In this document: piece after piece, positions 1 through 64,000 of the stretch | Layout of the letters: every line of letters begins with the position of its first letter | Position numbering within the stretch: the stretch's first letter is position 1 | NCBI GenBank assembly: GCA_027919835.1 | Contig: JANVFP010000006.1 | Location: 1,054,001-1,118,000 of the forward strand | Direction of reading: 5' to 3' | DNA from: Lentinula raphanica | Lineage: Eukaryota > Basidiomycota > Agaricomycetes > Agaricales > Omphalotaceae | Length of the DNA: 64,000 bases | Notes under the pieces: model-generated | Database searches by the model: none | Seen by the model: the letters and a program-made list of their open reading frames with translations, nothing else | Told to the model about the DNA's origin: nothing | Program-made: the position numbers and the translations under genes

Positions 1-1533
1 GTAGGAGTTCCAGTGGGCACATGAGTGCCACTAGAGACGATGCTAGATGTGCTCGGAGTTGTGATACGGCTGGGAGGATCCTGGAATGGATTGGGAAGAG
101 GTCGATCGAGAGAATTGCGGATCCGCGGAGCTCCTAGACTTGGTGGTGCGCTTTGGGCGCTCTCAGAGCGACCAAGACGTCCCATTGTCAGATGGACATC
201 ATGAGCAGTTCCGGGTCTTCCATTCATACTTCGTGATACCTGACTCGGTTGGTTGCTCGTCAATGAATCGCCATTTGACCCGAGCCTTTCTCGGTAGCCT
301 ACACGTAAAAAGTCGGGAGTCGGACTCGGAGAGAGGGCATCTCTCCTGAGCGGGGTAGTTGGACGTGAAAAATACGCTGAAGGAAGAGGGGAATCAATTC
401 TGCCATAGAAAGGTTCAGCGACAGCATATGGGTGCTGGGTCAAAGGAGTAGGCTTATAACCAATCGTGGAGGACATTGGAGTCGATAGCGAAGAGTTCGT
501 AGTTGGAGAAGAAGTGACGGTATAATGAAAGACTGGGGTTTGGGCCGTATGCTCTGAAGGGTTCGCCAGAATTAAAGGACGCGGAGCATGACGCTCTAAG
601 CCATGTCCGCGCCTGCTGAAGTCCATCTGAGGATATGCGGCGTCTGTGTTGAAATCGCGAGCTTCAGATTTCTCTATAGGTGGAATCAACTGAGTTCTGG
701 AATTGACACGAATCAGGCCTTCTTCGTCGATATCTGAGGGCGCTTTCGCTAAGAGAGGTCTCGGGATAGTGTGCGCTATGACCGCTAGAGCTACTGAATA
801 AATAATCACTAGTACAGAGAAGGAGTTAATAACCGCGAATAAATACTCGTTGAAAGAAGGTACTAACAAAGTCCTGAGATCACAAAACTTGATAACACAA
901 CGAACAAGGTGGATTGGGTACAACTATCCTCAATTCCTGTATTGCATATGAGATTAAAGTAGGAAATGAGAGCAATGTGTAAACATACCAGAGCTCGAAC
1001 AAGGTAGTTTTGCCCGCCCAAGAGTCATGAGTAAGGCACCGCCTGGATTTGTATTAGTGTATTAGTTCGCTGGACGAATCTTGCTGAGTACTCACACAAC
1101 ACAAACACAAGGAAAATAGAGACCCGAGCAGCATCCAACCAAACTTTGAACTGAACGATGATCCTGTGAAAGGAGTTTTGAGTATGTACACATGAGCTTC
1201 GGAAATGAATTTAGCTCACATGAGATAAAGCAAGATTGCACCCAGAGAGTGTACTACTGTTAGTACAATTACTATAATTCCTGATCGTAGCATCATATGT
1301 GAGTGAACAGCCATGTACTACGAAACAGATTGGCGTACGACTGATGAGATCGAAATCGTTCCATTGACGAAGAAGGAAGATGGACAAAATCGTAGCGCAT
1401 CCTATGCTAAGCAACATGCATATAGCTGTTCAACATCACTTCGTTAGCACAAATTGAGTGAGCTTCAATGCAAACACTTACCGAAAATGAAAGCCCTGAC
1501 AGCTTTGAAAATGGTGACTATCCTAAGAAACAT
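1..1533 (-). CDS. multi-pass membrane protein, hypothetical (3' end cut by window edge)
   Basis: The first exon starts at the ATG complementary to 1531-1533 (MFLRIVTIFKAVRAFIF) and ends at a GTAAGT donor at 1481. The next exon, read through about 1417-1330, continues a hydrophobic helix (CMLLSIGCATILSIFLL). A later short exon near 1200-1260 gives another helix (VIVLTVVHSLGAILLYLM). The long last visible exon (about 1-900) gives a further helix (SFSVLVIIYSVALAVIA) and then a long Ser/Pro-rich tail that is open to position 1. The topology is therefore about four membrane helices plus a disordered cytosolic tail. This resembles the gene at 3247-4420, and both recall tetraspan or MARVEL-like fungal proteins, but I recognise no specific family. 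Middle exon junctions (about 900-1190) are uncertain. It is divergent from the proton channel gene at 2261. Confidence 0.6.
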
Positions 1534-2260
1534 GGTATCGCAAACTGTAGATTGTGTCTAATGGCAAACGATTGAACGAACGAACGAAGCAAACACGATC
1601 CTACGAGTCGAAGAAAAGAGAAGAAAAGAATGACTCGTGGATCAACAAAGAACGTCCAGAAACAAAATCAACTGGCCAGCCAAATCGAAGGGAGGAAAGG
1701 GGGGCCTGTATGAGGTCGAAGCCTTACATTCAACGTGGTTAAATACAAACCCATCGAGCTCGAGGAAGACACTTCCAGACTCAAGGATAGACTGACAGAT
1801 CGACAAGTTATTAGCAAGCTGTGCGACTCCATCAGTCAGTAATACTATTCAATTGAAGTTCAAATGTCGCAGGCAGAACGTGCACAGCGGCAGCAGCGCC
1901 GCTCGTATGGTCCTTGTGATAACACAGTCGAAAGGTAGTTGGCTGAGAGTTGACTTGAGGGCGGTGATTGGGAGAAAAATATGTAGATCAAGTTGAAGGA
2001 ATTGACAGACCACAACGATGGGCGTTATCCGGCGAGCATGAGATGTTATTGATTTGCCCTCATATAGTCCACTGAGTCGTAGAGACGTATTTAACCAGAA
2101 CTCGCAGGAATTATTCGCCGACCATGGCAGAGACAGAGACAGGCGTGAACATTGGGACAAGTCGTGGTCGTGGATGTACCGGTAGCGGGATGAGAAGAGT
2201 ATGGGCGCTAAGTATCTATTTATCGAACATATGTATCGGCGCCTAAATCTTGAAGCCACG
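1534..2260. other. divergent intergenic region
   Basis: This stretch lies between the divergent starts of the membrane-protein gene (minus) and the proton channel gene (plus). It must hold both promoters. An A/G-rich tract covers about 1590-1640. I see no conserved coding, RNA or repeat element. In-frame upstream ATGs at 2201 and 2231 precede the chosen channel start. Confidence 0.4.
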
Positions 2261-3040
2261 ATGTCATCGTCAGAACAGCAACCCCTTCTCCAGCATGACC
2301 CCGAAGCCGCAGAGAGCTCATCCTCAGGCTCACGCTCGATATCTCACAGAGAAAGACTCGCAGAATGGCTCGAGTCCCCTTACTTTCACAAGATCGTTAT
2401 TGCCTTGGTGCGTCACAGAGTCTACCCCAACGTGTTTCTCAGAAATCTCATTCTCCTCACGCATTAGATTACAATAGATGCTGCAATAGTTCTTACAGAC
2501 CTTGGCTATACACTCCTCTCTCCAAATTGTACCCAGGAAGGTCCAGAAGGCCCAGAATGGCTTGAAATCCTTACTCACATCTCTCTCGGAATTACTGCGT
2601 TCTTCCTGCTTGAAATACCACTTGCTTTATTCGCCTTTGGCTTAGACTATTATAACCCAATCGGAACTGTTCCTCATGCGATGCTTCATGACTTTGATGC
2701 TATCATCATTGTAACGACATTTATTTTGGAAGTCTTCTTGAAAGGCAAGCAGAGGGAACTCGCGGGCTTGCTTATCGTCCTCCGTTTGTGGCGGCTCGTA
2801 AAACTGGTGGGAGGTTACTATAGTGTAGTCTGTCCTCGAAAGTATATCGGATTATTGACACACAAACCTATTACAGGAATTGCTGTTGGAGCTGGAGAGC
2901 TGGAGGAAGACACTGCGAAGGAATTCGCGGCGCTCAGCAGAGAGCTCGACCAAACCAAGCGAGAGCTATACAACATGCAGGAAGAAAACAAAACACTTCG
3001 CTCCAGGTTGGGAAACCTAAGGCAGAGCGAGAATGATTAA
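2261..3040 (+). CDS. voltage-gated proton channel (Hv1 family)
   Basis: A voltage-sensor-only proton channel of the plasma or organelle membrane that extrudes H+ on depolarisation. Exon 1 is 2261-2407, with a canonical intron at 2408-2467. S1 carries the aspartate that sets proton selectivity (ITIDAAIVLTDLGY). S2 lies around LGITAFFLLEIPLALF, with an acidic residue. S3 reads DFDAIIIVTTFILEV. S4 reads VLRLWRLVKLVGG, the Hv1 signature R-x-W-R with lysine at the third charge position. The C-terminus is a predicted coiled coil (ALSRELDQTKRELYNMQEEN), the usual dimerisation region. A second intron, 2814-2876, is 63 nt and in frame without a stop; splicing it joins S4 directly to GIAVGAGELEED, which fits the family better. 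Upstream in-frame ATGs at 2201 and 2231 are alternative starts. It is convergent with the gene at 3247. Confidence 0.87.
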
Positions 3041-3246
3041 TCTAAGATACACTATGTATGGGGTACAGTTCGATGAACTATTGTGTAATTGCTAATGATA
3101 CAACTGTTAAGTCCATGGATCATGTATAAGATGCATGAAGTTGTCCTAAAAGGGTCCCTGCCCAATCATGATAGATAATTAGTGCTGGTCGTAATGTGTG
3201 GTGGTTCATGTAGTAAGATGCAGTTCTTCAGCTCCAATTTTGATGG

Positions 3247-4420
3247 TCAACGACGCAAGGTAAAGGCCTTCACAGCGTCTGCCCTGATCCACTGCGAAAG
3301 ACGCGTCAACGGTATGGGCTTGTCGTGATCATCAACTTCGTGAGGAAAGTCGACGGCGGCGGACCCAGGTCCAGTCGGTCGAGAGAGTGTTTGTGATTCA
3401 CGGAAGCGTTCGATGAAACGCGATCCGCCGACAGGTTTACCACCTTTGACCTGGATATTGAGAGGAAGTGGCGGTAAAGGTGCGCTATCACGAACACCGG
3501 CAGAAGAAGCGGATTCGCTCGACCCATCAGTGCTGTCGGAGTATTCTCGTTTGATAGGGCCACGGAAAGGTGAGTCACGGCCGCGACGGACGTTCGTAGG
3601 TGCCCAGGGGGCTTTTTCGTTGTCAGAGATGGGATATCTAGCTTTACGAGCACCCGCGGATTCGATGTCGTCAAGATAACGAGTCCACGAGTCGGTTTCG
3701 AAACCAGGTAACTGACGGGGATTGCTGACATCTGAGGATTTCAGTCTTGAGTTGGTATAACCGAACCACTTGACCTGGCAAACAGGTTTGGTCCAGATCT
3801 CTTCTTCGTAGCGGGCATGAGTCATGGCCGACACGAACAGGACGAAGAAGTATCCAAGCATGGTTAGACTGGAGAGCCATGTCGTGGGTATCAGCAAGAA
3901 TGAGGACGCGGTGACGGATATGTCGGTGGTCTGTGTGATGAAGGCGGCTGCGCTGAGTGTTACGCCTATGGCAGCGCCAATGTGCGACAAGCTGAGCACA
4001 GCTGACCAACCAGACTCGAAAGCAACACTGGTACCGGCGAAGTTGGGTGCGAAGAGTTCCACAAGGCCACTGGAAATGGAGTTGAGTGGAAGAATTAGAA
4101 TTGTGAAGTTGATTCTTACAGTCCCAAGAAGAAGATGCTGACAACGGAGTTGAAGATTAGAAAAATGGATGCTCCAGGAACTGTCAGGCTCATGTGAGAA
4201 CTGGAGAAGAGGGAACGAATTGGATGGGAACATACGATGAAGATCGGCGTTTATGGCAGCACTCGCGTTCCACGACGCAAAAATCAAGTCAAGAAGATTC
4301 AAGAATGTCAAGAGTGCTACGTTGATGAAACAGGTTAGAATCTGTAGATGTGTAGCAAGTTTTGTACCACTCACAGAGGAATATGAATCGGATGATTAGG
4401 AATGGATTGCGCATGGTCAT
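3247..4420 (-). CDS. four-helix membrane protein with disordered C-terminal tail, hypothetical
   Basis: Starts at the ATG complementary to 4418-4420 (MTMRNPFLIIRFIFL). Three short introns are inferred from splice sites: GTGAGT donor near 4373, GTATGT near 4235, and GTAAGA near 4120. The joined exons give four hydrophobic segments: RFIFLSLLTFLNLLDLIF, ASIFLIFNSVVSIFFLGLGL, SLSHIGAAIGVTLSAAAFI and TTWLSSLTMLGYFFVLFVSA. A hydrophilic tail of about 170 residues follows, rich in Ser, Pro and charged residues (DDIESAGARKARYP, PLPPLPLNIQVKGG). The topology matches MARVEL-like or tetraspan proteins of mushrooms, but no catalytic motif is visible and I assign no function. It is convergent with the proton channel and divergent from the AAA ATPase at 4906. 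Confidence 0.65.
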
Positions 4421-4905
4421 CGAGAATTCTAAGAGTTGCGATAGATTGAACACCAGACCAGGGGTTTCAGAGTTGAAAACAGTAGAAAATACAATAGAAA
4501 GGGGAAGATTAAACGAGAGAATGAGGAAGAGAGAGAAAGAGGAGACCACCAGTGACACCGTTGAGGAGAAAAGAAATTAGCTTTTGCGAGGGAGTTTAAA
4601 TACATGGCGACGCTGGTCCGAAAGAACAATAAGATTAGATTGAGGACAATGGCGAAGCAAAAACAATGGTTTTAATTTGCAAGGCGGATCAGTTGGCACA
4701 AATACAATGCGTTATTTGGGAGTCTTTGTGCTTGCGAAGGAATCCAAAGCCTCAATAACCTTTGGTGCAAGGAGAGCGAAGCGGAGAACAGTGAAAGAAG
4801 TCAAAATTTGAAATCGGCGCGTCCGCCATGATGGGCGCTTATCGTGTGACGCGGCGGCTTACAACTTTTGTCTTTCCAAATTCCAAGTTTCTCTGTTAGA
4901 CGTGG

Positions 4906-7900
4906 ATGCGTTCCCAAAATATTCTACGCAGGTCGAGAGGGCTCTTCAGAACAAGAAGCTCTGTATCTTTGTACTCAAGCTCGATACCTCCACGTCTTCC
5001 CAGAAAAACAGCTCCCAAACGGTTCCTCCTAAACTCTCGCGAAAAACGACTCGTCTCTACTGACAATCAACCAGTGGAGGCCTCCTCAGCTTCTTCTTCA
5101 TCGGAATTACCACCAGAAGAACCCTCCACAGGTTCTGAAGCTGAAGCTCCGCCAACATCGTCGACCGATGATCCTGACAAATCAAAAGGAAAACGTCGGG
5201 TCCTTTCCAAAGAGCAGGATAGCATAGAACTACCGGAAGGATTGCGGATATTATGGAATCCAGATGAACTTCCTACTGAACCTCCAAATCCAGGCGCTCT
5301 ACCTCCTCCTGAAATACTAGAGGAAGTCCTTCACAATTTGCTTGTGACTCTTCATCCTCAGACCCAGCACCGTGCTGCTTACCCTCCACCACTTACACAG
5401 TCTGAAGAGCCCACCCTTGCGCTCTATTGTCCTATTGAAGGCGGAGACTACATCATCGATTCAACAGTGGTGGAAATGGCCCGGAGGACAGGTTCAGAAG
5501 TGCTCGTATTGGATGCCGTCCAGTTAGCAGCCGGAGAATGGGGTTGTTTCGGACCAGGTATGTCTTTCTATGCCATTCGAAGACGTACCCTAACGATTTG
5601 ACAAGCCGCAAACTCACTCAAGCTTCCTCGCAATCCATTGCATTTTGCTAGTTCCTCTGGATCTTCAGCGTCTTCAACGAAATCGAACGCAATGTCAAAT
5701 TACTCGGAGGACGTAGATGATGATGAGCCAGAATATGCACCGCCGCGACAGATGATGTTCACAGTACTGACTCCCTCGCGAAGGGGAAGCAGTCCAACCG
5801 TGATCAAATCCAAACGACCCGCTCCACCTAGCAAAGTCAAGGTCTTCTTCGATTCTCTAGTCAACCTTCCGTCAACCTCACCCAGCTCACCTCCTCGACC
5901 TAGACTGATATATATACGTGATTTTCCGACACTCGCGTCAACTGCTTCAGCTTGGTATCCCTACCTACGCGATGCTGTCAGCCAGAGGCGTAAAGGTCCC
6001 ATGGCGCGTTCCACCTCCCCAGTCTCAAATCCGATCACGATCGTCTTTGGGATGTCTCCTCCGCTTTTTCCTCCACCGGAGCGTCCAGGACATTCCAGTG
6101 GGAACGGTGTTCTCAGCCTTTTGATGGGTCGTTCGGGTCCGCCAGTGTATTCAGCTTCCAGTGTGAAGCCTGAGAAACCTGATTGGACCGAAAGTCCCGT
6201 TGCTGAACAGGCCAGAGAGAAACGCTTACAACAGAGGCTCAAAAGCTGGGAGAAGGGGGAAAACCTTGCGATGGACGAGCATAACAAGTATTCAGAAGAT
6301 CCTTCCGATGGTACTGGTCGTCGCAGGTCGGATGTGATAGTCCTTGAAGGGAGTGTCGCGTCACAACCTGGATTTGCAATGCCTATACCTATGTCCGCAG
6401 GCTCGGCTCCTGTTGAGGAGATAGAGGGTCCTTCGTTCTACCGAAGTTCCGTGCTGGTACCCAGTGTCCGTTCTACATCAGACGAACACAACTACCGCGT
6501 TCTTCGTCGGCGGGAGATCAATGAACTGACTATGCGTATGGCTATCGGACAAGTAGGTGGTAGACTATCTGAAGACGTCGTTTCAAATAAGGGTGGATTT
6601 TCTACTCCGACCGGTCCTATCAAAGAAGACGAATCTGGACAAAGCGAAGATACTTCCTCACAAACAGTGAACCATGGTTCGGACGCTTCAGATGGAGTCG
6701 TAGCTTCATCCACCTCCTCTGCAACGCGTATGGCGGACGATTCCAAGATGTGGGAAGCATGGGGTAATCAGCTCGAACCTTGGTTAACCGTGAAGGATAT
6801 AGCTCATAGAACAATCGGCGGTGTCGTTGCTTCCCGGGAACCTGGAAAGCGACCGACGTTGGATCATACGGATGTTTCGTGGGCCGACGTGCATTACGCT
6901 TGGCGCGCTGTGCATGGAGCACTTGAGTATAGGAAGACGTGGCTGAAGGACTCTGTCCCTGTATTGCGTAAACCCGAAGACGAGCCCGGAGCTGAGGATC
7001 CAGCTAAGGCAAACTACGACGAGGTCATAGAGAACGTCAAGAGTGACCCAGATATAGATCCACACGAGCAGCGGTTGCTATCATCCATTGTAGATGCAGG
7101 TACGAGTGATGATCATTCGTTTCCATTGATTCAAGCTTGATATTTTCATGTAGCTACGATGACCACAACGTTCAGCCAAGTTCATTTACCTGCACATACG
7201 ATTGACTCTGTTCGCTCTATCGTCTCCTTACCTCTTCTCCATCCTGGAGCATTCCAAACCGGTATTCTCAAACAACACGGAATGACCGGATGTCTTCTCT
7301 TTGGTCCTCCCGGTACTGGTAAGACTTTGGTCGTCCGTGCTCTCGCCAAGGAGGCAGGATGTCGTATGATGGTAATTTCGCCGTCTGATGTCATGGATAT
7401 GGTGTGTAGGATGTTGATCTGATTCGCTGGTTCATGAATTCTTACTGATTTCTGTTTTCCAAAGTACGTCGGAGAGGGTGAAAAACTTGTGCACGCTGTG
7501 TTCTCGCTCGCTCGGAAGATTGCACCATGTGTCATATTCCTGGATGAGATCGACGCTCTCTTCAGTGCTCGGATGTCCACGCGCCAAAACGGGAGTGGTT
7601 TCGCTCAACGTGGGATCATCACCGAATTCATGCAAGAAATGGATGGACTCAAGACCTCTCGAGATGACAACGTGATTGTGATAGGCGCGACAAACAGGCC
7701 ATTTGATTTGGATGATGCGGTCCTCAGACGACTTCCTCGGCGGTTGCTGGTAGATCTGCCTGGAGTCGCTGAACGTCATGGTGAGCATTCATATCGAATA
7801 GCAATGCAAGCATTGTTTGACTAAATCCTAAATCACTACAGAGATTTTGAAAATCCTCTTACGAGATGAGATGCTGAGCGATGATGTGGACATAGGCGTC

Positions 7901-8514
7901 CTTGCTAAGCAGACCGAGAGCTTTTCTGGTTCAGACCTCAAACGTTCGTCGCTATTGTTTACAACCTCCTGCAAGTATCATTGACTAGCCCTACAGATTT
8001 ATGTGTCGCAGCTGCATTGGACGCTGTGAAGGAGCATGTCAAGCTTCCTTGGAGGGTCTCGGTCTCCTCAAATCTATCGGATGCACCCGCAACGCCTAAC
8101 AAGGTCAACGAAGAACCACCGTCGTCCTTAGAAAACACGTCAGCAGAGCTTACAACACCTTTGTCACTCGATGATGCACAACAATCAGAAGCCATGAAAC
8201 CCACGTCTAAGCTCACACCTCCGTCAGATTCTGCCCCTCATCAACGAATTCTTGCTCGGCGTCATTTTGACAAAGCCTTGAAGGAAATCACCCCGTCATC
8301 GTCTGAATCACTGGGTAGTCTTGCAGACCTGAGGAAGTGGAATGAAGAGTTCGGTGAAGGCAGAAAAGAGCGTAAGCGGAAGTCGATATGGGGCCGCGGT
8401 AGGTTTGGATTCACTAACAAAGAACCTTTCTCGGTTGAGGAGGGAAGGGTCGTTTCTACACCTCCTGCATTACCTGCACCATCGAGTGATACTACACGCT
8501 CACCGGCGAAATGA
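4906..8514 (+). CDS. mitochondrial AAA ATPase, Msp1/ATAD1-like
   Basis: A large AAA+ protein with an Arg/Ser-rich, acid-poor N-terminus typical of mitochondrial import ([19 protein letters not shown]). A long, partly disordered region of about 700 residues comes first and the AAA module sits near the C-terminus. Visible motifs are Walker A GPPGTGKT, Walker B VIFLDEID, sensor-1 GATNRP and arginine fingers in RRLPRR. The ending [12 protein letters not shown] is typical of this fungal mitochondrial family. Introns are inferred at 5558-5605, 7100-7153, 7402-7464, 7781-7841 and 7944-7996, each with GT..AG ends and a preserved frame. Msp1/ATAD1 relatives extract mislocalised proteins from the outer membrane; this much longer, presequence-bearing protein may act inside mitochondria, which is inference. 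It ends 171 bp from the convergent Nse1 gene. Confidence 0.85.
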
Positions 8515-8685
8515 TCCAGGACATTCGATCCACGATTGACATGTTTCTTGGACCTTTTGCCGCCTAATGCGAACAATTGGCTTTGAACGTTTCGATGATA
8601 GATATTAGATAGTGCACATACATGTATATAGTCGGGCTGAGAATACCATAATATAACTTACCCTTGCAAGAATTGGCACTCCTAC

Positions 8686-9990
8686 TCATCGTCTGCTCTT
8701 TCGTTGCGCAGGTGGCGGCGTATACTCAGCTTCCTCCTCTTCTTCATTGATATCCTCTTCATCTTCCTCTTCCTCCCTTGCGTTATTCTGCTTTTTAGTC
8801 GACTGGGAACGTCGAGGCTGACGGGACTTAGTCTGAGTTTGAGATGGTTCATGCTCCATATCTTGATCGTCTTCACTATCTGGACTACCTCTCGTTTGTC
8901 GGTCTTCAGTGGCTCCATGGCGAACAGCCAATTCACCGACAGAGAGTAACCCATCATCCGTTGCATTTTGTGGCCAGTTGAGAGAACAAGCAGGGCATGT
9001 CGAATGGCGTCTCCGATAAGTCTCAAAGCAGAAATAATGCATGCGCGTTTTGCAGTTGTCGCGTTTGCAAGCTATGCCTTTCGTCATAGTCTAGAAGAAT
9101 CTTTCAGTTGCGGCAAAGGAAAGTTGAGTCATTAGGACAAGTACCTCATGGCAGATCGTACATTCGATAATTTCCTCCGCGTACGTAGACTTGAGATATG
9201 GAGAAAGCTCCAGCAAGGATCGAGGGCCAAGGGAGTACCTTCCGCGTCTAGCAACGCAAGTGCATGAGTACATTCTTTGAGAATGATGTTGAAGAGAAAT
9301 TCGCACTTGCTTCTCAGAAGCCAACCACTTGCAACGAAACTACCAAGTAGCACTTCTGCTTGAGATTTCGTGAGGTTGATTTTCTCCTTCCCTGCAGACA
9401 CCTCGCGAAGAGCGGCGAGAGACGAAACTGAGTAGGATTCGTTACGTGCTAGCATAATCTGTTCGACCTACGCGTGTCATCAGCGTGAATGAACGCGACT
9501 AATCATGCTTTGGCGGGTGGACTCACGACGGCTTTGAAAAACGCGATTTCGACAGCGCTGTAATCTGTGGCGAGTTGTGCCAGTTCATCGTCCTTTCGAT
9601 TGACCTAAATTTGAGCTTGTACGTCGAATTTTCTTCAAAGACGCGTCAGGTTATCACTGCTCACCAATGCGAAAAGCTTTTTGCCATTCAGTTCGTCTTG
9701 AATGCTCTTGAACTCGAAATCAAGATCATTCAACGATACATTCACATCTGCAACAAAATTATCCCATCTTTCTGGGTCATTGGAGTAGGCGATCTCCAAA
9801 TCTTGATCTGCAGCTATCACAAACGTTCAAAAGTTCAGATGTTTGTAAGAAAGTGAGAGCGACACGATATGGTACCTTTCACAGCTTCAATGCTTTTTTT
9901 CCACAAGACTTTGGCTAGGTTTTCTGAGAGGATACCACGAGAAAATATGGCCTGAAGAAAGAGCTTCTGAACGTCGGCTGATTGAACCAT
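8686..9990 (-). CDS. NSE1: Nse1, RING-like subunit of the Smc5/6 complex
   Basis: Nse1 works with Nse3 and Nse4 in the Smc5/6 DNA-repair complex in the nucleus. It starts at the ATG complementary to 9988-9990 (MVQSADVQKLFLQAIFSRG), the usual Nse1 opening. The winged-helix region includes INLTKSQAEVLLGSFVASGW and RGRYSLGPRSLLEL. The variant RING is split by an intron and reads EIIECTICHE, then GIACKRDNCKTRMHYFCF and CPACSLNW, giving the expected Cys/His set. The C-terminal tail is very acidic, with basic patches (EEEEDEEDINEEEEE). There are about five introns, for example the stretch around 9088-9140 that interrupts the RING. It is convergent with the AAA ATPase gene. Confidence 0.9.
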
Positions 9991-10148
9991 GATGGATGTT
10001 CTGATTGAAGACAAAGGAGACCGGTCATCGCAGTTTGGTCACGTCCCATAACAATGAGAAATTCACGGAAGATACTATCTCGAGTTCTACTAAGTACCAC
10101 AAGTCATTGTAATGTATTCATCCAAGTCCATGAAAATAGATCTGTTTC

Positions 10149-10970
10149 TTAGATCTTGGGTACCCGCAGCGTCTTGCTCACCATTGCGGCTGCCCAGCAT
10201 CCAAAAATCACGCTGACCAAATGTATCTCCCCCTTTCCTTTCGGTGGACCCCACAAGGTCATTGTACCCAGAGGAATTCCCTCTTCGCCTTCTATCCAGC
10301 CCATTTTTGTCCAGTAAGAGAGAATCGCGACGAGGGCTAATGAAGATGGGATAGGAAGGCCTTCGAAATATTTGGCTTTTCCCGCTTCGTCCTTGGGCAC
10401 TAGTGCAACGGTAGCGTTGAACCTTGCAAGTCGAGCCAGACCACAGCATATGAAACCGGTGAGGACGACTGTATCCAAATAAGTCCTGAGGCCAACGGTG
10501 AATGCCAACAATGCTGGTGCCACTCCAAAGGATATCTAAGAGATAAATGACAGTTAGTTTAGAATATGAATAGACGACGCTTCCATTTACCAGGTCTGCC
10601 AGACTGTCTAGCTCCTGACCAACTAGACTGCTAGACTTTCTCCACCTCGCCACTTTTCCATCGAAGAAATCAAAGAGCAAGCCTGCCAATGGGAAAGCAA
10701 GTGCAGACCAAAGATAGTCGCGGTCGTTTGACAGAAGATAGTTTGCAGAGGAGAATATGGAAAACGATCCACAGACACCGTTCATGATGGTGACGAGATC
10801 AGCCAAACGAAAATTTCTGGATTTATTAATTCTTTGAGAGCTATGATGATTCGAAAGATGTATATTTCATACCTCACAAGAGAGAAATGGCCATCTGTAT
10901 CTTGGTACTGGTGCAGGGCATCAGGACCGTGTTCATTACTGGGCTTCGTATATGTTTTTCGTTGATTCAT
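10149..10970 (-). CDS. CHO1: CDP-diacylglycerol-serine O-phosphatidyltransferase (phosphatidylserine synthase)
   Basis: Catalyses CDP-diacylglycerol + L-serine to phosphatidylserine + CMP in the ER membrane. Three exons: 10873-10970, 10591-10816 and 10149-10535, with good donor and acceptor sites. The CDP-alcohol phosphotransferase signature D-G-x2-A-R-x8-G-x3-D-x3-D is complete in [19 protein letters not shown] followed by SLAD. Later exons give membrane helices ([33 protein letters not shown]) and the substrate-side segment [10 protein letters not shown], as in fungal Cho1. The inferred protein is about 235 residues, near the usual length. The C-terminus ends KTLRVPKI. The upstream neighbour is primase Pri2 on the same strand. 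Confidence 0.92.
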
Positions 10971-11107
10971 TGAAGGTGAAGTTGAGGACAAAACACTCGG
11001 AAGGTACTGGTAAGGTACCAGGAAAGACACGTGAGAAATACACTGCCAGGGAATGTTCAATTTTTAGTTACAACAACTCTCTACAATTACTTATGCAACA
11101 ACACACA

Positions 11108-12919
11108 TCATACCAAGTCTACCTCCATCTTCGGTTCCTTGCCTTCCTTCTCGAGCTCAATACTCCTCGCAGCGTACTGATTTGGGTGTGTAACAGACTC
11201 CCCGTCTCCAAGTCCTTCCCCTTTTTTTACCGAACGAGAATGTGTAATCTCAAAAACTCGTGTGCAAGCTACATGATAGGATTTCTTCTTGACTTGTGCC
11301 AAGATTTCAGGGAGGTCGTTAATTGTTAGACCTGAAGCCGAGTACGAGGACAGTAATGCGCTTTGTAAATTCTCTGGTGAGCTCTCGAGTTGGCGATATG
11401 GACAACCTGCTTCATGCGCACTGTGGAGCTGTAGGCAGCTACGAGTCTTGTTTTAAACTCTGATATGCAGAGCTCAGGTGAGATATACGCACTTTTTAGC
11501 AGGATAGTTCATCCTTCGTCCTTCCAGCCCGAACGAGTGTCTAATATTATATCTATACTCTTTATCGAACTTGTCAGAGCCAGGGCCTCCAGCAAACGAC
11601 TTTCTCCAAAAAGCAATCGCTTCATCGATTGACAAACCCAGGACCTGCAATTCATTCAATCCCATATACAATGTACAGCGGCGCAAGTGACCTACTTTGA
11701 GGAACAGCCCGTAATGTAAGCGTCCAAAGTGCTTCAAGTGATGATCTTTTTGTAAACTTTGATGTAAGACTCGCATGCAAAGCGGGAAGTGCTTCTTCGC
11801 TAATGAATCTACCATGTCCGCCGTGATTCCGTCTCCAGTATGTTCTGCGGAAGCCACCCAATCCGATGGTACGCCCGCGATGAAACCTTGAGCCAAATTA
11901 TCGAGTATAGGATTCAAGCGTGTATCTTCGTCCACCAGAGGAATGGCCCTTGACGTTGCCTATCGACATGAGAGCATGCTCGTAGTACGGCGATCCCATG
12001 TGCCTCACCAGCAACGCGGCTTCTAACCGCTCTTCGAAAGCCGCGTAGATGATACTTGCCTGCTCGCGTGCAGGAACATAAGCATAACCACCTTTTAGAA
12101 ATACTTTGCGCTTCTCTACGAGATCAGGTATAGTTGTCCATTTCACCTATCTGATCTATGAGTGGTAGACCAGAGATATAAGACGTAAGCGCACTTTGTA
12201 GAAGGCTTCGTTATCCAGATCACCCTTTCCGATGAAGTGCTGCAACTGTGACTCGTACTTGGTTTTCTCGGCGTCACTGACCTGATTGAAAGCAATCAAT
12301 TAGTTCCAAAAAAGAGCCAACGAAGTATGCTGCAGACAGATATCCAGTTAAATTCTTTCGAATTCAGGAAAGCACGTCGTTCGTTTGAATCATCCGTTTC
12401 GAAGCGTACTTTGAACAAGGTAGTCTCAGCTCTTATAAATCGTCGTCGTAATTCTTCTCTGAATTCGAAGGAATAAATATGAGCGAAAAATCGAGATAGC
12501 AGCTAGTTCAACAACGCACGATCGACAGAAAGCAAGCCTCAACACAAAGTGACCCAGTTGATCCTTCTTCCGTTCTGCCTGAACGTCTATTCCTAAGGCT
12601 GAATTCGAATTCAGAGGAAGGTATTTTCCGCATTGTGTGATTGTCACTTGTTTTGTTTCATCCCAAGACCGATTGCGCGCCGCTGAGGACTCAATTTCGG
12701 CGAGGATACGAAGGCGGTCCAGTGCCGAAGTCTCAAAATCTTCTACTGTTACATCGTATAACGGTGGCTGGTCGTAGCTAGAGGGTAATGAGAAACAAAG
12801 AACGCGTGAAGCAAGACAACGAACAGGTTCAGGCGATATGAGGTGTTACCGTTGTCCACAGAATGTATATCATCACTGCTGTTTCGTTGTAACTTGAGTT
12901 GTTTCGCTGCCTGGAACAT
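11108..12919 (-). CDS. PRI2: DNA primase large subunit
   Basis: The regulatory subunit of DNA primase in the polymerase alpha-primase complex; it binds a [4Fe-4S] cluster and helps RNA primer synthesis. It starts at the ATG complementary to 12917-12919 (MFQAAKQLKLQRNSS). All four cluster cysteines are visible in order: FPLCMRVLHQSL, NYPAKKC, HEAGCPYR and HVACTRVFEI. The family block DKFDKEYRYNIRHSFGLEGR is intact. The third cysteine is reached only after removing a GTATAT...CTACAG intron around 11420-11485, which supports that splice. Further introns lie near 11940, 12150-12190, 12280-12330 and 12780-12850. The C-terminal tail after the last cysteine is charged and probably disordered. Confidence 0.93.
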
Positions 12920-13363
12920 TGCAATGAACAATGGAACTTGACGATGATGGAAGACGGATAAAGAACAGGAAAAACAGGGAAAAACGCGACTTGTCACGTC
13001 ACGGTAACGCGCCTCAGCAGGCCTGCCGCCCTCTGCCGCCTGCCTTGGCGCGCTTAGGCGCGCGTTCCCTTAGAAATAGTGACTGAGTACTGGAGGTCAC
13101 TAGATAATCATAGTTGTAGATAGCACACATAGTATAAAGATTCCATTGCATTCCAACGTATTCCAAATCAACGATACATACAGGAAGCGTACATACATAA
13201 GTTATGATACAGATACAGCAGCTATAGCCTATTGATTATTGCAGCGGGATATACACGGGAAAAACGGTAGGCATATCATACAAACCATAGCAGTCATTAT
13301 CCTATCCAGTATAGAAAGAAAAAGAAAGAGGAAGAGAAAAGCATAACACAGCTCGGCAACCGT
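12920..13363. other. intergenic region
   Basis: This region holds the Pri2 promoter on the minus strand and the 3' flank of the next minus-strand gene. A GC-rich patch with repeated GGCGCG near 13035-13065 lies about 120 bp upstream of the Pri2 start. I see no gene. Confidence 0.35.
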
Positions 13364-16300
13364 CTATCGTGAGTTAGTTGCACGAGTACTCCTACTATTC
13401 GTCTTATTGTATCTCAGGTTTTGTTTATCCTGGTGTGGATCTTGAGGAACATCGAACACTACACCGGGGCGTAAGACGCGAAGCCTGTTGTTCCTTGAAT
13501 CCGACTCTTTGCGGTCACGCCATTCATGAGTTGCCTGTTGGCTGTCCCGCATAGGTGGAGGTTGAATGGGTGGTTGACTACTATTCATTGAAGCAGTCGG
13601 GGAACCCACGACGGTATTCGGCTTGTGGTACGGTTATATGAGCAACACAAACCAGGAGACAGAACGTCAACTCACTGCGGTTCCGTCTACAGCCTCAACA
13701 GAAGCAGCAGACATTGTACGGTTACGCTTCGTAGTCAGGTAGCGGAATGGCGTAAAGACTTTGTGATTGGGACTTTTTCTTTCAGAGATGCCGTTGGTAG
13801 GGATGGAGATGGGAACGGTAATAGGAGGAGGGACTTTTGATCTAGATATTCCAGAAGGCTTAACATCAACAGGACCGTTCACCTCGGCACCCAAGGTCAA
13901 ACCTGTCATAGCTTTTTCTTTCTCGATGGCCACCGGAGGATGCCATACCTCATACGGATTACCGGTAACCGCCTGTGTTTGATCTATGGAGCCTCTGTGT
14001 TTAAAAAATGCTTTCGAAAGCGAATTCTTTGCCTCTGCTGGCTTCTCGGACCCTACTGGGATCGTTACAGCGTGTTTGCCTCGGTCATCTTCCACTGTTG
14101 AAGGATTCCAAACCTCGTAGGGGTTTTCAGCAGCCTGAGTTGACGATGATTTGGATTTAAATATGCCAAATAGCCCCTTTTTCCGCGAATCCTGCTGGGA
14201 GTTGGTAGACGCAGGTATAGATGTGCGAGATACTGTAGGCTTTAGCACTGAGGGGGCCAGAGATGAGGGAGTCTTGAGTATGGACTCCTCCGAAGGAACA
14301 TTGGACGCTGGTCGTCGATAGGCTTGATCGGATGTATAAGGAGCATGAGAAGAGAAAGCAGGGGCTTGAGCTTGGGCAGGATTCGAGAAAACATCAGGCT
14401 CCGTGATCTTCGACCGAGCGCGATTCCGACTACTGGCATGTACACTAGACGGATACGTCGGTGCACCACTAGACCAGGTCTGCATAGCTCTCGAAGGCGG
14501 TCGAGGGGGTACTGCAAAGGCCTCTGGTTGCGAGCTGACGCGGATATGGGCTGTGGTATTATTGCTTCTACCAGAATCTTTAGCGGGCTCTGCTTTTGAA
14601 GAGAGCGCATATGACATTGCTGAACTCATTGGTTTTGTGGTAGAAGCATTGGTAGTCACAGGATAGCTGGAACCTGACGCTGAGGCTACAGAAGTGGCAC
14701 CGGGGTTGAAATTGTTTCGCGGGGATCCTTTACTAATTGCAGGATTAGGAACATCCTTACTAGGTAGCTGAGAAGGGTAAAGCGTCGTAAAGGCATCTGC
14801 TGCTGGGGATGGCCCATCCTGATACTTAGAAAGTGGTGGAAGCGTCCAGTCATCTCGCTTCTCAACGGAGGGCAGTTGACCTGTAGGCAAAAATCCAGTC
14901 CCTAGTGGTTGTATCACAGGTTCAGGTGGTCGACGTGCAGGACTAGCAACATCTGACATTAACTCTGCCAGTTTGGGGTGCTGGAATAGTACAGAACTAC
15001 CAGGACGTTCGATCGGATCGACAGTATTGTGGTGGAGCATACTCTTGGCTGATGGATTTACTACAGAAGCACCTGCGGAAGATGATACGACGAGAGGTTC
15101 TGGACGGGGTGCAGCAATTGGACGATTTGTTTGGGTGAGGTTTGAATAGATCTGTCGAGCAACAGACTCAGGGACCGCACTTGCTCGAGACGGATAGAAG
15201 CTGTCAGACACATTTTGAGCGCCCTGCGGCGGACCGTTGGAATAGAGCTGAGTCATCGTATTGGATTGAGCAGCAGGTAACGTCCATCCAGCCCCGCCCA
15301 TGTCGGGAGGACTCTGAAACGAAGCTGCCTTTCGATCATTCCATCCAGCATGAGTACTATTATGAACACCATTTGCCTGGGCAGGCCACGAGGATAGTGG
15401 TTCTGACGCCTTGTATACACCTGTACGATCTGTCTTGTCGATAACCTCAGCACGCGGAAAGTTCGAATCGTTGACCGTCTGTGAGAAGGGAGCAGCCGGC
15501 CAAGGATTGTTATTTCCGAGTACAGGATGTGTCTGAGTGACAGCAGCTACAGGAGGTGCATGTGCTATAGGATTTGGATGGCCAGGTTTGCTGGCTGTTG
15601 GTCGAATGTAAGGTTCCACATAATCGTCCCGACGACGGCCGCTGGTTGGGTTGTTAAAGCTCTGTGAGCCAGTCGCCAACGAAGTATGGATAGGCGAGGT
15701 ATTGGTAACAGGAACAGACGGAGACAACGGTGTGAAAGGAGCTTGGATACTACGCTTGGAACTAGGGGTATCCGGTGAGGTTTGGGGTAGGTTAGAGGGT
15801 GATTGATGTCCTACGTGGGATCCGGAATTCGTAGTTTTGTAGGGTGAACCACCTTCATTTGAAGCAGAGATAGAGATAGTTCGGCCCCGTCCATTGTTTG
15901 AAAGAGCAACATTGTACGACGGAGAAGCATTGGATGGGGACGTATTGAAAGCATTTGTTGAAATCTGGGGAGTGCCTAAAGGCGTTGGCGCCTTAGACTG
16001 GAGCGGGGATCTAGTCTTAGAATCCAAGGTCTGAACATTGGGATTCGCTATGACTGGAGAAGGACGAGAATTATGGGTTGCTATCGACTGAATCGCTCTA
16101 TATGAAGGGCTCTCATTGATTTTTGTCGAATCCTTTGAAGGTTCTCGTGCTGGTTGCACTGTCTGTATCGAAGGAGGAGTATACTTCATTCACGATCGAT
16201 AAGCATACATGCACGCCACAGAGCAAAGTACATACCTCATGAGTTTTGGTACTCGATTGAAGTACAACACCAAAAGATTGGGGGGTCGGCGGGTTTGGGT

Positions 16301-18285
16301 TGTAGTTTGCAACGACCTCTTTTGTTGGCTGTACGTTCTGCATTGATGGCGGAGTGTGCTGTTACATGATTAAGAGTTCAAATCAAAGTCACTCGAACGA
16401 ATGATGACATACCTCATGCTCCTTGCTCACCGCTTTGGCAGCTTCAGTCTGAGACCTAGGAGTCGGCATGTTCAAGGTTGACAGGAAATTCGTATTAACT
16501 ACAGGTCTTTCTTCCAGAACCGACGGTGAGCGCTGCATCGGAGTTGGGGGAGTAAAACGAATTGAAGGATGCGGGGAGTTGTTGACTGTCGCAGCGGGTG
16601 GAATGGATGGGTTGGCCGTTTGAGATCCTTGGAATAGGAGGGAAGCAGGATTTTCAGCATTCTGCGGTAGTGGATCGTGCACCGGATTCATATCCTGAAT
16701 TTGAGTGAGTACATATTGTGGGCTGAGAACACTTCCACTTACGTGCTGAACTCGAGGTTCTCGAATGTATGGAGTTTCATGGCGTTTGGATCCCTTATCA
16801 CGTTCGCGTCGACTAGTGGTAGTGGCAATCGAGGGAGGTATGACAGTTGTGGCAGAAGGTGCAGTAGTAGATGCTACCGGTACTGCCTGCTGCGATGAAG
16901 TCGAAACTTTGCGCGTTCTAGTACTGTTAAGCACAGGTTCTCCGTTGTTCGCTTGTTCCGTATGTCGATGCCGATGACTTGTATGCTCATGACGGGAAGA
17001 ACTTGCACGAGTAGCTTGTGGGTCAGGATAGACCGTTTCCGAAACCTGGGCTTTCATTGGATACGTCGATGCGTTCTGTCCGCTGTATCCGAGACCCTGC
17101 GTGCCACTAGGTACAAAAACTGAAGCTTCCGTTGCAGGAGGAATACCTACGCTCGAGGACACAGCGGCTGGCCGCATACTTTGTCCTTCTGCACCTCGCT
17201 GTTGATTCAAAGGTACATTACTTGTAACATCTTGAACTTTATCTTGAGACCTTGTAGTGCTTGTATTGTACTGTGAACAATGCTCAGATCGACGACAATG
17301 TCAATGAAATAAGTGGCAGACCTTCTCAGAGCGTTTCATCTCGTTCGACGTGGAAACTGTGTTATCGAGTGGGGGAGGTGGCGGTTCACGAAAGAGGGCA
17401 CTTTCTGTGATTCTTGTGGGCAAGCGAATCGGCAACGGCTCTGGACTGAATAAGGGTTGATTGGATTTGGAGTCTGGAATATGTTTCGATGCTGGAGTAA
17501 TGGTAGGTCCAGCATAGGATACCGACTCTTGATTGGGCTTCGATGCCGCTAGGGCCGGAATATAGCGTGGAGGATCCTGATTTGCTTTTACAGATGAAGA
17601 AGTGGGATGACCATAAGATGTAGGATCGTGATTAACTGACGGGGCAGCGAAACCACTGTATGTTGGCGGATCCTTCGATGGTGGCATATAAGACTGGGCG
17701 GCAGATGCAGGAAGCGCCTAGTGAGAAGTTAGCTCGAGAGGCGTTTATCAGGAATCAATGATACTCACTGAAGTTGAAATGGGAACGGTATCGTTTGCCC
17801 TTGTCCGCCGATGAGCTGAGGCGTACTTGTACTTTGAGGCGTCTGAACTTTCTGCCTCGTCACTCGACTCCTTGCCAGCCAATTTAGGAGGAACAGCGAA
17901 ATTCCTAACAGAATCCTGTTCCCGTTCTGCCTTCCGAGGTCTAGAAGACCGACCAGCATCAATCAAGCGTTCTTGGTCCCAATCAGGTCGCCGGGAAGTT
18001 TCTCGATACTGATTTGAGTCTTTGAGTGCTGATTTCTCTCGTCCCGAGTCATAGGTTGCCGTCCGTTCATCGACACGAGGGATGTCTCTTTCCCGATGCC
18101 GTGAACGTTCTTTGTCTCGTCCGGATGCACGGAAAATGCTATCGGTATCTCGCTGCCTGTTCCGTTCTCGATGAGCTCGATCTGGTATAGGAATTGGTTC
18201 GGCATATGGTAACGGCTCTGCTCGGAGTTTGGTCCGATCTCGAGCTCTGTCCCTGTCTCTATCTCCTTCTCTCCCTCTCTCTCTC

Positions 18286-18316
<31 letters not shown>

Positions 18317-19142
18317 ACTTGTCCCTATCTCTATCCTTGTCGCGTTCCCGTTCTCTGACTCGTTGTTCTCTATCCCGATCTCGTTCACGCTCCCTATCCC
18401 GTTCCTTCGTTCGATCTCTTTCTCTCTCCATGCCTCTGTCTCGCTCCACCCTATCTCGGGTTCGTTCCCTCTCTTTGGGCCTATCAGGTTCTCTTTCTCG
18501 AACTCTGTCTCGTTCACTTCTATCCCTCGGTCTTTCACCATGCCTGTCGCTTGATTCTCTTTCCCGTCTGGAGTATGAGGAAGATGCTTTCGCCATTTCA
18601 GGTCGAATAGCAGCAGCAGAAGCAGAGGTGGAGGCCGTGGGATAGGTGCCGTTGTAAGTGGAACCAGCGTACGTCTTTGCCACGTTCACAGCTTGTACTG
18701 GAGGAGGATTGTATGACGCAGTCATGAAAGTAGGGTTTGGTACGGGAACTGTAGGTTTAGAGTTGGTGTAAGTTTGTGCCACACGCTGTGATTGCATAGA
18801 AGCAGGTGTAGGAGTTATAGCGGATGGATTGACGGTATTTTTGGCGGTATCTTCTTTGTTGGTCACGATCGTATTGGTCGCAGGAGCATGCCTGTGACTT
18901 CTATGAGCGGCAGACGTCGTCGTAGTTGCATCAGTTGGTCGAGGCGCTCGGCTTGAACTTCGAGGTTTCTGGGACACATCTCGAGCGCTGGACCTGCCCT
19001 CTCGCCTCTCAGTCCTTCCGAGTGGCTTTTGTGCTGAATCTGACTCCTGCCGTGGCATCCATATTTTGTAAGGATCTTTGACTGCAGCAGATTTAGACGA
19101 GGCCGTTTGTGAATCATTCTTGCGCTGGAAGAAACTCTTCAT
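13364..19142 (-). CDS. large low-complexity Ser/Pro- and Arg/Asp-rich protein with repeated PY-x-x-W modules, hypothetical
   Basis: A multi-exon gene of about 1,700 codons with no recognised catalytic domain. Exons read 17765-19142, then about 17322-17712, 16410-17270 (with a 48-nt in-frame intron at 16695-16742), about 16240-16360, 13680-16190 and 13364-13622, with phases agreeing at each junction. The N-terminal third has a long RD/RE-rich tract, like RS-type nuclear proteins. The rest is Ser, Pro, Thr and Asn rich and probably disordered. A short module ending [DN]PYx[IV]WxP occurs once near the N-terminus (KDPYKIWMP) and twice near the C-terminus (ENPYEVWNP, GNPYEVWHP). Two successive exon starts share the pattern HE[HY]TPPSxQxVQP. 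It may be nuclear or a scaffold, which is inference. It is divergent from UBP15. Confidence 0.7.
14102..14125 (-). other. PY-x-x-W module, copy 2
   Basis: Encodes NPYEVWNP, preceded by KKGLFGIFKSKSSSTQAAE. It is one of three related modules in the large low-complexity protein; the others are at about 13938-13961 (GNPYEVWHP) and 19053-19076 (KDPYKIWMP). Confidence 0.7.
18235..18340. repeat. CT-rich microsatellite (TCTCTC / TCCCTG units) inside coding exon
   Basis: On the plus strand the DNA is a run of TCTCTC followed by repeated TCCCTG units near 18290-18330. Read on the minus strand it encodes the densest part of the RD/RE dipeptide tract of the low-complexity protein. Such tracts expand and contract by slippage, so the length may vary between strains. 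Confidence 0.75.
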
Positions 19143-20016
19143 TCAGCGGATGATGGTAGAAAGAAAAGAAGGAGACAGGACAAAAGGTAGTGTCTCCTCC
19201 ACTGAAATGACTATGTATGTGTGGTTTGTGCAGCGGAGTACCCGGACATGAGGCAAAGATGATTGAGTACTTGGCCTGATGGATGCTCGAAATGGAAAGT
19301 TGCACCGAGCGCGCTTCTGGAATTGAAACATTTGATTCAAGCAAAAACATGGCTTATATTCGTCTATTTGTACAACTACCTACTACAACACTGCTGTTGG
19401 AAGACGTGTCTGCCAAAAACGCAAGGGAATAACATGAAAAGTCAGAAATCTGACCTGTTAATGCCGTATACGCGAGAGAGGCGAATCAAAAGCTATGTGG
19501 GGATTTCTCCAGCAATCCAAATCCCAGAACGAGATTCGAAGAGCATTCCACACAATAAGAGATTGATCTTACACGATTTTGACTCATTACCGACAGTAGA
19601 CAGCGAAAAGGCTGTTTGAAGAATAACATCTTCCTGTCGAGACAATTTAAGGATCGTGTAGTTGTGTAAATATCGTAGATAGAGGGTTTTCGGGCAGGCT
19701 TCGGTCAACATCGAATTGGAGTATTTGAATCGTCGAAGGTCATTGGCTTGGGAGAAGAGAGAACAAAGAGAAAAGTTCAAGAATCGGCTTTTTCAAGTCA
19801 CGGCTTCCGGCATCTCGGCAACAACTTAGTCATTCACCGCAGACTCGTGTCCTCACCAACAGAGCGTCATCCACTTGTACCCTACTCCTCTATCACTATT
19901 TCCATCTTGAAACTCTTTATCCTAGTACCACGTCAATCATTTGCCCCCGCCAATGGTGCGCGCTACCTTACTTTGCTTATCAGTCTAAATTTATCTTTCC
20001 CCTACAGAATGATACT
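19143..20016. other. divergent intergenic region
   Basis: Lies between the low-complexity gene (minus) and UBP15 (plus). Small open frames here show no coding signature. An upstream ATG at 19953 directly followed by a GTGCGC donor and a CTACAG acceptor at 20008 could form a 5' mini-exon for UBP15, adding MND ahead of MDTLDEK. Confidence 0.4.
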
Positions 20017-24288
<4,272 letters not shown>

Positions 24289-24487
24289 TTCTTTGCAAGA
24301 CAGTTTTGTATCTTTTGACCATCGTTCCAGAATCCACATCCATTTTCTCATCAGTTGTATCCTTTTCCCTCCATCATAGTTACTTTTACCACTGGCTCAA
24401 TATGTATCATCATGGATAATTATGTGGCAGAGGGTCATATACAAATAAATAAGTTATGCAAGGGAACCAGTCAAAGGTCAACTAGAA

Positions 24488-25348
24488 CTACTTTCTCTTC
24501 TTGCCTTTCTTGCCCTGCGTTCACATCAATCAGTATGACCCAACAGTGGGAGAACAATGCTACAACGTACAGATTTCGTTTCTCCATCACTAGGGATTGC
24601 TGACTCTGTACTGGCGGTCTGACCATTGACTTTCGGTGTATGGTTGGCTTTTGGCACAGCAATGGTATTCGAAGCAGAATTTGAAGGGGTCATTTTGACA
24701 GTCACAGGGGCCATAGTAAGTGTGTTTTGAGCCTTCCGACCATATCTTCTCTCTGTTCAATGACACAATGAGTATGCCATGATCAGCGTAGCGATTCGTC
24801 TGACGACACATACCTAGCTCTGCCTTCCTATCTGCAGTATGTTCGAAAACAGAACGCATCTTTTCGTTGGCGATTATCTCATTGGCTGACGGGAAGATGA
24901 CAGGACCCCAGCCCTCGACAAAGGTGTTGGCTTCATTCATGACTTCTATAATCTCAGCCTCCATCTCCTTCTCTGCTGCGAGCAAGCTATTCCACAAGTC
25001 ATCACCGACAGAACCCTTTTGCATAAGATTTTGTACGGCTGGTTTGTCTTCCCGTAAGCGTATAACACGTTGGACATCCGCCATGGCACGACGGAGGAGG
25101 GCCGACTTAAGAACGACTTCTGGGGTAGGCGGATCTGTTTTCTGAAGGAGAGTAACGTAGGTGTTTCGTTCTGGATGTGAAGGAAAGTATGGTTCGAGGA
25201 CTCGAGCTAAAGTCGCGTCAGAGAAATGCGATGGAAAGATAGAAGAAAGAGACGTACAGGCAGCCTGCTTTCTGTAGTAGAAAGAAAAGATGAAAAGGCC
25301 TCCAAAAACAACGAGGATGTACGCGACTGGAACCAGGACAGACGCCAT
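24488..25348 (-). CDS. SEC66: Sec66, subunit of the Sec63 post-translational translocation complex
   Basis: An ER membrane protein of the Sec62/Sec63 complex that helps move secretory proteins through the translocon. The N-terminal membrane helix is clear (MASVLVPVAYILVVFGGLFI). The family core follows: RVLEPYFPSHPERNTYV, TDPPTPEVVLKSALLRRAM and KGSVGDDLWNSLLAAEKEME. Three introns are inferred: a 48-nt in-frame one (GTACGT...TTTAG) after KQAA, one after the residues ADRKAEL, and a last one near 24515-24570. The last splice gives a very basic ending, GKKGKKRK, followed by TAG at 24488-24490. It is divergent from citrate synthase, with about 400 bp between starts. Confidence 0.92.
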
Positions 25349-25748
25349 TTGTTTGAAGAGATGAAGTTTTGCGATGAGCTGGCCACTGGCGAAACACGTT
25401 GGCAATAGCTTACATAATGCTTCACTTCGTCACGTGAAAGTCATGCGAGATGCAAAATCAGGTTTTGATCAAGTCTTTTCTTGTCCAAGTCAACCTTTCC
25501 GGGTGAGACCCTTGAGATACTTGAAGCTTGAAGGCTGTATGAGCTCCATACGCGGGCTGAGAGCGACAGGAGCTCTGGAGGTCGTACAAAGCGACACTCG
25601 GAGACTGCCGCGATATGCCGAAATGCCGTGTTATGGGTCAGCTGGTTCCAACTTCCGGCCGGCTTCCGGCTACATGTCAAAGTTCGAACCCGGTTCCTAT
25701 TTAAAGTGTGAAGTTGAGCTTTGAGCCTGAGCCTCGACCATCGTTAGC

Positions 25749-27980
25749 ATGTTTTCGCGGGCATCATCCCTTCGATCCTTCCCTCTCACTTTGCGCTCTA
25801 GTCTGGCAAGCAAACGCTTGGCCTCAACGAAGGTTTGCACGCGTCCATCACGGTCATACGCGTCGGTCCTAATAAAATCAAACAGTCTCTCAAGGAAACC
25901 ATTGAAGAGGTGATCCCTGTGAAGCAAGCACATCTCAAGAAACTGGTCAGCTTTCTTCTTTCTCATGTGTTGCTCAATGTTCCAACTCGTCATCAGAAAA
26001 CAGAGTACTCAGATGTGTCTATCGGAGATGTGAAGGTGCACATACTTCTCTCGGGTGCTTAAACAGTCTCAGATATCTTCGCTTTAGGTCGGGAATGTGA
26101 TAGGAGGCATGCGAGGGTTAAGAGCAATGCTATGGGATTCTTCTGTCCTCGATCCCGAGGAGGTAAGCTACTTGGTATATGTACTATATCCAGATGTCTC
26201 TATGCTCATCTCTCTCTGCGACCAGGGTATCCGTTTCCATGGACTATCAATCCCGGACTGTCAAAGCGCACTCCCTGCAGCACCCGGTGGCAAAGAAATC
26301 ATAGCTGAAAGTATGCTTTGGCTCCTGCTCACAGGACAGGTTCCATCTGCGGAACAAACTCGGGAGCTATCCCGAACACTGGCAGAGAAGGGGAACTTGC
26401 CGTCGTCTGTCGCAAGCCTTATAGATTCGTACGTGCCTTTCTCTAGTACTGTATAGCATACGATGTTAATGTGATTTCCTCCAGATTGCCTAGAACCTTA
26501 CATCCTATGACCCAGTTGGGCATTGGCGTCGCTGCTTTGAATCATGACAGCTCTTTCCAGGCAGCATACGAAAAGGGCATGAAGAAATCTGAATATTGGA
26601 CATATACCCTGGATGATTCACTCAACCTAGTTGCTCGTCTCCCCGCATTGGCCGCGCGCATATACCGCAACGTCTACAAACCTGGAGCAGCTCTACCTGA
26701 TATTGATCCGGATCTGGACCTCGTAGGTGGGTCATTTGAGTCGATACATAGAATTCCTTGGCTAAGAACGACAATACAGGCAATTATTCTAGAATGCTAG
26801 GTTATGGTGATAATCACGATTTGACTGAATATCTGAGGTTGTACATCTCTATTCATGGAGATCACGAGGGAGGGAATGCTTCGGCTCATACAGCTCGTAT
26901 GTGGCAAAATGAACGATGAGAGCCTTTCGTTTGCCTAACTCCGCTCGTTCCATAGATCTCGTCGGTTCAACACTTTCTGATCCTTATTTATCTTATGCTG
27001 CGGCGCTGTATGCACTTGCTGGTCCTCTCCATGGGTATAAGGGTTCATTTTGACTTCAATCGACATTATACTGATGTTTATGTGAAATAGCTTGGCGAAC
27101 CAAGAGGTACTTCGTTGGCAACTATCCATGTTGAAAGAAGTCGGGGAGGAGGTGTCCCATGACATTATTCGAGAGTATCTTTGGAAGACTCTCAAGTCCG
27201 GACAAGTCGTACCTGGGTAAGTCGATAGTCCAGCTCAGCGCACTCCTTTATTCAACTCTTAGTCTTTCCCAGCTACGGACATGGTGTACTCCGGAGCCCT
27301 GATCCGAGATTCATTGCGTTACAGAAGTTCTGCGACTCCAAGCCCGAATTGCTCAACAGTCCAATCATCCAATTAGTGAAGAAGGTAATGTGGTGTGATT
27401 TCTTCGCGAGTGATGATGCCGACTTTGGGAAATAATTCTTCAGACTTATGAAGTTGCACCCGATGTACTGAAAGAACATGGAAAGGTAATGTGCTGCTGA
27501 AAGCATCGCTCGGTGAGATCTCTAAACACGCGGGTTTAGACCAAGAACCCTTATCCTAATGTCGATGCGGCTTCTGGTAAGCTAATTCCCGCTATCTCCT
27601 TCATTGTATCGTATCAATCACTGATTTCTGTCTTAGGATGTGTGTTATATCACTATGGTCTCACGGAATTCAAGGTATGTTCGTCTTTTGAACTCTCTCA
27701 ACACTGACCACAATGATTGTAACTAGTATTACACTGTGATTTTCGGCGTTTCTCGAGGTAAGGGCTCGAATGTCTGAAATGTGGCTCTATGCTGAGACTT
27801 CAATTAGCCTTGGGATGTGTGACGCAGCTTGTATGGGCAAGAGCTTTAGGACTACCTCTCGAACGACCAAAATGTAAGGCGCATCCAGCAATCTTTTCTC
27901 TTAAAACCTCACACATAACTGCCCATGTAGCATATTCATTGGAAGCCATTGAACAGTTAGCGAACAGTGGTAGTGCTTGA
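25749..27980 (+). CDS. CIT1: citrate synthase, mitochondrial
   Basis: Condenses oxaloacetate and acetyl-CoA to citrate, the first step of the TCA cycle. The N-terminus is an Arg/Ser-rich presequence ([19 protein letters not shown]). Catalytic positions are conserved: the first His in [13 protein letters not shown], the second in [14 protein letters not shown], and Asp in SPDPRF. The family block [16 protein letters not shown] is complete across an intron. At least eleven small introns, some between exons of about 30 nt (for example FK / [10 protein letters not shown] / [10 protein letters not shown]), make it the most fragmented gene here. The last intron, after ERPK, joins to [16 protein letters not shown]. 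The start is supported by the presequence. Confidence 0.95.
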
Positions 27981-28268
27981 GAGAGCAGAGGATATAAGAC
28001 TTGGAAAGTTTCTCTCCAAAGCCAAACAGATTTCGCTGGTCATTTGTACAACAGATACATTCAATACTTCTGCTTCGTAAAATAATAACATGCGAAGCAG
28101 ACGATAACTACTCGATAAAATAAATATGTGAACCCAATGCCCAATCATGACACTACCTACTGTTAGAAAGATGGAAGGAAATAGAAAAAGGGTATACGTG
28201 GTTGATACGAAAGCATCAACAGCATCCCAGAGTCCAAGTGCTCATGAACATGCATGGAATGTGTAGAA

Positions 28269-29696
28269 TCAGAATCGGCGTGACGCTGCCTGTTGAGGAG
28301 GAATCTGTTGTGGTGGGGGTGGATGTCCTTGCATAGGCATCCCACCTTGCGACGGAAGTGGGTGACCTTGCATAGGCATTCCACCTTGTGGAGGTGGAGG
28401 ACCTCTGTACCCAGGACCTGGCGGGGGCATCCCACCACGCATTTGCATCTGGGGAGGAGGTCCACCACGACCGGGCCCGGGTCCGTATCCTTGGGGAAGC
28501 ATAGGTCCTCCCGGTCCGAAGCCTGCGGCACCTGGACCAGGTGGACCAGGCGGAGGACCTTGACCAGGCGGATAAGGTCCACGAGGAGGCTGATTAGGAG
28601 GATAACCCTGACCCATAGGAGGACCCGGACGACCTCCAGGTGGCAGAGAGTTGCTATGAGGAGGCATCACCGGACGCTGAGCGTCCGGTCCTGGTGTTCC
28701 GATTCCGCGAGGTGGCATAGGTCCATTGACACCTGGAGGCATAGGTGATGATCCTGAGCGCGGTGGTATAGGTCCGTTAGGGACAGGACCCGAGTCTTGA
28801 AGCGAAACAGGTGCAGGACCGCCCATACCACCTGGCGATTTTTCCGCAGCTTTCATTATTTCATCACTGTACGAATGTGAGATAGATACATATCCAAACA
28901 GGTCGTAGGACACTCACTCTAGCAAATTCAAAGCAGCACAGAGCACAACCCATTCGACGCAATCTTCATTGCCTTCGCCAAGGGTTTGCCATACCGCTTT
29001 CTCCTCGGGTGTCTTGCCAGTAATGCTTATTCGAGTACCACCACCGTTAGGATTTTTCTGGATTTTACCAAACTCAATACGCTTGGGAGGGATATTATGT
29101 CCGGCGTATGCAAAGTAGAACATACTCCAGAAGGCGGCGTTTGGATTTGGCTTTGAAATCTGAAACAATGGGAGATCTGGAGAGTCCGGAGATGGAAGAG
29201 ATAGTTTGTAGATGGGGGATATAACGCCAGTATTCGCTATAGTCCATTTCAGATTGCGCGAAGCTTCACATCGAGCGACACGAGATCCAGCAGGAGACGA
29301 ATGTCCTGGTTCTGAAACGGAGCGTTTACCGACTTCTTTAGGTGGAGGCGGGTATAGTTTGGCAACGCATAAATCGCCCTTGGGAGAAGGTGTTAACAGA
29401 TAGTTCTCCGAGTTCTGTCATGGTCGTTATGAGGAACATCAAGAGCGAATAGAGGAAAGAGCTCCCACAAAGTTTGTATGCAAATAAGAGTATAGAATGT
29501 TCTCCGGCTGGCCTAAATATGGCGATTTGAGAACCGTAACAGGTACGAGACATGAGGGTATTCACCGTGAGGAGTTACGATAAGTGTAGGCAGATGATTA
29601 GGAATTGGAGGATCAGTAGGGTGAGTATAAACCGCGTAAATTGCTGTAAAATTTGTGAGATCATGAACAGTCAAAGTTGGAGGACGTACCAGCCAT
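28269..29696 (-). CDS. Pro/Gly-rich C-terminal protein with conserved N-terminal domain, hypothetical
   Basis: Starts at the ATG complementary to 29694-29696, in a tiny exon (ATG GCT G) followed by a GTACGT intron; the next exon reads IYAVYTHPTDPPIPNHL. The middle exon encodes a folded-looking region (NPNAAFWSMFYFAYAGHNIP, EEKAVWQTLGEGNEDCVEWV). The last exon is a 200-residue Pro/Gly/Met-rich tail with PPGPPGPG runs and repeated GGMPMQGHP units. I do not recognise the family. Such tails are common in RNA-binding or coat-associated proteins, but no RNA-binding motif is visible. It is convergent with citrate synthase and divergent from RTS1. Confidence 0.65.
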
Positions 29697-30079
29697 GGTG
29701 ATGGACGCAAAGTAAGATAGCTGTAACTGCAGTTTCGGGTTGGCAGTGAATTGGAACCCCGTGACTTGCCTATTTTTGGTTCAGTCGTTGCTATGGTCAA
29801 AGAGCGCGAACAACGCTGTATATGCTGAGCTCGTAGGACACACAGCGAGTGAGATAGATGTGATGAAGATAGTATTATTCGATTTAGCAAGATTAAAGCA
29901 GTTCTTGACGTTAGTTTTGACAAAGTAACACCAGCGTCACGCGAGGTCACGCCTGGCAGTCACTTATGTCACAGTTGAATCGATTTAGTTCAGAGCCGCT
30001 CGACGACCACGACAACGGACAGCACAATCTTCCCACTTGTGATCATCAACGCCTCACACAGTCTCTTCGACTGTTCAAC

Positions 30080-32572
30080 ATGAACATGAAAGGTCTCAAA
30101 AAGACTTTGGTATCTTCTTTTCATCTCTTTGTTATATGCGCAACTGATACTGGTCCAGCTGAACAGAAAGAGCTCCCAGGACGGCACGTCCAAGAAGGAA
30201 CAGAAAGCCAGTGCTTTGGCTGCCTCTGCAGCTGCTAATCCACCACCTCCACCGCCAAACACTTCAAAGCCACTCCCGAATCCTACCATCTCTCTCAGCA
30301 ATGCCTCTAATCATAATTTGCAACAGCCTCGTTCATCATCTCCCGCTTCTTCGCAACCCTCTACTCCAGACCGCAGGCACTCAGGCGATGCTTCTCTCTC
30401 TCCTCCTATCGTGGTAGTCAGTCCCGACAACTCAGCAGATTCAACTCATCGTTCTCAGCTTTTGTCTGAACGTCATGCAAATCTTGATGGCCAAGGGAAT
30501 GCTACTCCTCCTCGTAATACCACTCTCAATCGCTTAAGAGCTGGCCCCAAAGATACTATCCCTATCGTTGGAAAACCTCCGCGGAAGCAGAGGAGCAGTC
30601 GTTTCGTCGTTACAGAAAAGGTCGAAATCGAGAGACTTCCGCCATTCATGGGTCTGTTTGCTGAAATGTCTTCACAACGTATCCTCTCAGCTCACACACT
30701 GACACAGAAACACCTGTCAATGAGCGACCAATCCTTTTCATCAAGAAACTGCATCAGTGTCGAGTCTTGTTCGACTTCAACGATGCCAGCGCTGAGTTGA
30801 AAGGTAAACAAATTAAAGCCCAAACTTTACATGAGATGCTCGAGTATATTACCACCCAACGTGGTGTTATCACCGAAAGTATATACCCCGAGGTGGTGAA
30901 CATGGTCCGTTTATCACCATACGACCTCTTCATATGGATGCTCATTGTCAACACGCTCTGTTTCAGTTTGCCGTCAACCTCTTCCGTTCTATACCCCCGC
31001 CGGTCAATCCAGTTGGCGATGCGTTCGATCCTGAAGAAGACGAACCGGTCCTCGAACTCGCCTGGCCCCATCTCCAAATTGTCTACGAATTCTTCCTTCG
31101 ATTCGTCGAAAGTCCGGAATTCAACACCAACCTAGCCAAGCGATACATCGATCAACCATTCGTTCTCAACCTTCTTGAATTATTTGACTCTGAAGATCCT
31201 CGAGAACGCGACTTTTTGAAGACCACGTTACACCGGATCTATGGCAAATTCTTGAATCTTCGCGCGTTCATCCGACGCTCCATCAACAACGTCTTCTATC
31301 ACTTCGTCTATGAGACTGAACGACATAACGGCATCGCCGAGTTGCTGGAAATTCTCGGTTCTATCATCAATGGTTTCGCCCTTCCTCTCAAGGAAGAGCA
31401 CAAAATTTTCTTGACGCGTGCCCTCATCCCTCTTCACAAGGTCAAAAGCCTTTCGCTATATCATCCGCAACTGGCATACTGTGTAGTACAATTCTTGGAG
31501 AAGGATCCCTCCCTAGCGGAAGATGTGATGTTGGGCTTATTGAAATATTGGCCCAAAGTCAATTCTCCCAAGGAGGTGATGTTCCTCAACGAGGTCGAAG
31601 AAGTACTGGACGTCACCGATCCTGTGGAATTCCAAAAAATACAGGTTCCACTGTTCCAGCAGCTGGCTAGGTGTATCAACAGCCAACACTTCCAAGTAGC
31701 TGAACGGGCGCTCTTGTATTGGAACAATGAATATGTGGTGAACTTGATGAGTGATAACCTTCCGACCATCTTGCCTATCGTTTTCCCTGCCTTGTATACC
31801 AACTCCAAATCGCACTGGAATAGGTACGTAGCTTCCCTTTCCATTGCAGCACATCTGACCCCTTTGATAGAACCATACATAGTATGGTATACAATGCATT
31901 GAAGTTGTTCATGGAGATCAATCCCGATCTCTTCGATGAAGTGATGCAACAGTACAAGCAAAGGAAGATCGAGTGCGTGGATAATCTATTCACCTTCCAT
32001 AACTGTAGCTTATCTATGTATCACAGTGAACAGCAACAAGCCGTTCATCGATATGATGCTTGGCAAAGGATGCGTCGAAAGGCCTTAGAAAACAGCGGAG
32101 GCAAGCTGCCTGAGGGATATGTGGAGATACCATACCCGTCGCCGCCTCCGCCTCCATCAGCCGAAGATATCGATATCCTAGATCTGTCTATGGAGCTCAA
32201 CGCAGCATCGATCGACGACGTGGCAGGAGATCTAGACGAGCATGGTATTGAACGAGTGCCGATGGCTGATCCTGGCCTTGATGTACGTTGACTCATCATA
32301 CCCCAAAGTTGTAGAGACATTGTATCTGAGAATTCATTCTTTTTTCTTATCTCTGTATATCCAGCAAACATACCCCGATGTAGGAACAGATCTCACAGGC
32401 TCAGGTCCCGGTCAGAGCCCCCACGTTCGTCGTAAAAGCGTGCTACCAGGTGTGTGCTTCACATGGATCTCTGTTCGGCGCTGTACTCATCAAAGTCGCA
32501 GTGGATCCTTCGGTTCTTCATGATCTACAAGCGCATCGAAGCCTTGATGAACCTAGGAACGGTTTACATTGA
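30080..32572 (+). CDS. RTS1: PP2A regulatory subunit B56/B' (Rts1 type)
   Basis: Directs protein phosphatase 2A to its targets, for example in mitosis and stress. A short first exon ([10 protein letters not shown]) splices to [16 protein letters not shown], like other fungal B56 starts. A Ser/Pro/Asn-rich linker of about 150 residues follows. The B56 repeat core then runs from [16 protein letters not shown] to the end of the HEAT repeats, with family blocks [39 protein letters not shown] and [20 protein letters not shown]. Introns are inferred near 30110-30160, 30652-30710, 30903-30960, 31825-31873, 31972-32027, 32279-32363 and 32450-32500. The last splice gives the ending RNGLH. It is divergent from the Pro-rich gene. 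Confidence 0.93.
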
Positions 32573-33103
32573 TCTATGATTAGCAGTCAATGGTGGACGA
32601 TGCTTGTCATCGAGAGAAAGCAGCTTTGATGCACATCGCTATCCACATACAATATACAGAGTATAAAGAAGGTCTCTCTCGTTCAAGTACACTCAGTCAA
32701 TATTCCAATCCATATCTTCACGCCCTTTCTTCAGATTTTCCTCCTATGATCTTCAATTTCTATCCTACTCATCAACATCAACTCCCTCTTTCCTCTTCTT
32801 TATTTTTCTGTAAGTAGCTTCGGAGTTTTATTTTGGCATGTTACCTTCTTCTAGTTGCGTTGTTCACTGTAATTCTGTCCTCTTTCGTGTGTCGACGTGT
32901 TCGACGTATAATGCTATGAACACTTTGCTCTTGCGTATTGAGGATGCAACTATGTGCATGATGAAGACCTGATGAAGACAAATGTTGGGATCAGAACTTT
33001 GACATGAACTACAAACCCTTGCAAACCCCGGGGCTTCATTGACGTACTTAAGTACATGGATACAAATTTGCAGCAAGTGAAAATGAAACGCGACTATGGC
33101 CCT
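32573..33103. other. convergent intergenic region
   Basis: 3' flanks of RTS1 (plus) and the DUF6534-like gene (minus). Pyrimidine-rich between about 32700 and 32815. I see no gene or repeat. Confidence 0.4.
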
Positions 33104-35420
33104 CTATGGCCGCGAGAATAGATATGGAACACTAAAGGCTCCCTCACGGTCCACCGATGTTCGACGCATTTTGGATGCTATTTGAAGGTGTTCTCCATCC
33201 ACAGAACACTTCTCAGACGACTTCCCGATTTCCTCCGTCTTGGTTGAGAGTTCCATCAGAGCGGGTGTATTTCTCGGTGGTAGATGCCTATGGGATGATA
33301 GAACGTCGATAAAGATTACAGCTGCATCGCCGACCACACTCACATTCAACGTATTTCCAGAGCCACTAACATCTCCATCAGAGCGAATCGGACTGAGTAT
33401 GATTCTACTCTGTAAGCCTGTTTCTATGTCGTCTCGCGTTTCTAGTGCTCTACTAGCAAAACGTATATCCTCGATATTCGAAACAGTCTCGTCTGCTCCA
33501 GGGCCATTGATGAAATGTCGAGCGTTCAAGTTGGCAAGAAAGGCTGAAAAGTAGATGGAGCATTGTGGATATTGGGCGATCGCGGTGTAAAAGTCTGTTC
33601 CACTAGCGGTCTCATCCTGTATGTATGCTTCTGGTAAGAATAATGCCGCAACTGAAGAAGAGGGATGTTTACGAGGATAAGGGAAATAATGGCAACGATG
33701 GCGGTCACCAGTCCGGTGTTAACGATTATTACCGTCAAACGGCTCATTGTTCTTGAAAGTCTAAGAATCACCAATAGTATCAATATACTACAGTTAATTC
33801 TCCTCACAAATAGCTGACCTTTTTGAACCTCTAACTCTGGGTCCATCGACAGAATCGGTATCTTTGAGGAGCATGATCATGGCGACAGCGATAACAACAT
33901 CGACTACAGCTGCCGCGACGAGTCCTACTCTTTTTAAATCCTGAAAATGGCACTGTTCAGTCTCGTGGTGATCAAATAACCATCTAAGACACACGAACCA
34001 GATTGATGGGAATGAAAATATTCTGTTTGTTGATAGAAAAGACACAGTATGCTATGAACACAAATAACTGGCAGTTAGCCCGCGCGCCACAGCTGATCAT
34101 ACAATAAATCGGTGCACGGGAAACTTACCTACGGTGACAGCTACACAGCAAGCAAATAGATCAGCGGTGCACTGCGGTCATCGAGATATCCACGCTGATA
34201 GGAATATCGCTGGTCGAATTTCAGCGTGCTCATGCTATGATGAACTAATGTTTCCTATCGCCCTACTAGGCACTTCAGTGGTAGATGTAGGAACATTTTT
34301 GTCCTATTTTATACTGCCGGGCTGGATTTTGCCAACCCCAGAGTAGTTCGGAAAGATTACGAGGAGCCAACACTTACGAACTTGCAAGACGGAAAGAGCG
34401 ACCTGGTTACGGACGGTGTCCGCATCTTAGCTATGCCAGGTGATCAATGAAGGTGTCACTCACTAGCACAATAAATATCAGCCAGAGATACCAAGTGTGT
34501 ACGTGGCGAGTGGTGGAAGCAACTGTACGGGATGAATGTGATGCTTCTCAGTTGCATTGCATCAGAAAGCAGCTCACATTTCGCTAGTCGCCGTAGATAA
34601 TACAGCTGTACAATGACTATGATGATCGACTGAAACGATTGATAGTATGTCAGACACAAACCAGGGAACCACACACGAGATACTCTTACCCCAACCCAGG
34701 CCTCATGCTAGGGAAGATGAATCAGGAGATTGAGATTTTGGAAACTGAGCAGTAGACATCCTCAACGCACCAGAGCTTCCCTAGAGCAAATATCAGCTGT
34801 TCAGGCCTATCCAATACTATGAGTGCATGTCAGCTTACTGTGGAGAGGCAAGAATTGCAGATATACGCCCCCAATTCTGGATCAAGGTGAACCACGCTGG
34901 GGGCAGGAAGAGTATACGTTGTTCAGGAAATGAACGATGTCAATACGGGGAATCAGACCACTCACGGACTTTCGTAATGAGTACCTTGTGAGCAGTATCA
35001 ACGATCCTAATGTGATTGTTGAGCGGATGTGCAGCTACAGTGTAAGGAATGGAAAAGAAGTACAAGAGGAATGCAATCTGTGGAGTATCGGTATCAGCAA
35101 ACAACGTTTTATTCACTCTGGACCGAGGTCTTACTAGTAGCTTCGTTGGCCAGGGATCGTTTGGATAACTAGTTGGTCAGTTTTCAACACCAGAGCTTCA
35201 TGACGAATTGAGATTTGACTAACTTCCAGTAGTATATATAACTAGTAAACCGAGTCAGTCAATTGGAGAATTGTTTTGGAAACATGACATACGTCTGGAT
35301 GACATTGATACCCCATAACGCGCACGATATATATGCTGCTATGATCAAAGCACCGTAGGAGGCAGAGAGATCCAATGCAATAGGATTTTGGACTGTCGTT
35401 GGAATGGCTTGAGCGGACAT
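33104..35420 (-). CDS. seven-helix membrane protein with C-terminal DUF6534-like domain
   Basis: A multi-exon gene starting at the ATG complementary to 35418-35420. The first exon gives SASYGALIIAAYISCALWG, the opening helix typical of mushroom 7TM proteins. The second-last region reads RLTVIIVNTGLVTAIVAIIS, then QCSIYFSAFLANLNARHF, matching the DUF6534 signature (a TM helix with an N-T-G motif, then LLANLNAR). The C-terminal tail is hydrophilic. Exons between about 33900 and 35300 are short and hard to place exactly; several GTATGT-like donors are present. The family is hugely expanded in Agaricomycetes and has no known biochemical function; a sensory or transport role is only speculation. 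Confidence 0.7.
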
Positions 35421-36010
35421 CCAGCCAAATGAGTAGTATCCCGAAAACTCTGGATGAACGAGACTACAGTCCTTTTATGTTCCGATAAGTCAATTATCGT
35501 ATTATTATAGCTAATGTGTAGTTCTGAGGATGAAACACGACTCACAGCAAATTACTGCATTTGTTGTATTCCCTGGTGATGAAATGTATGGGCAGGAGGT
35601 AGATCATGTACACAGCGCCCTTGTGGCGTGGTCGATGATGAGAACTTCGTCAAGGGGTTTCAAGTGCAAGGCAACATATATTCAGTCCGGAAATCTAAGT
35701 GGCATGGGGAAATCGTGATTGTTCAACGCATGCCAGCGCGCTCAGGTTTCAAAGGGGAGCTGTGAGGCTGGTTGGAAAAGACTCCCGAGACTGAGCCCTC
35801 CATCGCTGACTGTCGATTCAGAGTGAAAAGCGACCAGAAACAATCACGGGAGCTCTGGGTGTTCCTAGATGCGGTTTAACGAAGGGATTCATCGAAATAT
35901 CAAACATGGTGAACTGATCATCAGTGGCTAGAATCAAGTCTAAAGTTCAACGTTCGAACCCGAAACCGAGAACAAATAACTGAGCCACCTGTACAGCCAG
36001 AACGACATCA
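35421..36010. other. intergenic region
   Basis: Upstream of the DUF6534-like gene and downstream of the short-chain dehydrogenase. A small open frame at 35530-35718 shows no family resemblance. I see nothing else. Confidence 0.35.
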
Positions 36011-37381
36011 TCAGTAACCAACAACCTGGGCCTCACACCATTTCCATAACTTCTCCCTTAGTTCTGGGTCCTGGGCGTGTTTACTAGGAACCTGTCGTCG
36101 CGCCCAAGCAGTCAAGTACTGAAACCGACTGTCAGCCGCTACTGAAGTCGAAATACGGATATAATGTTGGTATACCTCCCCGTTCATCTCAAGAGCTGCC
36201 TCTGAGGTTGCCGCATACAAAGATGTTATCACGCCCAAAGACACTGGATAGATGCGTATTTTTTTGACTATCCATGCGATGATGGGATGCAAGTGGCGTA
36301 ACAACTCTGATTCAACACCTCCTGAAAAAAGTCGTGTTGATATCTACATGTGAGTCTGATGTTAGGAATCATGGGTGAACACGTACCTGGATGAAGAGCG
36401 ATAGCCACAACACCTTGATCGCCGTATCTTCGTGCTAGTTCCGAGGATATCAAGACCATACCCTGTCGAATCACCAAGAATGGACCACTTTTCTAGAACG
36501 AACTTGAAAACATTGAGAGTGGACCAGACTCACCAGCTTACTCTGGCCATACAAACGAGTTCCGGTGAGTTTCTTTCTTGCCTGTAATGACGCGTCTCCC
36601 TTTTGTAGTGAATCCCAGACGATGCCTTCTTTTGGTGCGGTCATTTCGTGCGCATCCGACGAAACAGATACTATGCGGACAAGTGTTGACTTGCCAGAAA
36701 CTTCACCTTTCGCAGTCCGTAGAAGTGTGGGCATCAATAGCATAGTAAGGAAGTAGTGTCCTGGAGAGCCTCATGAATGAATACCGCAAGTGTATACGAA
36801 TATTAGTACTATACCAAGAACATGCACACCGAATTGGATGTCATAGCCTTGTGAAGTTTGAGGTCCAATGCCAGGAGAGTATAGAACACCACTGCGAGTG
36901 GTAATCGTTGGGTATCGGACGAATTCTGCTAGTAGACTGGACGCTCACGCGTTGTTAACGAGAACATGCAATTCCTGTTCCAAAGACATGTACTCTTCTG
37001 CGGCTTTCCTGACGGAAGTAAGGTCGGCAAGGTCGAGCATCAAGAAATGAATGCTAGATTTTCCAGTGCTCTGGCAGATGTCGTCTATAGCGATGCGGGC
37101 TCTTTCTTCTGAGCGTGCGGCGAGATACACCTTAGCATTCCGAGTGACTAGCATCTATTCTCAAGACTTAGACTCGGTGATACAGAAATGAACGAATTCG
37201 TGAAGTCTGACCGTACCCGACAAGTTTCCAACCCAATACCGACATTGCCACCTGTAACCAGGAAGATCTGTCCAGTGAGGTCAGGGATATCTTCAGGGGC
37301 CTTCCAAGTTGGCTTTGGTGGCCACTTTTCGCTGAAAGAACCGACGCGTTTAGCTGGCGGAAGCTTTGACATGGCAGACAT
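36011..37381 (-). CDS. short-chain dehydrogenase/reductase (retinol-dehydrogenase-like)
   Basis: An NAD(P)-dependent oxidoreductase of the classical SDR type. The cofactor motif reads LVTGGNVGIGLET, the structural motif NNAG spans an intron near 36950, the catalytic Ser lies in VSVSSDAHEM, and the Tyr-Lys pair is YGQSK. The N-terminal extension PPKPTWKAPEDIPDLTGQ is typical of fungal WW-oxidoreductase/RDH relatives. Introns occur near 37140-37210, 36890-36950, 36750-36840, 36480-36530 and 36325-36390; the last joins LHPG to GVESELLRHLHP. The substrate cannot be told. The C-terminal helix region ends KWCEAQVVGY. Confidence 0.85.
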
Positions 37382-37881
37382 CACAGTTCGTGGTAAGATA
37401 GCTCTTTGCTGTTTAAGAACAGCTACGAGTTTTGTATGCCGAATGGTGGGAGAACATGATGGGAGTTGATCAGGAATTGATACAGTATAGCATTCCGTAA
37501 GTAGTACGCGCCTCGCCCGGTCGAACCGTGACCTTCCAGAATTCCAGTATACTCAAGTACTTTCAATGTATACTTTCAATGTAGACACTCAAAATTCAAG
37601 CACCGGCGAGAACAGAGAACTCAGATGGTGACTTAATCACAAACCACAGGTGCTAGATAGAAAAGAGCATGTATTACATGAGTCTAGCTATATATGTAGA
37701 ATATTGTTTGCAATGATATGTGTGTGTAATATACAATGTACAGTCGTGAAGTTATTCGAGAGACAAGAGAAACCATACAGCAGGCAGGAACTACAAGAAG
37801 ACGAGGGGTAGAGGTCGAACGTTTAATGATGATGATGACTATAGTCCAATACCCAAAGTCCGGTCACATCTAAGTAATTGT
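37382..37881. other. intergenic region
   Basis: Contains the dehydrogenase promoter (minus) and the HSP70 3' untranslated region. A short direct repeat of ACTTTCAATGTA occurs at about 37560-37585. No gene seen. Confidence 0.4.
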
Positions 37882-40069
<2,188 letters not shown>

Positions 40070-40150
40070 TTTGCGCGAAGTGTTAGATGGATGAAGGTAA
40101 GATGGATGTTAAGGATATGTGATCTGATGTGTCGAAAAGTTGAAAGGAAG

Positions 40151-40160
40151 TTTTATAATT
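40151..40160 (-). promoter_or_regulatory. TATA box of HSP70
   Basis: On the minus strand the sequence reads AATTATAAAA, about 82 bp upstream of the HSP70 start codon and 25 bp downstream of the heat-shock element. Confidence 0.65.
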
Positions 40161-40185
40161 TGAGCTAATCATCCTCGAAAGTTGC

Positions 40186-40215
40186 AGAACGTTCGAAAGT
40201 GTTCGAAATTGTTCC
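40186..40215. promoter_or_regulatory. heat-shock element array of HSP70
   Basis: Six consecutive 5-bp units: AGAAC, GTTCG, AAAGT, GTTCG, AAATT, GTTCC. Four match the nGAAn/nTTCn heat-shock factor half-site in strict 5-bp phase. It sits about 117 bp upstream of the HSP70 start codon, so HSF1-type induction is likely. Confidence 0.8.
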
Positions 40216-40484
40216 ACGAGCGTCTGTAACCACGTGAAATTTGTATTGCTCTTATGAGTCATATGACGTATCGCGGTACCCGTTCACTTCTGTCAGTGTT
40301 CACTTTCTCACTTTCGCGATCATTCCAGGCAGTAGAAGGGAGGCATAGAACCAGCCAGAAATGTATGGATTTCACCAGAAGTAATTGAAAAAAGTTAATT
40401 CATTAAAGACAACAGAAGGAGCACTCAAAGTTCGTTTTACAATCATTGAGCAGTAATAGTACATAGTACACAGTATGTACAATG

Positions 40485-43400
40485 TTAATGGCCTTGCGTT
40501 CCATTGAATTTGAGTGCACCGGCCAAGGTAGAGCCACCCGCGACAGGTCTCGACAATCTATTTTCCCCAGAGTTAACGACAAATTGAGCACTCGAAAATC
40601 CATTCAGATTGGCGAACGCTAGCAGACAAGATTGTCAGCGCTTTCTGCCTTCTGGCATAGCTGAGTACTCACTGATGTTGCGCATCGCATAGTAAGTGGC
40701 ATTGAGGGTATCGGGGTCGATGGTGAGAGTGAAGAATCCACGGTAAGAACCTTCACTCCACTGCAAGTCCAGATTCGCAGCGACATACTCCAGAGATTTT
40801 ACGTCCGCTGCAGCAGGTGCAATATTGGTACCAAAGGAAGAGCCTGATGTGACCGCCGTTCCAGCAAATTCCACTCCAATGGCACCCTGGCCCGTTAGAG
40901 GGTTATATCTGTAGAGACGTAGAGACGTGGCAGAGGTGAAAGGAGGCCGAAGAGAGAATCAGATCATTCATATCGAGCGAAATGATACTATAGAAAACTA
41001 TCAACGTACGTAGTTGAGTCGTTAGGATCTACGTGATGAGCGGGTAAATCCCAAGTTCAAGTGGCTGACGACCCGAAGAGACTTACGAGCAAGGTCCGAT
41101 ACCCAATTAGCATGGCTATCCCCCGAAAGCACGATCGTGTTGTTGATGTTGTTCTCGTACAAATAATTGAGGACACGTTCACGATTGGCACGATAACCAT
41201 CCCATGCATCCTAGCATTAGTAATAAAGGTCATTAGAGCTTTTTGAGGAATGTCAGATCACATACCAAGTCGACTAGAAGCCAGGGAAAGAATTCGAAGC
41301 GAAGACGATCATATGTCAGAAACCTTTGTAGAATATGAGCTTGGACCGTTTGGCTTACAAACCCCACTCTCGTTCAACTGCGTGAATACGATCTGTTGTC
41401 TGCGATAAGGAGGCCATATGGTTAAAAAGCCCGGTATTAAACAATGCCACCTACCCTACTACACGCCAGATTGCGCCTCGATTCTGGGATTCCGACAGCG
41501 TATTGAAAAACCCTGGCGAGACCCAAAGGACCACGTTCCTCGTCAATTTGAGCACGTAGTAAGCCACTAAGTGTACGAACATTTTTCTTGTTCGAACCCC
41601 ATCAACGAACGGTTAGGAAATGCCGCCAAAGTGTTGATAACTGTGCAGTTCAATCTAAAACAGTCAACCCGAGATGACCTTGACACGCACATTCTATATG
41701 ACCATGGTTGAACCCATTGATAAGAATCAATGCTTGTTCCAAGGATACTTACCAGTATTGTAATAAAGCTGTAGAGAAAACGCACGGTTAGGTCAGCCCT
41801 AAAATATGTCGATAGTGATACTTGCGTCAGTGATATCCCTGTCGTACTGGCCTGGAGTTCGGGATGATGTTATAACACTGCTTCCTAAAACTTCAAGAGA
41901 ACAAACACTGACGCGTGTCAAGCATAGTCAGATCTAGTAGTTTCCCAATTTCGAAATTTCGCCAGATCCTCAACTTGTCGTCAACTGTGACTTGTCGGAT
42001 AGGGAGCCATTCGTGGTATGCGCTACAAGGCATGGCGTCCGCTGGGTGAACCAGACCCATGATTGTCAGGCTACTCACCGGACGGCCGCCAATTTTCTAT
42101 CCGTGAAACATGCCCCCGAAGGTGAGAATTCACAACCAATAGCACTGTTGCCAAATCAGTATCTAAATCTCCCAGAAGCAGTCTTCGAGATGAACCTGTC
42201 GTTTGAGTCTGCTGTTCCTGCTTTCCAGGATTGGTCCGCGACCTAAATGACCAAAAAAAACATTCGTTCTGGAGTTCAAGTGACGAAAAAATACGGAAAT
42301 GTGCAACACCCACCTCGTGATCATCCTAAAACCATGCCTTCTTAGCGACTCCATCGCATGAGTGGTAGAACTAAGTGCCTTACCCTACAAGTACGTTCCT
42401 AGATAATCAGCAAATAATCCGGAGATCGAGGATCAGTACTAACCAAACAGTTATCCAAGGCCCACTCTGATGCGCAGCAAGAAGGCCTTCGTCCGTACGG
42501 TATTGATTTAACCTTTGTCGATAATCATGAACAGTAGCAAGTTCTCGCCCAGCTGTTTGCCGACCAATCGAAGCTCCGTTTCCGAGAGATTCATATATCT
42601 GAGATTTCATAGGACTCTGAGAGACAGTCTCCGAGGATGAGAATGTACACACATAATCTCCTAGATGCAGGAAAATCTCCGCACTAGTATTGTGAGCGGC
42701 ATATCCGTACGCATTAAACCAACCTATCGCGCAAAGATTTATGTAAGAGCACAGACATGCGTCATGAAGAAATAAATGTCTTGCCAGCTTGATACTGAGA
42801 GCAGGAGAAGACTGCTAACGTGAGGGGGGAACCTCCATTGACTTCGTTTGCAGGAGCTAAGTGAAAATCATGATCAAGCCCCGAGAGCTTACCCTAGTAG
42901 CTCACTTACTGTCTGAAGAAGGAAGCGTCCTGGTTGTACCAATAGGACTGACGTAAGAGGAATTAGTGCAGTCCGAAAACTGGAAAAAATATTTGGTATC
43001 GGGAGTCAAGTTGGTTGCCTCCACTTTGAGCGTCCAGTCGACGTCGTAGCTCGTGAAAGCCTCGCCAGAGTCAGCGATATTTCCCTGAAGGTCAGGAGAG
43101 GTGGATATGTTGAATGAAAGGCATGCAGGAACACTCTGATCTGGTAACTCCGTGGTCCCGGGAGGAGAGACTGGGACTGCGCGCGTCCAAAGTAAAACTG
43201 AAGTGTTGAACGGATCTCCCTATTCATCATTACTTTCGTACACGAGGATCGTCAGGATGGAAGACTTACACTAGCCACTGAGTTGAGTTATTTATGGGTG
43301 AATGAGGTGACATGTGAAGAACCAAGAGAAGCATACCAGAATGCGTGAAATTTAACCCTCCACTCCAGATGGTAGGGCTCTAGGAAATCCAGTCAGGTGG

Positions 43401-43735
43401 AACTTATACTAGGTCCGTATAGCAGCTGACGTTGCTAAAATCACCACCGTAGAAAGTTGGGTAGTGCTCATCCAGGAATCCAGTGGCATCTTCAGTTTGA
43501 CGACGGGAATGTGCGGTATGCTTTTTCGCGAGCTCGTTAGTATCAATTGCCGACTGCGAAACTAATGTTAGATGTCCCGATTCTATTCACAGGTAGTAAG
43601 ATACACATGCCTGAGAGTGTCCAGCAAAAGGCGAGCTATACGCTAGATTTCTATCCAGCAGATTGACATTGGCCTTGCAAGATGCAAAGTAGTTGATGAG
43701 AGGCAAGATCAGTACAAGGAGAAATAAGCTGTATA
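40485..43735 (-). CDS. PhoD-type alkaline phosphatase / phosphodiesterase, probably secreted (5' end disturbed)
   Basis: A metallophosphoesterase of the PhoD family, likely extracellular or wall-bound, releasing phosphate from esters. The first recognisable exon begins with a hydrophobic signal segment (LFLLVLILPLINYFASC) but no ATG. Later exons give YGGDFSNVSCYT, HSVASGDPFNTSVLLWTRA, SYDVDWTLKVEATNLTPD, HLGDY then IYESLGNG, YHEWLPIRQVTVDDKLRIW, TVLSGDSHANW-like NNTIVLSGDSHANW, and GVEFAGTAVTSGSSFG, which are diagnostic blocks in the expected order. It is split by more than ten introns, including two apparent GC-AG introns and an 8-nt microexon. Exact exon ends between 42240 and 42450 are uncertain. 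The presumed first exon is separated from the rest by the TIR element at 43749-45020. Confidence 0.82.
43270..43277 (-). other. 8-nt microexon of the PhoD gene
   Basis: The bases between a CTCAG acceptor and a GTAAGT donor read TGGCTAGT on the minus strand. Joining them between the flanking exons restores the conserved HSVASGDP block in frame. Without them the block is broken. Confidence 0.75.
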
Positions 43736-43748
43736 ATAATTAAACAAC

Positions 43749-43787
43749 TATGGCCATGGCCACCATCCATTTAAACATGTTTAAACC
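43749..43787 (+). repeat. left terminal inverted repeat
   Basis: Begins TATGGCCATGGCCACC and continues through two TTTAAAC motifs. It matches the reverse complement of 44982-45020 except for a small gap and one substitution. Confidence 0.85.
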
Positions 43788-44981
43788 ATTCTAACCCCCC
43801 AGAGAATGGGCATCAAACCTGTGCTCAGTTCCTATAATGTACATGTTTGTTGATCAAATGGACTTTTGAACAATATACATGCTGATTAAACAGGATGATT
43901 TGCTTAAACAAGATTTCATGTTTAAATGGAACTGATATTCCAAAAAGAATGCTTTAAACAACATAGACTAGGATTAAACAGGAGTTTTAAACATAGCAAC
44001 ATGTTTAAAGTAGACGATGTGTTTAAACAAGCCAATCTCGAAACAACCAAGTAAGAGACATGAGGCCTGAGGACACACCTTCACCAGTTCTTTCCTCCTC
44101 TCTACAGTGTACACCATTCCATAAACCAATACTTCTGCTAGCATTTGTGTGAATGTGAGTCATGGTCATGCAATGTAAGAGGAGGAACAATGTACATACC
44201 TAGAACCCATGTACACTGTGGACTATTGCTCCAGTAGTATTGCTGCATTGGTGGTGGTGGTATCGAAAAGAGAGAAGATATGATTCCCACGGATCAAGTG
44301 GGTCTCTGACAAAGCCGCCGAGTACCTTCCTTTTACAGTTGTTTCTGCTCTGACCCGCGGGTTGAGGTTGCCGCCCATGACCGTGGGATTCGAAATTTGT
44401 TTCTCTTCGACACCACCATGGTCCACCACCAACGCTGCTACACTACAGGACCGATAAGTTCACAGCATACAGGATTCAGGTGTGCTCTACATGTTTTCTC
44501 AATAACTAGCCTCTGATGCTCATTGCTCCATTACACAAACACTGGCAGGCAGCAGGACTATGGTCAATGTGTGCTCTATGTAGTGACCATTTTATTCAAT
44601 GCTCTATTTCTCGCGCGGTTCTCAGGCAACAAGACCCAACTTCAAGCAATTCCCTTTTCTGAACTCAGGCGAGATGGATGCACTTAGACCCTTGTGGTAT
44701 GTGATTTTACACTTGTTGTTCAACCGGGTTTCTGACTTCAATTCTCTGCGGCCTGTCTCATTGATACTTCATGGTGTCTTCCAATTCTTTGGTTTTGCTG
44801 AAACCTGTTGCCTCATGTGAATTTTCCGTCTTGTTTAAATCACTCATTATCCATCCTGTTTAAACCTTTTGTCCTGTTTAAACATCCATGTTGTTTAAAA
44901 ATTTTATCTCATTTAAACAATCTTTCATGTTTAATCACTGGTATGTTTAAATAACACAATACTATATCCATAAATTGGTGA

Positions 44982-45020
44982 GGTTTAAACGTGTTTAAAT
45001 GATTGGTGGCCATGGCCATA
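44982..45020 (-). repeat. right terminal inverted repeat
   Basis: Reverse complement begins TATGGCCATGGCCACC, as in the left end. Confidence 0.85.
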
Positions 45021-46097
45021 CTTGTTTAAGTGAAACTCATACTGTTACAGGTACAAGCAGATACATCTTGTGCTTTTGGCACGTTCAGAAAGCCAGATCT
45101 CGCTTCACCAAGCTTACCAGCTTTTATAGAAGAACCAAAAGGTGCGTCACAAATTGTTATTTACGCAATACGTCCCCCGAAAGATGCACAAACTGGCTTA
45201 ACCATCGCGTCCCATGACGTTGGACGATGCACGTTCGTGAGCGTAGGTTATGATACGCTGGAGAACTTTTGGCGGGATGGGCTAGCGGCACGAGTGCAAC
45301 TGTGTACTAGGGGCCGCCACCTGCCACTTGCCTGAGAAACCTGGAGGTCGAACTTCAAGGAAAGTTTGATTGGCCGATAGAAGCACTGTGCGTGCAGCAG
45401 CATCGCGGTCACTAATGTTATTGAGCCCTTGGATTTGTTGTTCTATTGTTTTGAAGATGGCAAAAACAATCATGGAGATATGATATTCGAATTCGTGGTT
45501 GTAAAGGAAAGAAAGGTTGAGTCGGGGTTGAGTCGAGTTACGGTGAAAGCCAAATATGATTCCCACGGTCAGAATTCTTTCCGTCCCATTTGTTTCCTTG
45601 AAATTCCACTGGCAATCTCTTTCTAAGAACATCCTTGGATCACTCAAGCTCAAGACCCTCTTGAAACACCTGTGAGATACTTTAACGTTTCAACATCCGC
45701 ATGGCCCATCAATATTTTTGATATAGCTTCGACAATTGCATCGAAGTAGAATTATGCCACATTGATGTGCAAACCTTCAACAATCGGATTCGGAGCCGTT
45801 ATCTGGTCTTTATGGATTGATGGTTAGCGCGTGCAGTTGCAGTCGAACTTCTTAAGAGTTCAGAGAACACAATTTGCTGACGGTGTCCACGTGCAGGTTC
45901 ATTGAATTCGTCCATTGAATTCTCCTCTTACCGCAAAGGTTTGACGAGCGACTAAGACGCATCGTCGAGGTTTCTCACAACAACGAGCCGAATCTCCGTG
46001 ATCTGTCCGTTTTGTTCGTAAACGCGCATGTCATGTAAGTAGCCTGAAATACCATCAAATCACCTTCCTTCCTTGCCCCATCCTTTCTCGTTCCGGT
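45021..46097. other. unexplained region with two overlapping open frames
   Basis: Between the TIR element and the zinc-cluster gene. A plus-strand frame at 45030-45335 (ASQIVIYAIRPPKDAQTGLT) and a minus-strand frame at 45282-45653 (EVRPPGFSGKWQVAAP) both look protein-like but match no family I know. The region should also contain the promoter of the zinc-cluster gene and possibly a displaced first exon of PhoD. I could not identify that exon. Confidence 0.3.
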
Positions 46098-48921
46098 TTG
46101 CACGAAGTCATGAAGTCTGAGCATAGCTCTGTAGAAATCCCTCCAATATCCCAGCCCTCGATGTCACGCTCAACATCCAAATCGATGGAGACCGACTCTT
46201 TTCGATTCCGACCCACGGAAGATGATGATAGTGACGATGAAGTATCGAGAACTCAGAGCAGGAGGAAATCATCATACATCACAAAATCGTACGTGGTTGT
46301 CCTGTATTACGGTTTAACACTTCAATAACATGAGCTTAACAGTTCTGGAGCTTGTGTACATTGCAAATCACTCAAAGTTTGTATGAAGCATGTTAATCGA
46401 TGCTCTCAAACTTACCCTTCGTAGGTTAGATGCGAGTTCGGTCCAGGGGAGAATGCATGCCGGCGGTGTCAGGCAGGAAATATTCTCTGTCAATCTCGTT
46501 CTCGGAAGAAACGTAAAGCTGCCCCGTAAGTCGAAAGCACTAGGATTCGGTTGGTGCTGAAATCTTCTTCTAGAACACATGAAGATTTACAAGAGCGCGC
46601 ACATTCCCAAGACTGCCAGATACAATCATTATTACTACAATTTGACCAGTTGAGAACTGAAAAGAAAATTCAAACCTTCATATCGCATGCTTTATCTGGG
46701 GAATATGATACTAGTACTAGCTTCCACAAATGTGAGTTCTCCACAATAATGGATGCCTCAGTGACTGATTGTGCAGACATACAATCGAGAGGCGCAGCAG
46801 AGCATTCTCCTGAGCTGGCCGTCGTGTCTTACTTCTCTCCAGGTTTGTTTTCATAGCCGTGAGATTGGAAACCTACTGAACGATACTAGAACGCACGTTG
46901 TCGATTCTTTCACCTCCCGATATCGTCAAGCATTGCTGTTTATATCCGGATGATATCACAGATTTGTTCACAATGTGCGTACTCAACCAGGATTATCTCA
47001 TGCATGCATTGGCCTTATTGCTCTGCCTTCTCAAGATTCTTCGACAGAATTAATGCGAGTAGTATTCATTATCCGTAGTTTTCACATCTTAGCTCAATGT
47101 ACGATATCTAGCCATTTTTCTCAATATTGGATCCCGAGTTACACACACCCCAGAAGCTCATCTGGACGTGCCCCTTCCTTTTCACAGTCAGTAAGTATCA
47201 TCCAGACGATTCTTGCTCACACTACTAACTACTACATCCTATAGTCTGCGCAACAGCTTTACGATACTGTCCCGACAAGGCCAGCTTGTATTCTCTAGCT
47301 AGAGACTTTGCTCGAGATGCCGCTGGCAATGCCCTGACTTATGGCGCAAAGAAGATAGACATTTGTCAAGCCTACCTTCTCCTTGGTGTTTATCCATCTC
47401 CGAAAAAGAGATGGGCAGAAGACAGAAGTTGGTTGTTTATGGGCGTCGCAATCAGGTAACTCGGGCAGGCAGTGCGATTCGAGACTATGTTCATCTTTCC
47501 TTTTGCAGAATGGCATTAGAACTTGAACTCCATTTACCGCCACCATCTGATTGCGACGAGCGGGAGGCATTGAATAGGACGAGGACCTGGTTGAATTGCT
47601 ATTGCGTAGACGGGTCGCATGCAATTCAATTTGGGAAGATGCCTATGCTTCGCCTCGATGATTACATGGCTCGCACATCTCAAGACTGGTATCGATCATC
47701 ACCCATGAATACGCCTTATGATGTCCATCTTGTCGCGTATGTACAGATACTCATTATCATGGCCAAATGGAGGTCTGTCGTACAACGAGAAAGTAATTCG
47801 CAAGATGTGATTGCTCCTTTCGTCTATTCGTTCTAGCACTAAACGAGTTAGCAGGGTCTCGACGTCGTGCAATTCGCGATCGAAACTGAAAGACAGATCA
47901 CGAAGGAGTGGTCTCTTTGGTTTGGTCGATATGAAGAAGAATACGTTCGCAATCGTGAGGATATTCAACAACATCTACCTACAATGCTCGAGTCTAATGG
48001 TTTGTGTAGCCTTTCTGCTCTGTTACTATCGTGCCAATACGACGGAAATGTAAGGATTTGACGTTCAGTAACTTACTCTTCTATCTTTGACCAATGAAAC
48101 AGGATAACAGCGTATCTCAGACTTGTCGTTCTAGCCACCGGTTTTCAAGACGCCTTCAAATCAGGCCTTTCTCGCGATTCAGGCATCCTCAAAAGGTCAA
48201 TAGACGCCGCAAGGACTGTGATTCAAATCATGGTGGAACGTTTGTACCCCACAGGACACCTCAAATATGCAATGGAAGCGAATTTCTTGTATGTCTCCTT
48301 TTCTGCGGCGTATCTATTGAACGTATGTGTCACGTATAGCTCAAGTCTGAAAAGCCTCTAACTTTATCTTAGCTTCTACGTCCCAAACTTCTGCCTCTTC
48401 TAGACGAACATACACATGAAGAAATCATTCTGACTGTGGAACGTCTGATAAGTGTTCTAGGATCCGAAGATGTCGCATTGGATGGAAGGCACACTCCTGC
48501 TCTCTATTCTCGGTTTTTGGTCAATCTCCTGAACAAGTACAATGCACGGCCTAAGAGGAGGTCTGAAACACCTCCAGGTGACATCAGATTCCAGCCTCAA
48601 TTCAACGAAGACCGACATCCGTCACCACCGGGTTGGCCAGACATACAAGCAGTTCCTTCAACAAATGCCACCACACTGTCTGGTTACGTTGGACCAGGCC
48701 TTGTTTATCAAGAAGCCGGTGATGCCGATATGGACTTCAGCCTTGGACATTTTGGTATGTTCATGTTTAGTTGACATGTTCAGTTCCAACTTTTTGATTT
48801 TAACCAATTGCCAGTTCGAACCGTGGCTGACCTTCCCGGTAGTCGGTATCAGTACAACAACACAGATTCGACAATGTGGAATGATCAATGGGGTGGGTGG
48901 ACGTCACAGCTCAAGTGGTAA
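46098..48921 (+). CDS. Zn(II)2Cys6 transcription factor
   Basis: A nuclear DNA-binding regulator. The cluster reads C-x2-C-x6-C-x8-C-x2-C-x6-C (ACVHCKSLK, then VRCEFGPGENACRRCQ and C in NILC) and is cut by an intron after KSLK. A basic stretch SRKKRKAAP follows. The middle region matches the fungal-specific regulatory domain (RWAEDRSWLFMGVAIRMALE, LNRTRTWLNCYCVDGSHAIQF, DWYRSSPMNTPYDVHL). The last splice, GTATGT...TGCCAG around 48752-48814, gives the ending WGGWTSQLKW with TAA at 48919-48921. The architecture resembles Leu3/priB-like regulators; the regulated genes cannot be inferred. The start is MHEVMKSEH at 46098; 46110 is an alternative start. The next stretch to about 49240 appears to be 3' flank. 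Confidence 0.85.
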
Positions 48922-49239
48922 TTGCTGTCAAGGTGTTGATTATAACTTTGAGGTCGATAATGCAGTTAAAGATAATGTTCAAATCAAAGTCATTTCATGT
49001 ACTTCCCTCCTTCCCGAGATGGAAAACTCGGTCCGCTCCGAGATAAGTTTTTCCATCTGGCGTTCAATAACCAGTAAGGCCGACCAGCGGCAGAGCCCGC
49101 TACCCGACTTCGGTTTGATTGTCACCTATTCGAAACATACAAAAGTCGCTTTATATAAGATTTACAAAATATTCAGAGACACAAATTACAGAGAGTATGG
49201 TCTATTCAATGAGATATACTTCATGCACCACTAGATAGT

Positions 49240-49562
49240 ATTTCTGACATGAATGTTTTCAGTGGATTTGAGAGAAGAACATATAGGTTGTACACACACA
49301 TTGGTAGATACCTGACAGATTATCCCCAATCACAATTTCTTGCAGTAACAGAGGCAAGTGTATAGTGGAATGTAGAGGAGGATTTCGGACTACCTTCAGA
49401 GCGCGCCATAATTAGGGATGACAGCGCCTATAGAAAGTATTCATTATTCAGAGTAGAGAGTACCGTAAGGAGGACGGACCACTTACCTAGGACCCACCAC
49501 ATACAATATATTGCCTCTCTTATAAACTACACTTGCCATACATCTGGAGCCCACTGCAAAAC
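49240..49562 (+). mobile_element. left half of a degraded LTR retroelement (probable LTR remnant and primer-binding site)
   Basis: Ends with TGGAGCCCACTGC at 49545-49557, nearly the same as the primer-binding site of the gypsy element at 58581 (TGGAGCCCACCGC). A gag relic of the plus-strand orientation resumes on the other side of the nested copia element (55105 onward). I infer that this stretch is the relic's 5' LTR end plus PBS. The LTR start cannot be fixed. Confidence 0.5.
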
Positions 49563-49794
49563 TATTGAAAGTAGACACAAATATATTCTGGTACGAAGCA
49601 AGACACGTTTAGTTACTATACATCGAAGAGAGAGAAAGGGACGATATACCTGGTACGAAGCAAGACACGTTAAGGGGCTTGCTTCGTCCCAGTGGAACAA
49701 TACAGAATGATTTAGTAAGCAGAGATAAGCCATAAGATAATGATAAGATAAAAGTAACACTATGAGAACGAAGATGAAGAGTCACCATTCAACA
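49563..49794 (-). repeat. copia 3' LTR (232 bp, rearranged)
   Basis: On the minus strand begins TGTTGAATGGTGACTC and ends TACTTTCAATA. It is about 36 bp longer than the other LTR because of a duplicated segment (CTGGTACGAAGCAAGACACG occurs twice) and a short inverted piece. Confidence 0.9.
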
Positions 49795-50380
49795 CCCCCC
49801 CTTGACTCGCATCGAGATTGAGTAGTTTGACCCATCGTGCATGAAGTGTTCGATGAAGAGGTTTGGTGAAAAGATCCGCTATGTTCTCCTTGTTCGATAC
49901 ATATATGATATTGATTTGATGTTTCGCCACGCAGTCCCTAATGAAGTGTTCACGTATGGAGATATGCTTCATTTTGCTGTGAGCATGCGGGTCATGAGTA
50001 CAAGCTATGGTGCCTTGGTTGTCGCAGAAGATTGTTGTGGGAGATTTCTGAGGAAAACCTAATTCAGTGAAGAAGTTTCGGAACCACAGTACCTCCCTCG
50101 CGCAATGGGTTGACGCCAGGTATTCGGCTTCGCATGATGATAGAGCAATGACGGTTTGTTGTTTCGAACTCCAAGATAGTGGCGAGTCTCCCAGGAGAAT
50201 TAGGAATCCAGAAATCGACTTTCGGGATTCTCCCATACCCCAGTCAGAATCCGTTAACGCTCGAAACATCGGATACATGACATTTGTCGAGCCTAGGTGT
50301 ATACCATAACTTTGGGTTCCTTTCAGATAGCGAAGTAGATGTTTTGCTGCTGCAATATGGTCTGGACCGTAGGACGCCAT
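49760..50380 (-). CDS. copia pol, RNase H part
   Basis: Encodes the RNase H domain: LTDSDWGMGES, KQQTVIALSSCEAEYLAST, FCDNQGTIA, then the usual copia ending with VSNKENIADLFTKPL. It is in the same frame as the RT segment upstream and is separated from it by one TGA at 50384-50386. The ending runs into the 3' LTR (NGDSSSSFS). Confidence 0.88.
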   Translation of the reverse strand: MASYGPDHIAAAKHLLRYLKGTQSYGIHLGSTNVMYPMFRALTDSDWGMGESRKSISGFLILLGDSPLSWSSKQQTVIALSSCEAEYLASTHCAREVLWFRNFFTELGFPQKSPTTIFCDNQGTIACTHDPHAHSKMKHISIREHFIRDCVAKHQINIIYVSNKENIADLFTKPLHRTLHARWVKLLNLDASQGGVLNGDSSSSFS

Positions 50381-50383
50381 GAA

Positions 50384-51686
50384 TCAAGCTAGTTCTCGTA
50401 CTGTATACGCGATGTCCGGTCTAGAGCACGTACACAAGTACATGCATTTGCCGACTATCGTTCGATATGGGAAGTCTTGTACTCTCTTGGTTTCTTCCTT
50501 CGAAAGGATAGAGTTGAGAGGGTTTAGGCGTTTTCCGGGATCCATGGGTGTCGTGACCAAATTACAGTTTTCATACCCAAATTCGCGCAGTATGGAATGA
50601 GTATACGATTGTTGGCTGATCCTGATGGTACGATTTGGTCTATCGCGTTCGATACTGCATCCCAGGTGAAAAGTAGGTGATCCGTTGTCGGTGATTTCGA
50701 ACAGAGAACTGAGTTCGTTGATGACAGAGTTGGATTCGGAGATGGAGTTTGACGCAATGAGCATATCATCCACGCTAGTCGTGATATATGAACGATTTCC
50801 TTCTGCTGTAGATCTGAGGTAAACACTCCAGTCCGATTCTGTTCGTCTGAAACCTATGGATTCGAGTTTTGAGTTCAGTTCCAGATACCACTGTTGACCT
50901 GATTGTTTTAAACCATATAGACCTTTCCGCAAACGCCAATAGCCCGTTCCGACAACGGAGGGCTGACACATATAGATTTCTTCGTCTAAGGGTCCATTTA
51001 GGAAGGCTGTTTTGACGTCAATCTGTTGCAATTCCATATCGTGCTCGGCAGCTAGAGCGAGAATGGTACGCATGGATTCCCAACGTGCGACGGGAGCAAA
51101 GGTGTAGGTAAAATCTTGGCCAGGAATTTGAGTAAAGCCTTTCGCAACGAGCCTCGCTTTGAATCGCGATATGAGACCATCTCGATCCCGTTTGATGTGT
51201 AACACCCATTTCGAGTCAACTGCTTTTCTTCCTGGAGGAAGTCGATCAACCTCTTCATATACACCCTTTTGCTGAAGTGATTCGAGTTCCTCATATATCG
51301 CAGCTAACCAATACGACCAGTAATTCGAGATTTTAGCTTCTTCAACCGAACCAGGATCTTTCGCTTCTGGGTCATCTATGGGTTCCGTTAAAGCGGCTCC
51401 AGCATAAGCGGCTCCAGCATAGATCATATCAGCTTCGATAAGCTTTTGAGCCAGTTCTGCAAGTTCTGCTTGGTTACACTCGACTTCAAGTTCTTCTTCT
51501 GATTCGGTCTCGAGGATACTGAGAAGGATTTCTACCCCCCCCTTTTCCACGGTGGTCGAAGCAGAAGTTTCGTGAACGATATAACGTGCAGGTAATCTGC
51601 GAACACGAGGAGCTTTTCGCGTCGCGATTGATTCGTTTTGGTCTGATGGTTCTCGCATGACAATATCTCTGGAAGAACTGGAAGCA
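50384..51686 (-). CDS. copia pol, reverse transcriptase exon
   Basis: Starts after the second intron-like segment. RT landmarks: KWVLHIKRDRDGLISRFKAR, RLVAKGFTQIPGQDF, the catalytic IDVKTAFLNG, LRKGLYGLKQSGQQW, and SVDDMLIAS where most copia RTs have YVDDM. It ends at a TGA where the reading frame would otherwise continue into RNase H. The tyrosine-to-serine change just before the VDD pair may mark an inactive copy. Confidence 0.88.
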
Positions 51687-51738
51687 CTGGAAGATTTTCA
51701 TTTGAGATTCATTATAATGTATTCAAATATGCGCTTAC
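51687..51738 (-). other. intron-like segment 2 in copia pol (52 nt)
   Basis: Bounded by GTAAGC and TTCCAG, with stop codons inside. Removing it joins a GC|T codon in frame (TKPA to ASSSSRDIVM). Confidence 0.7.
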
Positions 51739-51843
51739 GCTGGTTTGGTATGAAGTTCGTTTGAAGTTCGTAATGGATTCGCAAAAGGATTCGGTGGTGA
51801 CACGGGAGGATTCGCAGGGTTCAACGACAAATTCGATTTGATT
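51739..51843 (-). CDS. copia pol, 105-nt internal exon between integrase and RT
   Basis: Open in the frame required by both flanking splice junctions and composed of Pro/Asn/Ser residues (NPANPPVSPPNPFANP), the usual spacer composition between copia integrase and RT. It has no start codon of its own. Confidence 0.7.
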
Positions 51844-51899
51844 CTGTTTTCAAAGATTCGTTAAGTATAACATAATTGAGACAATGAGTCGTTACTCAC
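51844..51899 (-). other. intron-like segment 1 in copia pol (56 nt)
   Basis: Bounded by GTGAGT and AAACAG, with a CTTAAC branch-point-like motif near the 3' end. It contains the stop that ends the integrase frame. Removing it joins CA|A in frame. Confidence 0.72.
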
Positions 51900-52879
51900 T
51901 GCTCTAGAGGATTCGTTTGTGATTCAATTTGTATAGAAATTCGTTGGTCAGGATCTTGGAAACGTTTTTCCAATTCGAATGGGATGTCATCCCACAAAAA
52001 TTCGGAAGGAGGAGGAGTGAGTAGTTCGACTGGAAATCCGTGGAAATCCACGTCTCGTCGTGGTCGAATAGACTTTGAATGTGGAAAGTATATGAGATAT
52101 CCCTTGGCATCCCTGGCATATCCAACGAATCGACCCTCTTCTCCTCGTTCTACAGCTTTATTCAAAGAATCCGAGTTCGTCTTTCGAGCAGTTACAAGCG
52201 CACCAAAAGGGCGCAAATGGGAAAGGTTGGCACGCTTCCGTAGCCAACGCTCGAATGGTGTAACGTCGCGAGGTAGAGCAGAATGGGGGACTCGATTCTT
52301 GATATGTGCTGCTGCTTGTGTTGAGAGAGGCCAGAACCAGTGTGATAATTTTCCATCTACTAGCATAGCTCTAGACATGTACTCAAGTGTTTGGATAGTT
52401 CTTTCAGCAACTCCGTTTTGTTGTGAAGCATCTGGAATAGTCCGTTCGAAGGTGATCCCGTTCTGTTTACAGTATTCTTCGAACTTCCCGAATACCAGTT
52501 CTGATGCGTTGTCGATTCGCAGAATTGCTAGCTCGTAACCTAGATATTTTTCTGCCGCCAGTCGAAACTCGATGAAGCACTCCAAAGCGTCGGATTTGTG
52601 TTTGAGAAAATAGATGATGATGAACCGAGAGTAGTTGTCCACAAAAATAATGAAATATCGAAAGTTGCCGTATCCGAGAGGAAGAGGACCACAGATGTCA
52701 CAATGAACTCGGAAAAGAGGTCGATCTGCTCGAGTATAAGAGTGTTTGGGAAAAGGAAGACGTTTGATATTAGCAAGTGCGCAGATTCGACAGTGCTTGA
52801 CTTCTACACTGTCGACGGGAAGGCCAGTGGTCGCACTCTTGAGGCCTTTTACGTCTATATGCCCCATTAGACGGTGGTA
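51900..52879 (-). CDS. copia pol, integrase part
   Basis: A GAG-pre-integrase zinc site (HRLMGHIDVKG; CRICALANI) and the integrase core with DDE residues in VHCDICGPLP, LRIDNASELVFG and QQNGVAERTIQTLEYM. The conserved GHI block begins upstream of the only ATG (52867), so the protein is probably reached by frameshift from the protease frame. It ends at the donor of intron-like segment 1. Confidence 0.88.
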
Positions 52880-52885
52880 AAACCC
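52852..52885 (-). promoter_or_regulatory. predicted -1 ribosomal frameshift signal, copia protease/integrase junction
   Basis: On the minus strand: heptamer GGGTTTT (52885-52879) in frame as G_GGT_TTT, spacer ACCAC, then stem CGTCTA (52873-52868) pairing perfectly with TAGACG (52857-52852). An inner ATG/CAT pair leaves a GGG loop. The 0-frame stop TAA at 52869-52867 lies in the stem. Confidence 0.6.
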
Positions 52886-54204
52886 ACCCGCTGAGCAAAT
52901 TCGGATTCGGAGCCGGTTCCAAACAATTCATTCACGTCCGGCACCATGGCGGCAAACTCGATTTCTTCCTCTTTCTTTTCTTCCACCTCTACCGGCGTAA
53001 CCTCCATCATAAAGAGGTCGCGTACTACGCTTCCCATGGCGAAGGGGATGCTGTGGGAGTTGTAGTACGTGATCTTTCCATCACCAGTCTTGGTTTTCAC
53101 GCCTTTCTTGTCGAGCCTGGACCCGGATATCAAGTTACACCTGGCTGAAGGGATATGTAGAACATTGGAGATGGAGAATGATCGAGGAGTATTCTTGACC
53201 TTGGCTTGTAAGTTCACAGTTCCTTTGCCTACAGCTATGGCTGAAAGATTGGAACCAAAGCCATGGACCTGAATCAGCGTTTCGAGAACCTCATAGTCCT
53301 GGAAGAATTTTCGCTCGCGGAAGATATGCCTCGTCGCCCCCGTATCATGGTTAATCGAGTCGTTTTGGGGAGTTTCAAGATTGAGAGCAACGGCGTTAAT
53401 CTTTACCTCCTCGTCGATATGGATTTCGTCATCTGCTCCTTTCTCCAACTCTGGATCTTCTGAGACGTCCATCATAAACGCAAAATCATCCTCTACACTT
53501 CCAATCACTCTCTCAATTTCTTCTTCTTCGACATCGCCGCCTCCTTCTACCATTCCCGCGTAAGTCGGAGGATCGTCACTAGGAACGGTTTGATTGACTT
53601 CATCATCTCTTGTAGGAGTTTCGTTCGTCACGCTAAGACCTGCGAAACGATTTCCACCTCCTGCGAAACGATTTCCTCCACCTGTTGGTCTGCCTCCTCT
53701 CGCTTTTTCCAACACTTGCCTTCGTCGTGCAATAACTCGATCATTTGGAGAAAGGTGTAGGTCTCTCGGACCATTGTAGTTGCTTGGATATTGACCAGCC
53801 TTTCCACCTCCATAGACAAAACAGGTGTCAATCGTGTGTCCTTGCGCGAACACACAGAAGGGATTGTCGCAAAACAGGTTGGGATTAAAGGAAGAGGGAC
53901 GATTACCAGGTCTTTGATTAGAATAAGGTTTGAATCTCCTATCGTCTCTCTGGTTCTGTCGAGAAGAAGATGCACTATTGACCGACTTGTTGGCAGAGTA
54001 TACACCGGGTACCGCATGATGATTGTCACGGTTGATACTCTTCCCTTTTGAGGTAGCTACGATCATGTTGAGCGAAGTGACGTAGGGAGCTATACCTAGC
54101 TCGACCTCTTCGTCTTTGAGTCGACGGATAACGGTCTGTGAGGAGAAGGTTCGTCCAGCAACTTCGGCTATCCGTAGTCTATTTCTCAAATCATCTCGAC
54201 AGTA
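52867..54204 (-). CDS. copia gag C-terminal part and protease
   Basis: Follows the gag N-terminal frame without a frame change after a TGA at 54207-54205. It holds a zinc-knuckle-like C-x4-C-x5-H-x4-C site (CDNPFCVFAQGHTIDTC), a Gly/Arg-rich linker and an acidic stretch, and the aspartic protease motif HDTGATRHIF, with DTG where copia elements usually show DSG. Downstream blocks VHGFGSNLSAIAVGKGTV and HIPSARCNLISGSRL match copia protease. It ends with TAA at 52869-52867. Confidence 0.88.
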   Translation of the reverse strand, partial: YCRDDLRNRLRIAEVAGRTFSSQTVIRRLKDEEVELGIAPYVTSLNMIVATSKGKSINRDNHHAVPGVYSANKSVNSASSSRQNQRDDRRFKPYSNQRPGNRPSSFNPNLFCDNPFCVFAQGHTIDTCFVYGGGKAGQYPSNYNGPRDLHLSPNDRVIARRRQVLEKARGGRPTGGGNRFAGGGNRFAGLSVTNETPTRDDEVNQTVPSDDPPTYAGMVEGGGDVEEEEIERVIGSVEDDFAFMMDVSEDPELEKGADDEIHIDEEVKINAVALNLETPQNDSINHDTGATRHIFRERKFFQDYEVLETLIQVHGFGSNLSAIAVGKGTVNLQAKVKNTPRSFSISNVLHIPSARCNLISGSRLDKKGVKTKTGDGKITYYNSHSIPFAMGSVVRDLFMMEVTPVEVEEKKEEEIEFAAMVPDVNELFGTGSESEFAQRVGFTTV

Positions 54205-54822
54205 TCACCAGCTATTGTTTCGAGTCATCAAGGTGATAAGATGCTTCGCGAAATCCCAATCCGGCATCATCTTTGGATCAGCATCTCGGAGTCGACTGTA
54301 CAAGCGAATCATGACATCCAACCAAGCCACAGGATCATCGTCAGGTTTGCATTGATTTCCGATGATCTGTTGCATGATGGTCAACGCAGAAAGTGTATTG
54401 GTAGGTTCGTATTCGCTCTTGAGCGCCTTCCAAGCAGCGTGTGCAGATGTGCAGTCCTCCAGTATGTGTAGTTTCTCTACTGGGACCGACTTGACAATGA
54501 TCGCTAAAGCTTTCTTGTCGCCATCTAGCCAGGTCTTCGCTTTCTCTCGCGCAGCCTGTACTTCGGCTTTGTTACCAGGAATCCTGAACGTGGAAGGATT
54601 ACCTGCGAGGTCTAAACCTTGCATCTCTCGAGTTGGTTGTAGAACTGGGATTTGTGGAGGATTGTAGTCAGGACCGTCGATGAATTTCCAATAACCGGCA
54701 GCGTCGAGCTCGAACATGGATTTTCTTTTAAACTCATTGTAGTTGTTCGAGCCGTCCTCGGCTTCCTTGATTTGAGTCAGCACGATGTGTTTCCAGTCTT
54801 TGGACTCTTTGGTAAGTTCCAT
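54205..54822 (-). CDS. copia gag N-terminal part
   Basis: Starts MELTKESKDWKHIV. It has the gag helical region (KALKSEYEPTNTLSALTIMQ; DWDFAKHLITLMTR) of fungal copia elements. A TGA at 54207-54205 ends it and the same frame continues downstream, so this is probably one gag-protease frame with a nonsense change or leaky stop. Confidence 0.85.
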   Translation of the reverse strand: MELTKESKDWKHIVLTQIKEAEDGSNNYNEFKRKSMFELDAAGYWKFIDGPDYNPPQIPVLQPTREMQGLDLAGNPSTFRIPGNKAEVQAAREKAKTWLDGDKKALAIIVKSVPVEKLHILEDCTSAHAAWKALKSEYEPTNTLSALTIMQQIIGNQCKPDDDPVAWLDVMIRLYSRLRDADPKMMPDWDFAKHLITLMTRNNSW

Positions 54823-54908
54823 TGTGTCTCTTTAAGTTGTAGTGATAAAGGGGCTGATGTGTTGTTTGCAGGCAGTTGTGCAGTGTTTAGAGCTCGGGGC
54901 CCATAACC

Positions 54909-55104
54909 TATTGAAAGTAGACACAAATATATTCTGGTACGAAGCAAGACACGTTTAGTTACTATACATCGAAGAGAGAGAAAGGGACGAAGCAAGCCCC
55001 AGTGGAACAATACAGAATGATTTAGTAAGCAGAGATAAGCCATAAGATAATGATAAGATAAAAGTAACACTACGAGAACGAAGATGAAGAGTCACCATTC
55101 AACA
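54909..55104 (-). repeat. copia 5' LTR (196 bp)
   Basis: On the minus strand TGTTGAATGGTGACTC to TACTTTCAATA, nearly identical to the other LTR outside the rearranged part. The putative primer site GGTTATGGGC follows at its inner edge. Confidence 0.9.
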
Positions 55105-56222
55105 AAACCAAATTTCAGACTTGGTAATGCAATAGACCACCATTACAAGCAACCGTCGGAACATCACACTGATGAAGGTTTCACTCCGACTGCTACCAGC
55201 CCATGAGCGTGTACCATCGAGGTCGCACCAACAGTTTCTTAACACAGGAAGCCGCAAATTTCTTTTTCCAAATGAGGATGAATGAATGAAAGAAACGAAG
55301 AATGAAAGAGGGAAAGACACACCTAAGGAACAACAGGACGTTGGCACAAACACAGAAGATGTGAATGAAGAACACACCGGCAATTTTATACCTTTAGAAA
55401 CTACCCCATTGACAGTCTCATCACTCAAACCACTCACACCTTCCCCACCTCCCACAGACATCATCATGTCCCAACCTATTCCATGTTCACCTACAAAGGG
55501 TCCATTGTTTATGCCGACGCCAGGCTCGACTTGAGCTCCTAAGAAGTTCCGAGGCAATGAGTCCATGCTGAAGAATTTCGAGGCAGATGCAGCTGCCCAG
55601 GAGTTAACTAATAGAGAGAAGGTCAGGATGGTCTTGAAGTACATTGATAGCCAGACAAAGAGCTTCTGGAAGACACTGGAGGGGTATGAGAATAGGGATT
55701 GGGAGATGATCAAAAAAGAGCTATTGCATGCTTACCTGGGATTGAAGAAAAGCCACCGCTATATGAAAAAGAGTATGAAGAAGATCATGGAGGCCAATGT
55801 AAAGTGCCATGTCGATTCGAAGGAGAACATCAGCAAGTACTATCAACGGTTTCAGAACGTATCCAAGGTGTTGAAAGCAGACAGGAAACTCACCGAGGAC
55901 AACATCAACACTCATTTCTGGGAAAGAGTTCACAAAGCTGACCGGCGACGGAAGATTCTACGGCAAATCGAGATAAAGAATCCAGATTTTGATTGCACAG
56001 TGCCAATGCCGAGTGTGGAGACTGTTTATGAGACAGGACTGACTGTCTTCAGAGATAGTGTCCTGGGATTTGAGTCCAATGACATGTAAGTAGATGCAGT
56101 GGAAAAGGAAGAGAGGAGGCACTGGAAGGGAAAGAAGGTGAGGAAGTCCAAGAAGGTGGTTGTATATGAATCAAGCAGCGAGGATGAGAGCGACAACAGT
56201 GATCACCAGAATCATGCCTGAA
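55105..56222 (+). pseudogene. gag relic of an older LTR retroelement
   Basis: Open segments in one frame separated by stops (TGA after PTPGST near 55534 and TAA after SNDM at 56089). The middle segment has the gag helical region typical of agaricomycete elements (KVRMVLKYIDSQTKSFWKTL, ENISKYYQRFQNVSKVLK). The tail is basic then acidic (KKVVVYESSSEDESD). No protease, integrase or RT follows. It is the right half of the element split by the copia insertion. Confidence 0.7.
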
Positions 56223-56940
56223 AATCAGCCTGCAAGCCAAAAGTTACACTCCCGCAGACTCCAAGCAAGGCAATCAATAATATCACAAAGGCCTCTGTTT
56301 GAAGTTTCCAATGAAGTGGCAGGAGCTCTGGTATCGACCAGTGAGAATTCACCAAAAGGATTCATAGAAAATACCAGGGTCCAGCATTTTTCACCATTGA
56401 GTACCCAAGTCACGACAATGGCAGTTAACTGAAATTACTTGGAATCCGACTTCTGGAGAAGTATGTTTCATTGTCAAAGCAATAAGAAAGCAAAAAAGTG
56501 GTGTTTCATAGAAGCAAACAAAAACCGCGGAAACTTAATGATACGGGTAGAAGCGGTCCGACAATAGGATCAAATCCGGACCGATGCTCAAACGTTGTAA
56601 ATCGCTGCGAAAAAAATCGGGTCCAAAACCATAAAACCCTTACCCTAAAGGGTAGCGGGAATAAACCTCGCTTTGACGTCGTTCACGCTGGATTTTACAT
56701 ATCAGGTTTTATGAGGCGTCCGAGGTGCGAGATATGACAAAGTTAAAATTATTGTATGAATTACTTAGTACGATATGCACAAATAATTGTATGTGTATAC
56801 AGTATGTACGAACAATAAATAATGGAAGTCCGAAGGAGTGACTCTCTTTAATACGAAATTGTAAATGTCGGCTCGATACCGATAATACGCCCATTTTGCG
56901 TGCAGGCATGCAATGGCCTAATTTTAACGATTAGAGCCTT
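56223..56940. other. degraded repeat-like sequence
   Basis: Continuation of the relic frame is visible to about 56430 and then fades. AT-rich sequence follows. The inverted motif TACCCTAAAGGGTA near 56641 could form a small hairpin. No gene seen. Confidence 0.35.
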
Positions 56941-58578
56941 GTAGAGTACTAAAGGACTGTAGTGAGCCCGAGCTGACAGTCAAACTTGTATCATGTTAAT
57001 GCCAGGACGTCAGATCCAGACAGGAAAACACATCCTGACGAATAATAAGAGTTTACACTCGAGTCCCTTGGTCGGGGAGTCCTTCAAGACAAAGCCACCT
57101 CTGATATGAGCTATCAAGGGATTATCAACTTAGTTTTCAACGTCTAACGGCCAACTGAGTATGATACTGCACCGAGACGAGCTTAGAACCAATAGATCTA
57201 TTCGTATTACCAGTGGGGATGGATTATTCAAGGCCCAGACTCAACAGATCTATTCACTTAGATCGAGTTTCGGGATGGATCAGGTCGCAGGAATGTGACT
57301 AAACGGAGAAACAACCAAAGTGTATCATCCCAGTTACATGTGGACGTTTCCTAAATGGGAAATAGACGCCTGAGATGTACAGCTTTGACCAGGAGTGTTG
57401 CAAGGGTAGATCTTTCGACTTCACCATTGTTAAACCTCTGGATCTATTCGATATATGCATATCGTTGGAAAGCTAGAAGCCAGACGAACCTATTGGGACA
57501 GGTTTCCCCCCTTTATATGTACTCCCATTCAGTTGGAGAGGCATACAACCGTTCACATAGCGGAATCAAATGAGGAAACGTTTGAGTTACCTGTGCAGGA
57601 GCTTATCCGTGCCCTTTAACCACCAGCATGTGGATGGACGCACAGACCAGGTCCGGATTCGAAGGTCAGGCAACTAGATCTCGACGAAGGACCACCAGAA
57701 ATGGACATTTTACTTGTTTTTATCCTTTTTACTCTCTGTTTCTCTGGTGTTTGTATCGTTTCTCGTCCTATCTTTCCTTATTTGTATCAGATCTCGGACT
57801 CCGTTCTCTCAAATCTATAGATCTATTCCATAAAATAGTAAATTGGCTACAGATCTATTCGTAGAAGTACTTAAGGACGTAGCCTACAAAAATATAGTTT
57901 AGGTTTTATGCCCATCTTTCTCTGACTAGCTAACCTTTGCCCTCATACGTGTGGGGTAAAGGCTTTGTAAGCCGGGCGGTCTTCAAAAGTGGTTGTGAAA
58001 TTCTCATCTCGTTGGGCCCGATATCTTGTCAGTTGATAAAGTCTCAGCTAGATTTGAATCGAAGGTAGACTCCTATCGTGGAGATACAGAGGGCTTGGTT
58101 CTCGGTTGTTCCAAGTGAGCGTTCAGAGTTTCGGTGGCTCTGTTCAAGCAGACGTGTGGTGATCGGTGATCCATACGAGCTGTGGAAGGTTTCCTGTGAT
58201 CGGTGATCAGTAGATCTTCAACCTGGTTCTGATAGTATTTGTGTGGTCATAAAGTCTGATCTATACGAGTTCTTTCGTTCCTTGTAAACCCTTTGAGTGG
58301 ATCACTCACCCCCTTCGAGTCCAGATCAAAAGATCTGTACTTCCGTGTCACTTCGCTCTGTTGACCTGTATTGCGGATCCAGTAGATCTTTTAAGACTAC
58401 CAGTTCGTTCTAAGGTATAAGATCGTGCGGAATCTCTGACAACGCCCCACACCTCGCTTAAATACATTTGACAAACGACATAAGAAGTATATTGGTGATC
58501 AGTGTTCAGTGATAAAGTCACTAGGTCATTAGATCTATCCAACGAAGCATTAAATTGCACCCTTCATATCCTCGTTAT
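56940..58578 (+). repeat. 5' LTR / leader of the gypsy element (left boundary uncertain)
   Basis: Non-coding stretch directly before the PBS. The motif [AG]GATCTATTC occurs five times, at 57194, 57246, 57440, 57819 and 57851. No convincing gene is present. Confidence 0.5.
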
Positions 58579-58580
58579 CT

Positions 58581-58597
58581 GGAGCCCACCGCGAGGG
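58581..58597 (+). other. primer-binding site of the gypsy element
   Basis: TGGAGCCCACCGCGAGG begins with TGG, complementary to a tRNA CCA end, and lies just ahead of the gag frame. The same core occurs at 49545 next to the relic element, so both may use the same tRNA primer. Confidence 0.65.
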
Positions 58598-59034
58598 GTG
58601 GAATCTATATTTTGGAACGAACTCGAGAGATCTATCGATTTCTCAAACCATTGCCTTAGGTCGAACTTTGTTTGATCTTAAAAATAGCTCCAAGGGAGTC
58701 TCGGACGTCGAAGAACGCAGGTTCTTTAGATTACTTTGATCCAGAGGTGCAAGCCCCGGATAAAAGAAAACGTGTTACAAAGAAGCCTACGGTTCCTGTC
58801 TACGATCCGAAGAACCTCGGACGAGCAAAAAGCAATCCAGATAACGGGACTGCTGCTAGATCTGCTTCTGAAGTTCCAAGAACGAACAGATCTGGTGTAG
58901 TGCAAGGAAGCAGTAGACGTCAGGCAGTTACTGCTGAACCAGTCGATTTGACTAGTTTGAATCCTACATTACCAAACTCTATTTCTTTTGACTTGCAACG
59001 TATCGTGTTTGGGAACAGAATACCAAATATAACG

Positions 59035-60549
59035 ATGAGTACTACACAAAATGACCAAAATGCACAAGGTGCAAACGAGGCTCCAGTGGATATCCTCAAA
59101 CTGTTGGGACCTCCTGCGTTGTCTCCTGAAGAGCAAGGGGAATACAACAATGCGAAGTTCCCTGCCACTCATAAAACGGCTATGATCTTGGATCTATCTG
59201 ATCCGATCCAAATGCCTGAATGGATGAGGTTCTGTCTGACGACGTTCCAAGCCACGGGTGTGACCTCTGAAAAGGTGAAGATGCAAAGGATCTTTGGATG
59301 GATGACTCTCCAGACGAAGCAAGCCTTAGAGCATCTCCCTGGAGCGGAGGAGGGAAAGGAAGATGTAGATCAATTCCTTCGAGCCATGATTGAGCGGTTC
59401 CCGTCTATCTTTGGCAAACCCCTGGGTTCCAAGAAAGCTATGCTGGAATTGGTTCAGAGGTTTCGACCATTGAGAGTCGAGGATGGATCTGAGCTGTTGA
59501 TCTATTGTATGTTGTTCGAAGTCGAGGCCAATAAGTTGTTGAAACCGCCCCCGGCGATTGGAAACCATGAATTGGTGTCGGTCTTTCTATCAGCATTCGA
59601 TGGAAACCTGAGAAAAGCTGTCTCGAAACGAGTTCAGCATCAGGTCCCCAACTCGAAACTTGCGAAACGACGTACGGATGATCCATATACGTTCTCGGAA
59701 TGGAAAAGTGCTGCAGAGGCTGTGGCTAGGCAGCCCCCTCTCGAATCACTATACCAGACCTTTACTGGAACGGATGGAGCTGTCCTGAATGCAGAGACCA
59801 ACTCTAGGGGAGGGATCTATATTCCGGTGGTTACTCCAGCAGCTGCTAAAGAGGAAACGCCAGATCTGACCCGTTTCTTTGCTACAGACACTAGATCTAG
59901 TGTTAAGCAGGAACAGGCAGAGGACCATGAACGTGCCTTTGTGGAAAATGTGGACAAATCGTCGTTGATGCTCAAGGAAATGGGGAATCTTAAGACGCGT
60001 TTTCAGGATGAACTGACGTCGTTGCAGCAATTGCTCAATGATGTTAGGGCAGGAAAATCGGATGCTGGAATGCGACCCCAGCCCAGACCTGGCTTTTCTG
60101 GTAGTGGTAATCCCGGAACCAGTGGGCAGGGTCGAGGGATCCTTAATGTAAATCCCCCTCCAGGCCAAGGAATGCCAGATCGAACGTGTTTCTTGTGTCG
60201 AGGACCAGATCATATGATGAGTAACTGTCCTTTGTTCATGGAACTCCTTGGGAAAGGCTGGGTGATGCCGGAGTCTCAAGGATCCAAACGTCTTAAGCTG
60301 AAAGATGGATCTCCGTTACCAAATAACTTTGGTCCGGAAACTCGATACCAAAAGATCGTGAAATATGCTCAGAGCAAGAACTGGCCTGTTTTGGCGACGT
60401 TATACAATGATCTAATCCCCGATGAAGAGGATTATACAGATCAGTTGGGGGATCCTACTTGGTTGTACCTTGCCAACGTAGTTGAATCTTCCCAGGGGAG
60501 ATCTAGCAACAATGTTGCAACGGTGTACAGTAATGAGTCGGGAAACTAG
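59035..60549 (+). CDS. gypsy gag
   Basis: The capsid/nucleocapsid precursor. The first ATG is at 59035 (MSTTQNDQNAQG), but the same frame is open from about 58660 with a coding-like composition and no ATG, so translation may start upstream at a non-AUG codon. It has the gag helical core (FGWMTLQTKQALEHLPGAEE, ERFPSIFGKPLGSKKAMLEL) and a zinc knuckle CFLCRGPDHMMSNC (C-x2-C-x4-H-x4-C). It ends with TAG at 60547-60549, right after the slippery heptamer. Confidence 0.88.
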   Translation: MSTTQNDQNAQGANEAPVDILKLLGPPALSPEEQGEYNNAKFPATHKTAMILDLSDPIQMPEWMRFCLTTFQATGVTSEKVKMQRIFGWMTLQTKQALEHLPGAEEGKEDVDQFLRAMIERFPSIFGKPLGSKKAMLELVQRFRPLRVEDGSELLIYCMLFEVEANKLLKPPPAIGNHELVSVFLSAFDGNLRKAVSKRVQHQVPNSKLAKRRTDDPYTFSEWKSAAEAVARQPPLESLYQTFTGTDGAVLNAETNSRGGIYIPVVTPAAAKEETPDLTRFFATDTRSSVKQEQAEDHERAFVENVDKSSLMLKEMGNLKTRFQDELTSLQQLLNDVRAGKSDAGMRPQPRPGFSGSGNPGTSGQGRGILNVNPPPGQGMPDRTCFLCRGPDHMMSNCPLFMELLGKGWVMPESQGSKRLKLKDGSPLPNNFGPETRYQKIVKYAQSKNWPVLATLYNDLIPDEEDYTDQLGDPTWLYLANVVESSQGRSSNNVATVYSNESGN

Positions 60550-62036
60550 AGGATCCGATGATTGAGTCGAGCAAGGGACGAAAAACAAGATCCCAGCTGA
60601 AGGACACGACTCATGAGGATGAACCTAAGCCCCGTTCATTGAAAACTGTGCCTCCTACTAAGACAAAACGTTTTGATGGAGTGCACATACCCGTAGATCG
60701 AAATCACCCAAATTTTAAAAATGTTGCCAATCAATCCAAATCTGCTCCTGAACCATCCAATTCGAAAGATCTGAACGGAAAATCGAACAGATCCAATCAT
60801 TCATCAGGGGATGCTTCACTAGGGAAGTCGAGATCTGTTAGTGTCGAAGAGAAATCGGATAAAGAGGATTCTGATTCTGAAGTAGAATTAGTTGAGGAAA
60901 CTAGTGAGACCACTCGCAAAGTGCGTTTCAGGGAGCCCTCACCCCCTAGATCTGACGAAACACATCGACCTTTTGATCATGTCCCACCCAGGGAAGTGTC
61001 ACCCATACCTCGAAATCAACCAAAATCCAAACCGGAGAAGGTCACTGAATCTAAAGGATCTTCGAAGGGACCCAAATTTCGGCTTCGGAATGAATTATTC
61101 ATTCCAGGCCTTGAAGAAGAATTAGCTGATCGGATTTCTCGTCAAATGATCACATTGACGGCTGCTGAGGCATTCCAATTGTCAGGCAAAGTCAGGCAGA
61201 TCATGATGAGGAAGATGAAAAACCGCCAAGTGCGTCCACAAGAACGAATCAAGTCCTTTGTTAATGAGGCCCATGATGTTGAACCTAGTGTCGAGGAAAT
61301 CCCGAGAACAGGGATGGAGATGCAACAGTTCATTGCCGTGGAAGATCTCAGTCTGTCAGAAGGATTGATCTTTGAGAAAATACTCGAGGATCGAGATGGC
61401 ATGAAGGCAGGGGATTATGTTCAGTTGGATCCGGTGGTAGCTTTTCTTCATGATGTTGATGAAAATGATTCACGTCGTGATATGACTATAGTAGCCACTA
61501 TGGGAAATGGCTTAAGATCTGTGTGGCCAGTTGTGAATAATCGAGATGATCTAGACATCGAGAGTGTATTAGACTCTGGATCTCAGATTGTTGCTATCGA
61601 TATGTGTGTTGCCTTAGGATTAGGACTAGGTTGGGATCCGAAAGTGACCATCCAAATGCAGAATGTGCATGGAGGTCTGGCCCGTACCAAAGGACTGTCC
61701 AGGAACGTACCATTCCGATTTGGACCCATAACACTGTATCTACAATGCCATGTGCAGGAAAAGGCACCCTTCGAAATTCTGTTGGGTAGACCTTTCGATG
61801 TACTGACAGAAAGTGTCATCCATACGTTTGGATCTGGTGACCAAGAGTTAACCATAACAGATCCGAACACTGGAAAGCAGTACACCATAGGGACTAGTCC
61901 GAGAGGACAAAGTCCTAAAGCTCAAAAACGGCAGTTGGATAAGCAGAAGTATGCTCAGACTCGGACAGAGACTCCAGATCCAAATCAGGAGACCAGCCCC
62001 GAAGAAGAGGAGAAAACTGCTGAACCAAATTTTTAG
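60537..62036 (+). CDS. gypsy protease frame (retropepsin)
   Basis: Open from just after a TGA at 60534-60536, overlapping the gag end in the -1 frame; the first ATG is 60558. A long charged, disordered N-terminal part precedes a folded region (GPKFRLRNELFIPGLEEEL). The retropepsin site is VLDSGSQIVAIDMCVALG with the flap region RNVPFRFGPITLYLQCHV and ILLGRPFDVLTES, matching agaricomycete gypsy elements. It ends at TAG (62034-62036), immediately after the second slippery heptamer. Confidence 0.87.
   Translation, partial: VGKLEDPMIESSKGRKTRSQLKDTTHEDEPKPRSLKTVPPTKTKRFDGVHIPVDRNHPNFKNVANQSKSAPEPSNSKDLNGKSNRSNHSSGDASLGKSRSVSVEEKSDKEDSDSEVELVEETSETTRKVRFREPSPPRSDETHRPFDHVPPREVSPIPRNQPKSKPEKVTESKGSSKGPKFRLRNELFIPGLEEELADRISRQMITLTAAEAFQLSGKVRQIMMRKMKNRQVRPQERIKSFVNEAHDVEPSVEEIPRTGMEMQQFIAVEDLSLSEGLIFEKILEDRDGMKAGDYVQLDPVVAFLHDVDENDSRRDMTIVATMGNGLRSVWPVVNNRDDLDIESVLDSGSQIVAIDMCVALGLGLGWDPKVTIQMQNVHGGLARTKGLSRNVPFRFGPITLYLQCHVQEKAPFEILLGRPFDVLTESVIHTFGSGDQELTITDPNTGKQYTIGTSPRGQSPKAQKRQLDKQKYAQTRTETPDPNQETSPEEEEKTAEPNF
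60540..60613 (+). promoter_or_regulatory. predicted -1 ribosomal frameshift signal, gag/protease
   Basis: Heptamer GGGAAAC (60540-60546) read as G_GGA_AAC in the gag frame, directly before TAG. Four nt later GGATC (60551-60555) can pair with GATCC (60589-60593), and TGAGTCG (60563-60569) with CGACTCA (60607-60613). The order is that of an H-type pseudoknot. Confidence 0.62.
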
Positions 62037-62074
62037 ATAACCTCTGTGATCTGAGTAGCGATCAGGGAGAGGTT
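62027..62074 (+). promoter_or_regulatory. predicted -1 ribosomal frameshift signal, protease/pol
   Basis: Heptamer AAATTTT (62027-62033) read as A_AAT_TTT in the protease frame, directly before TAG. Spacer of 5 nt, then AACCTCT (62039-62045) pairs with AGAGGTT (62068-62074). Inside it, TGATC (62047-62051) pairs with GATCA (62060-62064) around an 8-nt loop. Confidence 0.68.
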
Positions 62075-64000
62075 GAAATCGCTGTGAGTGGGTATTGGGA
62101 TCCTTTAGGTGAAGAAGTAGTCATTGAGTCGACCAAAGTGAAAGAAGGAGTGTTCCAAGACGAAGAATTGGCCGAACTATATGTTAATTATAGCCAACCC
62201 TCGTTTAGGGATTCACTTCCTGAAGTCGCTGAAACCATAGATCTATACCTAAACAAAGGTGTGGACCATCAACAAAATCGTGTGATCAATCCTTGGAAGG
62301 AAGGATTTCGAACTGATCCGGACGTGGAACAACTTGAACGGTCATTTTATCAGTCTATTAAAGCTAAGAGTCTGACGAGAGACGTTCATGGGTTGTCCCG
62401 GCCAAGTGATTACACTTCAGATCTGGACCATGTAAGTCCAGATCAACCGGATAATTCCCAGTCCTACGACTTGAGGAGTGCCCGGGAACGAGTTCAATCG
62501 TGGGAACAAAAGAATGGAACATTTGAACAGCATATAGGCGCATATAGTGACCCAATGTCATCATATTCAAATGTATCTGTCTTCGGTTCTCGAAAATATA
62601 AGCCTGTTGCGTTGAAAGTACGCCCGGTTAAGGCTGAACTTCCTGAGGAATTTAGGGTTCGTCGTCATATCTTTGGAGATCCTTTGGAAGGATTGCCAGA
62701 TCTGCCGACTCATCCACCTGAATTCACTCCGGGAGTCCGATACACGCAAGAGCGTAAGGAGATTATTGACAAGAACCATCCAGAAGGATTCTTAACAAAT
62801 GAGGAACGAAAACTCGTTCATCATCTGATGAAGGTTCAGGAAATGGGTTTTGCCTGGGATCAATCCGAAGGTGGAACTTTCAGAGAGGATTTCTTCCCTC
62901 CAGTAAAGATTCCAGTTATACCTCACGAACCCTGGGTCGAGAAAAACATTCCCGTGCCTCCAGGAATCTTTCCTAAGGTTTGTAAGATAATCAAGGATAA
63001 GATCCTTGCAGGAGTTTACGAACCATCGAGTGCAAGCTACAGATCCAAATGGTTCTGTGTGGTGAAAAAGGATGGAACGAGCCTAAGATTGGTGCACAGT
63101 CTGGAGCCTTTAAATAAGGTTACTATACGGCACTCCGGGGTTCCCCCAGCTACTGCGGACATTGCTAGACACTTTGCAGGCAGAGCATGTGGAGGGATCT
63201 TGGATATCTTTGTGGGCTACGATGAGAGACATATAGACGTTGGATCTAGGGATCTCACCACTTTCCAAACTCCTTATGGACCACATCGTCTCGTCAAATT
63301 GCCTATGGGATGGACCAACTCGGTACCAATCTTCCATGACGATGTAACTTACTTGTTACAAGACGAAATTCCTGAATATACTATTCCTTACATTGATGAT
63401 GTACCTGTGCGAGGACCCGAGAGTCGATATGAGTTACCAGGTGGTGGATATGAAACCATTCCGGAAAACCCACAGATCCGTCGATTCGTATGGGAACATC
63501 TTCAAAACGTGAATCGGATCATCCAACGAATGAAGCATGCTGGAGGTACCTTCTCAGGACCTAAAGCCTTCGTTTGTTGTGAGGAAACCACAGTGGTTGG
63601 ACATCGTTGTGCCTATGAAGGACAGAAACCAGATGATAAGATCGCTACTACGGTCTTAACTTGGCCTAAATGCGAGACTCGAACACATGTGAGAGCTTTT
63701 CTGGGGACTGTTGGCCAGCTTCGAATGTTCATTCACAACTATTCCAAGAAAGCTGCCCCCTTGACTAAATTGACGGCAAATGTACCGTTTGAGTGGTCTG
63801 AGGAGCAGGATCTTGCTATGGAACTACTAAAGGAAGGAGTGCGAAATGCACCAGCCCTTAGAGTCATTGTTTATGATTGGGAAACACATCTATCAGTCGA
63901 TAGTTCATGGATGGGAACGGGATTTTACATTTATCAAGTAGATCCTAACGACCCTGAAAAGATCTATTACAATTACTTTGGATCTATTCCCTACGTGGAA
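62033..64000 (+). CDS. gypsy pol: reverse transcriptase and start of RNase H (cut by window edge)
   Basis: Continuous open frame to the right edge, with no ATG near its start, so it depends on the frameshift. A linker of about 250 residues comes first, then RT: ASYRSKWFCVVKKDGTSLRL, LDIFVGYDERHIDVGSRDLT, LPMGWTNSVPIF, the catalytic YIDDVPVRGP at about 63389, and GTFSGPKAFVCC. The connection follows with AFLGTVGQLRMFIHNYSKKA and PFEWSEEQDLAMELLKEGV, then the RNase H start. Integrase should lie beyond the window. Confidence 0.9.

Follow-up and report, generated by a model that had tools for sequence, protein, structure and literature searches.

A Lentinula Ty3/gypsy retrotransposon with gag, pro and pol in separate frames, probably joined by two -1 ribosomal frameshifts

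The element and its reading frames

The window analysed here is a 64,000-nt stretch of the Lentinula raphanica genome. Towards its end lies a multi-copy Ty3/gypsy (Metaviridae) LTR retrotransposon of Lentinula, whose gag, pro and pol occupy three successive -1 frames (Table 1) and of which the genome contains over two dozen copies. In the window's copy the coding region lies between two LTRs that are identical over 1178 nt: window positions 57400-57950 correspond to C6:1126864-1127414 and positions 57900-58577 to C6:1127364-1128041 (C6 being the contig of the window), both at 100% identity. No LTR emerged when the window was compared with the 6.5 kb directly following it, since the 3' LTR is located beyond that distance.

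Table 1. Features of the element and of its gag/pro (J1) and pro/pol (J2) junctions, in window positions
Feature	Position	Strand	Remarks
5' LTR (at least this part)	57400..58577	+	Repeated at 100% identity 15,464 bp downstream (same contig)
gag frame, stop to stop	58660..60549	+	629 codons; ATG at 59035; CCHC knuckle (by eye); ends ESGN-stop
pro frame, -1 to gag	60537..62036	+	499 codons; open throughout
Slippery heptamer G_GGA_AAC (J1)	60540..60546	+	
gag stop TAG	60547..60549	+	TGA in family B and L048
Helix P1, 5' arm ATCC	60553..60556	+	6 nt past J1 heptamer
AUG in pro (-1) frame	60558..60560	+	8 nt past gag stop; in internal loop of J1 helix
Helix P2, 5' arm TGAGTCG	60563..60569	+	
Helix P2, 3' arm CGACTCA	60607..60613	+	
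Helix P1, 3' arm GGAT	60617..60620	+	
pol frame, -1 to pro	62024..64000	+	Runs to 65872 past window end; 1282 codons; RT, RNase H, integrase
Slippery heptamer A_AAT_TTT (J2)	62027..62033	+	
pro stop TAG	62034..62036	+	TGA in family B
J2 stem, 5' arm AACCTCT	62039..62045	+	5 nt past J2 heptamer
J2 stem, 3' arm AGAGGTT	62068..62074	+	

No Pfam family matched the gag frame, which is matched by P0121 and by Lentinula gene models. The pro frame carries a retropepsin-like domain with LDSGSQ (61548-61796), scoring slightly under the curated cut-off of PF13650 (E 0.00017, 22.7 bits; cut-off 24.3). The Pfam domains follow the Ty3/gypsy order, namely Asp_protease_2 (under cut-off), RT_RNaseH_2 (at its cut-off), RT_RNaseH and Integrase_H2C2; the Pfam listing is without an RT domain, and the reverse transcriptase was recognised by eye from its YIDD motif. 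The ICTV description of the Metaviridae, in the excerpts available, gives gag-pol, gag and pol, or gag, pol and env as layouts, with the protease in pol and no separate pro gene (PMC7879559). Here pro has a frame of its own, a departure from the Metaviridae in layout and not in descent.

Slippery heptamers at both junctions

The initial annotation of this DNA proposed that gag ends in G_GGA_AAC TAG in the phase required for a -1 shift, that the protease frame is the -1 frame and open through this point, and that a second site at 62027 completes a gag-pro-pol layout with two -1 shifts. Its reading of J1 was correct: the gag frame runs TCG GGA AAC TAG (60538 to 60549, with heptamer and stop at 60540-60549), and the -1 frame, GGG AAA CTA GAG, is open over 60537-62036. 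At J2, A_AAT_TTT stands in phase directly before the TAG at 62034-62036 and pol is again in -1, so that both junctions combine an X_XXY_YYZ heptamer in zero-frame phase with a downstream frame open in -1. Canonical in-phase heptamers occupy 7 of the 1781 codon positions across the gag, pro and pol frames, two of them being J1 and J2; the remaining five, of which pro has three and pol two, are not located at a stop. By our arithmetic, the chance of a heptamer directly before the stop at both junctions is on the order of 1 in 100,000 (background 5/1779). Excerpts of two papers rank G_GGA_AAC and G_GGU_UUU among the most shift-prone heptamers (PMC3542737, PMC5009743).

The heptamer and the frame step are conserved across other copies, the check that had been suggested for J1. 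In the window's own family (family A) the J1 heptamer and stop are kept in 27 of 27 copies read, and in a second family (B), with a protease 60% identical, in 19 of 19. Of the 24 family A copies whose full stretch was read, 22 keep the J2 heptamer with its stop, as do 13/13 family B copies; the gag-pro-pol layout in three frames is supported, and so are both -1 heptamers and their retention in a diverged family. Between A and B both stops change from TAG to TGA while both heptamers are unchanged, 1487 nt apart in each family. A third three-frame family, L048, has GGAAAAA at J1, with no canonical heptamer.

Indels or stops are frequent in these copies: the full J1-to-J2 arrangement is intact in 9/27 A and 6/13 B copies, leaving 18 (3 of them cut by a contig end) and 7 without it, a pattern that would suit an origin of the three frames by decay, with the heptamers coincidental. 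We consider this extremely improbable, since the same two junctions recur with changed stops in two diverged families and the two LTRs of the window's copy show no difference over 1178 nt. The codons of pro also contradict decay: among 292 conserved residues the same codon is used at 129, and with so many conserved amino acids at changed codons the pro frame was evidently translated. Near the junctions the same-codon share is somewhat raised, modestly past J2 (18/25 vs 47%, P about 0.01) and slightly around J1 (last gag 8/12 and first pro 9/15, vs 49% overall). A fresh start of pol close to J2 is hardly possible: its frame has the first Met 176 codons beyond J2 in the window's copy and 208 in L048, with none in the family B stretch read, whereas conservation of the sequence begins at the heptamer itself.

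Some gene models instead treat J1 as if a short spliced intron placed gag and pro in one frame, with no frameshift. The submitted Lentinula raphanica models P0019 and P0023 bridge J1 as if about 74 nt were removed (GTGTAC...CAG, 60523-60596), and P0003 as if 20 nt were, the boundaries in all three being deduced from the protein sequences. Both ends of the ~74-nt stretch are, however, present in 40/40 copies, though spliced RNA would sometimes be copied back, and family A has no clear branch-point motif by eye. An intron of 20 nt would be implausibly short, and family B does not retain its ends. Splicing would moreover leave the heptamer and its abutting stop unexplained, and we regard it as very unlikely. 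If frameshifting is confirmed, the frames of such elements are connected in some present gene models through introns that do not exist.

RNA structures downstream of the junctions

The sequence following J1 can form a nested helix of two stems, P1 with 4 pairs and P2 with a 37-nt loop. This pairing is conserved with compensatory changes across the three families: 7 of its 11 pairs changed on both sides, including 5 of the 7 pairs of P2 that did so in at least one sequence. In the alignment 98.4% of cells are paired, whereas slid versions reach at most 43.5%, and none of 500 shuffles was as high, for the paired share or for both-side changes; the number of pair types was equalled by 47/500. Of the compensated pairs, six have both-side changes only in L048 and one only in family B, so that two comparisons carry the covariation. 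When the stretch was folded singly, it was more stable than shuffles in family A (z -2.7 over 75 nt), but not clearly so in B (z -1.0) or L048 (z -0.4). The usual spacer between heptamer and stimulatory structure is 5-9 nt (PMC3542737, PMC5009743, excerpts). With its 6-nt spacer the J1 helix fits the structure expected of a -1 shift signal, in which it would presumably act as the stimulator.

The initial annotation had instead drawn an H-type pseudoknot here from two interleaved pairings, GGATC (60551-60555) with GATCC (60589-60593) and TGAGTCG with CGACTCA. Both pairings are present in the window, but only the second, which is P2, is conserved as a helix and shows the compensatory changes that had been sought for the paired bases. 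The first shows no pair with changes in both arms; it is disrupted in family B, and its pair 13-53 is broken in 5/17 rows. Its GATCC is replaced by GGTCC in 17/27 family A copies, where a G-U pair is still possible. On the three-family alignment RNAalifold, which cannot draw pseudoknots, predicted the nested helix of ATCC/GGAT and TGAGTCG/CGACTCA, and we have abandoned the pseudoknot. The stem past J2 is mostly kept in A, B and L048, but its covariation does not exceed that of shuffles, 94/500 of which reached it.

The AUG in the internal loop of the J1 helix suggests another possibility, coupled termination and reinitiation, in which ribosomes stop at the end of gag and restart at this AUG to make a free protease, leaving a -1 shift at pro/pol only; victoriviruses make their polymerase in this way. 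The AUG lies equally far past the gag stop in all three families (A, B and L048); L048 has in addition an AUG that overlaps the stop itself (AUGA). All 20 protease relatives in alignment A6 (20 of 120 listed) have their first Met aligned, though gene callers begin proteins at Met anyway. AUGA and UAGnnAUG restarts are described in fungal viruses, but the restart signals reported in the excerpts available are situated upstream of the stop (PMC3542737), whereas the covarying J1 helix lies downstream. Reinitiation also explains neither the in-phase G_GGA_AAC, kept in A and B against a changing stop, nor a helix at shift spacing, and it appears unlikely.

We propose that gag, pro and pol are probably joined by two programmed -1 ribosomal frameshifts, a reading that draws on the frames, the heptamers retained beside changed stops and the covariation at J1. 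Most ribosomes would end at the gag stop and yield Gag. A fraction would meet the two-stem helix past G_GGA_AAC and slip one base back to GGG_AAA, continuing into the protease; a fraction of these Gag-Pro ribosomes would slip again at A_AAU_UUU, ahead of the second stem, and make reverse transcriptase and integrase. Product amounts would then fall from Gag to Gag-Pro to Gag-Pro-Pol. Here we infer the slippage, its rate and the roles of the helices. More speculatively, there may be a large Agaricomycete Ty3/gypsy lineage that reached the betaretrovirus-like double -1 gag-pro-pol independently, with the betaretroviral gag/pro heptamer, and in which J1 is a dual switch, slippage giving Gag-Pro and restart at the helix-loop AUG 8 bases past the gag stop giving free protease; we hold this fuller picture to be doubtful.

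Known frameshifting elements and relatives

Betaretroviruses (MPMV, SRV-1, SRV-2, JSRV, SMRV, HERV-K10) and the Lentinula element alike have three frames and two -1 shifts (putative ones in Lentinula), and the SRV group has A_AAU_UUU at pro/pol. Unlike them, the Lentinula element has a fungal host, belongs to the Ty3/gypsy lineage and has its J1 heptamer adjoining the gag stop. In HIV-1, pro and pol share one frame. Excerpts of the literature give HIV-1 one shift only, at UUUUUUA (PMC3835772), with a stimulator that, like that proposed at J1, is a two-stem helix without pseudoknot (PMC3542737). G_GGA_AAC, as at J1, is the gag/pro heptamer of betaretroviruses, which have a compact H-type pseudoknot where J1 has the nested helix (PMC3835772, excerpts). 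A 2003 survey, as cited in excerpts of a later paper, placed pol in -1 in 28/51 animal LTR elements, many at classical heptamers; single -1 Ty3/gypsy elements (Drosophila and others) shift there between gag and pol, and these excerpts mention no separate protease frame (PMC5009743). Ty3 (Saccharomyces) and Tf1/Tf2 (Schizosaccharomyces) are, like the Lentinula element, fungal Metaviridae, but Ty3 uses one +1 shift and Tf1/Tf2 one single ORF (PMC7175516, excerpts). We found no fungal element with a double -1 shift in the literature searched, which omitted most subscription papers. Judged from its sequence, the Lentinula element is likely the fungal Ty3/gypsy counterpart of the double -1 layout known from betaretroviruses. 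If this is confirmed, two successive -1 shifts and a separate protease gene are not peculiar to beta- and deltaretroviruses, and fungal Ty3/gypsy elements arrived at this layout as well.

Searches with the window's gag matched 4 proteins, 3 of them from Lentinula raphanica, and the L048 gag had 9 matches, of which 8 are full-length and end EK-stop and 1 is partial. The named protease and gag relatives among the matches listed are fungal; viral contigs and prokaryotic genome contigs gave no confirmed match, with the protease alignment of 20 of the 120 listed relatives among the queries. In 117/120 protease relatives among the matches listed, xF occurs within the last 15 residues (~27% expected), and the residue before that F is D, N, G or V in 111 of the 120; a pro/pol shift site could encode such residues.

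In the same genome, 14 of the 21 junctions read at 20 gypsy loci have GGGTTTT, GGATTTT or GGGAAAC directly before the stop, and the gene that follows is in -1. Own-genome searches with the L048 pro and P0034 revealed no further three-frame family among the matches followed up, and six stretches picked as possible new families proved to be further family B copies. L067, a locus among those 14 junctions, is likewise a family B copy. The idea that it represents a subfamily in which pro and pol share a frame was rejected: the locus is that of copy L038, in which the heptamers are separated by 1485 nt in place of 1487 (likewise in L046 and L047), an indel in a few copies.

In an RT tree the three-frame families group together in a single clade, next to which stand relatives with a gag-pro|pol or gag|pro-pol layout. 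A shared frame for gag and protease, the arrangement that had been named as contradicting the J1 proposal, was seen only in more distant clades, with the junction elsewhere, and in none of the three-frame copies read at J1. The gag|pro|pol, gag-pro|pol and gag|pro-pol clades of this one genome offer a natural series on how frameshift sites move between genes, useful also for asking what sets the ratio of Gag to protease to polymerase. In the sister clade L049-L051 (RT 53-54% identical) pol is displaced from gag-pro, as in the three-frame element, but gag and pro share one frame and there is no classical heptamer. These loci have a hairpin and then an in-frame ATG 58-62 nt past the stop, and in L050 and L051 the frames do not overlap.

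Three reading frames and two junctions

The element is a long LTR retrotransposon of at least 16.6 kb, and the window's end falls inside it. Since its 5' LTR and the downstream LTR are identical, this copy is young. As the initial annotation had proposed, gag ends in G_GGA_AAC_TAG with pro open one frame back through this junction (J1). Pro in turn ends in A_AAT_TTT_TAG at a second site (J2), with pol open one frame back again. Canonical in-phase heptamers occur at 7 of the 1781 codon positions of the three frames; two of these are J1 and J2, and the remaining five lie away from any stop. The nearest named protein relatives are from Lentinula raphanica. Up to ~7 kb of element lies between the pol end and the 3' LTR, and this region contains two antisense open frames.

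Features of the element and its junctions (L068 is the downstream continuation of the window)
Feature	Position	Strand	Evidence or remark
5' LTR, at least this part	57400-58577	+	identical copy on same contig 15,464 bp downstream
gag	open 58660 to TAG at 60547	+	frame reading
J1 heptamer (gag/pro)	60540-60546	+
pro	open 60537 to TAG at 62034	+	frame reading; retropepsin-like domain just below Pfam cut-off
J2 heptamer (pro/pol)	62027-62033	+
pol	62024-65872, past window end	+	RNase H and integrase zinc-binding domain (Pfam)
Stem P1	begins 6 nt 3' of J1 heptamer		ATCC/GGAT, then internal loop; RNAalifold
Stem P2			TGAGTCG/CGACTCA (family A), TGAGTTG/CAACTCA (family B), TAGGGCT/AGCCCTC, 6/7 pairs (L048); RNAalifold
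Post-pol region	L068 1974-6501 (window-equivalent 65873-70400)
Open frame, 179 aa	L068 5296-5835	antisense
Open frame, 221 aa	L068 5836-6501	antisense

The ICTV profile of Metaviridae places the protease in pol and lists three layouts: gag-pol, gag plus pol, and gag plus pol plus env (PMC7879559). A mycovirus review describes a single ORF. Among the openly licensed papers covered by our searches, none describing two -1 shifts in a gypsy element, fungal or otherwise, was found. Betaretroviruses have the two-shift layout predicted for this element, and also G_GGA_AAC (PMC3835772).

Conservation among copies and families

Using 221 bases around J1 as a query against the same genome, we scored 40 of 75 candidates, comprising 27 copies at 98-100% (family A, counting the window; a contig end cuts three) and 13 at ~73% (family B). 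All 40 were read, together with six more of family B, which has more than 19 copies and whose counts rest on those read. The heptamer conservation that the initial annotation had named as a check was borne out: the J1 heptamer and stop are present in 27/27 family A and 19/19 family B copies, and the J2 heptamer and stop in 22 of the 24 family A copies with a complete stretch and in 13/13 of family B. The complete arrangement, with heptamers 1487 nt apart and a pro frame without a stop, is found in 9/27 and 6/13 copies, respectively, the others carrying indels or stops. The spacing is 1485 nt in three family B copies (L038, L046, L047), and in L038 and L047 pro continues into pol in a single frame.

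Copies of one family are too similar for selection to be provable from them. Between families A and B, 40% of protease residues differ and both stops have changed (TAG in A, TGA in B), with the heptamers the same. Overall identity between the two families is 0.64. Measured over 51-base windows, it rises to 0.80 at J1 and to as much as 0.90 past J2; it is likewise high elsewhere (0.80 at 61048-61098, 0.88 at 62238-62288), and part of these peaks is protein conservation. Among conserved residues, 18 codons are identical in the first 25 of pol, compared with 47% elsewhere (P ~0.01), and around J1 the figures are 8/12 and 9/15, compared with 49% overall.

Predicted RNA structure and joining mechanism

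For 17 distinct J1 stretches (12 from family A, 4 from B and 1 from L048, a third three-frame family), aligned by sequence alone, RNAalifold predicts a two-part helix, P1 and P2, and three further pairs involving the heptamer. P1 and P2 together have 98.4% of cells paired and changes on both sides in 7/11 pairs, six of the seven in L048 only and one in B only. None of 500 shuffles was as high on either measure, while 47/500 matched the number of pair types; slid versions reached 43.5% paired at most. Single-sequence folding of this stretch is unremarkable in B and L048. The other, interleaved helix (GGATC/GATCC) of the pseudoknot suggested by the initial annotation could not be upheld: none of its pairs shows a two-sided change, and it is broken in family B. 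In form, the predicted stimulator is nearer to the HIV-1 two-stem helix (PMC3542737). A J2 stem, AACCTCT/AGAGGTT, 5 nt past the heptamer, is mostly retained in A, B and L048, its covariation matched by 94/500 shuffles.

A double -1 shift would account for the phase and position of the heptamers, the changed stops and the helix spacing, as well as for a pol without a start codon within 176 codons of J2. At J1, restart may operate, alone or alongside slippage, at an AUG 8 nt beyond the gag stop that is common to A, B and L048. The junction can also be read as if bridged by short introns of ~74 or 20 nt, as in submitted gene models: the Lentinula raphanica models P0003, P0019 and P0023 cross it as though introns were present. 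Both ends of the putative intron stretch are, however, retained in 40/40 copies, and these models are probably annotation artefacts of a frameshift.

Relatives in this and other genomes

Beyond this genome our comparison covers proteins. Among the protease relatives (120 listed of 235, including 11 near-duplicate rows from Mycena citricolor), 117 of the 120 have xF within the last 15 residues, against ~27% expected (DF 46, NF 35, GF 22, VF 8, others 6); the exceptions are P0003 and P0023, Lentinula gene models ending before the pro end, and P0029. At the protein level, such ends fit a pro/pol heptamer of type R_RRU_UUY. In L048 itself, at 3426-3440, GGAAAAA adjoins the gag stop, which overlaps a pro-frame AUG (AUGA), the restart motif of victoriviruses (PMC3542737); at J2, GGGTTTT lies 21 nt upstream of the stop. 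All eight full-length L048 gag relatives, including those of Lentinula aciculospora and Collybiopsis confluens, end in EK-stop, as expected from a conserved G_GAA_AAA. For an AUGA restart, only the K would be needed.

We chose 20 loci, some damaged, from 131 RT matches in this genome as family representatives. A heptamer adjoins the stop at 14 of 21 junctions, each of these being followed by a gene in the -1 frame (8 GGGTTTT or GGGAAAC, 6 GGATTTT); junctions in five of the 20 loci (L049, L050, L051, L056, L065) lack a heptamer. In a distant gypsy clade (L057-L064, L066), GGGTTTT or GGATTTT lies immediately 5' of TGA, a candidate single-shift signal. An 11-bp stem 6 nt downstream of GGRTTTT in 8 loci (excluding L062, misaligned, and L065, without the heptamer) has 90.9% of cells paired and 3 pairs changed on both sides, with 12/500 shuffles as high.

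In an RT tree of 21 rows, the three-frame rows (window, L048, L067) form one clade (support 100/99), those with a break between gag and pro-pol another, and those with a break between gag-pro and pol two groups. Two layout changes suffice on this tree, the layout labels being our own; L067 is a B copy with pro-pol fused by an indel, and L056 is damaged at the junction.

In the sister clade of L049 (4909-4981), L050 (4843-4918) and L051 (reverse strand as stored), the gag-pro stop TAA is followed by a long hairpin, with ATGGAGTTCGA in the pol frame 58-62 nt beyond the stop. Because the frames do not overlap in L050 and L051, a frameshift alone cannot join gag-pro to pol there. Plant sireviruses have a stem-loop junction, of which this arrangement is reminiscent.
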